This document shows, piece by piece, positions 1-64,000 of a stretch of DNA of 64,000 bases. The notes beneath the pieces are model-generated. The model was not told the origin of the DNA and searched no databases. It was given only the letters and a program-made list of their open reading frames with translations. The translations under genes and the position numbers were made by a program. The stretch is from Aquabacterium sp. NJ1 (GTDB taxonomy: Bacteria > Pseudomonadota > Gammaproteobacteria > Burkholderiales > Burkholderiaceae_C), in the NCBI RefSeq assembly GCF_000768065.1, contig NZ_JRKM01000001.1:3206001-3270000 (forward strand), written 5' to 3'. Every line of letters begins with the position of its first letter. Positions within the stretch are counted from its first letter, which is position 1.

Positions 1-460
1 TGGCGTTGATCTGGTCCTGGTTCATGGTGTGGGGGGCGCTGCCGCTGGCCTGGGCGCCCGGAGCCTGTTCGCCGGAGGCCGATGCGGCCTCGCTGCTGCC
101 GCTGGCCGGGCCCACATGCCAGGCCTCGGGCGTGCCCACCAAGTAATAACCACCTGCGCCTACAGCGGCCACGAAGGCCACCATGGACCACAGCACCTTG
201 CGCGATACCCGGCTGGCGGCGGGGGATGCGGCCGCTGGCGTGGCGCCAAGGGGGGGGGTGTGGGTGACGTTGTCATGCCCGCTGTGGGCCCCGCTGTCGG
301 TGTGCGAAGGCTGATCAGGCGACGCCATCACGGCTTCCAGCAATTGCCGCTCCAGCCTGGCCTTGGCCGCCTGGACCTGGTCTTCGGGCAAGGCGCCGCT
401 GCGGGCCAGTTCATCCAGTTGGCGCAATTGCGTCTTGAGTTGGTCGATGGCGCTGCTCAT
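1..460 (-). CDS. ccmI: c-type cytochrome biogenesis protein CcmI (partial, C-terminus beyond window)
   Basis: Reading the minus strand from an ATG at 460 gives an open frame to the window edge: a short coiled N-terminal region rich in Q, L and R, a proline/serine/histidine linker, a membrane segment around residues 87-105 (LWSMVAFVAAVGAGGYYLV), then an alanine-rich stretch. This layout, directly after ccmH, fits the CcmI/CycH apocytochrome chaperone of System I, whose C-terminal TPR domain would lie outside the window. The gene follows ccmH by 36 bases and is the ninth ccm gene in the run. A run of nine C residues (minus strand; G at 250-258) lies in the linker and could slip. Identity rests on position and layout, because the TPR domain is not visible. 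Confidence 0.8.
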   Translation of the reverse strand, partial: MSSAIDQLKTQLRQLDELARSGALPEDQVQAAKARLERQLLEAVMASPDQPSHTDSGAHSGHDNVTHTPPLGATPAAASPAASRVSRKVLWSMVAFVAAVGAGGYYLVGTPEAWHVGPASGSSEAASASGEQAPGAQASGSAPHTMNQDQINA

Positions 461-496
461 GGGTGCTTCAAGGTTGGGCGGGCGGGTTGGTTTGGA

Positions 497-1024
497 TCAA
501 GCCTGGTCCGGGGTATCGGGTGCATCTGGCGTGTCGGGGTCGAAGGCGTCGGGCGCCATGCGGGCACGGCGGCGCAGGTTCCACCACAGGAAGCCCAGGC
601 CGCCGACGGCCAGCAGGCCGGGGCCGAACCACAGCAGCAAGGTGTTGTTCTCAACCGGTGGGCGGTAGAGGATGAAGTTGCCGTAGCGCGCGGTCATGTA
701 GTCGCGGATCTGCTGCTCGTTCTTGCCTTGCTGCAGCTGCTCACGGATCTGCTGGCGCAGGTCGATGGCCAGGCCGGCATGCGAATCGGCGATGGTCTGG
801 TTCTGGCAGACCAGGCAACGCAGCTCGCTGGCAATGGCCATCATGCGGGCTTCCTGCTCGGGGTTGGCGGCCAGGGGCGCGGCCTCGCCGGCATGGGCCG
901 GGTCAGCCATCAGGCCTGACAAGGCCAGACAAAGGACGAGAGACAGGCTCAGCCAGGCACTGCGCCAGGCCGGCAAGAAGCGCATGGATGTGCGCGTTGA
1001 TGCATGCAACACAGGTTCAGCCAT
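497..1024 (-). CDS. ccmH: Cytochrome c maturation protein CcmH
   Basis: 175 residues with a signal peptide ending near AHA (about residue 45), the CcmH redox motif LRCLVCQN (C70, C73), and a C-terminal membrane helix (about 128-146) before a basic and acidic tail. CcmH reduces apocytochrome heme-binding cysteines in the periplasm together with CcmG, ahead of ligation by CcmF. The ATG at 1024 overlaps the ccmG stop by 8 bases, implying translational coupling; a second in-frame Met at 985 would give a more usual signal-peptide length. The length fits the short, non-fused CcmH form, with CcmI encoded separately next. Confidence 0.95.
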   Translation of the reverse strand: MAEPVLHASTRTSMRFLPAWRSAWLSLSLVLCLALSGLMADPAHAGEAAPLAANPEQEARMMAIASELRCLVCQNQTIADSHAGLAIDLRQQIREQLQQGKNEQQIRDYMTARYGNFILYRPPVENNTLLLWFGPGLLAVGGLGFLWWNLRRRARMAPDAFDPDTPDAPDTPDQA

Positions 1025-1541
1025 TCAGTTGCCTCAGCAAAGGTTCGATCTTGTCGCGCAGCACTTCGGGCGTGATGGGGCCGATCTGCTTGTAGCGGAT
1101 CACACCTTGCTGGTCGATGATGAAGGTCTCGGGCACGCCGTACACACCGAAGTCGATGCCGACGCGGCCGTCCTGGTCGAACAGGGATTCGACATACGGG
1201 TTGCCGCCTTCGCGCAGCCAGGCCTGGCCGTCAGGGCGTTCGTCCTTGTAGTTCAGGCCGTAGATGGGCACGAGCTTGCGTTGCGCGAACTCGACCAGCA
1301 CGGGGTGCTCTTCACGGCAGGCACCGCACCACGAGGCCCAGACATTGAGCATCCACACCTTGCCCAGCATGTCCTCCTTGCGCAAGGACCGTTGGGCGTC
1401 GGCCAGGGTGGGCAGGTTGAAGGTGGGCGCGGGCTTGCCGATCAAGGGCGAGGGCACTTCACGCGGGTCATGCTTGAGGCCCAGGCCCAAGAACACGGCC
1501 AGCGCCAGGAAGATGCCCAGCGGCAGCAAAAAGCGTTTCAT
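1017..1541 (-). CDS. ccmG: Thiol:disulfide interchange protein CcmG/DsbE
   Basis: 174 residues: an uncleaved N-terminal membrane anchor (about 5-22) followed by a thioredoxin fold with the active site WCGAC (C72, C75) and the conserved cis-proline loop GVPE (135-138). CcmG is the periplasmic reductant that keeps the CXXCH cysteines of apocytochromes, or the CcmH disulfide, reduced; electrons normally arrive from DsbD, and a dsbD gene lies at 40.8 kb. The start ATG overlaps the ccmF stop (ATGA). Length and motifs are normal for the family. Confidence 0.95.
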   Translation of the reverse strand: MKRFLLPLGIFLALAVFLGLGLKHDPREVPSPLIGKPAPTFNLPTLADAQRSLRKEDMLGKVWMLNVWASWCGACREEHPVLVEFAQRKLVPIYGLNYKDERPDGQAWLREGGNPYVESLFDQDGRVGIDFGVYGVPETFIIDQQGVIRYKQIGPITPEVLRDKIEPLLRQLNG

Positions 1542-3511
1542 GCGGCAGCCCCTTTCACGGCTTGCGGGGTGGTGGCCTCGGCCGTCTTGCGGGCACGGTA
1601 ACGGCGGTCACTGGCGGCCAGCACGCCGCCGATGGCCATGATCAGGCAGCCGCCCCAGATCCAGTCCACAAAGGGCTTGTGGTAGATGCGGATGATCCAG
1701 GCGCCCGAGTCCAGCTGCTCGCCCATGGACACGTACAGGTCACGCGTCACGCCGGCATCGATGGCGGCTTCGGTCATGGGGTTGGTCTGCACGCGGTAGA
1801 TGCGCTTTTCGGGGTAGAGCGTGGTGACGGCCTTGTCGCCCCGGGTGATGGCCATCTCGCCGCGTGCCGCCACATAGTTGGGGCCCTGCACCTCGCGCAC
1901 ATCGCGCAGGGTGAACACATAACCGCCCACCTCGGTGGTGTCGTTGACGTTCATCTTGACGTCGCGCTCGGTCTCGTAGGTCTTGACCATGCTGACGCCA
2001 AAGGCGAAGGCGGCCACGCCCAGGTGGGCCACCATCATGCCGATCATGGCGGTGGGCAGCTTGCGCAGCCCGTTGACGATGTTGCTGGCGGGCTTGATCT
2101 TGTCCCACAGGTCCACCAGCACCGAGCTGACGATCCAGAAGGCCATCCACAAGCCGACGGAGGTGCCCAGCGTGATCTTGCCGGCCAGCCATTGCGTGGC
2201 CAATGTGGCGACCACGGACACCACCAGCGCCCAGCGCAGGCGCACGGCCAGCTCAGGCAGCGCGGCCTGCTTCCAGCGTGCCAGCGGGCCCACGCCCATC
2301 AGGAAGACCAGCGGGGTCATCAAGGGCACGAAGACGGTGTCGAAGTAGGGCGGGCCCACCGAGATCTTGCCCAGGCCCATGGCGTCCAGGAACAGCGGGT
2401 AGAGCGTGCCCAGCAGCACCGAGCCGGTGGCCACGATCAGCAGCACGTTGTTGGCCAGCAGCATGGACTCTTTGGACAGCAGGCCAAAGCGCTGGCCCAG
2501 GCCCACGGTGGGCGCGCGCCAGGCATACAGCATCAGCGAGCTGCCGATGACCAGCACCAGGAAGGCCAGGATGAACAGGCCGCGCTTGGGGTCCGAGGCG
2601 AAGGCGTGCACCGATGACAGCACGCCCGAGCGCACGAGGAAGGTGCCCAGCAGCGACAGCGAGAAGGCCGTGATGGCCAGCAGCACCGTCCAGTTCTTGA
2701 AGCTGCCGCGCTTTTCCGTCACGGCCAGCGAGTGGATCAGGGCGGTGCCGGCCAGCCAGGGCATGAAGGAGGCGTTTTCAACCGGGTCCCAGAACCACCA
2801 GCCGCCCCAGCCCAGTTCGTAATAAGCCCACACGCTGCCCAGCATGATGCCGATGGTCAGGCAGACCCAGGCGGCAATGGTCCAGGGCCGTGTCCAGCGG
2901 GCCCAGTTGGCATCGAGCTGGCCGCCCAGCAGGGCCGCGATCGAAAAGGCGAAGGCGACCGAGAAGCCCACATAACCCATGTAGAGCATGGGCGGGTGCG
3001 CCACCATGCCAGGGTCTTGCAACAGGGGGTTGAGGTCACGGCCATCGAGGGCCATGGGCAGCAGGCGCTCGAAGGGGTTGGAGGTGACCAGCATGAAGAG
3101 CAGAAAGCCCACGCTGATCATGCCCATGACCGCCAGGATGCGCGCCAGCACGGCCTGTGGCAGGTGCTGACTGAACTGCGCCACGCACAGCATCCAGAAG
3201 GACAGCATCATCACCCACAGCAGCAGCGAGCCTTCGTGGCCACCCCACACGCCGGCAATGCGGTAGGGCAGGGGCAAGGCGCTGTTGGAGTTCGAGGCCA
3301 CATACAGCACCGAAAAATCATTGCGGATGAAGGACGCCATCAGCGCGAGGAAGGCCGCACCGATCAGCACGAACAGCACACGCGCCAGCGGGCGGGCCAG
3401 GCGCATCAGGGCCGCATCGTTCTTGTAGGCGCCCCACATGGGGACGGCGGAGAGCAGCAGCGACACGGCCAGCGCCAGCACCAGGGCAAGCAGGCCCAGT
3501 TCGGGAATCAT
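1538..3511 (-). CDS. ccmF: Heme lyase CcmF
   Basis: 657 residues, about 15 predicted membrane helices. It carries the tryptophan-rich heme-handling motif [11 protein letters not shown] (235-245) and conserved periplasmic/heme histidines in GGHEGS (H92) and AHPPML (H172). CcmF takes heme from holo-CcmE and ligates it to the CXXCH motifs of apocytochromes. The start overlaps the ccmE stop (ATGA) and the end overlaps the ccmG start. Length matches the family. The opposite strand is open over long stretches here, which is a codon-bias shadow. Confidence 0.97.
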
Positions 3512-3969
3512 TTCATCTCCTTGGCTTGCCCGGCTTCGATGCGGGCGTTGGCTTGTGCGGCGCGCTTGAGCGCTTCAGCGGCTTCAGGCGGCATGTAGTT
3601 CTCGTCGTGCTTGGCCAGGACTTCCTGCGCCACGAAGACACCATCGGGGCCCAGCTTGCCTTGGGCCACCACGCCTTTGCCTTCCTTGAACAGGTCGGGC
3701 AGGATGCCCTGGTAGCGCACCGACACCTTGCGGAAGGTGTCGGTCACCACGAAGTTCACCATCACGCCGTCGCGCGTGACCGAGCCCTTCTCGACCAGGC
3801 CACCGAGGCGGAAGGTGCGGTCCAGCGGGGCCTCCTTGGCCACGATCTGCGAGGGCGTGAAGAAGAACACCAGGTTCTTCTGGAAGGCGTTGAGCACCAG
3901 GGCGGTGGCCACGCCCAGGATGGCCAGGCCACCCAGGATCAGCGTCAGGCGCTTTTTGCGCGGGGTCAT
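3508..3969 (-). CDS. ccmE: Heme chaperone CcmE
   Basis: 153 residues with an N-terminal membrane anchor (about 9-27) and an OB-fold periplasmic domain. The covalent heme attachment motif HDENY is present, with His121, so this is the histidine-type CcmE rather than the cysteine variant. CcmE receives heme from the CcmABCD complex and carries it to CcmF. It sits between ccmD, 1 base upstream, and ccmF, which it overlaps. Confidence 0.97.
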
Positions 3970-3970
3970 G

Positions 3971-4159
3971 TCAGTATTCCTCTTGTTCGGTGGCGTCCAC
4001 CTCTTGGGCGGACTGCCAGGCCTGGCGGCGACGGTGTGCCGCCATCAGTGGCTCGACCACCATGCACAGCAGGGTCACGCCATAAGCGCCCCAGATGTAC
4101 CGGCCGTAGCCATCCATGGCGATGAATTGAGACAGGCTGTGCCATTGCGGTGTCGACAT
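3971..4159 (-). CDS. ccmD: Heme exporter subunit CcmD
   Basis: A 62-residue protein with one membrane helix (about 21-40) and a basic, then acidic, C-terminal tail. It is placed exactly between ccmC and ccmE. The conserved YIWGAYG-like segment preceding the helix is typical of CcmD, a small subunit that releases holo-CcmE from the CcmABC complex. Sequence conservation in this family is low, so the call leans on size, topology and position. Confidence 0.9.
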
Positions 4160-4162
4160 GGC

Positions 4163-4927
4163 TTACTCCTTGGGGCCCGTTGGCCCGGCAGGCCCGTTTA
4201 CCAGCGCCTGCACCCACTGCGTTTCACGCTCGCGCTCCAGCACGATGGCGCGGGTGCGGGTGAAGACCACGGCAAAGGCGTAGGCCCAGAACGCGATCGT
4301 CATCAGCAGCATGGCGGTGAGCATGGTCGAGGCCATCTTGGGCGCGGCCGTCATGCTGATGGAGGCGCCCTGGTGCAGGGTGTTCCACCAGCGCACAGAG
4401 AAATAGATGATGGGCACGTTGATGGCGCCCACCAGCGCAATCAGGGCGCCAGCCGCATCGCTGCGACGCGGGTCGTCAATGGCTTCGGTCAGGGCCATGT
4501 AGCCCAGGTACAGGAAGAGCAGGATCAGCTCGGAGGTGAGGCGCGCGTCCCACACCCACCAGGCACCCCAGGTGGGCTTGCCCCAGAAGGCGCCCGTCCA
4601 CAAGGCGATGAAGGTGAACAGCGCGCCGGTGGGGGCGATGGCGCGCGCCAGCATGGAAGCCAACCGCACCTTGAAGGCCCAGCCCACGGCAGCCCACAAG
4701 GCCATGGCCATGTACAGCACCATGGACATCCACGCAGCGGGCACATGGATGAAGATGATGCGGTAGGACTGGCCTTGCTGGAAGTCCGTCGGGGCCACGA
4801 TGAAGCCCTGGTACAGGCCGGCTGCCGACATGATCAGGCACAGGGCCCATAACCAGGGCATCAGGGCCGAGGCCAGGCGCTCGAACTTCGAGGGCGCAGC
4901 GAAAGTGGTCCAGCTCAGCTTTGACAT
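4163..4927 (-). CDS. ccmC: Heme exporter subunit CcmC
   Basis: 254 residues, six predicted membrane helices, and the WWD-type heme motif WGAWWVWDAR (120-129) with a conserved histidine in HVPAAW (H61). CcmC presents heme to CcmE at the periplasmic face and is needed for the covalent heme-CcmE bond. It follows ccmB by about 20 bases and precedes ccmD by 3. Confidence 0.97.
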   Translation of the reverse strand: MSKLSWTTFAAPSKFERLASALMPWLWALCLIMSAAGLYQGFIVAPTDFQQGQSYRIIFIHVPAAWMSMVLYMAMALWAAVGWAFKVRLASMLARAIAPTGALFTFIALWTGAFWGKPTWGAWWVWDARLTSELILLFLYLGYMALTEAIDDPRRSDAAGALIALVGAINVPIIYFSVRWWNTLHQGASISMTAAPKMASTMLTAMLLMTIAFWAYAFAVVFTRTRAIVLERERETQWVQALVNGPAGPTGPKE

Positions 4928-4946
4928 GGTGGTGTGGTTCGGGGCA

Positions 4947-5603
4947 TCAATCCAGGGCGATCTTCAAGGCGGCGGCGGTGGCCCAGGGCGCGCCCAGCAC
5001 GGTCAGCAGCAACAAGGCGCCCAGCAGCGACAAATGGCCTTCGGGCGACAAGCCCGAGGATACGGCCACCACGGCGCCCGCGCCAAAGATCAGCACCGGC
5101 ACGGCCAGGGGCAAGACCAGCAGCACGATGAGCATGCCACCGCTGCGTAAACCCAGTGTTAACGCCGCGCCCACGCCACCCAGCAGGCTGAGCACCGGCG
5201 TGCCCAGCAGCAGGCTGATGACCAGGGTGAGCAGTTGTTCGCCGGGCAGGTCAAACAACAGGCCCAGCACCGGCGAGGCCAGTACCAGGGGCAGGCCGTT
5301 GATCGTCCAGTGGGAAAAGGCTTTGGCCAGGGCCAGGCCGGGCAGCGAGCGGCCGCTCAACAGCATCTGCTCCAGGCTGCCGTCGGCGAAGTCGCTGCCG
5401 TACAGGCTGCCCAGCGAGAGCAGCGAGGCCAGCAGGGCGCAGACCCACACCACGCCCGGTGCAATGGTGCGCAGGGTTTGCGGCTCGGGCCCCACGCCCA
5501 GCGGGAACAGGCTGGCCGCCACGATGAAGAACACGAGCGGCAACAGGGCTTCGACGCGGCGCCTTGCGGCCAGTCGCCAGTCACGCAGGATCAGGGGCCA
5601 CAT
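4947..5603 (-). CDS. ccmB: Heme exporter permease CcmB
   Basis: 218 residues, six membrane helices, beginning with the family-typical cytoplasmic RDWRLAARRR and including a GSLYGSDFADGSLEQ loop that contacts the ATPase. CcmB is the permease partner of CcmA in the ABC complex that drives release of holo-CcmE. It starts 5 bases after the ccmA stop. Confidence 0.96.
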   Translation of the reverse strand: MWPLILRDWRLAARRRVEALLPLVFFIVAASLFPLGVGPEPQTLRTIAPGVVWVCALLASLLSLGSLYGSDFADGSLEQMLLSGRSLPGLALAKAFSHWTINGLPLVLASPVLGLLFDLPGEQLLTLVISLLLGTPVLSLLGGVGAALTLGLRSGGMLIVLLVLPLAVPVLIFGAGAVVAVSSGLSPEGHLSLLGALLLLTVLGAPWATAAALKIALD

Positions 5604-5608
5604 CGCGT

Positions 5609-6205
5609 TCAGCTCCGTGCCAGGCTGGCCACCGCGGCCAGGTCCAGCTCGATGCGGTCGGGCAGGGTCAGCGCCTGGTGGCTGGTCAGCACCACCGAGC
5701 CGCCTGCCTGACGGTGCGCCTGCAGCAGGGCGTTGAGCGTGGCCACGCCGGTGTCGTCCAGCGCGTCGAAGGGTTCGTCCAGCACCCAGCAGGTGTCGGG
5801 CGGCGTCAGCAGCAGGCGCGCCAGGGCGACGCGGCGGCGCTGGCCTTGCGACAGGGTGCGCACCGGGTTGTGGCGCTTGCCTTTGACACCCATGTGGGCC
5901 AGGGCGGCCAGCAGCTGGGCTTCGTCGGCCTGATCACCATGCAGCTCCACCAGGAAGGCCAGGGCCTCCTGGGCGCTGAGGTCATCTTTCAAGGCGTGCT
6001 GGTGGCCCAGGTAGACCACGCGGGCGGCACGCGCCAGTTGGCCTTCAGCCGGTTCGGACAGCCCTGCCAGCAGGCGCAGCAGGCTGGTCTTGCCCTGGCC
6101 GTTGGGGCCGCGTACCCACAGCAGCTGCCCGGCCTGCACAGTCAGGTCCAGCCGGTCAAACAGCAGGCGGGCACCCCGGCGGCAGGCCAGTGCCTGGGCG
6201 CGCAC
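5609..6205 (-). CDS. ccmA: Cytochrome c biogenesis ATP-binding protein CcmA
   Basis: ABC ATPase with Walker A GPNGQGKTS, signature LSQGQRRRVALA, and Walker B CWVLDEPFDALD. It powers the CcmAB complex of System I. The longest frame begins at a TTG (6244) inside the end of the upstream barrel gene. I prefer the GTG at 6205 because the following residues (RAQALACRRG) align with the usual CcmA N-terminus; this gives 198 residues and a 16-base gap after the barrel stop. Either way the gene is tightly joined to the upstream multiheme cluster, with no room for an ordinary separate promoter. Confidence 0.95.
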   Translation of the reverse strand: MRAQALACRRGARLLFDRLDLTVQAGQLLWVRGPNGQGKTSLLRLLAGLSEPAEGQLARAARVVYLGHQHALKDDLSAQEALAFLVELHGDQADEAQLLAALAHMGVKGKRHNPVRTLSQGQRRRVALARLLLTPPDTCWVLDEPFDALDDTGVATLNALLQAHRQAGGSVVLTSHQALTLPDRIELDLAAVASLARS

Positions 6206-6221
6206 GTGCCAGTGTCCGGGG

Positions 6222-8738
6222 TCAGTAGTCGTATCGGTAGCCAAGGAAGTAGGTGTAGCGGGTGCTGCGGTCGATGCTGGTGCCCTCGGTGCGGGTGTAG
6301 TCCACGTTCAGGTTGGACTCCAGCGTGACGGTGGGGCGAGGCTTGAATGATGCCTTCAAACCGGGCCCCCAGGCGACCGTCGTGATGTTGAGGCCTGAGG
6401 TCAGGTCCTGGCTGACGTTGCGCTGCCAGCGCAGGCCGGGCTCGACCTGCCAGGCATCACCCAGCGGCGTCATGTTGTTGTAGTTGAGCATGTAGGTCTT
6501 GATCATGCGCCCGCGCATGACCGAGGCGGTGAACACATTGGTGTCACGCTCCGAGTACAGGTTGGAGCCGATGGCCAGCAGGCTCAGCGTGCGGGACTGG
6601 CCGCTGTCGGGCTGGCCGGTGGGCAGCACCGGGTTGGGGGCGATGGGGCCGGTGCGGTTGAGGTCCACCGTGGCGCCAGTCTGCCATTGCGTGGTGACCG
6701 GCCGGGTCACCGAGAGCATGGCGTGCGTCCAGTACGACACATTGGATCGCACCAGCTCGCGCAACTGGTCGACGCTGTAGCCGTGGCTCTTCAGGTCATC
6801 GATGGTCTGCGGGATGACGCCCGCGTCCACGAAGTCCTGGAACTGGAAGAACAGGGTCTGGCTCAAGGCCGCCGGGGTGAGGGCGCGCCGCTCGTACAGG
6901 GCGTTGACCGTGGTGTTGTCTTCGGCCATGTACATGCCCTGCAGGCTGGCCACGTTGAGCTTCTTGAAGATCACGTCGTAGTCGGTCGAGCCCATCAGCG
7001 AGGCGTTCTGCGTGAAGTAGCGCAGGTCGGCGCCCACGGCGCGGCGGTCCACCTCGCCATCGACCATGCGTTGCAGCACGAAGAGGGAACCACCCAGGTT
7101 GGGTGTGAGTGCGTCGGCGTCCAGCGCCGTGCCCATGAAGTAGCGCTTTGACTGGCCCAGCTGGTCGGTGGGTGAACCCACGGCGGCCGAGACCTTGAGC
7201 TTGGGCTTGAGCAGGTAGCTGCCGGATGCGCCGTCATAACGGCCTTCGCCACCCCACATCGCCGATTGGCGGCCCAGCCGGGTGCGCAGGCCGTTCTTCA
7301 GGCCCTGGTAGTCGAAGTAGGCGGCGGTCAGGCGGTTGCGGCTGCGGCTCTTGCCCTTGAGCTGGGCGTCGCTCAGCAGGTTGTAGTCGTACTGGTCGCG
7401 GAACACCATCTTCATGTCGCGCTCGGTGTCACGTGAGCGCCAGGTGGTGTCCACATTGGTCGACAGCAGGCGCTGGTCGGTGGTGCTGATGGGGGCCTTG
7501 CTGCGCTTGTCGATCTCGTCGGCGCTCAAGGGCGAGCCGTCGGTGTCGCGCAAGGCCTGGGTTTCGGTGGTGGACTTGCCGCCGTAGTAGTACTGCGAAA
7601 TCGAGCCGGTGACCGTGTTGATGGTGCGCTCGGGCTTGGCCAGCGACTCGATGGTGGTGGCCGGCTTCAGTTCGGTGGGCTGCAGGCCGGCCAGCGCCGC
7701 CTTGACGCGCTCGGCGCCCGCGCCTTGCGGGTACTGCTTGAGGTAGTTCTCGAACTCGGCCTGGGCCTTGGTGGGCTCGCCTTGCGCCAGCCGCACCATG
7801 CCCAGCAGTTCCTGGGCATCGGGGGTGATGGCGGTGGGCGGCAGTTCCAGCAACTGGTTGAGCAGCTTGGCGGCGTCGTCCAGCCTTTGTTGTTCATAGG
7901 CCTGGCGGGACTGATCCAGGAGGTCACGCGCCTGTTGCTCGGGGGCTTGCGGCGTGGCCGGTGTCGACGGGGTGGCGGGTGATGTGGCCGCTGAGGGGGC
8001 CGTGGCGGCGCCGGTTTCAGCCTTGGGCCGAGTCGGCTCGGCCAGCTTGACGATCACGGCCTGCGGGAAGCGAGCCAGCTGTTTGATCGCTGCCTCGGCC
8101 TCTGCCTGCGTGGCGAAATAACCCAGGTCCATTTCGTAGACCTGTTTGCCGTCCACGATGCGCCGCGCGGTGAACACCTGGTAGTTCTGCAAGGCCTGAG
8201 GAATGGGCACATCCACACTGATCTTGGGATCGTTGGATCGGGCCAGCGCGATGACGTAGCGCTGTTCAGGCGTGAGCGCGGGTTCGGCTTTGGCCGAAGC
8301 TTGTCTGACCGCCGCCCCCAGGCCTTCGAGCACCACCTCGATCGTGCGGTCGCCCTTGCCGGTGCGCACCTTGAACGGCGTGCTCTGGCTGAACGAGATC
8401 ACCAGGCGGCGGTTGATGTCGTCGAGCTTGTCGGTGCGCACGGGCTCGTCTTCGATGGTGAGCGTGGGCAGGCCATCGTTCTTGACCACGCGGCGCTCAC
8501 CGGCCACGTAGACCGGCGGCACATCGGTGAGCCGCACCTGGTAGTAGGCCTGGGTCAGGTCCTTGGTGCGAGACGTGGTTGATCGCAGCAGGCTGACTGG
8601 CGTGCTCAGGCGAATCTGCACCACGGCGTTGTTGCCGTCGCGGTGGACGTCGATGTCTTCGAGGATCTCGGCCTGCGCGGACCAGGTGCTCAAGGCGATC
8701 AGCGCGGCCAGCAGCCGGGGGCGTGTCACAAGGTTCAT
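6222..8738 (-). CDS. Large outer-membrane beta-barrel protein with SPOR-like and TPR segments (putative porin of a porin-cytochrome conduit)
   Basis: 838 residues with four visible parts. There is a signal peptide (1-24). Residues about 25-145 are beta-rich and resemble AMIN-type domains. A SPOR-like segment lies near 185-232 (NYQVFTARR to AVIVKL), followed by a Pro/Ala/Thr linker and a TPR region (about 268-352). From about 375 to the end, alternating polar/aromatic strands separated by charged loops end in YFLGYRYDY, an aromatic C-terminus typical of outer-membrane barrels. There is no CXXCH motif. It follows the 40-heme gene by 18 bases, as MtrB/PioB-type porins accompany multiheme cytochromes. 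The porin role is inferred from this context; a polysaccharide-secretion barrel (PgaA/BcsC-like) is the alternative. The N-terminal extension is unusual for an MtrB-type porin. Confidence 0.7.
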   Translation of the reverse strand: MNLVTRPRLLAALIALSTWSAQAEILEDIDVHRDGNNAVVQIRLSTPVSLLRSTTSRTKDLTQAYYQVRLTDVPPVYVAGERRVVKNDGLPTLTIEDEPVRTDKLDDINRRLVISFSQSTPFKVRTGKGDRTIEVVLEGLGAAVRQASAKAEPALTPEQRYVIALARSNDPKISVDVPIPQALQNYQVFTARRIVDGKQVYEMDLGYFATQAEAEAAIKQLARFPQAVIVKLAEPTRPKAETGAATAPSAATSPATPSTPATPQAPEQQARDLLDQSRQAYEQQRLDDAAKLLNQLLELPPTAITPDAQELLGMVRLAQGEPTKAQAEFENYLKQYPQGAGAERVKAALAGLQPTELKPATTIESLAKPERTINTVTGSISQYYYGGKSTTETQALRDTDGSPLSADEIDKRSKAPISTTDQRLLSTNVDTTWRSRDTERDMKMVFRDQYDYNLLSDAQLKGKSRSRNRLTAAYFDYQGLKNGLRTRLGRQSAMWGGEGRYDGASGSYLLKPKLKVSAAVGSPTDQLGQSKRYFMGTALDADALTPNLGGSLFVLQRMVDGEVDRRAVGADLRYFTQNASLMGSTDYDVIFKKLNVASLQGMYMAEDNTTVNALYERRALTPAALSQTLFFQFQDFVDAGVIPQTIDDLKSHGYSVDQLRELVRSNVSYWTHAMLSVTRPVTTQWQTGATVDLNRTGPIAPNPVLPTGQPDSGQSRTLSLLAIGSNLYSERDTNVFTASVMRGRMIKTYMLNYNNMTPLGDAWQVEPGLRWQRNVSQDLTSGLNITTVAWGPGLKASFKPRPTVTLESNLNVDYTRTEGTSIDRSTRYTYFLGYRYDY

Positions 8739-8756
8739 GTTGGTTTTCAGGGGACT

Positions 8757-11700
8757 TCAATCCCAGCTGCGGTAGGCCGTGCCGCGTGTGCCCAAGGGGC
8801 GGTGGCAGCCGGATTGAGAGCAGTCGGTGACACCGGTCTTTTGTCTGTGGGTCAGCGACTTGCGCTCCATGCTGCCCAGATAGGCCGTACCGGCGTTGTG
8901 GCAGGCATAACACCAGCCTGATCCGCTGCCCTGGCTGTTGTTGTGGTTCATCACGGCGGTGCCGAAGCCGCCCGCATTGGTGTTGGTGTGGCAGGCCTTG
9001 CAGTCCAGCGTCGCGCCATTGATCAGCTGCGTTTCAGGGATGTGGTTGTTGGGCTTGGCGGTGGCGCCGGCGCCGGCATAGGTGGGTGTGTGGCAGGTCT
9101 TGCAGGCCTGCGCGCTCACGGCCGTGTGGTTCATGGTGACGCTGGTCGTCCAGGCCTGCTGCGACTTGTGGCAGCTGTCGCACTTCACGCCGCCCACCTG
9201 GATGGGGATGTGGCTGCTGGGCTTGCCGGTGGCCGTGCTGCCGTTGTGGCAGTTGTCGCAGGTGCCCGTGCCTACCGCATTGGCGGCCGAGTGCGTGTAG
9301 GTGACGCTGGTCCACGAGGCGGTGGACTTGTGGCACGACTCGCAGTTGCTGGCAATGCCCGCGTGCAGCGCGGTGTTGGGCTTGCTGGTCAGGCCATAGG
9401 CTGCGGTGAGGTGGCAGGTGGCGCACTGCCCGATGATGCTGACATTGCTGTGGAAGCGGCCCGGGTTCCAGGCCGCGTAGCCGCTCTTGTGGCAGCTGTC
9501 GCAATTGGTGATGGCCACGCCCGTGATGGATTGATAGGGGATGTGGTTGCTGGGGCGGCCATCGGCTGGCGGGTAGGCGCCAGAGTGGCAGGTCGAACAC
9601 ACGCCTGTGACGGTGACCTGGGTGTGGTTCCACTTGGTGGGCGTCCAGCCCGTGGTGTTGTGGCAGCTGTAGCAGTTGGCTGTCACGGGGATGTGGCTGC
9701 CCGGCTTGCCGGTGGCGGCGCTGCCGTTGTGGCAGCTGGCGCACTGCGTGGCGGCGGTGAACTTGCTGTGGTCCACCTTGGCACCGGTCCAGCCACTGGT
9801 GTTGTGGCAGGACTCGCAGCCGCCGGTCACCGTGGCGTGCAGGCTGTCGGCGGGTTTGCTGGTCAGGCCATAAACCGAGCTGAGGTGGCAGGTGGCGCAC
9901 TGCCCGATGATGCTGACATTGCTGTGGAAGCGGCCGGGGTTCCAGGCGCTGTAGCCGCTCTTGTGGCAGCTGTCGCAGTTGGTGATGGCCGCGCCTGTGA
10001 GCGATTGATAAGGGATGTGGTTGGCGGGCCGGCCGTCCGCTGGCGGGAAGGCGCCGGAGTGGCAAGTCGAGCAGGTGCCGGCCACGGTGACCTGGGTGTG
10101 GTTCCACTTCGTGGGTGTCCAGCCGGTCACGTTGTGGCAGCTGTAGCAGTTGGCTGTCACGGGGATGTGGCTGCCCGGCTTGCCGGTGGCGGCGCTGCCG
10201 TTGTGGCAGCTGGCGCACTGCGTGGCGGCGGTGAACTTGCTGTGGTCCACCTTGGCACCGGCCCAGCCGCCCGTGTTGTGGCAGGACTCGCAGCCCCCGG
10301 TCACCGTGCTGTGGGTGGCGTCGGCGGGCTTGCTGGTCAGGCCATAGGCGCTGTTGAGGTGGCAGCTGGCGCACTGGCCCACGATGCTCACATTGCTGTG
10401 GAAGCGGCCCGGGTTCCAGCTGCTGTAGCCGCCCTTGTGGCAGCTGTCGCAGTTGCTGATGGCCACACCCGTGAGCGATTGATAGGGGATGTGGTTGCTG
10501 GGGCGGCCGTCCGCCGGCGGGAAGGCGCCGGAGTGGCAGGTCGAGCAGGTGCCGGCCACGGTGACCTGGGTGTGGTTCCACTTGGTCGGCGTCCAGCCCG
10601 TGGTGGCGTGGCAGCTGAAGCAGTTGGCTGTCACGGGGATGTGGCTGCCCGGCTTGCCGGTGGCCGTGCCGCCGTTGTGGCAGCTGGCGCACTGTGTGCT
10701 GGCATTGAAGCCGCTGTGGTCCACCTTGGCACCGGCCCAGCCGCTCGTGTTGTGGCAGGACTCGCAGTTGCCCGTCACGGTGCTGTGCGTGCTGTCATTG
10801 GGCTTGGCCGTGAGGCCATAAGCCGAACTCAGATGGCAGCTGGCGCACTGGCTGCTGATGTTGACATTGCTGTGGAAGCGCCCGGGGTTCCAGCTGCTGA
10901 AGCCACCCTTGTGGCAGCTGTCGCAGTTGCCGATGGCCACACCGCTGAGCGACTGGTAGGGGATGTGGTTGGCAGGCCGTCCATCAGCGGGCGGGAACGA
11001 GCCGGAGTGGCAGGTCGAGCAGGTGCCGGTCACGTTGACCTGGGTGTGGTTCCAGCTCGTGGGCTTCCAGCCCGTGGTGCTGTGGCAGGTGCTGCAGTTG
11101 GCCGTGACCGGGATGTGGCTGCCCGGTTTGCCCGTGGCGGTCGAGCCATTGTGGCAAGTGGCGCATTGCGTGCCCGGTTGCAGCTTGTTGTGGTCAACCT
11201 TGACGTTGCCCCAGCCCGTGCTGTTGTGGCAGGACTCGCAATTGCCCGTCACCGTGCTGTGCGTGGGTGTGGCGGGCTTGGCCGTCAGGCCAAAGGCCGA
11301 GGTGAGGTGGCAGCTGGCGCACTGGCCCGATACCGCCACGTTGGCGTGGAACAGCCCGGGGTTCCAGCTGCTGAAGCCCCCTTTGTGGCAGCTGTCGCAG
11401 TTGCCGATGGCCACGCCGCTGAGCGACTGATAAGGGATGTGGTTGGCCGGCCGCCCGTCAGCCGGCGGGAACGAACCGGAGTGGCAGGTCGAGCAGGTGC
11501 CGGCCACATTGACCTGCGTGTGGTTCCAGCTCGTGGGCTTCCAGCCGTTCACGTTGTGGCAGCTGATGCAGTTGGCCGTGACCGGGATGTGGTTGGCCGA
11601 CTTGCCGCTGGCTGTGGCGCCGTTGTGGCACGAGGCGCAGTTGGTCGACGTATTGAAGCCGCTGTGATCGGGCTTGGCGCTGGCCCAGTTGCGTGTGGTG

Positions 11701-12182
11701 TGGCAGCTGTCGCACGCGGCGCGCGTGGGGATGTGGGTGGCGGGCTTGCCCTGCGTGCGCACGCCATCGTGACAGGTCTGGCAACTGGTGCCGGGCGGCA
11801 CGCCCGTGGTGTGGCTGAAGCGCGGGTTGGTGAACGACTGCGTGCCGTGGCAGCTGTCGCAGGTCTGGGTCGTCGTGTTGGTCGGGATGTGGGTGGCGGG
11901 CATCACCACGTTGGACTTGGACAGACGCGAGCCGGTGGTGTGGCAGGTCTGGCAGTCCTTGGGCGTGCCCTTGAAGACCCCGTTGGTGTGGCAGGACTCG
12001 CATCGCAGCGTGCTGTGCGCGCCACTGAGCGGGAAGCCCGTCTTGAAGTGGTCGAACTTGCTGGTGGCGGCGCTCTGGGCCTCAGCCCGCCCGGGCACCA
12101 CACCCAGCATCAAGCCCAGAACCAGCAACAGCGCGAACGCGGCGGCTTGCATCCAGGGTTTGATGAGGTGAGTGGGTGTCAT
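8757..12182 (-). CDS. Secreted multiheme cytochrome c with 40 CXXCH motifs plus one CX4CH
   Basis: 1141 residues. After a signal peptide (about 1-36) I count 40 CXXCH motifs, the first at C61, and a final CX4CH near the C-terminus. Residues 182-971 are five repeats of exactly 158 residues, each with six hemes and recurring motifs such as HIPVTANC, WNHTQV, PPADGRP and WNPGRFH. Many extra histidines could serve as distal ligands. It is a c3/nanowire-like multiheme protein, periplasmic or exported to the surface, and probably passes electrons along a heme chain. Its start lies inside the end of the 24-heme gene; the barrel gene follows 18 bases later. A weak ribosome site precedes the ATG at 12182. 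The family is clear, but substrate and final location are inferred. Confidence 0.88.
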   Translation of the reverse strand: MTPTHLIKPWMQAAAFALLLVLGLMLGVVPGRAEAQSAATSKFDHFKTGFPLSGAHSTLRCESCHTNGVFKGTPKDCQTCHTTGSRLSKSNVVMPATHIPTNTTTQTCDSCHGTQSFTNPRFSHTTGVPPGTSCQTCHDGVRTQGKPATHIPTRAACDSCHTTRNWASAKPDHSGFNTSTNCASCHNGATASGKSANHIPVTANCISCHNVNGWKPTSWNHTQVNVAGTCSTCHSGSFPPADGRPANHIPYQSLSGVAIGNCDSCHKGGFSSWNPGLFHANVAVSGQCASCHLTSAFGLTAKPATPTHSTVTGNCESCHNSTGWGNVKVDHNKLQPGTQCATCHNGSTATGKPGSHIPVTANCSTCHSTTGWKPTSWNHTQVNVTGTCSTCHSGSFPPADGRPANHIPYQSLSGVAIGNCDSCHKGGFSSWNPGRFHSNVNISSQCASCHLSSAYGLTAKPNDSTHSTVTGNCESCHNTSGWAGAKVDHSGFNASTQCASCHNGGTATGKPGSHIPVTANCFSCHATTGWTPTKWNHTQVTVAGTCSTCHSGAFPPADGRPSNHIPYQSLTGVAISNCDSCHKGGYSSWNPGRFHSNVSIVGQCASCHLNSAYGLTSKPADATHSTVTGGCESCHNTGGWAGAKVDHSKFTAATQCASCHNGSAATGKPGSHIPVTANCYSCHNVTGWTPTKWNHTQVTVAGTCSTCHSGAFPPADGRPANHIPYQSLTGAAITNCDSCHKSGYSAWNPGRFHSNVSIIGQCATCHLSSVYGLTSKPADSLHATVTGGCESCHNTSGWTGAKVDHSKFTAATQCASCHNGSAATGKPGSHIPVTANCYSCHNTTGWTPTKWNHTQVTVTGVCSTCHSGAYPPADGRPSNHIPYQSITGVAITNCDSCHKSGYAAWNPGRFHSNVSIIGQCATCHLTAAYGLTSKPNTALHAGIASNCESCHKSTASWTSVTYTHSAANAVGTGTCDNCHNGSTATGKPSSHIPIQVGGVKCDSCHKSQQAWTTSVTMNHTAVSAQACKTCHTPTYAGAGATAKPNNHIPETQLINGATLDCKACHTNTNAGGFGTAVMNHNNSQGSGSGWCYACHNAGTAYLGSMERKSLTHRQKTGVTDCSQSGCHRPLGTRGTAYRSWD
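9270..11639 (-). repeat. Five tandem 474-bp repeats encoding six-heme modules
   Basis: Cysteine positions recur every 158 codons: the corresponding motif starts at residues 182, 340, 498, 656 and 814. The DNA copies are very similar; the stretches near 9676 and 10150, for example, are nearly identical. The frame and period are preserved exactly across all five copies, and a diverged sixth copy with a 3-residue insertion follows. The array points to recent duplication or ongoing homogenisation, and copy number may differ between strains. It is coding sequence, not a CRISPR or satellite. Confidence 0.93.
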
Positions 12183-14082
12183 GAAGGAAGGGCGGGGTAC
12201 TGCAAACGGCTACTGCAACTGCTAAATGTGAAAACTGCACATTCATTGTAGGGTCTTGTTGCTGACCCAGGCTGAAGTGTTTTTCAAGTTGTTTCCAGCC
12301 TTTGGTCGAATGGCACTGCTCGCAGCGGCCGCCGAACTGGCCGTCATGGGTGTCGTCCTTGCTGTGGCAGTCGAAGCAGCGCTGGCCCGTCTCGGCCACG
12401 GCTTTGCCTCTGGGCGCCGGCTGGGCGTGACACGCTTCACAACTCACGCGGATGTGCTCGCCGGTGAGGGGGTAAGACGTCTGCTTGTCGTGATTGAAGT
12501 CCCAGGATTTCCAGCTGCGGGTGTTGTGGCAGGTTTCGCAGCGGGCCCCGAACCGGGCCTTGTGCCGATCGTCTTTTCGGTGGCAGGCCACGCATTCGCG
12601 CTGCACGTCATTGAAACGTTTTGTTGCATGACAGGCTTTGCATTCGATGCGGTTGTGGCTTCCGGTTAACGGGAACCGTGTCTTGCCATGGTCGAACAAG
12701 GTGGTCTTCCAGTCCTTGTCGCTGTGGCATTGCGCGCATTGCTTGCCCTGCGTGCCTTCGTGCTTGTCGTCCTTCTTGTGGCAGCTGTAGCAGGCCATGT
12801 CCGTGTTGCGGAAGGCCTTGAGCCCGCCCTGGTGGCAGTCGCTGCACTTGATGGCGCTGCGCGCGTGCGCGTTGCGCAGCGCAAAGCGGGTCTTGTCATG
12901 GTCGAAGCGGCCGGCGGTGGCGCGCCAGTCGCGCTCGGAGTGGCAGTCCACACAGGCCTTGCCCAGCGTGCCTTCGTGCTTGTCGTCCTTCTTGTGGCAG
13001 GCGTAGCAGTCCATGGGCGCTTCTTTGTACATCGCGCTCTTGTGGCAGTCCTTGCAGTCTACCTTGCCGTGTTTGCCCAGCAGCGGGAAGCGCGTCTTGC
13101 CGTGGTCGAAACGGGGTGGGTCCTTCCAGCTGCTTTCGCTGTGGCAGGCCGCGCAGTCCTTGCCCAGGCTTTCCTTGTGCTTGTCGTCCTTCTTGTGGCA
13201 ATCCCAGCAGGTCTCGGGCAGCTTCTGCTTGTACAGCGTGCCGGTGTGGCAGTCGGTGCAGGCGGTCTTGCGGTGCTTGCCCTTGAGGTCGAAAGACGTG
13301 TCGGTGTCGTGGTTGAAGTTGACCGTCTTCCATGACTTGGCGCCGTGGCAGGTCTCGCACTTGGCGCCGAACTGGCCTTTGTGCTCGTCATCCTTCTTGT
13401 GGCAGCCGATGCAGGTCTTGGGCGTGTCCTTGTAGCGGCCGTTGTTGTGGCAGTCGTCGCACTTGGCCTTGGTGGCGTGTTTGTCTTCCAGCACGAAGTG
13501 GGTCTTCTTGCCGTGGTCGAAATCGGTGTTCTTCCAGCCGGTCTCGCTGTGGCAGTCCGAGCACTTGCCGCTGATGCCGCCCTTGTGCACATCGTCCTTC
13601 TTGTGGCAGCTCAGGCAGTCGCTGGCGGCTTGCCAGTACTTCTTGCCAGCGGTGTGGCACTTGTCGCAGGCTACGTCCAGGTGCTTGGCCTTGAGCCCGT
13701 AGTCGGTCTGCTTGTGGTCAAAGCGTTTGGTGTCCAGCTGCACGATTTTGGCCTGCCGGCCCTTGTGGTCGGTGTGGCAGCTGCGGCAGGTGGCGTTGGG
13801 CTGGCGGCCGTGAAAGCCCGTGTGCGCCTTCATGTCCTGGCCGACTTCCTTGTGGCAGGCCATGCACAGGGCGTCCTGGCCCTTGGGGTTGAAGCGCACA
13901 TGGCAGTTGGCGCATTCGTGCTCGACCTTGGCGTGGCCTGTGATGACCTCACCCGGCGCCAGCACGGATTCGATGGATTGTGCGTGCGCAGGCGAGCACA
14001 GGGCCGCCAACAGGGCTGCCAGCAGCAGCCCGATCAGCAAGCCGACGATCGCGCCACCGCGGCGCAGCCAGCGCAGGTTCAT
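12082..14082 (-). CDS. Secreted multiheme cytochrome c with 24 CXXCH motifs
   Basis: 666 residues with a signal peptide (about 1-34) and 24 CXXCH motifs, from CANCH near residue 57 to CEQCH near 600. From about residue 130 the chain repeats a three-heme unit of roughly 62-66 residues with the signature CHKKDDKHEG and FDHGKTRFPL, rich in lysine and histidine. It is probably the periplasmic electron carrier between the inner-membrane component and the 40-heme protein (inference from order). The last 60 or so residues have no heme motif and overlap the next gene's start by 101 bases. A one-base shift near 12280 would end the protein at 12243 instead, so the tail may reflect a frameshift or lost stop. 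Confidence 0.88.
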   Translation of the reverse strand: MNLRWLRRGGAIVGLLIGLLLAALLAALCSPAHAQSIESVLAPGEVITGHAKVEHECANCHVRFNPKGQDALCMACHKEVGQDMKAHTGFHGRQPNATCRSCHTDHKGRQAKIVQLDTKRFDHKQTDYGLKAKHLDVACDKCHTAGKKYWQAASDCLSCHKKDDVHKGGISGKCSDCHSETGWKNTDFDHGKKTHFVLEDKHATKAKCDDCHNNGRYKDTPKTCIGCHKKDDEHKGQFGAKCETCHGAKSWKTVNFNHDTDTSFDLKGKHRKTACTDCHTGTLYKQKLPETCWDCHKKDDKHKESLGKDCAACHSESSWKDPPRFDHGKTRFPLLGKHGKVDCKDCHKSAMYKEAPMDCYACHKKDDKHEGTLGKACVDCHSERDWRATAGRFDHDKTRFALRNAHARSAIKCSDCHQGGLKAFRNTDMACYSCHKKDDKHEGTQGKQCAQCHSDKDWKTTLFDHGKTRFPLTGSHNRIECKACHATKRFNDVQRECVACHRKDDRHKARFGARCETCHNTRSWKSWDFNHDKQTSYPLTGEHIRVSCEACHAQPAPRGKAVAETGQRCFDCHSKDDTHDGQFGGRCEQCHSTKGWKQLEKHFSLGQQQDPTMNVQFSHLAVAVAVCSTPPFLHDTHSPHQTLDASRRVRAVAGSGLDAGCGARAG
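12226..12242. promoter_or_regulatory. Dyad ATGTG-N7-CACAT upstream of the 40-heme gene
   Basis: A 17-base imperfect palindrome with 5-base perfect arms, 44 bases before the 40-heme start codon and within the AT-richer tail of the 24-heme gene. Its core TGTG-N7-CACA is also found before the first gene of the cluster (15155-15169). It could be the operator of an internal promoter. This is inference; one such core is expected about once per 64 kb by chance. Confidence 0.35.
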
Positions 14083-14115
14083 GGTGTCGCCTTGGTGCGC
14101 GGCCGATCCCGACGG

Positions 14116-15075
14116 TCAATAAGCATGCACGGCCACGACATGGAAGAGCGCGCACAGCACCATGATCCACACAAAGGGCACATGGGCCACGTGCCACATC
14201 GAGAACAGGCGCTCGAAGGTCTGGAACTGCGCGGCTCGCTGCACGGCCATGGCGTAATCGTCCACCTGGGCGCAGCAGGCGCGGTAGCGGGCCACGGCTT
14301 GCGTCTTGGACCAATTCTGCCCGTGTGCCGGCTCATTGGCGCCCTGCTTGATGCGTTGCTTCACCTCGGCCTTGCACTGCTGGGCCACGCGCTGGCGCTG
14401 GATGGGCAGCACGAACAGGCGCCACAGGTGGCGTGCGCCTCGCGCCGGGCCGTTTTCCAGGGCGTCACGCTCGAAGGCGTGCAGGGCTTCCAGCACACTG
14501 GGCATGGCCTGCAGGCGGCTGTCGGCGGCCTGATGCTGGTTGCTCATGGCGCTGCGCAGCCCGGCCAGGGTGGCCTTTTCGCCGCGCAGATCGGCATGCA
14601 GCCGCACATACAGGAAGCGCCCGACCACGCCGCTGAGCGCCACGATGACCATGGAAAACAACGCCACGGCCGCGTTGGTGGAGCCGATGTGAAAGGTCGA
14701 GTGCAGCAGGATCAGCCAGGGCCCCATGATGCCCAGCACCATGTGCGCCATGAACCAGTATTTGGAGGCGCCCCAGTTGTAGGTGACGCGCCAGCGCTTG
14801 CGCAAGGGGTAGGTGAACAGCAGCAGCATGGACACGCCGCCTGCGACGCCCAGCCAGTAGCCAGTGCGCGACCAGGGCGTGAACCAGCCTTGCCGCGAGA
14901 CCCACCAGGCGCTCAGCGTGAGGGCGGCCACACCGAAGTAGATGAGCAGGTCGGTGCGCAGCCGGGCACGTGCTGCGCCCAGGCCGCCCTTGGCCTCGGC
15001 CTTGCCAGCCTGGCCGGCAGAGGGCGGTGCACTGGCCGTGTCGGCCGCGTTGAAGGTGGAACTGGTGGCACTCAT
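14116..15075 (-). CDS. Inner-membrane protein with possible b-heme histidines, first gene of the multiheme cytochrome cluster
   Basis: 319 residues from the ATG at 15075. The open frame extends much further upstream, but that part is antisense to the neighbouring oxidoreductase. Five predicted membrane helices lie near 43-60, 72-88, 105-125, 134-156 and 294-318, with a long basic soluble stretch (about 157-290) between the fourth and fifth. Histidines H111, H125 and H129 in helix 3, and H295, H298, H312 and H317 in the last helix, are placed like ligands of a b-type cytochrome. It likely links quinone or the divergently encoded flavoprotein to the periplasmic 24-heme protein, whose gene follows after 33 bases. 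I do not recognise a named family, and heme binding is inference. Confidence 0.75.
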   Translation of the reverse strand: MSATSSTFNAADTASAPPSAGQAGKAEAKGGLGAARARLRTDLLIYFGVAALTLSAWWVSRQGWFTPWSRTGYWLGVAGGVSMLLLFTYPLRKRWRVTYNWGASKYWFMAHMVLGIMGPWLILLHSTFHIGSTNAAVALFSMVIVALSGVVGRFLYVRLHADLRGEKATLAGLRSAMSNQHQAADSRLQAMPSVLEALHAFERDALENGPARGARHLWRLFVLPIQRQRVAQQCKAEVKQRIKQGANEPAHGQNWSKTQAVARYRACCAQVDDYAMAVQRAAQFQTFERLFSMWHVAHVPFVWIMVLCALFHVVAVHAY

Positions 15076-15128
15076 GGGAGCCTGTGCTGCAAGCGTTGGA
15101 GGAAGGCCTGTTGAGCCTGTCGGGCCGA

Positions 15129-15169
15129 TTCTAGCCAGAGTGACCTGTTGAAAATGTGCGATTTGCACA
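15129..15169 (-). promoter_or_regulatory. Candidate promoter and operator of the multiheme/ccm unit
   Basis: On the minus strand a -10-like TAGAAT (15134-15129) lies after a weak -35 region. A 15-base dyad, TGTGCAAATCGCACA (15169-15155, perfect 5-base arms), is centred about 40 bases before the expected transcription start. That is the usual place for an activator that replaces a poor -35. The dyad could suit a CRP/FNR-family or LysR-type regulator (T-N11-A is present). It also lies 36 bases before the preferred start of the divergent gene, so one protein could control both directions. Inference from sequence only. Confidence 0.4.
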
Positions 15170-15204
15170 CGTTTAACATCGCTTACAGAATTCAGGCGGG
15201 CGGG

Positions 15205-16569
15205 ATGATCCTGGTCAGTTCGACCGAACTTCATCGCTGGCACATTCACGTCTTCATGTTGATACCTGCATATTTCGCTGTTTATGGTGGTGCGGCCGTG
15301 CTGGCCGTGGGCGTGCATCTCTTGCTGCGTCGGCGCAAGCTGCAGGCGGCCGAGCAGGCCTTGAACGCATCTCGCCAGGCGGGCCTGAACGAACCAGCCT
15401 CGCTGCACCCCGTGGTGGACCCCAATCGTTGCTTCGGCTCGGGTGCCTGTGTGAAGGCCTGCCCTGAGCAGGCGCTGGGCATCGTTGATGGCAAGGCCAC
15501 GCTGATCAACGCGTCGGCCTGCATCGGCCATGGCGCCTGCGTCACGGCCTGCCCCAGCCAGGCCTTGTCCCTGGTGTTCGGCACGGCCGAGCGTGGTGTG
15601 GACATCCCGGTGCTGAGCCAGGCGTTCGAGACCAATGTGCCGGGCATTTTCATTGCCGGTGAGCTGGGCGGCATGGGCCTGATCCGCAAGACGACCGAGC
15701 AGGGCCGCCAGGCCATGCAGGCCATACGCCAGCGCGTGGCACAAAGCCGGGCCGAGGCCCCGCTCGACGTGGTGATCGTGGGCTCTGGCCCCGCAGGCAT
15801 CTCCGCGGGCCTGAGCGCGCTGCACCACAAGCTGCGCTACGCCATCCTGGAGCAGGAAGACGCGCTGGGCGGCACCGTCTACCACTACCCGCGCAACAAG
15901 GTGGTGATGACCGCGGCCGCCAAGCTCGACATCGTCGGCAGCATGAACCTGGGCACCGAGGTGGCCAAGGAAAGCCTGCTGAGCTTCTGGCAGGGCGTGG
16001 TCAAACAGACCGGGCTGCGCTTCCAGTTCAGCGAGCGACTCGAAGGCATCGAGCAGCATGCCGATGGCAGCTTCACCGTGCGCAGCAGCAAGGCCAGTTA
16101 CCACACGAAGGCGGTCTTGCTGGCCCTGGGTCGCCGTGGTTCACCGCGCAAGCTGGATGTGCCTGGTGAAGAGCAGGCCAAGGTGGTCTACCGCCTGATC
16201 GATGCCGAGCAGTACCGCGGCCAGCGTGTGCTGGTGGTGGGTGGCGGCGACAGCGCCCTGGAAGCCGCCATCGCGCTGGCCGAAGAGCCGGGCACCACGG
16301 TGACCTTGTCCTACCGCAGCCAGGCCTTCTCGCGCGTGAAGGACAAGAACCGGCAGAAGCTCAAGCAACTGCAGGAGGCCGGACGCATCGAGGTCTGCCT
16401 GCAATCGAACGTGCTGCGCATCGAGGCGGACCAGGTGCAGTTGAAGACGCTCGAGGGCGAGCGTGCGCTGCCCAACGATGCGGTGATCGTGTGTGCGGGC
16501 GGTGTGCTGCCCACCCCGCTGCTGCAGGCCATCGGCATCCGGCTGGAGACCAAATACGGCACGGCCTGA
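15205..16569 (+). CDS. Membrane-anchored ferredoxin-domain FAD/NAD(P)H oxidoreductase
   Basis: About 454 residues from the ATG at 15205, which has an AGGCGGGCGGG stretch just upstream; a TTG at 15148 and ATG at 15256 are alternatives. After one membrane helix come two ferredoxin-like motifs (CFGSGACVKACP, CIGHGACVTACP), then a thioredoxin-reductase/YpdA-like domain with FAD motif VVIVGSGPAGISAG and NAD(P)H motif VLVVGGGDSALEAA. In both ferredoxin motifs the usual second cysteine is replaced, by Ser and by His. No CXXC disulfide site is visible. It is divergent from the multiheme cluster and plausibly exchanges electrons between cytoplasmic NAD(P)H and the membrane part of the conduit; the direction is unknown. 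I recall similar motif variants in related flavoproteins. Confidence 0.85.
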   Translation: MILVSSTELHRWHIHVFMLIPAYFAVYGGAAVLAVGVHLLLRRRKLQAAEQALNASRQAGLNEPASLHPVVDPNRCFGSGACVKACPEQALGIVDGKATLINASACIGHGACVTACPSQALSLVFGTAERGVDIPVLSQAFETNVPGIFIAGELGGMGLIRKTTEQGRQAMQAIRQRVAQSRAEAPLDVVIVGSGPAGISAGLSALHHKLRYAILEQEDALGGTVYHYPRNKVVMTAAAKLDIVGSMNLGTEVAKESLLSFWQGVVKQTGLRFQFSERLEGIEQHADGSFTVRSSKASYHTKAVLLALGRRGSPRKLDVPGEEQAKVVYRLIDAEQYRGQRVLVVGGGDSALEAAIALAEEPGTTVTLSYRSQAFSRVKDKNRQKLKQLQEAGRIEVCLQSNVLRIEADQVQLKTLEGERALPNDAVIVCAGGVLPTPLLQAIGIRLETKYGTA

Positions 16570-16589
16570 TGCGGCGCGGCCCGTGCGCC

Positions 16590-17324
16590 TCAGCTCGGAT
16601 CCTGGAAGGCGCTTTGGCGGAAGGTCAGTACCAGCGTGTCGCGCCAGCCGTGTTCACCCAAAGGCTGAATCGGCGTGGACTCGTGGATCACGCGTTCGTC
16701 GTCCAGCAGCAGGGTGCTCCAGGGCTGGGTGAGCGTGAAACGCACACCGTGCGGGCCATCGGCCTCGAACACGCGCGTCTCGCCGCCTTTGACCTCGTGG
16801 CGCTCCAGCATGAGCACGGCCACGAAGTCGACGCCATCGCGGTGGGCGCCCTCAGGCGTGGGGCGGCCAATGCCACCGGTGGTGTCCACGCGGAACTGGT
16901 GGGCCTCGATGTACCAGGCGGGCACGGGCTTGGCTTGCGCCAGCAGGCCACCCAGGGCGCTGAGCAAGGCGCGCCACACCGGGTGCGTGCAGACGGCGGG
17001 CTCGATGGGCTGGAACATCCGCTCGAAGCCGCCATGCAGGGCGTTGTAGGTCACCGGCTGCCAGTGGGCACGGTGCGGTGTCTGCGTCAAGGTGCCGGTC
17101 GCCGTCTCCAGCTTGAAGCAGCTGTGTCGCCGAAAACGGTAGTGACCACCGTCGCGCAGGTGTTGATCGGGGGGGAGGTCGTTCCAGCTGGTGTGCAAGG
17201 CATCCAGCGTGGCCTGGTCGGTGTGCAGCGCGTTCAGCAGGGTATCGGCGCTGATCACGGCCCAGCCTTGCTTGTGCAGCGAAGCGGGGGCCTGTTCGAG
17301 CGGGGTAGGGTTCAAAGCGTCCAT
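16590..17324 (-). CDS. 2OG-Fe(II) dioxygenase family protein (BsmA-like)
   Basis: 244 residues. The segments YRFRRHS, EGAHRDGVDFV (His-X-Asp iron ligands) and DERVIHEST (distal His) match the 2OG-Fe dioxygenase family that includes BsmA and free amino acid hydroxylases such as isoleucine dioxygenase. The 2-oxoglutarate-binding arginine could be in GWRDTLVLTFR. The enzyme is probably cytoplasmic; the substrate cannot be read from the sequence. It converges on the oxidoreductase gene with a 20-base gap and appears to be a single-gene unit. Confidence 0.8.
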   Translation of the reverse strand: MDALNPTPLEQAPASLHKQGWAVISADTLLNALHTDQATLDALHTSWNDLPPDQHLRDGGHYRFRRHSCFKLETATGTLTQTPHRAHWQPVTYNALHGGFERMFQPIEPAVCTHPVWRALLSALGGLLAQAKPVPAWYIEAHQFRVDTTGGIGRPTPEGAHRDGVDFVAVLMLERHEVKGGETRVFEADGPHGVRFTLTQPWSTLLLDDERVIHESTPIQPLGEHGWRDTLVLTFRQSAFQDPS

Positions 17325-17394
17325 CCCGCGATCCTCGCACGAACCGCGAGCCCCGCTTGCCAGCAGGGCTTGAGACGCATCAAATCAGGTGGCC

Positions 17395-17931
17395 TCAGTT
17401 GGCGGGTGTCAGGTTCTTGCCCGACACCTTGACCTTGGCGCCCACGGCAAACTGCTGGCTGACGGTGTACTCGTGCACCGAGCCGTCGTCGAGCTTGACC
17501 GTGGTCTTGTACACGGTGTGCTTCTTGACGTTCTTCTCGACCTCGTTGCCGGCATAACCACCGGCCACGGCGCCACCCACAGTCATGACCGTGTTGCCGG
17601 TGCCCTTGCCCATCTGGTTGCCCACCAGGCCGCCCAGCACGGCACCGGCCACCACGCCCACGCCGCTGCCTTTGCCCTTGACCTGAACGGCTTGCACGGA
17701 CTGCACCGTGCCATGCGTGGCGGCTGCCGCAGAAGCCGCCGAGGCCGTGGACGGGGTGGTGGCCGTGGTGCCGGCATGCGCGTTGAGCGCCGTCAGCAAG
17801 CCACCCGCAACCAGCGTCAGGCCGACGAGGGCGCTGACCACGCGCATCACCATCCGCTGGCGTTGCGCCTGCAAGCTGATGGCACGTGCCTGGCGGGACG
17901 GGGCTTGGATGTGGCGGTAGCGGTGTGTCAT
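17395..17931 (-). CDS. Glycine-zipper 2TM domain envelope protein
   Basis: 178 residues from the ATG at 17931, preferred over an upstream start that would add 26 unlikely residues. It has a basic N-terminus, a hydrophobic signal/anchor segment (about 29-50), an Ala/Thr/Ser-rich linker, then a glycine zipper (GVGVVAGAVLGGLVGNQMGKG, then VGGAVAGGYAGNEVEK) and a small C-terminal beta domain (HTVYKTTVKLDDGSVHEY). This is the SlyB/YMGG-like envelope-stress lipoprotein type, but the lipobox cysteine is missing. Function is not established beyond envelope association. Confidence 0.8.
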   Translation of the reverse strand: MTHRYRHIQAPSRQARAISLQAQRQRMVMRVVSALVGLTLVAGGLLTALNAHAGTTATTPSTASAASAAAATHGTVQSVQAVQVKGKGSGVGVVAGAVLGGLVGNQMGKGTGNTVMTVGGAVAGGYAGNEVEKNVKKHTVYKTTVKLDDGSVHEYTVSQQFAVGAKVKVSGKNLTPAN

Positions 17932-18046
17932 GGCGGTAAGACGATGCAGTGACAGAGGGACACAGTGTGACACGCGCCGGCGCGCTTTGTTCCCCTCGCA
18001 GGGCAACATGCGCTCACATCATGGTCAATGGCCCGGCGCGGTGGCT

Positions 18047-18469
18047 TCAGGCGGGGCGAACCGGCCGCGGCTTGCCGTCGCGGTCGATGGCCACATAGGT
18101 GACGTGGGCCTCGGTGACCTTGACCAGCAGCGGGTCGGCCGGGCGGCGCTCGGCCCAGACCTCGACATGCACCTTGATCGAGGTGTTGCCGATCTTCTCG
18201 ACGCGGGCGTAGAAGGACAACACGTCCCCCACGGACACCGCATTGCGGAAAACGAACTCGTTGACCGCCACCGTGGTGACGCGGCCTCGGGACACGCGGG
18301 CGGGCAGCACGCAGGCCGCCAGGTCCACCTGCGACATGATCCAGCCGCCAAAGATGTCGCCGTTGCCATTGGCGTCCTTGGGCATGGGCATCACCCGCAT
18401 GACCAGCTCCATCTCGGGGTGCAGGTCGGTCGGGGTCAGCAGGGTATTGGGCGGTGGTGCAACGGTCAT
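18047..18469 (-). CDS. Acyl-CoA thioesterase (YciA-like hotdog fold)
   Basis: 140 residues from the ATG at 18469. The hotdog motif around DIFGGWIMSQVD, with the acidic catalytic Asp, is followed by VNEFVFRNAVSVGDVL and ends in VAIDRDGKPRPV. This fits a cytoplasmic YciA-type thioesterase that hydrolyses short to medium acyl-CoAs. It diverges from the ABC exporter gene with 56 bases between starts. Confidence 0.9.
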   Translation of the reverse strand: MTVAPPPNTLLTPTDLHPEMELVMRVMPMPKDANGNGDIFGGWIMSQVDLAACVLPARVSRGRVTTVAVNEFVFRNAVSVGDVLSFYARVEKIGNTSIKVHVEVWAERRPADPLLVKVTEAHVTYVAIDRDGKPRPVRPA

Positions 18470-18525
18470 GGGGAATCGGGCTGACAATCGCCAGCTACTA
18501 CATCAGAAAGAAGCATTGTTCCAGA

Positions 18526-20385
18526 ATGCGCCGCTACGCACACATCCCCGCGCCTGAAAACCAGGCTTCCGCCACGGAACCCCCCCGTTCCGACCGCGAT
18601 ACCCTGGCCCGCCTGTGGCCCTATCTGTGGGCCTACAAGGGCCGCGTGGTGCTGGCCCTGGCCTTCATGATCGGTGCCAAGGTGGCCAACGTGGGCGTGC
18701 CGCTGTTGCTCAAGTCCCTGGTGGACAAGCTGGCCCCGCATCCCGACAGCGCCCAGGCCATGCTGGTGGTGCCGGTGGGCCTGCTGGTGGCTTACGGGTT
18801 GCTGCGCCTGTCGACTTCGCTGTTCACCGAGCTGCGCGAGCTGGTGTTTGCCAAGGCCACGGAAGGCGCAGCACGCAGCATCTCGCTGCAGGTGTTCTCG
18901 CACCTGCATGCCCTGAGCCTGCGCTTTCACCTGGAGCGCCAGACCGGCGGCATGACGCGCGACATCGAGCGTGGCACGCGTGCCGTGCATTCGCTGATCT
19001 CGTATTCGCTCTACAGCATCGTGCCCACCTTGATCGAGGTCACGATGGTGCTGTCCTTGCTGGCCGTCAAGTTCGACATGGCCTTTGCCTGGATCACGCT
19101 GGCCGCACTGGTGATCTACATCACCTTCACCGTGTCGGTCACACAATGGCGCACGCGCTTTCGCCGTGAGATGAACGAGCTGGACTCCAAGGCCCACACG
19201 CGCGCCATCGATTCGCTGCTCAACTACGAAACCGTCAAGTACTTCAACAACGAAGCCTTCGAGACGCGCCGTTACGACGAGGCCCTGGAGCGCCTGCGCC
19301 GTGCCGGGGTCAAGAGCCAGCAGACCTTGTCCCTGCTCAACACCGGTCAGCAGACCATCATCGCCATCGGCCTGATCCTGATGCTGTGGCGCGCCACCGG
19401 CGGCGTGGTGGCCGGGCGCATGACGGTGGGCGACCTGGTCATGGTCAACGCCTTCATGATCCAGCTCTACATCCCGCTGAACTTCCTGGGCGTGATCTAC
19501 CGCGAGATCAAGCAGTCGCTGGCCGACCTGGACAAGATGTTCACGCTGATGCAGCGTGACCGCGAGGTGGCCGACTCGCCTGACGCCAAGCCGCTGCTGC
19601 TCAAGGGGCCGCCCTACCAGTCACCTTCCGTGCGCTTTGATCACGTCGAGTTTGCCTACGACCCCGCACGCCCCATCCTGCATGACGTGAGCTTCGAGAT
19701 CCCGGCCGGGCAGACCGTGGCCGTGGTGGGCCCGTCGGGCTCGGGCAAGTCCACGCTGGCGCGCCTGCTGTACCGCTTCTATGACGTGCAGGGCGGCCGT
19801 GTCACCGTCAATGGCCACGACATCAAGGGCCTGACGCAAGACAGCCTGCGCCGCAGCATCGGCATCGTGCCGCAGGACACCGTGCTGTTCAATGACACGG
19901 TGGCCTACAACATCGCTTATGGCCGCCCCGAGGCCACGCAGGACGAGGTGATCGCCGCGGCCAAGGCGGCGCGCATCCACGACTTCATCACCAGTACGCC
20001 CAAGGGCTACGAGACCATGGTGGGCGAGCGGGGGCTCAAGCTCTCGGGCGGCGAGAAGCAGCGCGTGGCCATTGCCCGCACCTTGCTGAAAGACCCGCCC
20101 ATCCTCGTGTTCGACGAGGCCACCTCGGCCCTGGACTCGGCCAACGAGCGCGCCATCCAGGCCGAGCTGGCGGCGGTGGCGCAAGGCAAGACGGTGCTGG
20201 TCATCGCGCACCGCCTGTCCACCATCGTGCACGCGCACGAGATCCTGGTGATGGACCATGGCCGCATCATCGAGCGTGGCACGCACCCGCAGTTGCTGGC
20301 CGCCAACGGGCGGTATGCACAGATGTGGCGCCTGCAGCAGGCCGGTGGCCATGATGCGCCGGTGAGCGAGCCCGCTCAGGCCTGA
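18526..20385 (+). CDS. Atm1-type ABC exporter (membrane and ATPase domains fused)
   Basis: 619 residues from the ATG at 18526. Six membrane helices (about 20-330) are followed by an ATPase domain with Walker A GPSGSGKST, signature LSGGEKQRVAIA, Walker B ILVFDEATSALD and H-loop AHRLST. Features such as RGTRAVHSLISYSLYSIVPT and NYETVKYFNNE are typical of the Atm1/HMT1/ABCB7 branch, which exports glutathione-linked sulfur/iron or metal conjugates. The protein works as a homodimer in the inner membrane. The long cytochrome and Fe-S load nearby is suggestive, but no link is shown. Confidence 0.9.
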   Translation: MRRYAHIPAPENQASATEPPRSDRDTLARLWPYLWAYKGRVVLALAFMIGAKVANVGVPLLLKSLVDKLAPHPDSAQAMLVVPVGLLVAYGLLRLSTSLFTELRELVFAKATEGAARSISLQVFSHLHALSLRFHLERQTGGMTRDIERGTRAVHSLISYSLYSIVPTLIEVTMVLSLLAVKFDMAFAWITLAALVIYITFTVSVTQWRTRFRREMNELDSKAHTRAIDSLLNYETVKYFNNEAFETRRYDEALERLRRAGVKSQQTLSLLNTGQQTIIAIGLILMLWRATGGVVAGRMTVGDLVMVNAFMIQLYIPLNFLGVIYREIKQSLADLDKMFTLMQRDREVADSPDAKPLLLKGPPYQSPSVRFDHVEFAYDPARPILHDVSFEIPAGQTVAVVGPSGSGKSTLARLLYRFYDVQGGRVTVNGHDIKGLTQDSLRRSIGIVPQDTVLFNDTVAYNIAYGRPEATQDEVIAAAKAARIHDFITSTPKGYETMVGERGLKLSGGEKQRVAIARTLLKDPPILVFDEATSALDSANERAIQAELAAVAQGKTVLVIAHRLSTIVHAHEILVMDHGRIIERGTHPQLLAANGRYAQMWRLQQAGGHDAPVSEPAQA

Positions 20386-20428
20386 TCCGCCCCGTACACG
20401 CATCCCCGCATGAACGCGGCCTGGCGGG

Positions 20429-20448
20429 AACTGTCAACCATGACAGTT
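20429..20448. promoter_or_regulatory. Perfect lux box-like palindrome downstream of luxR
   Basis: AACTGTCA-ACCA-TGACAGTT: 8-base perfect inverted arms with a 4-base spacer, 20 bases in total, the size and pattern expected for LuxR-family operators. It lies 43 bases after the exporter stop and 125 bases beyond the 3' end of luxR, with no gene start nearby on the plus strand. A hairpin terminator follows 26 bases downstream. Confidence 0.7.
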
Positions 20449-20473
20449 GCCCGGATGCGGGCGCGTGCACACA

Positions 20474-20510
20474 CTCCCTGCCCATACACAAAAATCCAGG
20501 GAGCCTTTTT
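20474..20510 (+). terminator. Rho-independent-like terminator
   Basis: Stem CTCCCTG/CAGGGAG (20474-20480 and 20497-20503) with a 16-base loop, followed by CCTTTTT. It could end the exporter transcript, or a short RNA started near the lux box at 20429. Confidence 0.6.
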
Positions 20511-20573
20511 CGATGTTCAAGGAGCGTGCAGACCTTCGATGAAGGCGTCAACCTGCTGAAGAAGCCGAGGAGA

Positions 20574-21287
20574 TCAGCCCAGCAGGCCCGACATGGCCGC
20601 CTTGACCGCTGCGTGCAGCTTGTTGGAGGCGTCCAGCTTCACGATGCAGTTGCTGATGTGGAAGTTCACGGTGCGCTCGGTGATGTTCATGATCATGGCC
20701 ACCTCGCCGGAGGTCTTGCCTTCGGCGGTCCACTTGAGCACTTCCAGTTCCCGCTCGCTGAGTGCGGGCCCAGGCTGGCTGCTGCGCTGGGTGAGTTTTT
20801 CCACCAGGGCGGCGTGCGTGAGTTGCCCCAGCAAGGCCAGGTTGCCTTCGATGTGGGCAAATTCATCAGGCGTGCACAGCGTCTGGTCGCGGGCCAGGGT
20901 CACCATGCCGAGACGGCCCTGGGCGTCCCGCACACCGATCGAGACCCCGTTGCGGATGCCGTGGGCCATGGCTTGTTCGCCGAAGACGCGCTCGTCAAAG
21001 GCCGAGGCATCCCACAACACGGGCGTGGGCGCCCTGGTGCAGTGCCGCACGGTGGGGTCGATCTGGACGTAGTGGTGGCTCTGGTACTGCTGTTGCCAGG
21101 CCTCGGGGTAGTTGCTGACCATCTCGATGCGGGGCTGAGAGATCGGCAGCGGGCATTTCACGCCGTAGGCAAAGAAGGGGAAGCCCAGGTTCTGGGAGAC
21201 CTGGGTGAGGTGCCCGATGGCCGCGGTCAAGCCGCCACTGCCGATGGCCTCTTGCAGAATCGTCTGGCTGGACAGGATCAAGCGCAC
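20574..21287 (-). CDS. LuxR-type quorum-sensing transcriptional regulator
   Basis: 237 residues. The N-terminal autoinducer-binding domain (about 1-165) carries the conserved Trp/Tyr/Asp pocket pattern (YPEAWQQQYQSHHYVQIDPTV), and the C-terminal HTH (about 172-232) has LSERELEVLKWTAEGKTSGEVA and TVNFHISN. It binds an acyl-homoserine lactone and regulates target promoters through lux boxes. It is transcribed away from the small gene and luxI that follow to its right, with 59 bases between the divergent starts. Confidence 0.95.
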   Translation of the reverse strand: MRLILSSQTILQEAIGSGGLTAAIGHLTQVSQNLGFPFFAYGVKCPLPISQPRIEMVSNYPEAWQQQYQSHHYVQIDPTVRHCTRAPTPVLWDASAFDERVFGEQAMAHGIRNGVSIGVRDAQGRLGMVTLARDQTLCTPDEFAHIEGNLALLGQLTHAALVEKLTQRSSQPGPALSERELEVLKWTAEGKTSGEVAMIMNITERTVNFHISNCIVKLDASNKLHAAVKAAMSGLLG

Positions 21288-21346
21288 CTCTTCGACCTGA
21301 TATTTCTGACATCCCGCGATGTGATCGAATCACCTAACATCATTTG

Positions 21347-21790
21347 ATGATGAAACGATTACCGCAAACCCAGCACCACCCTGACGGTTACCTGCGCCTG
21401 ACGCTGGCGGAGTTGAAAGCCATGCGGCTGGTGCATTTGTGCAGCGCACAAGACCCCAGTGTAAAAGGCATGCTGGACAGCCTTTGCATACCCTGTCGTC
21501 AGGCTGGGTATACGGAATGGTGGGTGCCGGCCATCCATCTGTCAATCGGGTGGGATTGGTATGTCGATGCGCTGACCGCACAGTGGCGCATGGTGCCCTG
21601 GGACGTGCGCAGCAACGTGATGCTGGTCACCGTGGAGGCCATGACCGACCTCGGTGCCAAGGCATCCGAGTACCTGTTGCGCCAGCACCTGGCCAGCCTG
21701 TCGTGGCCGCAACAGCTGGCGGTGGAGCTGGCGCATGTGGCGCCTCTGGTGCCCGCGGTTTCCGTGGGGGTGCCCTCGGTGCTGCACTGA
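21347..21790 (+). CDS. Small protein between luxR and luxI (DUF4902-like)
   Basis: 147 residues, start at ATG 21347; a second ATG follows directly and a TTG precedes it. The sequence has a moderately conserved core (GYTEWW, GWDWYVDA, RSNVMLV) and no catalytic motif I recognise. A protein of this size and place, between luxR and luxI, is annotated DUF4902 in Burkholderiales as I recall; I could not confirm this. Small genes there often tune quorum sensing. Neither a signal peptide nor a clear HTH is visible. Confidence 0.7.
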   Translation: MMKRLPQTQHHPDGYLRLTLAELKAMRLVHLCSAQDPSVKGMLDSLCIPCRQAGYTEWWVPAIHLSIGWDWYVDALTAQWRMVPWDVRSNVMLVTVEAMTDLGAKASEYLLRQHLASLSWPQQLAVELAHVAPLVPAVSVGVPSVLH

Positions 21791-21827
21791 GGCGCACAGG
21801 CTCGATGCACAAGCGCCAGGGCGTGGC

Positions 21828-21847
21828 AACTGTCATTGGTTTCAGTT
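21828..21847. promoter_or_regulatory. lux box upstream of luxI
   Basis: AACTGTCATTGGTTTCAGTT, 20 bases, is an imperfect palindrome whose outer arms (AACTG/CAGTT, extended to CAACTG/CAGTTG) are perfect. It ends 48 bases before the luxI start codon. It closely matches the left arm of the second palindrome at 20429. This is the expected site for positive feedback by the neighbouring LuxR protein. Confidence 0.75.
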
Positions 21848-21895
21848 GAGCGCGTGGAGGGCGTGCACTTGAATATCCCCATTTGGGGAGTGTTC

Positions 21896-22498
21896 ATGAA
21901 GACGATCTTCGGTAAAAAAGCGGATATGTCAGATATCGCGTACAGGGATTTGTCTGCATACCGGTACGAGGTGTTCGTCAACCGATTGGGCTGGCCGCTC
22001 GATTGCCCTGTCGGGCAGGAGCAGGACCAGTTTGATCGCGTGGACACGGAATACGTCCTCGCCAGTCAGGATGACGGCAGCCTCTGTGGCTGCGCCCGCT
22101 TGCTGCCCACGGACCGCCCGTATCTGCTGGGCGAAGTGTTCCCCGTGCTGATGCATGGGCAGCCCCTGCCGGCGGATGCCACCGTGTGGGAGGTGTCCCG
22201 CTTTGCCACCTGGGCCAGCTCGGCCAACCGCGCGGATGCGGACGCCAACGACTGCATCAACCCCATCAGCAACAGCAATGGCCTGGACACCGAGGGCGAC
22301 CTGATGCGCACCCGCCTGCTGGCTCACGCCGTGCTGGAGCGGGCCGCCGAGCTGGGCGCCAAGCGCCTGATCACCGTCTCGCCTTATGGCATGGAGCGCC
22401 TGCTGCGCCGCGTGGGTGTGGATGCGCGACGCAGCGGGCCCCCGGTCATGTGGGGCGGGCAGCTGTTGATCGCATGCTGGATCGACGTGCCGGCCTGA
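21896..22498 (+). CDS. Acyl-homoserine-lactone synthase (LuxI family)
   Basis: 200 residues from the ATG at 21896, with GGGGAG just upstream. Invariant LuxI residues are present: R, F and W in RYEVFVNRLGW, D in QFDRVDT, R in GCARLLPT, and E and R in WEVSRFA. It joins an acyl chain to S-adenosylmethionine to make the quorum signal. A 20-base lux box precedes it. The acyl chain length cannot be read from the sequence. Confidence 0.95.
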   Translation: MKTIFGKKADMSDIAYRDLSAYRYEVFVNRLGWPLDCPVGQEQDQFDRVDTEYVLASQDDGSLCGCARLLPTDRPYLLGEVFPVLMHGQPLPADATVWEVSRFATWASSANRADADANDCINPISNSNGLDTEGDLMRTRLLAHAVLERAAELGAKRLITVSPYGMERLLRRVGVDARRSGPPVMWGGQLLIACWIDVPA

Positions 22499-22519
22499 TC
22501 ACTGGGTCTTCAACGCGCA

Positions 22520-23416
22520 TCACGACCCGCTGGCCAGTGCGCGCATATCGGCTTCAACGGCCTGCACGGCGCTTGAGCTGGCCTCCAGAAACGGCGGGCG
22601 CACATGCGGCAGCACCAGCCCTTGCCGCGCCAGCTCGGCCTTGACCAGCACCGGGTTGGGCTCGGCAAACAGGCTGCGCATCAATGGGGCCAGCCGGTGC
22701 TGCAGTTCACGTGCCGGTGCCAGTTGCCCCTGGCGCAGCGCCTGGTACAGGGCCATGAATTCGCGCGGGGCCACTTGCGCAGCGGCCGTGATGGCCCCCG
22801 CCCCACCCAGGCACAGGTTGTGGAAGATCAGGGCGTCTTCGCCACTGAGCACCTGCAAGCGCCCGTCGGCGATCAACTGCTGGGTCTTGTCGATCGAGCC
22901 ACCGCAGTCCTTGAGGCCGATGATGTGCTCGTGCGCGGCCAGCGTGAGCAGCGTGTCCAGTGTCATCTGCACACCCGTCCGGTAGGGGATGTCATACAGC
23001 ATCAGCGGCGCGCGCGAGGCATCGGCCAGCGCCTGGAAATGCGTGATCAAACCGGCTTGCGAAGGCCGCACGTAATACGGCGCGGGGCTGAGCACGGCGT
23101 GCAGGGGCAAGGTGTTGAGGTGGGCCAGCCTGGCGTGCAGGTGGCCCACATGGTTGCCCGCCAGCCCGGCGATCACCGGCAGGCCTTGTGCGGCATCCAG
23201 CACCGTGTCGAGCACGGCATCCTGTTCGGTGTCGTCCAGTGCCGAGGGCTCGCCCGTGCTGCCCAGGGCCACCAGGCCGGTCACACCGGCATCACGCAGG
23301 TGCGCGATCAGCCGGCGCAGTGAACGGTGGTCCACCGCCGGGCCTTCAGTCGGGCTGTGGTCCGGGTTGAGAAAGGGGGTGACGAGGGCCACCCAGATCC
23401 CTGAAAGATCAGTCAT
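22520..23416 (-). CDS. Dihydrodipicolinate synthase family protein (DapA-like)
   Basis: 298 residues from the ATG at 23416. It is a TIM barrel with substrate loop GSTGEPSAL, catalytic Tyr in YDIPYRTG, and Schiff-base Lys in GLKDCGG. It makes 4-hydroxy-tetrahydrodipicolinate from pyruvate and aspartate semialdehyde, the first step to lysine, or is another aldolase of the same family. DapA usually sits with other lysine genes, and here it stands alone, so a paralogous function is possible. Confidence 0.85.
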   Translation of the reverse strand: MTDLSGIWVALVTPFLNPDHSPTEGPAVDHRSLRRLIAHLRDAGVTGLVALGSTGEPSALDDTEQDAVLDTVLDAAQGLPVIAGLAGNHVGHLHARLAHLNTLPLHAVLSPAPYYVRPSQAGLITHFQALADASRAPLMLYDIPYRTGVQMTLDTLLTLAAHEHIIGLKDCGGSIDKTQQLIADGRLQVLSGEDALIFHNLCLGGAGAITAAAQVAPREFMALYQALRQGQLAPARELQHRLAPLMRSLFAEPNPVLVKAELARQGLVLPHVRPPFLEASSSAVQAVEADMRALASGS

Positions 23417-23675
23417 GAAACGCTCCAATGCACATACCAACAGACCGGTATCAAGAACCGTCCGGATGGGCTTGGGCGTTGTCTGGGCTGGGGTGGGGCT
23501 GCAAGGCCCTGACCGCTGGCAGGCTGTTACCGTCGCTCATCTGACGGCAGCAGCAGCCCCGGTCAGACGAGCAGCTGTTTTTTGGCTTTGGATGCGACGA
23601 CCCCGGCTTCGCGGGTGCGGAGGCTGGTGAAGGTGGTCGAGCGCGTGTCCATGCGGGGCATTCTAGCGGTGGCGC

Positions 23676-24512
23676 TCAGGGCTTGCCATCCACTTGAATG
23701 AAGGGCACGGTGCCACCGGTCACATTGGGCAGCTTGCCGTCCCACTTGCGGATGGCTTCGCGCTCGTTTTCAATGCGGCGCAGGGCCAGCAGGTCGGCGG
23801 TGATCTGCTGGCGTTGCAAGGCCAGGGCATCGGCTTCGGCCTTGGCACTGGCCACCTTCTGCTTGGCCTCCACCTCGATGCGCTGCAGGTCACGCTCGGC
23901 CTTGAGTTTTTCCTGCTCGGCCTTGACCTTGGCCTCGATGGCCTCCGAGAACGAGCGCGAGAACGCAAAGTTCACGATGGCGAATTCATCGAGCATCAGG
24001 CCGTGGCGCTGCATCTTTTCACGCAGCAGCGCCCCGATGGCATCACGCACTTCGGTGCGGCGCGACACCAGCTCTTCCGCGGTGAAGCGCGCCGTCACGG
24101 CTTTCACGGCCTCTTGCGCGGCGGGGATGATGATGCGGTCGGCCGCGATGTCGGCGCTGGGCCCGATGTTGCGAAACACGTTGACGACCTCTTTGGGGTC
24201 CAGGTGGTAGTTGATGGCGATGCGCGTGTGCACGGACTGCAGGTCCTTGGAGGCTGCATCGCCTTCCCCTTCGCCCTTTTGCAGGCGCACGTCCATCATG
24301 TGCATGGACTGGGCCAGCGGGATGCGGAAGTGGATGCCGGGCTGGTAGACCTGGTCATCGGCGCGGCCGAAGGTGGTCATCACCCCGCGATCGCCCGCCG
24401 TGATCACCACCACGGGGCTGAGCAGGTACAGGCCCAACAGCACGAAGCCCGTGACCGCCACCTTGCGGACGAGGCTCTGGTTGCGGTTGGGGAAGTTGTC
24501 GATCACGGGCAT
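23676..24512 (-). CDS. Prohibitin-family (SPFH) membrane protein
   Basis: 278 residues from the ATG at 24512, chosen for its AAGGAGAGG ribosome site. There is one membrane helix (about 16-38), an SPFH domain (about 45-200), and a long charged coiled coil (about 190-255: KVKAEQEKLKAERDLQR). It probably forms large ring oligomers in the inner membrane and may modulate membrane proteases such as FtsH, as prohibitins do. The remaining bases up to the dapA-like gene (23417-23675) hold no clear gene; one 29-codon frame (23563-23652, minus) is unsupported. Confidence 0.88.
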   Translation of the reverse strand: MPVIDNFPNRNQSLVRKVAVTGFVLLGLYLLSPVVVITAGDRGVMTTFGRADDQVYQPGIHFRIPLAQSMHMMDVRLQKGEGEGDAASKDLQSVHTRIAINYHLDPKEVVNVFRNIGPSADIAADRIIIPAAQEAVKAVTARFTAEELVSRRTEVRDAIGALLREKMQRHGLMLDEFAIVNFAFSRSFSEAIEAKVKAEQEKLKAERDLQRIEVEAKQKVASAKAEADALALQRQQITADLLALRRIENEREAIRKWDGKLPNVTGGTVPFIQVDGKP

Positions 24513-24658
24513 GTGCCTCTCCTTTTGTTTTGATGCGTGGAGTGATTCTGTCATGGCCTTTGTGAGTGCCTTGGGTGGGTGAGATTACCGATGTGCATGC
24601 AATGCCTTGCGGTCAACAATGGCCCTGCGCGACTCCCCGCTGTTTGCATTTGGTGCCC

Positions 24659-25711
24659 ATGCCTGCCACCCGTCTGCCCCCCGCTCTCGCACCCCGCACG
24701 CTCAACGTGACCTTTGCGCGCACGCTGGTCAGCCAGTTGCAGCAGAGCCGGCCGGACCTGATGCCCCGGCTGGATCCCGCTCACCTGCGCTACCTGGACG
24801 AGCGTGACCCGCTGGCGCGCTGCACGCTCACCGAGTGGCATGCGCTGATGGACGAGGTGGAGGCCTTGCTGGGCTTGCAGGATCTGGTGCCGCAACTGGC
24901 CGAGCAATTCAAGCCCTGGCATGCCGGGCTGCTGGGCTTCACCTTGATGACCAGCGGCACGGTGGTGGAGCTGGCCAAGCTGCTGCGGCGCTTTCACCAC
25001 CTGCTCAATGACGTGTTCGAGGTGGAGCGCGGCTTCGAGGGCGCGCGCTTCTTCTTGCGCGTACGGCCTGCGTCGGCCGAGTCATCCTGCCGGCTGGCAC
25101 GCTTGTCGCTGACGGTGTGGGCGCAACGGCTGCGTTGGCTGACCGGCCGGCCGGACTTGAAGCTGGACGCCGCTTTTGTGGGGCCCGCACCGACGGACGT
25201 GGCACCCTATCGCCAGATCTTCGGCGGCACGGTGCGTTTTGATCAGGAGGCGGACACCATGTGGGGTGACGCGGCCTGTGTGGATCTGCCCATCGTCTCG
25301 CATGACACGGCCAGCCACAGCCTGCTCCAAAGCCAGGCGCTCAAGCAGCTGGAGCAGCTCTCGCGGGGCGAAGATGGCATCGTTGACAAGGTGCGGGGCC
25401 TGATCCGCAGCCGGCTGGACACGGGGCAGGTGAGCCTGGAAGACATCGCGGCCGAACTCAAGCTGCCCACGCGCACGATGCAGCGCCGGCTGGACGAGGC
25501 CGGTGCCAATTTCAGGTTGATGGTGGACGAGGTGCGCAAGGTGCAGGCCCAGCGCTACCTGCGTGACACGGCCATGCCCTTGTCGGAGCTGGCGGTGGCG
25601 CTGGGCTTTGCCGACCACGCGAGCTTCAACCGTGCGTTCAAGCGCTGGATGGGGTGCTCGCCGGGGGCGTTCCGGCGTGAGCAGGCCGGGCGTGGGGCCG
25701 GGGCGGGCTGA
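24659..25711 (+). CDS. AraC-family transcriptional regulator
   Basis: 350 residues from the ATG at 24659. The N-terminal ~220 residues resemble the arabinose-binding-like sensor found in OruR/ArgR-type AraC regulators, and the C-terminal ~90 residues form the double HTH (VSLEDIAAELKLPTRTMQRRL, then LSELAVALGFADHASFNRAFKRWMG). It diverges from the prohibitin gene and converges on the foldase-like gene. The target genes cannot be deduced. Confidence 0.88.
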   Translation: MPATRLPPALAPRTLNVTFARTLVSQLQQSRPDLMPRLDPAHLRYLDERDPLARCTLTEWHALMDEVEALLGLQDLVPQLAEQFKPWHAGLLGFTLMTSGTVVELAKLLRRFHHLLNDVFEVERGFEGARFFLRVRPASAESSCRLARLSLTVWAQRLRWLTGRPDLKLDAAFVGPAPTDVAPYRQIFGGTVRFDQEADTMWGDAACVDLPIVSHDTASHSLLQSQALKQLEQLSRGEDGIVDKVRGLIRSRLDTGQVSLEDIAAELKLPTRTMQRRLDEAGANFRLMVDEVRKVQAQRYLRDTAMPLSELAVALGFADHASFNRAFKRWMGCSPGAFRREQAGRGAGAG

Positions 25712-26419
25712 TCAGGGCTTGCTGGCTGTTTGTTGCTGCTGCCATTCGGCTTGCGCCAACTCGGCCTTTTCCTGCAGCGACAGCTTGGGGTCGGTCTGTT
25801 TGCGCATCAGCTCCAGCAGCGCCTGCGAGGTCTTCTCTTCCTGGCCAAACAAGGCCTCGGCACCTTCGGCACCGAAGTACTGCTGGCGCAGCTCGTGCAG
25901 GCCTTTGAGTTGCGCTGCGGCCTCGTCCAGCGTGCCTTCGCTCAAGCCAGGCGGGTAGGTTTGTGCCACCGCTTGCGCGTACTGGCTGTACTGCTGGTAG
26001 AGCGCCTTGAGCTCGCGTTGCGCTTGAGCGGGCAGCGTGCTGGCCTGGATGTCGAGCCGGGCCAGGGCTTCGTCACGCGGGAAGAGGGCCTGGATGCGTT
26101 CGACGTCCTGGCGTGTCTGTTGGTCCATGACCAGCGTGCCTTTGTCGGTGGCGCGAAACGTGGGCAGGGTCATGGTGTCCAGGGGCGAGGCGGGCTTTTG
26201 GTGGTCAGGTGCGGATGCGCCATCAGCCGTCGGTGTCGCTTCGCTGGTGGCTTGGCCTGGCACGTTGCCCTGGCTGAACCATGAGGCCACGCCATCACGA
26301 TGGGTCACCTGGCCGTTGGTGTCGACGGCTGGGCCCGTGCTCGGGCTCAAGGCCCACAGGCCCAGGCCTGCCAGGCCAGCAGCCAGGCTCGCCATCACCA
26401 GCCACTTCTTGGGTGTCAC
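25712..26419 (-). CDS. Reduced lipase-foldase (Lif)-like membrane-anchored chaperone
   Basis: About 235 residues from a GTG at 26419 with GGAG 11 bases upstream. The in-frame ATG at 26443 directly abuts a terminator T-run and has no ribosome site. It has an N-terminal membrane anchor (about 6-24), a Thr/Pro/Ala variable segment, then helical domains ending in RQQYFGAEGAEALFGQEE, a good match to the C-terminal part of lipase-specific foldases. The hallmark RXXFDY motif of mini-domain 1 is not visible, and the protein is some 100 residues shorter than usual. It lies just after a polyester-hydrolase-like gene on the same strand, so it may fold that enzyme or another lipase. Function is inferred. 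Confidence 0.7.
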   Translation of the reverse strand: MTPKKWLVMASLAAGLAGLGLWALSPSTGPAVDTNGQVTHRDGVASWFSQGNVPGQATSEATPTADGASAPDHQKPASPLDTMTLPTFRATDKGTLVMDQQTRQDVERIQALFPRDEALARLDIQASTLPAQAQRELKALYQQYSQYAQAVAQTYPPGLSEGTLDEAAAQLKGLHELRQQYFGAEGAEALFGQEEKTSQALLELMRKQTDPKLSLQEKAELAQAEWQQQQTASKP

Positions 26420-26445
26420 TTTGCTTGGGTCTCCGGGAGCCATGA

Positions 26446-26484
26446 AAAAGAGACCGGCCCCAATCGGTTCGGGTCCGGTCTCTC
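26446..26484 (-). terminator. Rho-independent terminator after the hydrolase gene
   Basis: Perfect 9-base stem AGAGACCGG/CCGGTCTCT with a 17-base loop, followed on the minus strand by TTTTT. It separates the hydrolase gene from the foldase-like gene and touches the latter's upstream ATG, so most hydrolase transcripts should stop here. Confidence 0.85.
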
Positions 26485-26534
26485 AGGAAGGGCTTGAGCC
26501 ACGTCCGCTCAAACAGGCGTGGCCATCAAGGCCA

Positions 26535-27362
26535 TCAGAACGGGCCGTTGGACGAGAAGCTCGACAAGGCCGCGTCGTTGCCGTTGAGGAAGCTGCTGTA
26601 GCGCGTGTCGCCATCGGCAAAGCGCTTCATCCACGAGATGTTGGTGTAGCTGGCGGGCTCGCTGGCCTTGGTGGGGAAGAAGTGGTCGGCGCCATTGATC
26701 ACGGCCAGCAGCTTGGGCGTGGTGGCGGGGATGGCGTCATAGAACTTCTGCGAGTGGCTGGCCACCGGTGCGATCACGTCAGAGGAGCCCCCGATGATGG
26801 CGGCGGGCACCTTGTTGACCTTCATCTTGGTGGTGGAGGTGTCCCACGGGGCAAAGGCCACCGCGGCCACCAGGCCCGGCGTGGCGCCCGCCGCTTCCAG
26901 CGTGCCGCCGCCACCCATGGACCAGCCCGACACGGCCTGGCGGGTGGTGTCGATCTTGCCGACCACGGCACCGGTGTTGAGTGCGCTCACGGTCTTGAGT
27001 GCGGCCAGCAACTGTGTGGCCCGGCTGGAGGGGAAGTCAAACAGCGTGTTGGTGGAGATGGCGACCACCACGAAGCCGTGCGTGGCCAGGCGCTTGGCCA
27101 TGCCGGCCATGGTGCTCTGTGCGGACACGAAGCCCGGGCAGATCGCGACCAGCGCGTACTTGCCTGCGGCCGTGGGCATGTAGATGGTGCCGGCGCCAAA
27201 GCCATTGCCGGCCACGGCTTGCGAGGTGATGGCATAGGGGCCGTCGGCCTTGATGGCGTCCAGCGTGGGGTTGGGGCCGTTCTGCACGGCATGGGCCGTG
27301 GTGCCACTCAGGGCCAGAAAGCCCAGCGCCAATGCGCCGAGCGTGTGCTTGATCTTGAACAT
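26535..27362 (-). CDS. Secreted PETase/cutinase-like alpha/beta hydrolase
   Basis: 275 residues: signal peptide (1-25) then a cutinase/PETase-type fold. The nucleophile is in GWSMGGGG (S148), the acid in SSDVIAPV (D195), the base in NGADHFF (H227); APWD (W173) and WMKRFADGDTRYS are also shared with Ideonella PETase and related enzymes. Differences from that enzyme are Phe78 at the oxyanion Tyr position, Phe228 after the catalytic His (as in actinobacterial cutinases), and only one cysteine (C75), so neither disulfide is possible. It is likely an exported esterase for polyesters or lipids; PET activity is not implied. A strong terminator follows it. Confidence 0.85.
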   Translation of the reverse strand: MFKIKHTLGALALGFLALSGTTAHAVQNGPNPTLDAIKADGPYAITSQAVAGNGFGAGTIYMPTAAGKYALVAICPGFVSAQSTMAGMAKRLATHGFVVVAISTNTLFDFPSSRATQLLAALKTVSALNTGAVVGKIDTTRQAVSGWSMGGGGTLEAAGATPGLVAAVAFAPWDTSTTKMKVNKVPAAIIGGSSDVIAPVASHSQKFYDAIPATTPKLLAVINGADHFFPTKASEPASYTNISWMKRFADGDTRYSSFLNGNDAALSSFSSNGPF

Positions 27363-27575
27363 GCTGTCGTCCTTTCAGTGTGCTGTCGAAATGGGGCATC
27401 GCCGCCCTTGAATCAGAGGTGCGACGAGTTGACGCATTGTTCTGGCACGCCCGCGATCATTCTTTACTTTGGATGCGGGCCACTTGGCTCGCGGCGCCAA
27501 ACGCGGGTATCTCCTGCTGGGAATAGCGCTATAAACCGAACGGGTTGGGGTGAAGGTGCGACGCGGTGGCGCGCC

Positions 27576-28631
27576 TCAGTTCTCCGTGGGCATCGTGCAT
27601 TCCTGGTCGGCCGGGTTGAGCTTGCAGCGGATGCGTTTGAGCAGCTTGAGGCCTTGCTCGTTGTAGATGCCTTGTTCGGCCAGCTCCACGCGCGTCTGCC
27701 GCAGGAACTCGGCGTACTTGGGCGTGTTCTCTGCGGAGAGGTCCATCCAGACGCTGGCGGGCAAGTCCGCCTCGGCCTTGTTGATGCGGGCCAGCACCTC
27801 GTCGAAGTGGCTGAACCAGTAACGCCTGGAGGCATCGGCAAAGGCCGGTGCAAAGCGGGTGCGGTCGATGATGAGCTGGTAGCTCATGATCATGTAAGGA
27901 AAGCGGCAGACCGCACCTTGCGGGCCCATGCCCTTGAGCAGTTCCAGCGGCTTGAAGGCGATGGCCGGTGCGGCCGCCATGTCGGCCATGCCGTTGTTGA
28001 ACTTGTTGGCGAAGTTGGTGACGTCGGCCGTGACGGGCTGCGCGCCCGCCTTGAGGATGAGGTGGGCCTGTGCCTTGTCGTGATCAAAGGCCAGGATCTT
28101 CTTGCCAGCCATGGCCTCGGGCGTGCTCATGCGCTTGTCGCGCACCACGGCGTACACCGCGCCCACGTCGATCAGGCCGGCCATCTCGTACTTGCCTTGC
28201 ACCACGTAGCTCGATGCCGATGGGGCGTTGAAGATCTGGCTGGCCATGCGGATGACCTCGTGGCCGGCGGCATGGTCCACCTTGCCCTGGCGCAGGATCA
28301 GGGCCGCGCCGAAGGAGTCTGTGGCAGCCGTGACCGGGTTGAAGGCGCGTGTGCGAAAGGCCGTGGCCAGTACGGCATCACATTGCCCGGTGCGGAAGTC
28401 GTCCACCGCCACGCGCTCGTCCACATACGACTTGAGCACGAGGTTGAAGCCGGCACCCTGCATGGCCAGCGCGTAGTCCTTGGCGGCATTGAACATCTCG
28501 CCGCTGGCGCCCTGCAGGTCGAAGACGCACAGCTTCGGATCAGCGGCATGCGCGGCAGCCGGTGCCAGCAGAGCCAGGGCGGTGAACAGGGTGGCGGCCA
28601 GGATGGGCTGTCGGCGTGAAGGCTGGGGCAT
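27576..28631 (-). CDS. Putative periplasmic solute-binding protein
   Basis: 351 residues from the ATG at 28631. After a signal peptide (about 1-29) the mature part resembles the DctP/TRAP-related putative solute-binding family (KLCVFDLQGASGEMFNAAKDYA, VVRDKRMSTPEAMAGKKILAFDHD), with two cysteines in the C-terminal LLKRIRCKLNPADQECTMP. It has no adjacent transporter genes. The ligand is unknown. The 213 bases before the hydrolase start contain no gene. Confidence 0.75.
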   Translation of the reverse strand: MPQPSRRQPILAATLFTALALLAPAAAHAADPKLCVFDLQGASGEMFNAAKDYALAMQGAGFNLVLKSYVDERVAVDDFRTGQCDAVLATAFRTRAFNPVTAATDSFGAALILRQGKVDHAAGHEVIRMASQIFNAPSASSYVVQGKYEMAGLIDVGAVYAVVRDKRMSTPEAMAGKKILAFDHDKAQAHLILKAGAQPVTADVTNFANKFNNGMADMAAAPAIAFKPLELLKGMGPQGAVCRFPYMIMSYQLIIDRTRFAPAFADASRRYWFSHFDEVLARINKAEADLPASVWMDLSAENTPKYAEFLRQTRVELAEQGIYNEQGLKLLKRIRCKLNPADQECTMPTEN

Positions 28632-28734
28632 GGTGGGCAGGCGAGATTGGGCAGGTGAGCAGGTGACGGAGGGGCCAACAGGCCTGGCCTCGAACCCTAA
28701 GCGAAGCGCGATGCGGTGTCGATGCGCATGCGAC

Positions 28735-28765
28735 AAAAAAGGGCCTCCGCGTCGCGAAGGCCCTT
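28735..28765 (-). terminator. Rho-independent terminator of the peptidase-cohesin operon
   Basis: Stem AAGGGCCT/AGGCCCTT with an 11-base loop; on the minus strand it is followed by six T. It lies 76 bases after the cohesin/PEP-CTERM stop. Confidence 0.85.
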
Positions 28766-28841
28766 GAATCTGGTGCCAGTGGTCGCCCTGGCAGGCCAGA
28801 TGCCGCTGTGTGGGGCGGTGTGCGCTTGCCTGCCCTGGTGA

Positions 28842-29393
28842 TCAGGCGCGCTTGCGCCAGCCGATCAGGCCCATGCAGGCCACACCGGCCAGCATCAGGG
28901 TCAGGCTGGAGGGCTCGGGCACGGCCGCCACGTTCACGCTGCCGTTGACATAGGTGACGGCCACCGGGTTGCCGAGTTCATTGCCAAAAGGGAAGGAGCC
29001 CGACTCGCTCACGCTGATGGCCGAGGTGCCGCTGCCCACGGCGGTGAATTGCAGGGTGGCGGTCAGGAAGTCCCCTTTGATGGGGGCGACAAAGGTGTTG
29101 AAGTACACGTCGCTGACCGTGCCGGATGCCGGGTCCAGCAGGCCCGTGGAGGTGGCGAACTCCCACGAGGCCGGGATGGTGATGGCGTTGAGTTGCAAGA
29201 TGGCCGGGTCAAAGGCGAGGTTGTAGCCGCCGCCAAAGATCTTGTCGGGGAAGCCCGTCGCGGCCACGTCCACCGAGAAGGTGTCGCCCAGGTTCACATT
29301 GCTCAGTGAGGGGGTGATGGACACGGTCTGGGCTTGAACGGCCAGGCAGGCGAACAGGGTGGCCGAGGCCAGCAGGGTGTGATGCAGTTTCAT
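28842..29393 (-). CDS. PEP-CTERM protein with a cohesin-like domain
   Basis: 183 residues from the ATG at 29393 (GGAGATCACC upstream). A signal peptide (1-22) is followed by a beta-sandwich of about 125 residues whose start (NVNLGDTFSVDVAATG) and YNLAFDPAILQL strand fit the cohesin fold. A C-terminal VPEPSSL motif, a membrane helix and WRKRA form a PEP-CTERM sorting signal for exosortase. It follows the dockerin-bearing peptidase gene by 49 bases in one operon with a terminator behind. Cohesin domains bind dockerins, so the two products may pair; that is inference. Confidence 0.85.
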   Translation of the reverse strand: MKLHHTLLASATLFACLAVQAQTVSITPSLSNVNLGDTFSVDVAATGFPDKIFGGGYNLAFDPAILQLNAITIPASWEFATSTGLLDPASGTVSDVYFNTFVAPIKGDFLTATLQFTAVGSGTSAISVSESGSFPFGNELGNPVAVTYVNGSVNVAAVPEPSSLTLMLAGVACMGLIGWRKRA

Positions 29394-29442
29394 GGTGATC
29401 TCCATTGAGTGCTTGAAGGTGCTTGAGGGTGATCAAGCGGGT

Positions 29443-32118
29443 TTACTTGCGGGTGAGGGTGTCGAGGTGGAAGGCGGATGGGCCAGGAGCCTTGCCGAAC
29501 AGCTTGGCGAACAGGCTGATGTCCAGCGAGTTGACGATGCCGTCGCCGTTGAGGTCGCCCGGCACCTTGCGCTTGCTGAACTGGTTGCGCATGGCGGCCA
29601 GGTCCAGCGAGTTGACGAAGCCGTCGTTGTTCAGGTCGGCATCGCAGGCATTGCCGTAACCGTCGCCATCGGTGTCGAGCTGGTCCTTGTTGGGCACGAG
29701 GATGCAGTTGTCGCGGCTGTCAGGGATGCCGTCGCCATCGGTGTCCGTCTCGATCGCGGCGGCTTGCGTGGTGGCGCCATCCGGCGAGCCCACGCGCACC
29801 CACACGTTGTTGCCCTTGAAGTCACCCAGGTCGATCGAGCCGTTGCCGTTGTCGTCGACCAGGCCACGCCCCACCGTGCCGCCGGTGGCCGGGTCGATGG
29901 CGATGGCGGTGATCCACTCAGGCTTGGCCAGATTGGGCGGGCAAGTCAGGCAACCAGGTTGGAAGGGCACCTTGATCTTCGCCAGGTTCGATTCCAGCGT
30001 GATGATGGGGATGCTGAACTTCCACGGCGGGGCCACGCGCAGCTTGACGGTCGGGTCACCCAGCAGGTTGTAGATGTTGAGCTCTTGCTGCAGGTTGACG
30101 ATGCCGGGGCGCGTCTGGGTGCTGTCCAGTGGGTGCTGGTTGGCTTGCGAGCCGTTGGCCACATCGGCCACATAGGTCTTGGCGTAGTTCAACAGGTCGC
30201 CCAGGCGTTGCACCGGGCTGCTGGTGCCGTAGGTGGTGATCAGGCCGGGGAAGACGCCATCGAACAGGCCCAGCGTGAGCTGGTTGTTGTCGGTGGTGCT
30301 GCTCTGGCGGCTGTCGCCGATCACGGCCAGGGCACCATCGGCCTTGCGCAGGAAGGCTTCGGCCCAGTAGGTGGTGCTGGCGGACATGCCGTAACCCGAT
30401 CCCCAGATGTTGCCCGGCAGGTCCACCGTTTCGTTGTCGAACACACCGCTGGCGCAGTTGATGCTGAACACGACCGGGAACTGGTTGTTGGTCACCGACA
30501 CGAGCGACAGGTCGCTGGTGCTGAATGAGGGGTCACCCCAGCCATCCCACCAGCCGTGGTCGCGGTGGTAGACCAGGGCCGAGCCCTGGTTGATGGCGTT
30601 GGCGATGTCGGTGCGGGTGGCGTTCCACGCCAGCGTGGGCTTGTTCAGCGCCGCCGGCATGGGGGCACCGCTGTTGTAGAACATCGGGTTGGATGTGCTG
30701 GACGCGGTGTACAGGCGCGGCACGCTGTAGCCCAGGCCCACGGCATGGTCACGCACGCGCTCGGTGGTTTCCACAAACCAGCGCTGGTCGGTGCTGCCGT
30801 TGCCCTGGAAGTAGGAGGCAAAGGTCAGGCGGCTGTAGAAGTCCTGCCCGAAGATGGGGTTGGGTGGGGGCGAGTTCTCGAACGCCATCACCTTGGACAC
30901 CACCGTGTTGGCCTGGGCCAGGGTGTCCACCGGGAAGCGGCCGATGCCAAACGGCGGGATGGTGGTAGCCGTGGCACCAGGCAGGAACTGGCCGAACCAG
31001 ATGTCGCCCGCGTTCTTCGCGCTGTCCCAGATGTTCTTGGCGTCGTAGTGCGTGGGCACGTACTCGGCGTCCCCCATGAACAGCACCCACTTGGGCCGCA
31101 CGAGGTGGCTGTTGTAGTAGCTGCTGATCCAGTTGCGGATCTGGGCATCGGTGGCATTGGCGCCAGCGCCCGTGATCTCGCTGGTGGTGACCACGCGTGT
31201 GGAGATGCCCAGCGCCTGCTTGTGGGCCTTGAGCGCATCGGCCGCGGCCTTGAAGTTGGGGTGCGTGATGATCAGGTAGCGCGCACCCAGGAAGGCCGGG
31301 TCCAGCGTGATGGGCGGTGCGCAGGTGAGCTCGTTGACCAGACCCTTGTTGAGCGTGAATTGCACGGCGGGCAGCAGCAGCTTTTCAATGCGCTGGTCGA
31401 TGCCATCGAAGCCGGCTTTCTGCGTGCTGCCCAGCACGCCCTTGAGCTTGAGCCGGTCGTACTGGAAGCAGCTGCCCGGGTGTTTGATGGTGACCAGGTA
31501 GCTGGGGTAGTAGGTGATCAACTGCTGGCTGGGGTCGTAGCCATAGGGGCTGAGCTGGTAGCCCTGCACATTGGCGTCGCCCTTGAAGATGCTGCGCTCG
31601 CCTTGTTTCTGCCCGGGTGTCTTCACGCCCTTGGCCCAGATGTCGGCGTTGAACGCGAACTTGGGCAGTTCATGGTCACCGGTCCTGGTCGAGATGGGCG
31701 GCTGGATGGGGTACAGGCGTGCGGGCAGTCGCTGGATGCCGCCTTCGGGGGCGATGTCGATGGTGCCGCCCTTGCCGTCCACCGGCAGGGCCAGCGAGAA
31801 GCCGGCCACCGGCACTTCGGGCAGGCCGATTTCATCGCTGTCATTGCTCACGGCGCCGGGGCCGCTGCTTTGCGCAAAGCGCTGGAACACGCCGCTGCTG
31901 GTCTCCACATTGGCCAGCATGGGCTTTGGCACAGTCACGCGCAGCACGGTGGCCTCGGGGCTGATCGACACGGTGTCGATGCGCACGCCGGGTGCGGTCT
32001 GGGCCATCGACGTCTGGCTCAAGGCCAGTTGCGCCAGCAGCACCAGGCTGCCTTGGGCGCAAGCCCGCAGCGGCTGCCGAAGCAGGCGAGGGGCAGGGGG
32101 ATTCAACAAGGGGTTCAT
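29443..32118 (-). CDS. Gingipain-like C25 cysteine peptidase with C-terminal dockerin
   Basis: 891 residues from the ATG at 32118 (GGAGGTGACC upstream), with a signal peptide to about residue 35. The C25 catalytic pair is visible as YHRDHGWW (H521) and FSINCASG (C555), 34 residues apart as expected. Thrombospondin-3-like calcium repeats (DTDGDGIPD, DTDGDGYGN) lie near 790-825, and a type I dockerin with two Asp/Asn calcium loops (DLNNDGFVNSLDL, DLNGDGIVNSLDI) at about 826-875. It is an exported protease, not carrying its own surface signal; the dockerin may attach it to the cohesin/PEP-CTERM protein encoded next. The 265 bases upstream to pyrC hold no gene. Confidence 0.88.
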   Translation of the reverse strand: MNPLLNPPAPRLLRQPLRACAQGSLVLLAQLALSQTSMAQTAPGVRIDTVSISPEATVLRVTVPKPMLANVETSSGVFQRFAQSSGPGAVSNDSDEIGLPEVPVAGFSLALPVDGKGGTIDIAPEGGIQRLPARLYPIQPPISTRTGDHELPKFAFNADIWAKGVKTPGQKQGERSIFKGDANVQGYQLSPYGYDPSQQLITYYPSYLVTIKHPGSCFQYDRLKLKGVLGSTQKAGFDGIDQRIEKLLLPAVQFTLNKGLVNELTCAPPITLDPAFLGARYLIITHPNFKAAADALKAHKQALGISTRVVTTSEITGAGANATDAQIRNWISSYYNSHLVRPKWVLFMGDAEYVPTHYDAKNIWDSAKNAGDIWFGQFLPGATATTIPPFGIGRFPVDTLAQANTVVSKVMAFENSPPPNPIFGQDFYSRLTFASYFQGNGSTDQRWFVETTERVRDHAVGLGYSVPRLYTASSTSNPMFYNSGAPMPAALNKPTLAWNATRTDIANAINQGSALVYHRDHGWWDGWGDPSFSTSDLSLVSVTNNQFPVVFSINCASGVFDNETVDLPGNIWGSGYGMSASTTYWAEAFLRKADGALAVIGDSRQSSTTDNNQLTLGLFDGVFPGLITTYGTSSPVQRLGDLLNYAKTYVADVANGSQANQHPLDSTQTRPGIVNLQQELNIYNLLGDPTVKLRVAPPWKFSIPIITLESNLAKIKVPFQPGCLTCPPNLAKPEWITAIAIDPATGGTVGRGLVDDNGNGSIDLGDFKGNNVWVRVGSPDGATTQAAAIETDTDGDGIPDSRDNCILVPNKDQLDTDGDGYGNACDADLNNDGFVNSLDLAAMRNQFSKRKVPGDLNGDGIVNSLDISLFAKLFGKAPGPSAFHLDTLTRK

Positions 32119-32383
32119 GGTCACCTCCAAAAGCGGTCTTGCAACAACACCGAGCCGGACTGCGTCGGTATGGGGCGAAGACTAGGCAGCGGGCCGCGGG
32201 GCCACAAGGCTGCATGCGGGGCTTGCCCCTAAGGGTGGGGAGCGCTTTGTTGGGTGGGGCCTAGAACAGGGGCCCTAATTTCACGGACTTGGCCGGTTTG
32301 ATCTCCCTACCCTTTGGGGTTTGGACAAAGGTCATGTCGGAAATGAGAAAATCCTTGTTTTCGCCTTCCGTGCCCGATTCACC

Positions 32384-33427
32384 ATGACCGCCTCCACGCC
32401 TTCTTCCCTGGTTCTGACCCGCCCCGATGACTGGCACCTGCATGTGCGGGACGGCGCGGCCATGGCCGCCGTGGTGCCGGCCACGGCGCGGCAGTTCGCG
32501 CGGGCCATCGTCATGCCCAATCTGCGCCCGCCCGTGACCACGGCCGAGCAGGCTCAGGCCTACCGCGAGCGCATCCTGGCAGCGGTGCCTGCAGGCGTGG
32601 CCTTCGAGCCCCTGATGGTGCTCTACCTCACCGACAACACCCCCGCCGAAGAAGCCGCCAAGGCCAAGGCCATGGGCGCCGTGGCCTTCAAGCTCTACCC
32701 CGCGGGGGCCACCACGAACAGCGATGCCGGCGTGACCGACCTGCGCAAGACCTACAAGGTGCTGGAGGCCATGCAGCGCGAAGGCCTGGTGCTGTGCGTG
32801 CACGGCGAAGTGACCGACGGTGACGTGGACGTGTTCGACCGCGAGAAGGCCTTCATCGACGACAAGCTGATCCCGCTGCGCCGTGACTTCCCCGAGCTGA
32901 AGGTGGTGTTCGAGCACATCACCACCAAGGAGGCTGCGCAGTACGTGAGCGAGGCGGACCGCTTCGTGGGCGCCACCATCACGCCGCAGCACCTGCTGTA
33001 CAACCGCAATGCCATCTTCATGGGGGGGGTGCGCCCGCACTACTACTGCCTGCCCATCCTCAAGCGCGAAGAGCACCGCGTGGCCCTGGTGCAGGCCGCC
33101 ACCAGCGGCAGCCCCAAGTTCTTCCTGGGCACCGACAGCGCGCCGCATGCCTCGCACCTGAAAGAACACGCATCGGGCTGCGCCGGTTGCTACACCGCAC
33201 CTTGCGCCATCGAGCTGTATGCCGAGGCCTTCGAGGCCGCGGGCGCGCTCGACAAGCTGGAAGCCTTCGCCAGCTTCTACGGTGCCGATTACTACGGCCT
33301 GCCGCGCAACACCGACCAGATCACGTTGCAGCGCGAAGAATGGGTCGTGCCCGAAGTCCTGCCCTTCGGCGAGGCCCAGATCAAGCCCCTGCGTGGTGGC
33401 GAAACCCTGCACTGGCGCATGGTCTGA
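32384..33427 (+). CDS. pyrC: Dihydroorotase (class II)
   Basis: 347 residues from the ATG at 32384. Zinc ligands HLH (H18, H20) in [10 protein letters not shown], the carboxylated lysine in AFKLYPAG (K103), and the DSAPH segment are all present. It closes carbamoyl-aspartate to dihydroorotate in pyrimidine synthesis. Length is standard for the E. coli-type enzyme. A GTG-initiated kinase gene begins 5 bases after its stop. Confidence 0.96.
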
Positions 33428-33432
33428 AGCCT

Positions 33433-34821
33433 GTGAAGGTCGCTCCACGCATCCAGGTCCTGCTGGACGAGTTGCCCGCGCTGGTGGGCTACTGGGACAC
33501 GGCCGTGCGCAACTGCTATGGCAACCGGGCCTATCTGGACTGGTTCGGCATGAGCCCGGCGCAGATGCATGGGCGCCACATGTCCGAGGTGATCGGCCCG
33601 CAGCTGTATGCCTTGAACAAGCCGTATGTGGATGCGGCCCTGGCCGGGCAGGTGCAGACCTTCGACCGCACCATCGTGGACCTGCGCGGTGACCGGCATC
33701 ACACGCAGGCGCACTACATCCCCGATTGCGTGGACGGTGTCGTGCAAGGCTTTTTCGCACTGGTGTCCGACATCACGGACCTCAAGCAGACCAGCGAAGA
33801 GCTCAAGGAAGCGCAGCGCATCGGCCGTCTGGGCAGCTGGTGCTGGGACATCCAGGCCGACACCGTGGACTGGTCACCCGAGCTGTACAGCTTCTTCGGG
33901 CGCGACCCGGGCTCGGCGCCCCCTTGCTTCAACGAACTGCAAGCGTTCCACCCGCCGCAGAGCTGGCAGACCCTCCAGGCCTGCGTGACGCGGGCCATCG
34001 AAGCGGGTGAGCCTTATGCCCTGGAGTTGCCCTTCGTGCGGGCCGACGGCAGCCAGGGCTGGTTGCTGGCGCACGGGCACCCGGTGCGTGGCGCCGACGG
34101 GGCCGTGGTCAAGCTGCGTGGCACCGCGCAGGACGTGAGCGAGCGCAAGGCCATGGAGCTGGCCTTGCTGGCGTCTCGCAATGAATTGCGCGAGATGGTG
34201 GCCCACCACGAGGTGGCCTGCGAAGAAGACCGCAAGCACATCTCGCGTGAGCTGCATGACGAGCTGGGCCAGTTGCTGTCGGCCATGCGCTTGGACATCG
34301 CCCAGCTGCGCCACGAACTCGCTGGCAGCCGCGACCAGGTGGCCAGCACCATCGACGACATGCAGGGCCTGGTCGACAAGATGTTCCGGGTGGTGCGCAG
34401 CGTCAGCACCAGCTTGCGGCCAGCGGTGCTGGACTTCGGCTTGCTGCCTGCGCTGGAGTGGCTGGCGCAAGACACGGCTCAACGCAGCCGGATCGTCTGC
34501 AACCTGGATTTTGATGGCTCGGATCTCGCTTTGCGCGACGCGCAGGCGGCCACCATCTTCCGGGTGGTGCAGGAGTCGCTGACCAATGTGATCCGGCATG
34601 CGCAGGCGGCGCAGGTCGACATCAGCTTGCGTCACACCGCACTCGACCTGGCCTTGTGCATCCGCGACAACGGCCGCGGGTTCGATGCCACGGCCAAACG
34701 CCCGCGGGCGGGCTTTGGCCTCTTGAGCATGCGCGAGCGCGTGCTGTCCCTGGGCGGCCAGATGCACCTGGACACCGCACCCGGCCAGGGCACGACCATC
34801 CGGATCAGCATCCCCTTGTGA
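33433..34821 (+). CDS. PAS-domain sensor histidine kinase (NarX/DegS-like)
   Basis: 462 residues from a GTG at 33433, since any earlier start would lie inside pyrC. Two PAS domains (about 1-120 and 125-245) lack membrane segments, so sensing is cytoplasmic. A HisKA_3 dimerisation domain with phosphorylatable His in SRELHDELGQLL is followed by an HATPase domain with N-box VVQESLTNVIRHA and DNGRGFD and GFGLLSMRERV. It should phosphorylate a NarL-type regulator; one is encoded convergently right after it, with a gap of 29 bases. Confidence 0.9.
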   Translation: MKVAPRIQVLLDELPALVGYWDTAVRNCYGNRAYLDWFGMSPAQMHGRHMSEVIGPQLYALNKPYVDAALAGQVQTFDRTIVDLRGDRHHTQAHYIPDCVDGVVQGFFALVSDITDLKQTSEELKEAQRIGRLGSWCWDIQADTVDWSPELYSFFGRDPGSAPPCFNELQAFHPPQSWQTLQACVTRAIEAGEPYALELPFVRADGSQGWLLAHGHPVRGADGAVVKLRGTAQDVSERKAMELALLASRNELREMVAHHEVACEEDRKHISRELHDELGQLLSAMRLDIAQLRHELAGSRDQVASTIDDMQGLVDKMFRVVRSVSTSLRPAVLDFGLLPALEWLAQDTAQRSRIVCNLDFDGSDLALRDAQAATIFRVVQESLTNVIRHAQAAQVDISLRHTALDLALCIRDNGRGFDATAKRPRAGFGLLSMRERVLSLGGQMHLDTAPGQGTTIRISIPL

Positions 34822-34850
34822 CCGGCCTGAGCGGCCTCGGCTCAGGCCAC

Positions 34851-35468
34851 TCAGCTCAAGCCGTGCTTGAGCGCGTACTTCACCAGGTCGGCGTTGTTGC
34901 CGATGTCGAGCTTGTGCATGATGCGTGTCTTGTGTGTGCTGATGGTCTTGGGGCTGAGGTTCAGGCGTTCGGCGATGTGGCCGATGGGCACGCCTGACAC
35001 GATCAGCCGCAGCACCTGTTCTTCGCGTGCAGACAGGAGTTCATGGCGCGCATGTGAGAAGGACGAGGCCACCGAGTCCATCAGGGCCGGGTCGATGTAC
35101 TTGCCACCTCGGGCAACCCTGCGGATGGCCGTGAGCACGCACGTCGGGTCGCTGTCCTTGGTCACGTAGGCCGATGCGCCCAGCTTCATGGCGCGCTGGA
35201 TGATCTGCCCTTCGTTGTGCATGGACAGGATCACGATGGGGGGCGCTTCGTCCTGTTCCACGAGCTCTTGCAGCAACGACAGGCCTTGTGCCCCGGGGAT
35301 GGACAGGTCCAGCACCAGCACGTCCAGGGGTGTCTCGCTCAGCAGGCGCAGCACCTCCAGGCGGTTGACGGCATGCCCCACCACGGCCATGTCGGTGGTG
35401 GCGGAGATCAATTGCTGGAGGCCTCCGAACACGATCGGATGATCATCGGCGATGGCGACACGAATCAT
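34851..35468 (-). CDS. NarL/FixJ-family response regulator
   Basis: 205 residues from the ATG at 35468 (MIRVAIADDH). The receiver has phospho-acceptor Asp54 in VLVLDLSIPG and Lys in AYVTKDSD; the LuxR-type HTH has LSAREEQVLRLIVSGVPIGHIAERL and TISTHKTRIM. It is probably the partner of the kinase that converges on it. The targets are unknown. Confidence 0.92.
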   Translation of the reverse strand: MIRVAIADDHPIVFGGLQQLISATTDMAVVGHAVNRLEVLRLLSETPLDVLVLDLSIPGAQGLSLLQELVEQDEAPPIVILSMHNEGQIIQRAMKLGASAYVTKDSDPTCVLTAIRRVARGGKYIDPALMDSVASSFSHARHELLSAREEQVLRLIVSGVPIGHIAERLNLSPKTISTHKTRIMHKLDIGNNADLVKYALKHGLS

Positions 35469-35607
35469 CACGGTACTGCTGACTGCTTGAATGCGATTGA
35501 AATGCAAAGCGAAAGGGCCCTGGCCCACGCTCGTGCATGAGGACAGGGACTATATGGTTGTGGCCCCCGGGAAGACAATGCGGGCGCCGTTGATGTGGGT
35601 CAAGCTT

Positions 35608-37125
35608 TCATGAGGCCCATGCGCTTGTGGGTGCGGCGTTTTCACATGGCGAGGCTGCCGGCAGCTCCATCCAGAAGGTGCTGCCCTGGTTTTCCACGCT
35701 GTGCACGCCGATGTGGCCGTCCATGTTGTCCAGCAGCTTTTTGCAGATGGCCAGGCCGATGCCGGTGCCCTCGATGCCGCGAGCCCGGGCGCCCAGGCGA
35801 TTGAAGGGCTTGAACAACTCGCTCATCTGCTCGGGGGGGATGCCAAAGCCTCGGTCGGTGATGGCCAGGCGCACGCGCCCCTCGGGGGCCGCCACCTGCG
35901 CCAGCGTGACGTGGCCACTGGTGTGGCTGTACTTGATTGCGTTGGACAGCAAGTTGAGCAGCACCTGCCGCACACGCAGCCGATCGGCCTTCACCCAGGT
36001 TGGCGCCAGCATGGTGTTGACGACGCTGATCTGCTTGTCGCAGGCCAGCGGGTGGAGCAGGGACAGGCAGGCCTGCGCCTGGTCGACCAGGTCGACGGCC
36101 TCCAGCGTCATCACATCCTGCCCGCTCTCGATCTGGGCCAGGTCCAGGAGGCCGTTGATCAGGCTCATCAGGTGCTGGCCCGCAAACAGGATCTCGCGCG
36201 CAAAGCTGGCCTGCCTGGGTTGGGTCAGATCCTTGCTCAGCAACTGGCCAAAGCCCAGGATGGCGTTGAGCGGCGTGCGCAGTTCATGGCTGATGTTGGA
36301 GAGCACCGCCGTCTTGGCGGCACTGGCCTGCTCGGCGCTTTGCTTGGCGGCGTGCAGGGCGGCCTGCCGGGCCATTTCATCCGAGCAGTCCGAGAAGATG
36401 TTGAAGATGAAGGCCGGCGTGCCTTCGTGATTGGCAACGACCCCCACATGGCTGGACGAGATCATGTGCGTGCCATCTGCCCGCAGCAGTGGCACCTTGC
36501 CCTGCCATTGAAAGTCGCATGTGGTGATGCGGTTGAGGCGTTGGAGGTAGCGCCGCTTCAGGGCCGGTGGCACGAAATCCAGGATGGACCGGCCTTGCAG
36601 GTCGGACGTGGCGTGGCCCAGCAGAGAAGCGGCTGCATGGTTGGTGTAAATCATCTGCCCGCCACGGTCGGCGATCACCACGCCCTGGTCGGTCAGGTCC
36701 AGCACCTGCGTGAGCAGGGACGAATGCGCCTGGGCCAGCAGCCGGTCGGTGATGTCGGTGCGGATGGACACGTACTCCTGCACGCTGCCCTGTGCATCAC
36801 ACAGCGGCACGATGGTGGACTTCACCCAGTAATAACCACCGTTCTTGCGGCGGTTGCAGATCACGCCGTGCCAGACCTGGCCACTGGCGATGGTGCGCCA
36901 CAGATCCCGGTACAGGGTTTCGCCGTGGCGGCCCGACTTGAGGATGCCGTGCGTTCGGCCAATCAGCTCCTCGCGCTCATAACCGCTGATGGCGCAGAAG
37001 CGGTCGTTGGCCTGGGTGATCACGCCGTGCCGGTCGGTGACGCTCACGATGGCGTGGTGGTCGAGGGCGAGCCGCATTTTGGCCAAGGTGCTGTCGGCGG
37101 TTTCCATGGCTGGGTGCAGGTTCAT
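35608..37125 (-). CDS. PAS-domain sensor histidine kinase
   Basis: 505 residues. Two PAS domains (about 20-135 and 140-260) are followed by a classical HisKA domain ([21 protein letters not shown]) and an HATPase domain ([27 protein letters not shown]). There is no receiver domain and no membrane segment. Its start overlaps the stop of the chemoreceptor gene (ATGA), so the two are co-translated, and the first PAS domains of both share the pattern GYxxxEL, NRRxxGxxYWV. It may report the same cue, such as redox or oxygen. Confidence 0.9.
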
Positions 37126-38771
37126 GCAGGCACGTCCATCCCGGTGAAGGCCATCTGTGCCTGTCCTGGTGTCTCGGCAGGCAGGGGCGCGTGCGTGTCG
37201 GCCGGATCGTCGGTCAAGCCCGCCTGATGGCAGAGCTGGTAGATCGAGGCGGCTTCACTCAGGCGCATGGCCTGTTCATGCAGGGACATCGTGGCCGCGG
37301 CGCCGGTCTCCACCAGGTCGCCGTTTTGCCGGGTCAGGGTTTCCAGTTCGGTGATGGCCTCGTTGACACAGGCCACGCCATCGGCCTGCTGCTGCGCAGC
37401 CTGGCGGATCTCCTGCGTCAACTGGTTGAGCGTGCCCACCACGCGCTGGATGTTGTTCATGGAGCTGCCCGCCTGTTCGACCACGTTCAAGCCCGCGTCC
37501 ACCTGGGTCTTGGAGGCCTCGATCACGGCCTTGATCTCGTTGGCCGCATCCGCGCTTTTCTTGGACAGGGCCCGCACCTCGGCGGCCACCACGGCAAAGC
37601 CCCGGCCGTGCTCGCCGGCACGCGCGGCCTCGACAGCGGCGTTGAGCGCCAGGATGTTGGTCTGGAAGGCGATGGCGTCGATCATGGCGGTGATCTCCGA
37701 GACGCGCTGGCCGGACTGGGCAATGCCGTGCATGGTCTCCAGGGTGCGCGCCATCATGGCCTTGCCATTGCTGGTGGCCTGGTCGGCCTCGCTGGCCAGG
37801 CCGGCGAGCGATTGCGCGGTGTCCTGGTTGGTCGTGATGGTGGCGGCAAGCTGCTCCATGGCCGAGGCGGTCTCGGCCAGCTTCTCGGTGGCGCGGCCCG
37901 TGCGGCCATACAGGTCCAGGTTGCCGTCCTGCATGGCCGCCACGGACACCTTGACCTTTTCAACCTGCCCGCGGATGTCGCAGCCCAGGGCGACCAGGTT
38001 GAGCCCGGCCTGCTCGATGCCGCGCATCAGGGCGCCGATCTCATCGGCCCGATCAGGAAACAGTGGCTGGGGCTTTTGCCCGCTGGCCACCAGCCGGGCC
38101 TGCGTCACGAGTTCGCGCAGGGGCTGCAGCACGGTGGCGCGCCACCAGGCCAGCACGAGGGCGCAGGTGCAGGCCATGATCGTGATGGCGATCGCGCGGG
38201 ACGTGGTGCTTTGCGGCAGCAGGTCCAGCAGGCTGGCGGCGGCAATGGCTGCGACGCCCAGCGTCAGCCGGTGGGCCACCGACATGTTGCGCAGGCGATC
38301 CAGCCAGACCATGGCGCCGGACCGCACCAGGCGGCCCTGGCGGATGCACCAGCCGCGCAGGCGGCCGTCCCGCAGGCCCTCGTACAAGGGCGCGGTGGCG
38401 CGCACCGCCTCCGGGTCGGCGCGGGTGCGCACGGACATGTAACCCACCACCTCGGTGCCATTGCGGATGGGGGTGACGTTGGCGCGAACCCAGTAGTGGT
38501 CGCCGTCACTGCGGCGGTTCTTGACCAGGGCGGACCAGGTGGCGCCTGACTTCACGGTCTGCCACAGGTCGGCAAAGGCCTCGGGCGGCATGTCGGGGTG
38601 GCGCACCATGTTGTGCGGCTGGCCATACAGCTCGTCCTTGCTGTAGCCCGCTACACGCAGGAAGGCGTCATTGGCGTAGCGGATGCGGCCCTTGGTGTCC
38701 GTGGTGGACAGCAGGGTTTCAAATTCATCGACCGGATATTCTTTTTGTGTGATCGGCAGGTTTTCACGCAT
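37122..38771 (-). CDS. Aer-like PAS methyl-accepting chemotaxis protein
   Basis: 549 residues. An N-terminal PAS domain (about 10-125; [20 protein letters not shown]) precedes two close membrane helices (about 165-215), a HAMP-like stretch, and a signalling domain with the invariant hairpin [30 protein letters not shown]. The architecture matches Aer energy-taxis receptors, which sense redox through PAS-bound FAD. It has no periplasmic sensor. The gene heads a two-gene operon with the PAS kinase. Confidence 0.93.
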
Positions 38772-38913
38772 GCACGCTCCGTTATCCCTGTTGTGCGCAT
38801 GGGAAATGATAGGGAGCGGGCTCTGCGCTGTCTGTCAGCAGAACACGTAATCGCATTCAGGAAATCCTGAAGGCTTGGGGCGGGATGGCGGGCATCGGGG
38901 CCCCGCCCCGACG

Positions 38914-39741
38914 TCAAGGCTGCTCGGCGTGCGTGGCCGGGGCTTCGTCGGTGTCAGCATCGGGCTGCTCGGCCTTCAGCGCTTCCACCACCTGGCGCAG
39001 GGCCACGAGTTCCTGCCGCACGGCTTGCAGCTGCTGGTGCATGTCACGCAGGATGTCGTGCTCGACCTTGCGCTCCTGCGTGCCCACGAACATGGCGGCG
39101 ATGCTGGCCGTCACCAGTGACAGCAGGCCATAACCCAGCAGCACCACGAACACCGAGAAGATGCGCGAGGCCGTGCTGCTGGGCACCACGTCGCCATAAC
39201 CCACGGTGGCTGCGGTCGAGAACGCGAGCCAGAGCCCGTCGTGCAGGGAGGTGACCTCAGGGTCCAGCCAGTAAAAACCGATGCCGCACAAGGCCAGCAC
39301 CGTGCCACCCATGGCCAGCAGGCGAACCAGGCCGGTTTCGGTGAACAAGGGCAGGCTGATCTTGAGCAGGCGGTAGAGCATCAACACCGCGACGATCAGG
39401 CGCCAGATCAGGGCCGGTTCGGATTCGTTGCTCTGCGGCAGCACCGCGTTGAGCAGCAGCGCCACCCCGAGGAACCAGTCCAGCTTGAGCTCCAGTGGGT
39501 GCTGCCCCCAGGTCCGGGTCCTGCCGTTGGGCCGCGAGGCGCCACGGCCCGCCACCAGCTTCTGGACGCGCCATGCCGACACCAGGATCACCACCCCGCT
39601 GACCACGTACATCCAGGTCGCCCAACTGGCCGGTGTCGGCATCATCGAATCGTAAAAAGCCGGCACGCTCGCGATCAAGGCGATGAGCATGGGCCAGGGG
39701 GATGAAGCGTCGTCGAGGAAGCGGTGGCGTCTGGTTGGCAT
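38914..39741 (-). CDS. Voltage-gated-type potassium channel (Kch/Ion_trans family)
   Basis: 275 residues with about six membrane helices. The selectivity filter TVGYGD lies in the pore loop AFSTAATVGYGDVVPSS before the last helix, and the C-terminus is a coiled coil (EHDILRDMHQQLQAVRQELVALR). The fourth helix has few basic residues, so voltage sensing is doubtful. It is an inner-membrane potassium channel. Confidence 0.9.
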   Translation of the reverse strand: MPTRRHRFLDDASSPWPMLIALIASVPAFYDSMMPTPASWATWMYVVSGVVILVSAWRVQKLVAGRGASRPNGRTRTWGQHPLELKLDWFLGVALLLNAVLPQSNESEPALIWRLIVAVLMLYRLLKISLPLFTETGLVRLLAMGGTVLALCGIGFYWLDPEVTSLHDGLWLAFSTAATVGYGDVVPSSTASRIFSVFVVLLGYGLLSLVTASIAAMFVGTQERKVEHDILRDMHQQLQAVRQELVALRQVVEALKAEQPDADTDEAPATHAEQP

Positions 39742-39776
39742 GAACGGTGTCTGGCGGGGTGGGCGGCAGGTGGGCC

Positions 39777-40694
<918 letters not shown>

Positions 40695-40778
40695 CTTGAA
40701 CTCCAGAATTGGTGTGCGTGCCGATGAACTGGCGGCAAAAGGACGCTGGCCGGACAGGATAAGCCCAGCCCGGGCAGA

Positions 40779-42458
40779 ATGTCGGCCATGAATGACATCA
40801 AGCGGATTGTCGCGCCTTGGCGCGTGGTGTGGGTGATCCTGGGCATGATCCTGGTGCTCTGTGTGGGCAGGGCGCAGGCGCAAACCTTCCTGCCGCCGGA
40901 CAAGGCTTTTCAGGCCAGCGTCAGCCAGGTGGGCCCGCATGCCCTGCAGGTGGATTTCACCCTGGCGCGTGGCGTGTACCTGTACCGCGAGCGGCTGGAA
41001 GCCCGCGTTGATGCGGGTTCGGGTGTGCCGCCCCTCTTGCTGAAGTGGGATCTGCCGCCCGGCCAGCCCAAGCATGACCCCACGTTCGACAAGGTGCTGG
41101 AGGTCTACCACGGTGATGTCTCCGGCACGGTCACGGTGCCTGACACGCTGCGCGGCGAACTGCCGCTGACCATCGTGTACCAGGGCTGCGCCGACGCCGG
41201 TCTGTGCTACCCGCCGCAGAAAAAACAGCTGCGTTTGAAGCTGGATGACCACGGGCAGATCCTGGCGGTGAGTGGGGCTGCCGGCGCCCAGGCATCGGTT
41301 TCATCCAATGGGGCGGACAAGGCCCTGCAGGCGGACGCGGGTGATGACGGCGGCATCAACCGTGCCCTGGCCACCGGCCAATGGTGGACGGTGGTGCCCG
41401 TGTTCCTGCTGGCCGGCATCCTGCTGTCGCTGACGCCTTGCGTGCTGCCCATGGTGCCCATCCTGTCGTCCATCATCGTGGGCCAGAAGGAGCACGTCAG
41501 CCGCGGGCGCGGCTTTGCCCTGGCGCTGAGCTATTCGCAGGGCATGGCCCTGGTCTACACCGCCCTGGGCGTGGCCGCGGGGTTGCTGGGGCAGGGCTTG
41601 TCGGCCTATTTGCAGCACCCCTGGGTGGTGCTGGGTTTTGCCGTGCTGATGGTGCTGCTGGCCTTGTCGATGTTCGGCCTGTATGAGCTGCAGCTGCCCC
41701 CCGCCGTACAAAGCTGGCTGGGCGCCGGCACCAGCCAACTGCCCGGCGGCAAGTTCATCAGCGTGTTCGTGATGGGTGTGGTGTCGGCCCTGGTGGTGAG
41801 CCCTTGTGTGTCGGCCCCGCTGGCTGGGGCCTTGCTCTACATCAGCCAGACGCACGATGTGGTGCTGGGCGGCACGGCGCTGTACGCCATGGCCTGGGGC
41901 ATGAGCGTGCCGCTGCTGCTGGTGGGCCTGTCTGCAGGCAGCCTGTTGCCGCGCACCGGGCCCTGGATGAAAGCGGTCAAGGCCTTGTTCGGCGTGCTGA
42001 TGCTGGGCATCGCCGTGTGGGTGGCGCGCCCGGCCTGGCCTTATCTGCAGTCGCTGGTGGGGCAGGCGCCAGCCGTATCGGCCCACCACAGCGTGTTGCC
42101 CTTCGAGCGGGTGCGCACCGTGGCCGAGCTGGATGCCGCGCTGGCGCAGGCCAAGGCGCAGGGCAAGCCGGTGATGCTGGATTTCTATGCGGACTGGTGC
42201 ACCTCCTGCCTGGAGATGGAGCACGAGACCTTTGCTGACCCGCAGGTGCAGGCGCGCTTGAAAGGCGCCGTGCTGCTGCAGGCCGATGTGACCGTCAACA
42301 CGGCCGACGACCGCGCCTTGCTGCAGCGCTTCAAGCTCTTTGGCCCACCCGGCCTGATCTTCTTTGATGTGCAGGGGCGCGAACTGAGCAGCGCCCAGGT
42401 CGTGGGCTTCCAGAAGCCGCAGGACTTCCTGCGCAGCCTCGAAAAAGCTGGGCTTTGA
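40779..42458 (+). CDS. dsbD: Thiol:disulfide interchange protein DsbD
   Basis: 559 residues; a Met three codons later (40788) is an equally good start. After a signal peptide (to about QAQ), the periplasmic alpha domain has [11 protein letters not shown], eight membrane helices include the two cysteines TPCVLPM and SPCVSAP, and the C-terminal thioredoxin domain has ADWCTSC. DsbD moves electrons from cytoplasmic thioredoxin to periplasmic partners including CcmG, so it supports the cytochrome maturation genes at the left end. Confidence 0.95.
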
Positions 42459-42486
42459 GCGCTGGCGGGGCGATAATCCCGCCTGT

Positions 42487-42920
42487 GAAGTCAGCCAGAC
42501 CGCCGCTGGTGCAAGGCCCGAAAGGGCGCACTGGAGGAAGGTCCGGACTGCACAGGGCAGCGTAGGAGGTAACACCTCTCCACCGCAAGGTGAGGATCAG
42601 AGCAACAGAGACGAGTCCGGACGGGTTCCGCTACGGGTGGTCTGTGAGGCGTCGGCGTCAGCCGACGGCCCTTGCGAAGGCAAGGGCTCGTGTGAAAGCA
42701 CGAACCGAGCAGCACCCCAGGCGGGCAAAGCCCGCCTGGGGTGAAACGGGCAATCTCTACGCGCAGCAACACCAAATAGGCACACATTGACCTGGCCCGG
42801 GGAGTGTGCGGGTAGGTGGCATCGAGCCGTTCTGGTGACAGGCGGCCCAGAGGAATGGCGGTCACGGCCCAGCGTCGCGAGACACGGGGCTGCACAGAAT
42901 CCGGCCTATCGGCTGACTTC
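42487..42920 (+). ncRNA. rnpB: RNase P RNA
   Basis: The ends pair as helix P1 (GAAGTCAGCC at 42487 with GGCTGACTTC at 42911). Universally conserved blocks are visible: GAGGAAGGTCCGGACT and GCACAGGGCAG near 42534, GGTGAAACGGGCAATCT near 42740, and CACAGAATCCGGCCTA near 42894. The size, about 434 bases, fits a bacterial A-type RNA with a longer P12/P17-type arm (CCCAGGCGGGC/GCCCGCCTGGG). A run of six T follows at 42925. It is the catalytic subunit that trims tRNA 5' ends. Confidence 0.97.
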
Positions 42921-43029
42921 ACACTTTTTTCACATTGATGGCCTGCGCCAGGTCATTTGTTCGCGCTGAGGCATTCAAGTTCTGCGTTTTACTGGCCGAA
43001 ATCTCCGACGTATTGCGGAGAGTCCGACC

Positions 43030-44313
43030 ATGAAAGTAGCGTTGCGCGAACGTCTTGCCCCTGTTTTTGCCCTGGCCGCCAGCATGGCCCTGGTGATGGG
43101 CGCCTATGCGGCCGAGGGCCACGGCCGTGCGGTTGACGAGTCCCTGGACCCGGGCGAGACCAAGGAGGCCAGCATCAAGCCTTCGCTCAAGCCCAACCTG
43201 AAGGCCGACGTGCAAAGGCCGGAGGCCGCCAGTGATGCCCTGGGTGAAGCGCGTGCCGAGCCGCGCAGCGAGGGCAAGGCCACCAAGGGCGGCAAGGGTG
43301 AGAAACGCGAAGCCGTGCGCGAATCCAGCCGCGAATCATCGGGCAAGGCCGAGGCCAGGGCTGACAGCGCCTCGGATGCCAGAGATGGCAAGGCCAATGT
43401 GTCCATGGCCGAACTGCGTGACCTGATCGACCAGAAGATCGCCGAGGTGCGTACCAAGCGCGAGGCCGCGCCGGTGTTGCGCTTGCGGCCCAAGCCGGTG
43501 GTCCGCGGGAACGCCAGGGCCGCTTCCGGCACCCATGGTGCGGGCAAGCATCTGGCGATGAATGATTCGCAGGGCGCGTTGCTGCCGCAGGATCCGCATG
43601 GTGCGGCTGCGACCGGGCTGCTGGACACCCATGGCCATGACGTGCACTGGGCCTACAGCGGTGACACCGGCCCTGAGAGCTGGGGCCGGCTCAAGCCCGA
43701 GTTCCAGCAGTGCATGGTGGGCAAGCGCCAGAGCCCCATCGACATCCGCGACGGCATCCCCGTGCAACTGGACCCGATCCAGTTCGATTACCGCCCCTCC
43801 AACTTCCGCGTGATCGACAACGGCCACACCGTGCAGGTCAACGTCGAGCCCGGCAACGGCATCACCGTGATGGGCCACCGCTACGAGCTGGTGCAGTTCC
43901 ACTTCCACCGTCCGAGCGAAGAACGCATCAACGGCCGCCAGTACGAAATGGTGGCCCACCTGGTGCACAAGGACATGGACGGCCATCTGGCTGTGGTGGC
44001 CGTGCTGATGGAGCAGGGCAAGGCCAACCCGCTGGTGCAACAGGTGTGGAACAACCTGCCGCTGGAAAAGAACATGGAGCAGGGTGCCATGAGCCAGATC
44101 GACCTGAGCCAGCTGGTACCGGAGCAGCGCCAGTACTACACCTACATGGGTTCGCTGACCACGCCGCCGTGTACCGAGGGTGTGCTGTGGATGGTGATGA
44201 AGCAGCCCGCCGGCGCGTCACGCGAGCAGATCGGCGTGTTTGCCAGGCTCTACCCGATGAACGCTCGCCCTGTGCAGTCGCAGTCCGGCCGCCTGATCAA
44301 GGACGGGCAGTGA
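43030..44313 (+). CDS. Periplasmic alpha-carbonic anhydrase with long charged linker
   Basis: 427 residues, ATG at 43030 after GCGGAGAG. There is a signal peptide (1-27), then about 170 residues of Lys/Glu/Arg/Ser-rich low-complexity sequence with a short coiled coil (VSMAELRDLIDQKIAEV), and from about residue 205 an alpha-carbonic anhydrase. Zinc ligands are H291, H293 (VQFHFHRPSEE) and H310 (VAHLVHK); SPIDIRD and SLTTPPCTEGV are typical. It interconverts CO2 and bicarbonate in the periplasm. The N-terminal extension is longer than in ordinary bacterial enzymes, which are about 250 residues. Confidence 0.92.
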   Translation: MKVALRERLAPVFALAASMALVMGAYAAEGHGRAVDESLDPGETKEASIKPSLKPNLKADVQRPEAASDALGEARAEPRSEGKATKGGKGEKREAVRESSRESSGKAEARADSASDARDGKANVSMAELRDLIDQKIAEVRTKREAAPVLRLRPKPVVRGNARAASGTHGAGKHLAMNDSQGALLPQDPHGAAATGLLDTHGHDVHWAYSGDTGPESWGRLKPEFQQCMVGKRQSPIDIRDGIPVQLDPIQFDYRPSNFRVIDNGHTVQVNVEPGNGITVMGHRYELVQFHFHRPSEERINGRQYEMVAHLVHKDMDGHLAVVAVLMEQGKANPLVQQVWNNLPLEKNMEQGAMSQIDLSQLVPEQRQYYTYMGSLTTPPCTEGVLWMVMKQPAGASREQIGVFARLYPMNARPVQSQSGRLIKDGQ

Positions 44314-44317
44314 AGCC

Positions 44318-44872
44318 TCAATAAACGCGCCCGCCCTTGATCTGGGCGTGCGTGCGGCGCGACAGGTCCGTCGCCTTGGCCATCTGCGCCATGGCATGGC
44401 CGGCATGCGCATGGCAGATCGCCAGCCCCAAGGCATCGGCTGCATCGTTGTGCGGCTCACGTGGCAGGTTCAGCAGGCGCATCACCATGTGGCGGATCTG
44501 GGCCTTGGCCGCGTGGCCATGCCCCACCACGGCCTTCTTCATCTGCAAGGCCGTGTACTCTGAAACCGTCGGTGAAGCCGGCGTGCTGAGCAAGCCCGCA
44601 ATGGCCGCACCACGCGCCTGGCCCAACAGCAGCGTGGACTGCGGGTTCACGTTGACGAACACGATTTCAACCGAGGCCTGCTGTGGCTCGTAGCGGCCCA
44701 CCACTTCGCGCACGCCTTCGAAGATCAGCTTCAGGCGCGTGGGCAGGTCGCCCTGTGCGGCCTCTTTGGTCTTGATGGTGCCGCTGGCCACATAGTGCAG
44801 GCGCGGGCCATCGGCTTCGATGACGCCAAAGCCGGTGGTCTGCAAGCCGGGGTCGATGCCGAGGATGATCAT
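44318..44872 (-). CDS. ruvC: Holliday junction resolvase RuvC
   Basis: 184 residues starting [16 protein letters not shown] with catalytic Asp7; further acidic residues lie in VEIVFVN and the C-terminal [14 protein letters not shown]. It cuts Holliday junctions with RuvAB. It follows purH on the same strand, but a strong terminator lies between them, so it is probably expressed separately. ruvAB are not adjacent here. Confidence 0.95.
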
Positions 44873-44925
44873 GAGAACGACAGGATAAGCCCTGTCAGGC
44901 CTGTTGCCCGCACAGGGCCGAGCGC

Positions 44926-44955
44926 AAAAAACAAAAGGCCCCTCGGGGCCTTTTG
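44926..44955 (-). terminator. Rho-independent terminator after purH
   Basis: Stem AAAAGGCC(CC)/(GG)GGCCTTTT with a very short loop at 44933-44954, then on the minus strand a T-rich run. It ends the dusB-fis-purH transcript. Confidence 0.85.
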
Positions 44956-44991
44956 TGTGTGCACTGAAGCACGTGGCGGATCAGTGACGAA

Positions 44992-46581
44992 TCAGTGACG
45001 GAAGTGGCGCGTGCCCGTGAACACCATGGCGATGCCGCGCTCGTCCGCAGCGGCGATCACTTCGTCATCGCGCATCGAGCCACCCGGGTGGATCACGCAG
45101 GTCGCGCCCGCATCGACCACCACATCCAGGCCGTCGCGGAACGGGAAGAAGGCGTCCGACGCCACGGCCGTGCCTTGCAGCGTCAAACCAGCGTGGCCCG
45201 CCTTGATCGAGGCGATGCGGGCCGAGTCCAGGCGGCTCATCTGGCCGGCACCCACGCCCATGGTCATGCCGTCCTTGCAGAACACGATGGCATTGCTCTT
45301 GACGAAGCGGGCCACGGTCCAGGCAAACAGCATGTCCTTCATCTGCTGCTCTGTGGGCTGCAGCTTGGACACCACCTTGACGTCGCCGACCAGGTCGATG
45401 TTGTCAGCCGATTGCAGCAGCATGCCGCCGCCCACGCGCTTGAAGTCCAGCGCGTTGGACAGGCCGCGTGTGGCGTCCGTCAAAGGCACTTCCAGCAGCC
45501 GCACGTTTTGCTTCGAAGCGTAGGCAGCGCGGGCAGCGTCCGTGAACTTGGGTGCGATCACCACTTCCACGAACTGCTTGTTGGCGTTGATGGCCTCGAT
45601 CACATCGGCGTCCACCGTGCGGTTGAAGGCCATGATGCCGCCAAAGGCCGAGGTCGGGTCGGTCTTGAGCGCCTTGGAATAGGCCTCCAGCGGGCCGGCA
45701 CCGATGGCCACGCCACAGGGGTTGGCGTGCTTGATGATCACGCAGGCCGGCACTTCAAAAGCCTTCACGCATTCCCAGGCCGCATCGGCATCAGCAATGT
45801 TGTTGAAGGACAGCTCCTTGCCTTGAATCTGCGTCCAGTTGGCCAGCGTGCTGACCACGGGCGAAGCTTCACGGTAGAAGGCCGCCGACTGGTGCGGGTT
45901 CTCGCCGTAACGCATGCCCTGCACCTTGTGCAGCTGCAGGTTGAACACGGCGGGGTAGGCTTCCTTGGCTGGCACGGCTTCGGTCTTCAGTTCCGAGCCG
46001 GCTTCCAGCGAGGTCAGGTAGTTGGTGATCATGCCGTCGTAGGCGGCGGTGTGGGCGAACACCTTCTTGGCCAGCATGAACTTGGTCGAACGGGTGATGC
46101 CCTCGGCCTTCATTTCCGACAGCACTTGTTCGTAGTCCACCGGGTCGATGATCACGGCCACGTCCTGCCAGTTCTTGGCAGCGGCGCGCAGCATGGTGGG
46201 GCCGCCGATGTCGATGTTCTCGATGGCGTTTTCCAGCGTGCAGTCGGCCTTGGCGGTGGCTTGCGCGAAGGGGTAGAGGTTGACCACCAGCATGTCGATG
46301 GTCTCGATGCCGTGCTGCTTCAGGGCGGCCATGTGCTCGGGCAGGTCACGACGGGCCAGGATGCCACCGTGCACGCGCGGGTGCAGGGTCTTGACGCGGC
46401 CGTCCAGCATCTCGGGGAAGCCGGTCACTTCCGACACCTCGGTCACGGGCAGGCCCTTTTCGGCCAGCAGCTTGGCGGTGCCGCCGGTGGACAGCAGGCG
46501 CACGCCCTGGGCATGCAGGGCCTGGGCAAATTCAACGATGCCGGTCTTGTCGGACACGGACAGCAAGGCGGTCAAAGCCAT
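44992..46581 (-). CDS. purH: Bifunctional AICAR transformylase/IMP cyclohydrolase
   Basis: 529 residues. The N-terminal IMP cyclohydrolase domain (about 1-200) has STGGTAKLL and VNLYPF, and the AICAR transformylase domain has KYGENPHQ-like [20 protein letters not shown] and SDAFFPFRD. It carries out the last two steps of IMP synthesis. It lies 24 bases after fis, in the arrangement common in Burkholderiales. Confidence 0.97.
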
Positions 46582-46605
46582 GGTTTTTCCTTCAGTTCAA
46601 AAATA

Positions 46606-46842
46606 TCACTTGATGAGCTTGTGCTCGAGCAGCTTGCGGCGCAGCGTGTTGCGGTTGATGCCCAGCCATTCGGCGGCCTTGGACTGGTTGCCCTCGGCGC
46701 GTTGCATCACCACCTCCAGCATGGGGCGCTCCACCGCGTTGACGACCATGTCGTACACGGCATTGGGTTCGGCGCCACGCAGATCGTGGAAGTAGCTGTC
46801 CAGATTGTCTCGGATGCAGTCTTGGATGTTCTTCTTGCTCAT
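46606..46842 (-). CDS. fis: Fis-family DNA-binding protein
   Basis: 78 residues, with the C-terminal HTH EGNQSKAAEWLGINRNTLRRKL typical of Fis/NtrC-type DNA binding. It lies directly after dusB, as in most gammaproteobacteria and betaproteobacteria. It is a nucleoid-associated regulator. It is about 20 residues shorter than the E. coli protein at the N-terminus, as usual for betaproteobacteria. Confidence 0.95.
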   Translation of the reverse strand: MSKKNIQDCIRDNLDSYFHDLRGAEPNAVYDMVVNAVERPMLEVVMQRAEGNQSKAAEWLGINRNTLRRKLLEHKLIK

Positions 46843-46851
46843 GATGCTCGT

Positions 46852-47946
46852 TCAATTCGCGGCACACGAGGCTGCGCTGTCCTCGTGGGCGTTGTCTTCT
46901 TCGTCGATGGCGGGCGCCGCGTCCGGCAGGCGGTCGTGGTGCAGGCTGAGTTCGTCGAAGAAATGGGTCACGGCCTGGATCTGGCTGTCGATGCTGTCCA
47001 GGGTGTTCATGTGGGCACGGAAATCCTCCCCACCGGGCAGGGCGCGCACCGCCCAGCCGATGTGTTTGCGTGCCGTGCGCACGCCGGCGAATTCGCCGTA
47101 CAAACCATAGTGTTCGTGCAGGTGCTCGACCAGCCACTGCCTGACCTGCAGGGTCAGGGGCCGGGCACGGTGCGTACCCGTGGCCAGGTAGTGGGCGATG
47201 TCTCCGAAGATCCAGGGGCGGCCCTGCGCGGCGCGGCCCACCATGATGGCGTCCGCACCGGTGAGCTTGAGCACCAGCTCGGCCTTCTCGGGCGTGGTGA
47301 TGTCGCCATTGGCCACCACGGGCACCTTCACCGCGGCCTTGACGGCGGCGATCGTGTCGTACTCGGCCTGGCCTTTGTAGCCCTGCTCGCGCGTGCGGCC
47401 GTGCACAGTCAGCATGGCCACGCCGGCGCTCTCGGCCGCGCGGGCAATGCGCACGGCGTTCTTGTTTTGCTGGCTCCAGCCCGTGCGCATCTTCAGGGTC
47501 ACGGGCACCTTGTGCGGCGCGCAGGCGGCCACCACGGCTTCCACGATCGCCAGTGCCAGGGCCTCGTCCTGCATCAGGGCCGAGCCCGCCCACTTGTTGC
47601 ACACCTTCTTGGCGGGGCAACCCATGTTGATGTCGATGATCTGGGCGCCACGGTCGATGTTGTAGGCGGCCGCCTCGGCCATCATGGCCGCATCCGTGCC
47701 GGCGATCTGCACCGAGATCGGGGCGGTTTCACCCTCGTGGTTGGCGCGGCGCGAGGTCTTCAGGCTGTGCCACAGGTCCTTGCGCGAGGTCACCATCTCG
47801 CTGACGGCGTAGCCCGCGCCCAGGCGCTTGCACAGCATGCGGAAGGGGCGGTCCGTCACCCCGGCCATCGGCGCCACGAACAGGCGGTTGGGCAGCTCGA
47901 TCGAGCCGACCATCAGCGTGCTGGTGGGAAGGGCGGAGGTGGACAT
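46852..47946 (-). CDS. dusB: tRNA-dihydrouridine synthase B
   Basis: 364 residues. A flavin-binding TIM barrel begins APMAGVTDRPFR, with the active-site cysteine in NMGCPAKKVCNKWAG and the FMN motifs VVANGDITTPE and MVGRAAQGRPWIF. It reduces uridine in tRNA D-loops. It starts the dusB-fis-purH run. The C-terminal acidic tail is slightly longer than average. Confidence 0.95.
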   Translation of the reverse strand: MSTSALPTSTLMVGSIELPNRLFVAPMAGVTDRPFRMLCKRLGAGYAVSEMVTSRKDLWHSLKTSRRANHEGETAPISVQIAGTDAAMMAEAAAYNIDRGAQIIDINMGCPAKKVCNKWAGSALMQDEALALAIVEAVVAACAPHKVPVTLKMRTGWSQQNKNAVRIARAAESAGVAMLTVHGRTREQGYKGQAEYDTIAAVKAAVKVPVVANGDITTPEKAELVLKLTGADAIMVGRAAQGRPWIFGDIAHYLATGTHRARPLTLQVRQWLVEHLHEHYGLYGEFAGVRTARKHIGWAVRALPGGEDFRAHMNTLDSIDSQIQAVTHFFDELSLHHDRLPDAAPAIDEEDNAHEDSAASCAAN

Positions 47947-48290
47947 CGGGGTGGCGCGACAACGGTTGCTTCAGAAAAACGGACAAGCTCGTTTGACCGA
48001 AAGAGACAGGAAAGCCCTGACCGACCAGACGCGTGGCGCGGGCTCAGGGCTGCTTAAAAAGGAGGCAGAGTATAGCCGTCCGGGTGAACCCTGTGCACCC
48101 CCTTTGATCAAATTTTGATCTGCGGATTTGGGCCGTGCCATACGTCACAAGTGGACGTTGTGTGGCGCCCTGATCCGGGCATGGCTTGGGGTGTGTTGCA
48201 TAGAATGTGCAACTGTTGCAGTCAATCTGCAATGTTGTACGGTCCCAGCCAGAACCCTCGGGGGCGGCATTTTTACCTCCATCGGAACTT
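47947..48290. other. Intergenic region between dusB and ompW with several dyads
   Basis: No gene is visible in 344 bases. It contains a 15-base palindrome GATCAAATTTTGATC (48106-48120) and, nearer ompW (about 48195-48240), a cluster of TTGCA/TGCAA words (TTGCATAGAATGTGCAA, TTGCAG, CTGCAATG). These are likely operators for one or both divergent genes. OmpW is often redox- or oxygen-regulated elsewhere; I see no good FNR site (TTGAT-N4-ATCAA). Confidence 0.5.
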
Positions 48291-49085
48291 ATGAAAACAT
48301 CCTTCTTCCAGCTGAACGCTCGTGCGGTTTTGTGTGCGGTCGCTTGCGGCGTGATCCCGTTTGCCGCCTCGGCTCAGACCTATACCTTCAAGATCGGCGC
48401 TGGCCGGATTGACCCGCGCGCGACCAGCAGTGATCTGGAAGGTACCTTGCCTGCGGCCAATCCCTTGCGCGCCACCTACGGTCTCGGCGTGCCGACCGGC
48501 TTGCAAATGGAAGTGCAGCCCAAGTCGACATTGCTGTTCAGCATCGAGCGCGCTTTCAACGACCACTGGGGCGTTGAGCTGGTATTGGGCGTTCCCCCCA
48601 AGCATGACGTGAAGCTGCGCATCAATGACGCGTCCAAGCTGGCTCCGGCCGGTTATGGCGCGTTGAGCAGCATCCCCACCGCCAGCTACGGCTTGTTTGC
48701 CACGACCAACAACCAGGTGGTGGCCACCGTCAAGGAAGTTGCGCCCACGGTGTTCTTCAATTACAAGTTTGGCGAGGCAACCAGTGCGTTGCGCCCCTAT
48801 GTGGGCGTGGGGGTGAACTACACCCATTTCAAAGCCGATGCCACGCAGACCGGTACCAATTTCTACACCGATGGTCCGGTCAAGATCGAGTTGACCGACT
48901 CTTTCGGTTTGGCCTTCCAGACTGGCGTCAACTACAAGTTCGACAAGAACTGGCTGCTCAGCGCGGGCTGGTCGACAGCGGCGGTCAAGAACAACATGAC
49001 CATTTCGACCAACACGAGCAGGCAGACGGCTTCCTACCGCTTCCACCCCTCCGTGTTCTCGCTGATGGTGGGTTACAGCTACTGA
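48291..49085 (+). CDS. Outer-membrane protein OmpW family
   Basis: 264 residues from the ATG at 48291, with a signal peptide ending at ASAQ. The mature chain has eight amphipathic strands with family patterns (YKFGEATSALRPYVGVGVNYTHF, TGVNYKFDKNWLLSAGWS) and ends in FSLMVGYSY, an aromatic C-terminus suitable for barrel assembly. OmpW forms a narrow hydrophobic channel, perhaps for small apolar compounds. A terminator follows. Confidence 0.92.
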   Translation: MKTSFFQLNARAVLCAVACGVIPFAASAQTYTFKIGAGRIDPRATSSDLEGTLPAANPLRATYGLGVPTGLQMEVQPKSTLLFSIERAFNDHWGVELVLGVPPKHDVKLRINDASKLAPAGYGALSSIPTASYGLFATTNNQVVATVKEVAPTVFFNYKFGEATSALRPYVGVGVNYTHFKADATQTGTNFYTDGPVKIELTDSFGLAFQTGVNYKFDKNWLLSAGWSTAAVKNNMTISTNTSRQTASYRFHPSVFSLMVGYSY

Positions 49086-49126
49086 TGAGATGACGCATCG
49101 GGCGCAGGCCCCTTCATCGCCAAAGC

Positions 49127-49152
49127 AAAGCCGGGCATGCCCCGGCTTTTTT
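49127..49152 (+). terminator. Rho-independent terminator of ompW
   Basis: AAGCCGGG-loop-CCCGGCTT hairpin followed by TTTTTT, 42 bases after the ompW stop. Confidence 0.85.
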
Positions 49153-49238
49153 CATGTGCATGGCGTGCCTTCAAGGAACTGTCACGAAGCGCAGGCAAGC
49201 TGCCGCGCAACGTCGTCATCCCTGTTGGAGAAGTCCCC

Positions 49239-50702
49239 ATGCGTTTCGCCTTGAGCCCTGTGGCTGCCCGTCTGGCCAGCGTTTTCGTTCTCACCACGGC
49301 CATGGGGTCTGCCCATGCGGCATTCGAATTGATCGGCATTGGTTCGCTGGGCGGCACCAGCGACCTCTCGGGCCTGACCGGCACGCTGGAGAACGGCAAC
49401 GCCGCCAACATCCTCGGTGGGATGGGCTCGGGCCTGGCCTGGGCTGGCGACAACACCTTCCTGGCCTTGCCTGATCGCGGCCCCAACGCCGCGGCCTACA
49501 CCGGCGGCGCGGCGGTGGACAACACCACCTCCTACATCGCCCGCTTCAACACCATCAGCATGAACGTCACGGCCACGCCGTCGGCGGTCCCTGCTGGCAC
49601 GCTGCCTTACACGGTCACCCCGACGCTGCAGAGCACCACCTTGTTGTGGAGCAGCACGCCCTTGAACTACGGCAGCACCGCGGGCCTGGCCAGCGGCGTG
49701 CCCGGCATCAATGCCGACGGCAAGTACTACTTCACCGGCCGCTCCGACGGTTTTGTGGCCGGTACCTCGGGCAACCCCAACAATGCGCGCCTGGACCCGG
49801 AATCCATCCGTGTCTCCAAGGATGGCAAGAGCGTGTTCGTGTCCGATGAATACGGCCCCTACGTCTACCAGTTCGACCGCAGCACCGGTGAGCGCATCCG
49901 CTCGTTCACGCTGCCCACCAACCTGGCGGTGACCAACCAGAGCGCCATCGGCGCCAACGAGATCAGCGGCAACACCGTGGGCCGCGTGGCCAACAAGGGC
50001 ATGGAAGGCCTGGCCATCAGCCCGGACGGCACCAAGCTCTACGGCATCATGCAAAGCTCCCTGCTGCAAGACGGTGGCGACACCTCGGCCGGCAAGACCA
50101 ACCGCATCGTCGAAATCGACATCGCCACCGGCAACACCAAGGAATACGCCGTCAGCAACCAGATCGGCACCAAGGGCTACAACAACAGCGAGCTCGTGGC
50201 CATCAACGACCACACGCTGGCCTTCCTGCCGCGTGACGGCAAGGGCCTGGGCGATGGCACCAGCGCCGTCATCAAGCAGATGTGGTCCATCGACCTCAAT
50301 GGTGCAGCCGATGTCACCGCGCTGAGTGGCGATGCCGCCTTGCAGGGGCAACTGCTGGCCAAGACCCAGTTGGTGGATTTCGTCGCCTTGCTCAAGGCCG
50401 CCGGTTTTGCCGACACGCAGATCCCCTCCAAGCTGGAAGGCCTGTCCTTCGGGGCCGACCTGGTCGAGGGTGGCACGACCTACCACACCCTGCTGCTGGC
50501 CAATGACAACGACTTCGTGCCCGGCGTGGCCGGTGACAACAAGTTCTTCATGTTCCGCTTCACCGATGCCGACCTGCTGGCCAAGGGCGTGAGCGGTGGC
50601 CTGCAGATGCAGAGCATCAATGCCGTGCCCGAGCCCGAGAGCTATGCCCTGGCCTTGATGGGCCTGGGCCTGATCGGCCTGGTGCGTCGCCGCCGCGCCT
50701 GA
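49239..50702 (+). CDS. Esterase-like phytase-family PEP-CTERM protein
   Basis: 487 residues from the ATG at 49239 (GGAGAAGTCCCC upstream). A signal peptide (about 1-26) precedes a beta-propeller-type esterase-like phytase domain (ALPDRGPN, LDPESIRVSKDGKSVFVSDEYGPYVYQFD, NKGMEGLAISPDGTKLYG), and the C-terminus has VPEPESYALALMGLGLIGLVRRRRA, a PEP-CTERM sorting signal. It is probably sorted by an exosortase to the envelope or exopolysaccharide. Substrate is unknown; phosphate ester hydrolysis is the family suggestion. Confidence 0.88.
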   Translation: MRFALSPVAARLASVFVLTTAMGSAHAAFELIGIGSLGGTSDLSGLTGTLENGNAANILGGMGSGLAWAGDNTFLALPDRGPNAAAYTGGAAVDNTTSYIARFNTISMNVTATPSAVPAGTLPYTVTPTLQSTTLLWSSTPLNYGSTAGLASGVPGINADGKYYFTGRSDGFVAGTSGNPNNARLDPESIRVSKDGKSVFVSDEYGPYVYQFDRSTGERIRSFTLPTNLAVTNQSAIGANEISGNTVGRVANKGMEGLAISPDGTKLYGIMQSSLLQDGGDTSAGKTNRIVEIDIATGNTKEYAVSNQIGTKGYNNSELVAINDHTLAFLPRDGKGLGDGTSAVIKQMWSIDLNGAADVTALSGDAALQGQLLAKTQLVDFVALLKAAGFADTQIPSKLEGLSFGADLVEGGTTYHTLLLANDNDFVPGVAGDNKFFMFRFTDADLLAKGVSGGLQMQSINAVPEPESYALALMGLGLIGLVRRRRA

Positions 50703-50774
50703 TCGGTCCTGGCCCGCGTGCGTGCCGAGGCCACGCACGCAACAGGGCGCTCACAACCCCCGCACAATGCACCC

Positions 50775-51290
50775 ATGGAAGATGCATTGATGGCGGGGGT
50801 TTCCGCTTTGCTGCACTGGCTGGCCATCCCCGAGGTCGGGCTGGGTGCGATTTTCGTGATTGCCTTCGTGTCGGCCACGCTGCTGCCGATGGGCTCGGAG
50901 CCGGCGGTCTTTGGCCTGGTCAAGCTGCAGCCGGAGTTGTTCTGGCCGGCCATCCTCGTGGCCACGGTGGGCAACACCCTCGGTGGCGGGCTGACCTGGT
51001 GGATGGGGCTGGCTGCCCGGCAGGCGGCTGACCGCGTCCGGCATGAGCGAGGGCATGGGCCCGAGCTGCAACCCGGGCACGATACTCCGGCGGATCACCG
51101 CGCCCTGCGGTGGTTGCAACGTTATGGGGCGCCCGCCTGCCTCTTGTCCTGGCTACCTGTGGTGGGCGACCCGCTGTGTGCCGTGGCCGGCTGGTTGCGC
51201 CTGCCGTTCTGGCCCTGCCTGCTCTACATGGGTGTCGGCAAATTCCTGCGCTACCTGAGCATGACCGCCGTCCTCATCCATGTGATCTGA
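50775..51290 (+). CDS. YqaA/DedA-family membrane protein
   Basis: 171 residues from the ATG at 50775, with about four membrane segments. Typical features are SATLLPMGSEPAVFG, GNTLGGGLTWWMG and WLPVVGDPLCAVAGWLRLPFW, as in the short YqaA branch of the DedA/SNARE-associated family. These proteins are thought to move lipids or affect envelope energetics. It is a single gene. Confidence 0.88.
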   Translation: MEDALMAGVSALLHWLAIPEVGLGAIFVIAFVSATLLPMGSEPAVFGLVKLQPELFWPAILVATVGNTLGGGLTWWMGLAARQAADRVRHERGHGPELQPGHDTPADHRALRWLQRYGAPACLLSWLPVVGDPLCAVAGWLRLPFWPCLLYMGVGKFLRYLSMTAVLIHVI

Positions 51291-51491
51291 TTTCACCTCA
51301 TGGGATGAGGCGTGGTCACATGAACATGGGATTGCATCTTGTAACCACTTCCCGGGCGAATATGCCAACTTTGACATGTTCGGACACTAGACTTGATGGA
51401 ACTGCACACGACAGGCATGACGCCCACACAACAAGTGCAGCTTCAACGCTGTCTACACAGAATCACGTCCAGGGAGGACTAATGCAGCGAG

Positions 51492-51528
51492 ACAGGCCCC
51501 AACGGTCGCCGTTGGGGCCTGTTTTTTT
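51492..51528 (+). terminator. Strong rho-independent terminator without an obvious gene
   Basis: Perfect 14-base stem ACAGGCCCCAACGG/CCGTTGGGGCCTGT with a 3-base loop, followed by TTTTTTT. It lies 202 bases after the YqaA stop and converges on the CusF-like gene. The 200 bases before it may be a long 3' region or a small RNA; a short start (ATG at 51482) runs straight into the hairpin. Confidence 0.9.
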
Positions 51529-51548
51529 ATGTGCGTTTTGATGCGCGT

Positions 51549-51854
51549 TTATTTGCGCACTTCGATCGCGGTGATGGTGAACTGGCCGCCCACCTTGTCC
51601 GCAGAAAACCGGACCTTGTCATGCACCTGCAAGGTCTTGAGCCAGTTGGGGTCAGCCACCCGGAAGGCCATCTGCATGGCGGGGATGTCCAGGTTCTTGA
51701 TCTCGCCGTGCTTGAGGGTGATCTTGCCGGCTTCCTGGTCGATGCGCATGACTTCGCCATCAACAGGCTGGGCCGCGGCAGCCACGGCCACACCAAGTCC
51801 CAGCATCAGGCCGGCAAGTTGGCGAGCAAGTGGGCGGGCAAAGTTCAGTTTCAC
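51549..51854 (-). CDS. CusF-like periplasmic copper-binding protein
   Basis: 101 residues: signal peptide (about 1-28) then one small beta barrel. The CusF pattern is seen in GEVMRIDQEAGKITLKHGEIKNLDIPAMQMAFRV, where His and two Met are the usual Cu(I)/Ag(I) ligands. CusF normally hands metal to the CusCBA pump, but no cus genes are nearby, so it may act alone as a copper chaperone or buffer. Confidence 0.9.
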   Translation of the reverse strand: MKLNFARPLARQLAGLMLGLGVAVAAAAQPVDGEVMRIDQEAGKITLKHGEIKNLDIPAMQMAFRVADPNWLKTLQVHDKVRFSADKVGGQFTITAIEVRK

Positions 51855-52019
51855 GTCGTGCTCCTAAAAAAGGGCAGGGCCCTTGTGATCTTCAACGGGG
51901 CAGGCCGCCTGGGCGTTGACCCGGCGAGGGCCCCCTCATCTGGTGGGTTTTCAAATGCTGACATGACAAGCGACGGGCTTGTTCACCGTCCGTGCGGCAA
52001 GCCCTATTTGAACAGGGCC

Positions 52020-52206
52020 TTCCCGTGTCTGGCGAGGCCCAATCGTTTTTCCGCACCCTGACGCCCGTGGCCCTGGCCGCCGGTGGCACCCAATTGACAC
52101 CTGAGACCCCACGGCTGCGCTGACCTTCACCGCCGCCGCTCCCGCGCCCGCACCGATGCCTGAGCCCACCACCTGGGCCATGCTGATGGTCGGCTTGACC
52201 GGGCTG
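52020..52206 (+). pseudogene. Remnant of a PEP-CTERM protein gene
   Basis: A segment reading APMPEPTTWAMLMVGLTGL (about 52150-52206) is a nearly intact PEP-CTERM motif, but no open frame leads into it: an in-frame stop lies at about 52110. Sequence just before it (SFFRTLTPVALAAGGTQLT in another frame) looks like the usual end of such a protein. Downstream the frame reads past where a basic tail should be. So the end of a PEP-CTERM gene has decayed by small indels. The rest of the 450-base gap between the CusF-like gene and argB holds nothing else recognisable except a terminator. Confidence 0.6.
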
Positions 52207-52209
52207 CCA

Positions 52210-52247
52210 GCCACACGTGGGGCTTCGGCCATGCGTGTGGCTTTTTT
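52210..52247 (+). terminator. Rho-independent terminator after the PEP-CTERM remnant
   Basis: Stem GCCACACG/CGTGTGGC with a 16-base loop and TTTTTT directly after. It would have ended the decayed gene's transcript and now insulates argB. Confidence 0.8.
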
Positions 52248-52271
52248 CTTGTGCCTGCCGATGGCTCTTAA

Positions 52272-53222
<951 letters not shown>

Positions 53223-53227
53223 GACTG

Positions 53228-53312
53228 ATGCCCCCCAGCTTGTCGCTTCGCGCCTTCGCAGCCCCCCGAGGGGGAGGCGCCGGCCTTGGGGCGGCCCGGC
53301 GGCCGGCCTGCC
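53228..53312. repeat. GC-rich intergenic palindromic repeat (REP-like)
   Basis: The gap after argB contains a GC-rich block with short palindromes (CCCCCGAGGGGG, GGCGCCGGCC, CGGCGGCCGGCC). I recognise this kind of element, starting CCCCCAGCTTGTCGCTTCGC, as dispersed between genes in Comamonadaceae-type genomes. Only one copy occurs in this window, so repeat status rests on memory. Confidence 0.5.
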
Positions 53313-53335
53313 CGCAATAAGGAACGCTGCGCCCC

Positions 53336-54046
53336 ATGCATCCGGATTCGCCCATCTGGTTATTTGATCTGGACAACACCCTGCACGACGCCAGCCGTGC
53401 GGTGTTCTGGCGGCTCAATGGTTCGATGACCGATTACATCGAACAGCAACTGGGCCTGCCGCGTGATGAGGCCGATCGCCTGCGCATCCATTACTGGCGG
53501 CGTTATGGCGCCACCTTGCTGGGCCTGGAGCGCCACCATGGCATCCGGGCTGCGCACTTTCTGGCGCAAACGCATGTGCTGCCGGGGCTGGAGGCGCAGC
53601 TGCACATGCCGCCCGCCGACCGCGCCGCGCTGCGCCGCCTGCCTGGCCGCAAGTTCCTGCTGACCAACGCGCCTGCCGAGTACGCCAAGCGCGTGCTGAC
53701 CGCGCTGGACCTGGCCTCGTGCTTTGAAGGTGTGATCGCCATCGAAGGCATGCGTGTCTTTGGCGACCTTCGCCCCAAGCCGGATGCCCGCATGCTGCGC
53801 GTGGTGCTGGCGCGCTACAAGCTGCCGGCCTCACGCTGCATCCTGGTCGAAGACACCGTGGCCAACCTCAAGAGCGCCCGCCGCGTGGGGCTGCAAACCG
53901 TGTGGATGCAGCACTACCTGCGCCACAACCCGCACGGGCCCGAAGTGGGCATTCACCTGCACGGCCGCCCGCCTGCTGTCTGTGTCAGAATCAAAAAGCT
54001 CAGGGCACTGCACGCTTGGAGACGACATGGCACCACAGGGGCTTGA
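53336..54046 (+). CDS. HAD-family pyrimidine 5'-nucleotidase
   Basis: 236 residues. HAD motifs are present: DLDNTLHDA with the nucleophile Asp, LLTNAP, a lysine in RPKPDARM, and VEDTVANLKSA. It belongs to the SDT1/pyrimidine 5'-nucleotidase group that removes phosphate from UMP or CMP. Its last 20 bases overlap the slmA start, suggesting coupled translation. Confidence 0.9.
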   Translation: MHPDSPIWLFDLDNTLHDASRAVFWRLNGSMTDYIEQQLGLPRDEADRLRIHYWRRYGATLLGLERHHGIRAAHFLAQTHVLPGLEAQLHMPPADRAALRRLPGRKFLLTNAPAEYAKRVLTALDLASCFEGVIAIEGMRVFGDLRPKPDARMLRVVLARYKLPASRCILVEDTVANLKSARRVGLQTVWMQHYLRHNPHGPEVGIHLHGRPPAVCVRIKKLRALHAWRRHGTTGA

Positions 54047-54677
54047 TGACCCAGACAAGGACGCACCAGATGGTGCGCCTGCGGCCCCCGCGCGCAAGCG
54101 CCCCAAGCCGGGGGAGCGGCGCGTGCAGATCCTGCAAGCCCTGGCCACCATGCTGGAGCAACCCGACGCCGACCGCATCACCACGGCCGCCCTGGCCGCG
54201 CGCCTGTCGGTGAGCGAGGCCGCCTTGTACCGCCACTTCGCGAGCAAGGCGCAGATGTTCGAGGCGCTGATCGAGTTCATCGAGCAGTCCATCTTCACGC
54301 TGGCCAACCAGATCGCCGAGCGCGAGGCCGACCCGACCGTGCAGATCCAGCGCATCCTGTCCATGGTGCTGCAGTTCGCCGAGAAGAACCCGGGCATGAC
54401 GCGCGTGATCGTGGGCGATGTGCTGGTGTTCGAGCACGAGCGCCTGTCCGCGCGCATGAACCAGTTCCTTGACCGGCTGGAGTCCCTGCTGCGGCAAAGC
54501 TACAAGGCCCTGGCCGAGGCACGTGGCTCGATGTCGCCCACGGTGGACGCCCAGGTGGGCGCCTCGCTGGCCGTCAGCTTTGTGCTCGGGCGCCTGCAGC
54601 GCTTTGCACGCACCGGCTTCAAGCGTTCACCCACCGAACACCTGGCCAGCACGCTGCAGCACCTGTTCATGGCCTGA
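54027..54677 (+). CDS. slmA: Nucleoid occlusion factor SlmA (TetR family)
   Basis: 216 residues from the ATG at 54027. After an acidic, proline-rich N-terminus comes a TetR-type HTH (ITTAALAARLSVSEAALYRHFASKAQMFEAL) followed by helical dimer domains (EKNPGMTRVIVGDVLVFEHERL). SlmA binds DNA over the chromosome and blocks FtsZ ring formation there. Position after argB and the nucleotidase supports it. Confidence 0.92.
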   Translation: MAPQGLDDPDKDAPDGAPAAPARKRPKPGERRVQILQALATMLEQPDADRITTAALAARLSVSEAALYRHFASKAQMFEALIEFIEQSIFTLANQIAEREADPTVQIQRILSMVLQFAEKNPGMTRVIVGDVLVFEHERLSARMNQFLDRLESLLRQSYKALAEARGSMSPTVDAQVGASLAVSFVLGRLQRFARTGFKRSPTEHLASTLQHLFMA

Positions 54678-54778
54678 TGTCCGCAAGGGGCTGATGCCCA
54701 TCGGATCATGTGCAGGCCATCGCGGTGTCATGCCGCTTTGTTCAGATGCGCTCCAAGCCTTTCAATCTGGAGCGTGTC

Positions 54779-55393
54779 ATGTTGTCCTTCAAACCCGCCT
54801 TGCTGGCCACCGTCCTGGCCGCATCGTCCCTGGCCGCTCAGGCCACGGCCGTCAACCTGGCTGCCAATGCGCAATGGCAGGCCTTTGGTGTCGACAGCTT
54901 CTCGTCGCTTTCTTCGGGCACCGAGTGGATCGACAACAACGACAGCAGTGCAGTCGGCTTCGGCACGCCGCTGTCGTTCACCTTCACCATTGTTGACGGC
55001 TTCGTGGGCCAGTTGACGGTGGTGGATGCCAGCCTGGCCGGCGACACCTTCAAGGTGTTCAGCAACGGCCAGCTGCTGGGCAGCACCAGCAGCGTGCCCG
55101 TGCAGGTGTACGGCAGCGCGCCTGATGTGGGTTATGACTATGACGCGGCCTTGCAGAACAGCGCTTTCAGCCGTGGTGTGTTCACCTTGGGTGCAGGCAG
55201 CTACAGCATCACCGGTGCGCTGGCCCAGTCCTTGATGATCGACGACGGCATGGGCGGCCTCAGCCCGCTCAATGCCACAGCCGGTGCCGTCAAGCTCAGC
55301 GTGAGCGCCGTGCCCGAGCCTTCTTCGCTGGCCCTCGTGTTCGCCGCCCTGGGCGTGACCTGGCTGGTGTCGCGTCGCACTGAAACGCGCTGA
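54779..55393 (+). CDS. Small PEP-CTERM protein
   Basis: 204 residues from the ATG at 54779 (GGAG upstream). It has a signal peptide (1-24, ending ATA), a beta-rich central part (WIDNNDSSAVGFGTPLSFTF, SYSITGALAQSLMIDDGMGG) and a C-terminal VPEPSSLALVFAALGVTWLVSRRTE sorting signal. It has no known enzyme motif. Likely processed by an exosortase and released or attached to the extracellular matrix. Confidence 0.88.
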   Translation: MLSFKPALLATVLAASSLAAQATAVNLAANAQWQAFGVDSFSSLSSGTEWIDNNDSSAVGFGTPLSFTFTIVDGFVGQLTVVDASLAGDTFKVFSNGQLLGSTSSVPVQVYGSAPDVGYDYDAALQNSAFSRGVFTLGAGSYSITGALAQSLMIDDGMGGLSPLNATAGAVKLSVSAVPEPSSLALVFAALGVTWLVSRRTETR

Positions 55394-55459
55394 TTCGTTT
55401 GCGCAAGCTCATTGAGCGGCCCATCTTGCGCTGCCCACCCCCCATCGAGGAGACCCCAC

Positions 55460-57403
55460 ATGATCATTCGCACCCTGTGCCTCAGCCTGGCGCTGGCTTT
55501 TTCTGGTGGCGCCTTTGCCCAGACCGCCTCGCCCAAGTCGGCCTTCACCGTCAAGATCATTGGCTTCAATGATTACCACGGCAACCTGGAGTCACCTGGC
55601 ACTTTTGGTGTCAACACCCTGGTGCCCGCGGCCAGCCGCCCTGCAGTGGGTGGCGCCGAGTACATGGCCGCCTACGTGGCCCGCATGAAGGCAGCCAACC
55701 CGCTGAACGTGGTGGTGGGTGCAGGTGACTACATTGGCGCCTCGCCCTTGATCTCTGCGCTGTTCTTCGATGAGCCCGCCGTCGAAACGCTCAACAAGAT
55801 CGGCGTGGAGTTCAACGCCGTGGGCAACCACGAGTTCGACAAGGGCAAGGACGAGCTCAAGCGCCTGCAGAACGGTGGTTGCAAGTTCACCGCGGGCGTG
55901 CAGGATCCCAATAGCTGCAAGGGCTTTGGCTCGGCTGCGCCGGGCAGCTTTGATGGCGCCAGGTACAAGTGGCTGTCTGCCAATGTGATCGACACCGCCA
56001 CCGGCAAGACCTTGTTGCCCGCCTACGGCATCAAGACCTTCAATGGCGTGAAGGTGGCCTTCATCGGCATGACGCTCAAGGGCACGCCCGGCATCGTGAC
56101 GCCCACCGGCGTGGCCGGCCTGAGCTTCCAGGACGAGGCCGACACGGTCAATGCCCTGGTGCCTCGCCTGCGTGCCCAAGGCATCGAATCCATCGTGGTG
56201 CTGGTGCACCAGGGCGGCTTCCAGAACGTGGTGACCGGCACGACCAACCAGCCCACCACCAGCGACATCAACGGTTGCACGGGTGACCTGCTCAACACCA
56301 ACGGTACCGACTCCGACATCCGCGCCATCGTCAAGCGCCTGGACAACGCCGTGGACCTGGTCATCAGCGGCCACACGCATGCGGCCTACAACTGCTCGGC
56401 CAACACCATCGACGTGCGTGGCACCACGCTGGCCAACGCCGTGACCACGCCGCGCCCCACAGGCATGCCCAACAAGATTGGTCGCCTGATCCCGGTGACC
56501 AGCTCCAGTGCCTTTGGCCGTGTGCTGACCGAGGTGGACGTGAGCATTGACCCCGGCACGCGCGACATCGTGGCCGTGAGCCCGCACAACGTGCTGGTGG
56601 ACCGCACCGATGCGGCCATCAACGCGGCCATCATCGCCAACCCCGAGGTCAAGAACGTGGTCGCGGCCTACAAGGCGGCCGTGTCCCCGTTGGCCAACTC
56701 CGTCATCGCCAGCATCACGGCGCCGATGACCAACGCGGCCAACACCGCCGGTGAAATGGAAGCGGGCGACCTGATCGCCGATGCCCAACTGGCGGCCACA
56801 CAGCCCGCCTCGCTGGGCGGGGCCGTGATGGCCTTCATGAACGCGGGCGGCGTGCGCAACCCGGGCTTTGTCAACACAGCGGGTGTGTATCCCTATGACC
56901 TGACCTATGGCGATGCGTTCACCACCCAGCCTTTCGGCAACAGCCTGGTGACGATGACGCTGACGGCACAACAACTCAAGGATGTGCTGGAGCAGCAGTT
57001 CGCCAACTGCAATGGCCAGGGCTCGGCCAACCGCATCATGCAGATCTCCAACGGCCTGAAGTACACCTGGGACTCGGCTGGCACCTGTGGCACCCGCATC
57101 GTGGACGTGACCTACACGCCCACCGACGTGACGGTGGCCCCGCCGGTGGTCACCGGCCCGACCGAGTTCATCGTGCAGGGCGGCGTGGTGCAGAACCCGG
57201 CCAAGACCTACCGCGTGACGGTCAACAACTTCATGGCCACGGGCGGTGACGGCTTTGGCGTGCTGGTGGGCGGCACGAACCAGTTGGGCGGCGCGCAGGA
57301 CATCGATGCCCTGACTGCTTATCTGGCCAATTACAAGGCCCCGAGTGCGGCCTACAACCCGGCCAGCGCGGTGCTGGGCAAGCCCCGGATCACGCGCCAG
57401 TGA
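55460..57403 (+). CDS. Secreted 5'-nucleotidase/metallophosphatase
   Basis: 647 residues from the ATG at 55460 (GAGGAGA upstream). Signal peptide (1-20); N-terminal calcineurin-like domain with dimetal motifs GFNDYHGNLE, GAGDYIGAS, GNHEFDKG and SGHTH; C-terminal nucleotide-binding domain with NAGGVRNPG and FGNSLVTMTLT. It is a UshA/NucA-type enzyme releasing phosphate from extracellular nucleotides. The next gene's ATG overlaps its stop (TGATG), so they form an operon. Confidence 0.93.
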   Translation: MIIRTLCLSLALAFSGGAFAQTASPKSAFTVKIIGFNDYHGNLESPGTFGVNTLVPAASRPAVGGAEYMAAYVARMKAANPLNVVVGAGDYIGASPLISALFFDEPAVETLNKIGVEFNAVGNHEFDKGKDELKRLQNGGCKFTAGVQDPNSCKGFGSAAPGSFDGARYKWLSANVIDTATGKTLLPAYGIKTFNGVKVAFIGMTLKGTPGIVTPTGVAGLSFQDEADTVNALVPRLRAQGIESIVVLVHQGGFQNVVTGTTNQPTTSDINGCTGDLLNTNGTDSDIRAIVKRLDNAVDLVISGHTHAAYNCSANTIDVRGTTLANAVTTPRPTGMPNKIGRLIPVTSSSAFGRVLTEVDVSIDPGTRDIVAVSPHNVLVDRTDAAINAAIIANPEVKNVVAAYKAAVSPLANSVIASITAPMTNAANTAGEMEAGDLIADAQLAATQPASLGGAVMAFMNAGGVRNPGFVNTAGVYPYDLTYGDAFTTQPFGNSLVTMTLTAQQLKDVLEQQFANCNGQGSANRIMQISNGLKYTWDSAGTCGTRIVDVTYTPTDVTVAPPVVTGPTEFIVQGGVVQNPAKTYRVTVNNFMATGGDGFGVLVGGTNQLGGAQDIDALTAYLANYKAPSAAYNPASAVLGKPRITRQ

Positions 57404-58761
57404 TGCGTGTGCGTGGGTGCCTTCGCTGGTGGGTTCGTGGATGTGCCTGGGCTGCGCGGCAGGCCTTGGCGCCGGGCCTGCTGGCAGCCGCAGGCGCCTG
57501 GTGCGCGCCGGCGATGAGTCAGGCAGTGAGCCAGGCAGCAAGCCAGGTGACGGGGCCGACGGTGAATCAGGCGCTCGTGCCCACCGAGTCTCGGCATGAA
57601 CACGAGCACGAACATGCGCGCGGCCACGGGCCTGACCACCGCCACGAACCTGGGCACGATCACGATGCCGGCAGCACGCCGCAGGCCCTGGCCGAGCGTC
57701 AGCGCCTGCTGGAAGAGGGCGAAAGCCGCTTGCGTGCCGGTGATGCCGAAGGGGCGCGTCAGGCCTTCGAGCAGGCGGCCTTGCAAGCCCATGAGGCCCA
57801 CATCGAGCTGGGCATCTTGCGTGCGCAGATGCAGGCAGGCAACTACCGCCAGGCCCTGGCGTTTGCCGCGCACACCGCCGGGGTCCACCTCGATGAAGTG
57901 CAGGGCCGGGTGTTCTACGCCTGGCTGCTGAACCTGGGCGGGCAGGAGGCCATTGCCGCGCAAACGCTGGCACAGGCCGAGGCCACGGCGCCCGGGCACC
58001 CCATGGTCCAGGCGGTGCGCCGTGGTGTCCAGTCCGGCAGGTATGCGGCTGAGGGTGTGCTGCTGTCCACGCCTGCCAGGCTGGCACCGTTTGCCAGCGG
58101 GGCGGTGGTGGCACGGGGCGCGCGTGTGGTGTCGTCGGCGCTCTTGCTGGCCGACGGGCGCCATGCGCTGGCGCCGCAGTCCGTGTTGCCGGCTTCCGGC
58201 TCGATCTGGCTGCGTAATGGCCTGGGCCAGACCGTGGCCGCCGAGCCTGATCCACAAGATGCGACGCCAGGCCTGGGCCTGGTGTTGTTGAAGCTGGCCG
58301 AGCCGTTGCCCACGCCAGGTGCGATGGTGGTGCCGCTGCGTGATGCCTTTGCCGGCTCGCCGGCCTACGCGCTTGACTACACGCCCGATGCAGCTGGTGA
58401 GGCCGCCTGGCCCGTGATGCGCCTGGGTTTTCTGGGGGCGCCTATCGCTGTTGCTTCAGCTGGGCCTGCGGGCTCAGCGGGTTTGGTGGGCTCGGTGATG
58501 AGCCTGCGCCGCCTGGGCGTGGCCTTGCCAGGGCATGGGCCGCGTGGTGGCCCGGTGTATGACCAGGGTGGCCGCTTGGTTGGCTTGGCGCTGGGCGGCG
58601 AGGCTGCGGACAGCCTGATCCCGGCCGGTGCCTTGCGTGGCCGTTTTGGCGAACGCTTTGGCCAGCAGGACAGCACGCCGCGCCCCGTGCCGCTGGCGCC
58701 GGATGAGTTGTACGAGCAAGCCATGAAAACCAGCCTGCAGGTGCTGGTGGGTGCACCTTGA
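57403..58761 (+). CDS. Secreted protein with His-rich segment, TPR region and degenerate trypsin-like domain
   Basis: 452 residues. After a signal-like N-terminus there is a histidine-rich stretch (about 65-90; HEHEHEHARGHG, DHRHEPGHDHD), then TPR-like helices (about 95-210), then a beta-rich domain like a trypsin/HtrA fold (GAVVARGARVVSSALLLADGRHALA, HGPRGGPVYDQGGRLVGLALGGEA). At the place of the catalytic GNSGGP motif the sequence is GPRGGP, so a protease would be inactive. The His segment suggests metal binding. It is co-translated with the 5'-nucleotidase, whose active site needs metals. I recognise no family. Confidence 0.75.
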   Translation: MRVRGCLRWWVRGCAWAARQALAPGLLAAAGAWCAPAMSQAVSQAASQVTGPTVNQALVPTESRHEHEHEHARGHGPDHRHEPGHDHDAGSTPQALAERQRLLEEGESRLRAGDAEGARQAFEQAALQAHEAHIELGILRAQMQAGNYRQALAFAAHTAGVHLDEVQGRVFYAWLLNLGGQEAIAAQTLAQAEATAPGHPMVQAVRRGVQSGRYAAEGVLLSTPARLAPFASGAVVARGARVVSSALLLADGRHALAPQSVLPASGSIWLRNGLGQTVAAEPDPQDATPGLGLVLLKLAEPLPTPGAMVVPLRDAFAGSPAYALDYTPDAAGEAAWPVMRLGFLGAPIAVASAGPAGSAGLVGSVMSLRRLGVALPGHGPRGGPVYDQGGRLVGLALGGEAADSLIPAGALRGRFGERFGQQDSTPRPVPLAPDELYEQAMKTSLQVLVGAP

Positions 58762-58849
58762 GCGCGCACCAGATGGACGGGCCAAGCTCGGAAGTGGGCC
58801 GCGCGCAAGTGGTCAGCGTGCATCGAGCACGAAGGCTAAACTAGGGCAC

Positions 58850-59737
58850 ATGGCTCAACCTGCTCTCGACTCTTTGCTGATCCGCGCCGAACGGCTCGTC
58901 GCGCAACTGGAATCTTTGCTGCCGCATCATCTGAGCGAACCCGATTGGGGCGCATCGGTGGCCTGGCGTTATCGCCGGCGCGGTGGTGCTTCGGCCTGGG
59001 GCGGCGCCGCGCTGGAGCCCGTGCGCCATGTGGCCGTCATCCGCTATGAAGACCTGCAGGAGGTCGACACGCAAAAGGGCCGCTTTGCCCGCAACCTGGC
59101 GCAGTTCGTGGCGGGCAAGCCAGCCAACAACGTGCTGCTGTCCGGTGCGCGCGGCACAGGCAAGTCCTCGCTGGTCAAAGCGGGCTTGCAGGCCCACGCG
59201 GCGCAAGGCCTGCGCCTGATCGAGGTCGACAAGGCCGACATGATCGACCTGCCTGACCTCATCGACCTGGTCAGCGGCCGGCCCGAGCGCTTCGTGATCT
59301 TCTGTGATGACCTCAGCTTCGATGAGGGCGAACCCGGCTACAAGGCGCTCAAGTCCATCCTGGACGGCACCGTGTCGGCCAGTGGTGACAACGTGATGGT
59401 CATCGCCACCTCCAACCGTCGCCACCTGCTGCCCGAATACCATTCGGACAACAAGACCTACAAGCACACCGCCGATGGCGAGCTGCACCCGGGTGAAGTG
59501 GTGGAAGAAAAGATCTCCTTGTCCGAGCGCTTCGGCTTGTGGATCAGCTTCTACCCCTTCACGCAGGAGGAGTATCTGGCCATCGTGGCGCAGTGGCTGG
59601 CGCACTTTGGCTTGCCTGACACGGCCATGGAAACCGCACGCCCCGAGGCCCTGGTCTGGGCCATCGAGCGGGGCTCACGTTCGGGACGTGTGGCCTATCA
59701 ATTCGCGCGTGACTTTGCGGGCCGTGACCATGTCTGA
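58850..59737 (+). CDS. DUF815-family P-loop ATPase
   Basis: 295 residues from the ATG at 58850. Walker A is GARGTGKSS, Walker B FVIFCDDLSFD, and arginine-rich ATSNRRHLLPE follows, all typical of DUF815 AAA-type proteins. Function is unknown. It overlaps the mutT-like start by 8 bases, the usual pair in betaproteobacteria. Confidence 0.9.
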   Translation: MAQPALDSLLIRAERLVAQLESLLPHHLSEPDWGASVAWRYRRRGGASAWGGAALEPVRHVAVIRYEDLQEVDTQKGRFARNLAQFVAGKPANNVLLSGARGTGKSSLVKAGLQAHAAQGLRLIEVDKADMIDLPDLIDLVSGRPERFVIFCDDLSFDEGEPGYKALKSILDGTVSASGDNVMVIATSNRRHLLPEYHSDNKTYKHTADGELHPGEVVEEKISLSERFGLWISFYPFTQEEYLAIVAQWLAHFGLPDTAMETARPEALVWAIERGSRSGRVAYQFARDFAGRDHV

Positions 59738-60215
59738 GCGCAAGAGCTACCACGTGATGGACGCCACCGATCGCACGCCGGTGGAAGTGGCTGTGGGTGT
59801 GTTGATCGAGCGTGATGCGCAGGGCCGGGAAGGGCGCTTCCTGCTCACCTCGCGCCCCGAGGGCAAGGTGTACGCAGGCTACTGGGAGTTCCCGGGTGGC
59901 AAGCTCGAAGCCGGTGAAACGGTCGAGCAGGCCTTGCGCCGCGAGTTGCATGAAGAGATCGGCATCACCATTGGTGAAGCCCACCCCTGGCAGGTCGAGG
60001 TGATGGACTACCCCCACGCACGGGTGCGCCTGCACTTCTGCAAGGTCTACCAATGGCAGGGTGAGTTCGAGATGCGTGAAGGCCAGCACATGGCCTGGCA
60101 GAGCCTGCCTGTCGAGGCGGTGCCGGTGTTACCGGGCACCATCCCCGTGTTGCAGTGGCTGGCTGCGGAGCGAGGCCATCAAGGCCTGACCCATCAAGAG
60201 GCCCAGGCCGACTGA
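59730..60215 (+). CDS. NUDIX hydrolase, MutT family
   Basis: 161 residues from the ATG at 59730. The NUDIX box GGKLEAGETVEQALRRELHEEIG is complete. It likely hydrolyses oxidised nucleotides such as 8-oxo-dGTP; the short length fits MutT. Its start overlaps the end of the DUF815 gene. Confidence 0.9.
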   Translation: MSERKSYHVMDATDRTPVEVAVGVLIERDAQGREGRFLLTSRPEGKVYAGYWEFPGGKLEAGETVEQALRRELHEEIGITIGEAHPWQVEVMDYPHARVRLHFCKVYQWQGEFEMREGQHMAWQSLPVEAVPVLPGTIPVLQWLAAERGHQGLTHQEAQAD

Positions 60216-60241
60216 GTGCAGCCCGGGGCGCTGTCTCGCGC

Positions 60242-60424
60242 TTATTGCGAGGCCGCGCTGGCAGGTGCGGAGGCGGGTGCCGCATCGTGCGGGGTTTCAT
60301 GTGCAGGCTCGGTGGTCTCGATGCCATGCTTCTCGCCGCCCATGTCCACATTGGCGCCTCCCTTCATCAGCAGGAACACCGCGAGTGCGGCGAAGATGAT
60401 GAAACCCACGAGCAATTTCCACAT
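60242..60424 (-). CDS. Small single-helix membrane protein
   Basis: 60 residues from the ATG at 60424 (GGAGAT upstream). One membrane helix (WKLLVGFIIFAALAVFLLM) precedes an acidic, Ala/Pro-rich tail. I do not know a function; small genes like this are often found next to mutT in Burkholderiales, as I recall. It converges on the mutT-like gene. Confidence 0.65.
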   Translation of the reverse strand: MWKLLVGFIIFAALAVFLLMKGGANVDMGGEKHGIETTEPAHETPHDAAPASAPASAASQ

Positions 60425-60616
60425 GCTTGATCTCCAGTTCAATGGTTGAGCGGGCGCATTGTGTGCGCCTTCCCGCGGTCTCAGGACCAGGGGGATGACC
60501 CTGCCTGCCGCATGCGTGAATCTATAACAGATCGCATGCGTTATCCTGCGGCGCAGGCCGGTTGCGTGTATTGACCGTCCTCACACAGACCCCATTCAGA
60601 CCGAGAAGAGACAAGC

Positions 60617-61498
60617 ATGAGTGACTACAACACCTTGAACTACGCCGTCGGTGACGATGGCGTGCTGCTGCTGACCCTCAACCGCCCCGAGCAACTCAAC
60701 TCGTTCACGGTCGAGATGGCCAATGAACTGGTGGACGCGTTCACCAAGGCCAGCGATGACGACCGTGTGCGTGCCATTGTGGTGACCGGTGCCGGCAAGG
60801 CCTTCTGCGCCGGCATGGACCTGAGCGTGCCGGGCAATGTGTTTGGCCTGGACGAGACCCAGCAACCCAGCATGCAGGACATGCGCGAGCGCCTGGACGA
60901 CCCCGCCATCTTCAACGGTGTGCGCGACACCGGTGGTCGCGTGGTGCTGTCCATCTTCAATTGCAAGAAGCCGGTCATCGGCGCGATCAACGGCGCAGCG
61001 GTGGGCATCGGCGCCACCATGACCCTGCCCATGGACATCCGCATCGCATCCGAGAAAGCGCGCATCGGCTTTGTGTTCGGTCGCATCGGCATCGTGCCCG
61101 AGGCCTGCTCCAGCTGGTTCCTGCCGCGCATCGTGGGCATCTCGCAGGCCCTGGAGTGGACCTACATGGCCGACATCTTCGATGGCCACGAAGCGCAACG
61201 TGGTGGCCTGGTCAAGGCCGTGGTGCCGCCTGAGCAGCTGCTGGACGAGGCCATGAAGATCGCACGCCGCATTGCCACCGAGCGCTCGGCCGTGGGCATC
61301 GCCTTGACGCGCCAGATGATGTACCGCAACTCGGCCCAGCCGCACCCGCTGGCCGCGCACCAGGTGGACTCGCTGGCCATGTTCTACACCAGCATCGGTG
61401 ATGGCAAGGAGGGCGTGCAGGCCTTCCTGGACAAGCGTCCGGCGCAGTTCACCAGCAAGACGTCCGAGATGCCGCCGTTCTACCCTTGGTGGGAATGA
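60617..61498 (+). CDS. Enoyl-CoA hydratase/isomerase family protein
   Basis: 293 residues, crotonase fold. The oxyanion-hole segments AFCAGMDLS and INGAAVGIGATMTLPMDIRIAS and the acidic residue in GIVPEACSSWFLPRIVG are visible. It would act on short or medium enoyl-CoAs in beta-oxidation. The product is slightly longer than typical FadB-like hydratases because of an insert after GMDLS. It stands alone. Confidence 0.9.
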   Translation: MSDYNTLNYAVGDDGVLLLTLNRPEQLNSFTVEMANELVDAFTKASDDDRVRAIVVTGAGKAFCAGMDLSVPGNVFGLDETQQPSMQDMRERLDDPAIFNGVRDTGGRVVLSIFNCKKPVIGAINGAAVGIGATMTLPMDIRIASEKARIGFVFGRIGIVPEACSSWFLPRIVGISQALEWTYMADIFDGHEAQRGGLVKAVVPPEQLLDEAMKIARRIATERSAVGIALTRQMMYRNSAQPHPLAAHQVDSLAMFYTSIGDGKEGVQAFLDKRPAQFTSKTSEMPPFYPWWE

Positions 61499-61574
61499 GT
61501 GACTGAGTGAATGCGGGCCTTTTGCGCACAAACGTAAAAGGCCCAAGTAAACGCAAGCACGAGCAAGCAGGCGC

Positions 61575-61600
61575 AAAAAAGCCCGGTCAGACCGGGCTTT
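61575..61600 (-). terminator. Rho-independent terminator of the SWIB gene
   Basis: AAAGCCCGGTC/GACCGGGCTTT hairpin (short loop) with, on the minus strand, six T following. A second hairpin (GGGCCTTTT/AAAAGGCCC, 61515-61544) beside it has no T-run. Confidence 0.8.
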
Positions 61601-61654
61601 GCTTCTGGTCAGCACCATCTGCCTCGTCAGGCTCGATGGTGCATCCCCACTGAA

Positions 61655-61990
61655 TCAGGACAGTTGGTCGCTGATCAGCTTGGTCAGTTCGAACATCGTG
61701 ACCTGGGGCTTCTTGAAGATGACCTTCAGCTTGTCATCTGCATTGATGTTGCGCTTGTTGGCGGCATCTTGCAGATTGTGCTTCTTGATGTACTCCCACA
61801 CCTTCTTGGTGACTTCCGTGCGTGGCAGCGGCGCGGCGCCGATGACGGCGGCCAGTGCAGCGCTCGGGGTCAGAGGTTTCAGGAAAGCAGCATTGGGCGC
61901 GCGCTTGACGGCGGCCTTCTTGGCAGCAGGTGCTGCAGCTTTCTTGGCGGGAGCGGCCTTTTTGGCCGGGGCTTTCTTCGCAGTTGCCAT
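61655..61990 (-). CDS. SWIB/MDM2-domain protein with histone H1-like tail
   Basis: 111 residues: about 33 residues of Lys/Ala/Pro repeats (AKKAPAKKAAPAKKA) then a SWIB domain (LPRTEVTKKVWEYIKKHNLQD, NINADDKLKVIF). The tail should bind DNA, so a nucleoid role is likely. Such fusions are known in betaproteobacteria and Chlamydia. Confidence 0.92.
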   Translation of the reverse strand: MATAKKAPAKKAAPAKKAAAPAAKKAAVKRAPNAAFLKPLTPSAALAAVIGAAPLPRTEVTKKVWEYIKKHNLQDAANKRNINADDKLKVIFKKPQVTMFELTKLISDQLS

Positions 61991-62321
61991 GTGAATTCAC
62001 TCCATCGAAGGTCAGATCTGATGCGGCTTTGGGCGCTTGCTCATTACGCAGGCGTTCCTCAAAAGCTGTGCGTTGCGATGGTAATGCCCTTTACCAGGGA
62101 AAAACAGCCCGCCCCCACCTTTGTGGCCCTCGAACATCAAGATTTTTTGCGTTGAAACAGGGCTTGTACCGTCTTGGGGCATGTTTGGGCCTGTTGGTGC
62201 ACACCGCCAGGGCCTGATTGGGCGGTGTCGCCGTTCTTCCGAAACCTGTCGTGAATGTTCTCTGCAGGCTTGGCCCAATTGGTGTTCAATCTGGGCTTTC
62301 GCTGATTCTCCGGAGTAATTG
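61991..62321. other. Intergenic region between the SWIB gene and the flavin oxidoreductase
   Basis: 331 bases without a convincing gene. An inverted repeat ACACCGCC/GGCGGTGT (62201-62208 and 62221-62228) with a 12-base loop lies about 95 bases before the oxidoreductase start; it lacks a T-run and could be an operator. Confidence 0.5.
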
Positions 62322-63584
62322 ATGACGCCTCAGGCTGTGCTGGCTCAACCGTTCACCCTGCCCAATGGGCAAGTGATCAAGAACCGTTTGTTCAAGTCTG
62401 CGATGAGCGAGGCCTTGAGCGACCGCACTTGTGTGGCCACGCCGGAACTGGCCCGCTTGTATGGCGCCTGGGCGGACGGCGGCATCGGCTTGTGCGTCAC
62501 CGGCAACGTGATGATCGACAAGCGCGCCCTGGGTGAGCCCGGCAATGTGGTCATCGAAGACGACTCGCATCTGCCGGCACTCAAGGCCTGGGCACAAGCA
62601 GCCACACGCAACGGCACGCAATGCTGGGTGCAACTCAATCACCCGGGCAAGCAATCGCCCAAAGGCCTGAACAAGGAAACCGTGTCGCCCTCGGCCGTGC
62701 CCTTCAGGCCCGAGATGAAGATGATGTTCGCCACGCCACGTGAACTCACGGAAGCCGAGATCCACGGCCTGATCCAGCGTTTTGCCAATGCCGCCGCCAT
62801 CGTCAAGAAGGCGGGCTTCACGGGTGTGCAGATCCACGGTGCGCACGGCTACCTGGTCAGCCAGTTCCTGTCACCACACCACAACCGCCGCAACGATGCA
62901 TGGGGTGGCACACCCGAGAAGCGCCGCCGCTTTGTGCTGGAGGTCTACCGCGCCATGCGTGAACAGGTGGGGCCGGACTTCGCCATCGGCATCAAGCTGA
63001 ACTCGGCGGATTTCCAGCGTGGTGGCTTCACTGAAGAAGAGTCGCTGGACACCATCCGCGCCCTGGCCGATGCCGGCATCGACCTGGTCGAGATCTCGGG
63101 TGGCACGTATGAAGCACCCGCCATGACCGGTGTGAAGGCCAGCAAGGAGCCCGTCAAGGAAAGCACGCGTCAGCGTGAAGCCTATTTCCTGGCCTTCGCT
63201 GAAAAGGCCCGCAAGGCCGTGAAGACGCCGCTGGTGGTCACGGGCGGCTTCCGTTCGGTGCGCGGCATGGCGGACGCCATCTCCTCGGGCGCGGTGGATT
63301 TTGTGGGCCTGGCGCGTGCGCTGGCCATCGAGCCCGATGTGCCCAAGCGCCTGTTGGCCGGGCAGGAGCCGCGCGAGCAGGTGCGCCCGCTCAAGACCGG
63401 CATCTCCTTCGTCGACAAGACCGGCTTGATGGAGGTGTCCTGGTACACCGGCCAGCTCAAGCGCATCGGCCGGGGTCAGGCGCCCAAGCCGCGTGAATCG
63501 GCCCTGTGGGTCTTCGTCAAGATCATGGCCCAGCAGGCGGGCCTGGGGCGCAAGAAGGCGCCCAAGCGGTTGCGCGCGACCTGA
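62322..63584 (+). CDS. NADH:flavin oxidoreductase (Old Yellow Enzyme family)
   Basis: 420 residues from the ATG at 62322 (CCGGAG upstream). FMN TIM barrel with NRLFKSAMSE near the start, the substrate His pair in IHGAHGYLVSQFLSPHHNRRND, and GGFRSVRGMADAIS/ VGLARAL for FMN phosphate. It is close to the 2,4-dienoyl-CoA reductase-like branch without the C-terminal Fe-S domains. The natural substrate is unknown. Confidence 0.9.
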   Translation: MTPQAVLAQPFTLPNGQVIKNRLFKSAMSEALSDRTCVATPELARLYGAWADGGIGLCVTGNVMIDKRALGEPGNVVIEDDSHLPALKAWAQAATRNGTQCWVQLNHPGKQSPKGLNKETVSPSAVPFRPEMKMMFATPRELTEAEIHGLIQRFANAAAIVKKAGFTGVQIHGAHGYLVSQFLSPHHNRRNDAWGGTPEKRRRFVLEVYRAMREQVGPDFAIGIKLNSADFQRGGFTEEESLDTIRALADAGIDLVEISGGTYEAPAMTGVKASKEPVKESTRQREAYFLAFAEKARKAVKTPLVVTGGFRSVRGMADAISSGAVDFVGLARALAIEPDVPKRLLAGQEPREQVRPLKTGISFVDKTGLMEVSWYTGQLKRIGRGQAPKPRESALWVFVKIMAQQAGLGRKKAPKRLRAT

Positions 63585-63702
63585 GCCTTGGCCGCGATCG
63601 AGCTCGCGGTACCCCGTTTGATTTGAGCGTCAACCGCCCCTGTTCGCGGGGGTAGTTGACTGGCTTGCTGCGCCAGATCAAGGCAGGCGAATCAATAAAC
63701 AT

Positions 63703-63721
63703 GATAATGCGAACCATTGTC
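63703..63721. promoter_or_regulatory. Fur box
   Basis: GATAATGCGAACCATTGTC matches the 19-base Fur consensus at 15 positions and lies 18 bases before the diheme peroxidase start codon. It predicts repression when iron is plentiful. Confidence 0.75.
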
Positions 63722-63739
63722 ATTTAGATTCGCTTGAGC

Positions 63740-64000
63740 ATGACCCCCGCCTTGTACCCGCCCTCGCTGAGGGCAAGCTGGCGCCTGATCCTGGCGGCCG
63801 GCGCCAGCCTGATCCTGAGTGCCTGTGGTGGTGGCGGCGGTGGTGCGCCCTCGGGCAGTTCGTCGTCGACATCGCAGTCGGTGGGTTTGACGGCCACGGC
63901 GGCGCTGGGCGAGAAAATCTTCAAGGATCCCAGCCTGTCGCTCAACGGCAACCAGTCCTGCGCCAGTTGTCATGTGGCCGATCGCGGGCACGCCGGGCCG
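63740..64000 (+). CDS. Diheme cytochrome c peroxidase (MauG-like) lipoprotein, partial
   Basis: 87 residues before the window ends. A lipoprotein signal (LILSACGGGGGG, lipid on Cys29) and a Ser/Thr-rich spacer lead to LGEKIFKDPSLSLNGNQSCASCH, the start of a cytochrome c peroxidase/MauG domain with its first heme motif. A Fur box upstream points to iron-limited expression. The second heme motif lies outside the window, so whether it is a peroxidase or another MauG-type oxidase is open. Confidence 0.8.
   Translation, partial: MTPALYPPSLRASWRLILAAGASLILSACGGGGGGAPSGSSSSTSQSVGLTATAALGEKIFKDPSLSLNGNQSCASCHVADRGHAGP

Follow-up and report, generated by a model that had tools for sequence, protein, structure and literature searches.

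A probable PCC3 surface cytochrome of Aquabacterium built from six-heme modules that vary in number among relatives

Introduction

Little is documented of how multiheme wires lengthen and shorten over evolution, and the locus described here raises the question of how such a wire may change its length. It lies in a 64,000-nucleotide stretch of DNA from Aquabacterium sp. NJ1 (the window), where one gene encodes a cytochrome with tandem six-heme repeats. The four-gene PCC3 set and the motifs of its inner-membrane protein were described by He et al. 2017 (PMC5566968), who had already remarked on very large numbers of hemes (median 34 and 21), a density of one heme in about 26 residues, and repeats within the chain. 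A survey of Gallionellaceae found 10-35 hemes in the surface cytochromes and 21, 24 or 27 in the periplasmic ones, and its models were long and for the most part linear (PMC10734462). We examined the repeat structure of the cytochrome, the gene cluster around it and the number of its modules among relatives.

Results

Five six-heme modules between two caps

The spacing of the heme motifs, 25-23-25-32-26-27 (158 residues or 474 bp in sum), recurs five times, from heme 5 to heme 34. Tandem Repeats Finder reports a period of 474 with 4.8 copies (9378-11630, 85% matches, score 2926), and this periodicity is far beyond chance. The ORF scan and Tandem Repeats Finder thus agree with the first-pass annotation, which had described five six-heme copies with a 158-residue, 474-bp period in a protein with 40 CXXCH motifs; in the register used here, the five modules occupy 9369-11738 (Table 1). 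Its description of neighbouring copies as near-identical was too strong, since DNA identity between whole modules is 71-89% and no exact repeat exceeds 131 bp.

The layout of the whole chain is four cap hemes, five modules of six, six hemes of a degenerate last module and a terminal CX4CH, which gives 41 motifs in about 1,105 mature residues, or about 27 residues per heme. Pfam Cytochrome_C7 matches the protein in 12 stretches. The CX4CH at residue 1121 is the 41st likely heme site; it is kept in all relatives in which the C-terminus is present and, where the C-terminus is complete, lies inside the tail motif DCSxSGCHxPLGxxGxxYxxW or a close variant. At the other end of the chain, hemes 1-2 align with a unit of the neighbouring 24-heme cytochrome with a score of 124, against a best score of 92 among 1,000 shuffles that left C and H in place. 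Because the N-terminus is made of its partner's kind of unit, this homology suggests that it would be the inner end of the chain, where electrons are handed over.

Two motif types alternate within each module: type A (K/R-P...H-I-P or similar, lacking Trp) and type B (W followed by H). The six-heme module is therefore three A/B heme pairs, and this pair structure fits the variants found in other genomes: the 8-heme modules, with an extra A/B pair, of an Aquabacterium-type genome with 46 hemes in total (G041; L087, 8932-12834), the modules two hemes short (G430, L015), and a two-heme repeat of 47 residues in another family (G505). Free histidines number exactly one per heme motif (41 of 41 in the mature chain), usually 7-14 residues upstream of the motif, with one further histidine in the signal peptide. 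As read from the sequence, this count is what a chain with all 41 hemes His/His-ligated would need.

Table 1. Annotated features of the cytochrome locus, in window positions
Feature	Positions	Strand	Remarks
ccmF/nrfE-type heme lyase	1538..3511	-	
ccmE	3508..3969	-	
ccmC	4163..4927	-	
ccmB	4947..5603	-	
ccmA	5609..6244	-	
Putative outer-membrane porin	6222..8738	-	838 aa; TPR at about residues 274-350; end ...FLGYRYDY
Probable surface multiheme cytochrome (PCC3 extracellular MHC)	8757..12182	-	1,141 aa; 40 CXXCH + 1 CX4CH
C-terminal cap	8760..9368	-	degenerate sixth module (six hemes), terminal CX4CH heme and tail
Module 5	9369..9842	-	residues 781-938
131-bp tract in module 5	9657..9787	-	matches the module 4 tract; likely donor
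Module 4	9843..10316	-	residues 623-780
131-bp tract in module 4	10131..10261	-	identical to module 5; putative gene-conversion recipient
Module 3	10317..10790	-	residues 465-622
Module 2	10791..11264	-	residues 307-464
Module 1	11265..11738	-	residues 149-306; six hemes
N-terminal cap, hemes 1-4	11739..12062	-	hemes 1-2 homologous to unit of 24-heme partner
Predicted Sec signal peptide	12075..12182	-	residues 1-36; end ...GRAEAQ; predicted from the sequence
24-heme periplasmic-type cytochrome	12082..14082	-	666 aa ORF; eight triheme units; 24 CXXCH
PCC3 inner-membrane protein	14116..15075	-	319 aa from ATG at 15075; two WX3HX13H + SGVVG

The gene cluster is of the PCC3 kind

The gene order is inner-membrane protein, 24-heme cytochrome, 40-heme cytochrome, putative porin and then the ccm genes. 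The PCC3 inner-membrane protein of about 300 residues, with two WX3HX13H motifs and one SGXXG, is found at 14116-15075, where the motifs read WFMAH-x13-H, SGVVG and WHVAH-x13-H. The 24 CXXCH motifs of the periplasmic-type cytochrome lie within the range of about 21-27 hemes of PCC3 periplasmic cytochromes, and the 41 motifs at about 27 residues per heme agree with the second, repeat-containing PCC3 cytochrome of very many hemes and few residues per heme. The cluster shares with PCC3 the four-gene set, its porin being putative here, the inner-membrane motifs, the heme-rich repeats and the 26-27 residues per heme. This membership was missed by the first-pass annotation.

The sole Pfam match of the putative porin is TPR, and a homologue of it adjoins the cytochrome in relatives. 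The MtrB/PioB porin family that defines MtrAB and MtoAB (PF11854) had no match anywhere in the whole genome. The RuBisCO large chain has one match in the genome. The genes ccmA-B-C-E-F (1538-6244, - strand) directly follow the porin gene, and all or some of them are likewise placed in many relatives, so that heme attachment machinery is linked to heme-rich proteins.

Modules of unequal age and traces of recombination

Whole-module DNA identity is 0.77 between modules 1 and 2, 0.81 between 2 and 3, 0.88 between 3 and 4, 0.89 between 4 and 5, and 0.71 between 1 and 5. Synonymous divergence between the copies (0.27-0.78) overlaps the ortholog dS to G019 (0.31-0.54), with which the window has five orthologous module positions in common. 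The five modules thus go back at least to the divergence from G019, and a recent burst of duplication was rejected. Across most Aquabacterium-type genomes the copies of module 1 are orthologs of one another, and in the more distant ones the internal modules cluster by species.

Modules 4 and 5 are identical over 131 bp in the window and differ at 12 positions in the G019 counterparts (P ~1.5e-4, codon-weighted permutation with codon-variability weights). We read this tract as gene conversion. Since the module 4 tract has 7 differences from G019 module 5 and 11 from G019 module 4, module 5 was most likely the donor.

Similar traces were seen in relatives. In G018, assembled with three modules, module 1 is a hybrid that is module 1-like for 316 bp and then module 2/3-like, as would be expected for the product of unequal exchange. 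Four other relatives (L015, G251, G371 and G276) contain module pairs that are 96-99% identical; the identity is 97.5% in L015 (434 bp exact), 96% in G251 (409 bp exact) and 98.9% in G276. Such pairs are apparent signs of recent copying.

Surface heme number varies beside a near-constant partner

Seven of the 42 genomes of the genus, with that of the window counted, and 23 of the 401 of the family carry the cluster. In the family, the surface cytochromes have 16, 16, 20, 22, 22, 26, 28 (three times), 34 (seven times), 38, 40 (three times), 46 (three times) and 70 CXXCH motifs, with 1 to 10 modules detected; most of these counts equal 4 + 6n + 6, which corresponds mostly to six-heme steps. The periplasmic partner has 24 hemes in 34 of 36 complete genes and 27 in the other two. 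One of the latter accompanies the 70-heme surface cytochrome with its ten modules (L070, G184). A tree of 24 proteins built from their non-repeat caps requires at least 14 changes of heme count and places G019, with 40 hemes, and G018, with 28, nearest to the window gene.

In other families, surface counts were 10, 11, 19 or 26 hemes, or 62. The 62-heme cytochrome was found in three genera of two families (L091/L093/L094; G614, G464 and G673) with all 62 motif spacings identical. Length lability is thus not universal, and copy number can be stable.

These results bear out the earlier proposal of a modular heme chain with changing copy number: relatives have 1 to 10 modules, and a conversion tract and a hybrid module mark exchange between copies. 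Equal divergence and a fixed number had been named in advance as contrary evidence; the copies are unequally diverged and their number varies across relatives.

The earlier concern that the array is prone to collapse in short-read assemblies was overstated for the window and is a fair worry for its relatives. Judged from the assembly, collapse in the window is unlikely, because no exact repeat exceeds 131 bp, just five 127-mers occur more than once and the array lies inside a 4,869,099-base contig. A number of the relatives, the key G018 among them (a 14.9-kb MAG contig), are MAGs from short reads; the contig stops within the gene in L078, L079, L081, L086, L088 and L098, and an N gap lies inside it in G666. 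In L073 (G369) the surface cytochrome is split over two frames (26 + 14 hemes), through a frameshift or an error of sequencing within the array. In this family, therefore, short-read genomes can give wrong heme counts. Single-contig or near-complete genomes lie within the range of counts (34 in G132, 16 in G252, 16 in G383 and 38 in G049), so the spread as a whole is no assembly effect.

Comparison with known heme chains

AlphaFold2 gave a mean pLDDT of 32.4 for the whole protein (alignment A1) and 35.6 for a 22-heme relative (A2), and both models are unusable. A PDB search with the single protein sequence had no match, including OmcS, OmcE and OmcZ; a profile search gave weak matches, the best to High-molecular-weight cytochrome c (1.9e-4), which were probably driven by CXXCH spacing.

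In architecture the surface cytochrome resembles the GSU1996 kind of Geobacter periplasmic nanowire cytochromes, single chains of repeated c7/c3-like heme units with four triheme c7 domains (TIGR04257). This c7 model scores 55.5 on the surface cytochrome (cut-off 40). The repeat here, in contrast, is six hemes in 158 residues; moreover, all hemes have a free histidine, the chain is predicted on the surface and a putative porin gene is adjacent. GSU1996 has its closer analogue in the 24-heme partner, which is built of triheme units. With MtrCAB and MtoAB the cluster shares a porin, here a putative one, with inner and outer multiheme cytochromes, although heme counts are 24 and 41 here and 10 and 10 there. 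OmcS, OmcE and OmcZ resemble the present chain in the long-range stacked-heme conduction proposed outside the cell. Unlike it, they are non-covalent polymers of small subunits.

Discussion

Collectively, our results make it likely that the product of 8757..12182 is the repeat-built surface cytochrome of a PCC3 porin-cytochrome conduit, and that recombination adds and removes its modules; the recombination account is itself well supported. New here are the resolution of the 158-residue module into three A/B pairs, the copy-number ladder, the near-constant 24-heme partner and the traces of recombination, and we found no such account of module structure and length change in the literature searched.

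Electrons would pass between the inner-membrane b-type cytochrome-like protein and the 24-heme chain across the periplasm, and from there through a porin-held outer-membrane junction to the 41-heme chain, which would reach the substrate outside the cell. As a single polypeptide of bis-histidine hemes, the surface chain would begin with two hemes of periplasmic type, continue through the five modules and finish in a capped C-terminus. Recombination between homologous modules, by unequal exchange and by gene conversion, would keep the internal copies alike and alter the chain in length, for the most part a whole six-heme module at a time, without shifting its ends. On this reading, the surface chain could have a variable reach as a conduit or antenna for electrons, and the 24-heme chain could bridge the whole width of the periplasm; the partner probably stays at 24 hemes because it has a fixed gap to bridge, the surface chain being free to vary. 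In solved heme wires the rise per heme is about 0.8 nm, from which we estimate lengths of about 19 nm for 24 hemes and 33 nm for 41.

We infer the surface location of the chain, its conduction of electrons, their direction and the substrate. Uptake is somewhat favoured as the direction because of the RuBisCO large-chain match. In Sideroxydans ES-1 both PCC3 clusters are down on Fe(II) (PMC8788666), a response that we counted against the conduit explanation, and in strain CL21 expression of both clusters lay above the mean, a rise in the inner-membrane gene of one accompanying iron oxidation (PMC12442390).

Conduction is not the only role that such a protein could have. PCC3 cytochromes have been proposed to act as capacitors (PMC10734462), as has GSU1996, a periplasmic dodecaheme cytochrome (PMC10138318), and uniform bis-His ligation is compatible with capacitor and conduit alike. 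We consider it unlikely that the surface cytochrome is mainly an electron store near the cell surface, with heme number setting capacity and not reach: a through-path is favoured by the order of the porin-conduit genes and by the start unit of periplasmic type, and storage alone leaves a constant 24-heme partner beside a varying surface chain unexplained. Much less probable again is polymerisation into an OmcS/OmcE-like filament with the modules as linked subunits. Each module does have the six hemes of hexaheme OmcS, all bis-His, but the subunits are covalently joined here, a putative porin gene is adjacent, and the protein has neither a sequence relation to the solved nanowires nor a usable model.

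A further alternative concerns history, namely that copy number is frozen, with old duplications sorting by lineage and no present recombination between copies. The age of the window modules (dS 0.31-0.54 to G019 against 0.27-0.78 between copies) and the 62-heme pattern fixed in three genera would be expected in that case. The conversion tract, the hybrid module, the near-identical recent copies in relatives and at least 14 count changes argue for recombination instead, which makes a frozen array rather improbable, though not as remote as the filament.

If modules recombine at present, the locus might be tunable in length, ongoing exchange giving mixed wire lengths within one population that are selected by the distance or scatter of the electron donor, with the 24-heme wire constant as a ruler of periplasm width. 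We offer this as a speculative extension that we regard as doubtful. The natural lengths of 16-70 hemes beside a near-constant partner provide a ready series for testing wire length against reach, rate and storage in electron transfer beyond the cell.

Other observations in the window

An antisense ORF of 1,102 codons (8943-12251, + strand) was set aside as a composition effect, 36 of 500 synonymous codon shuffles having equalled its length. Elsewhere in the window, a class A RNase P RNA (Rfam RF00010) lies at 42487-42924 on the + strand.
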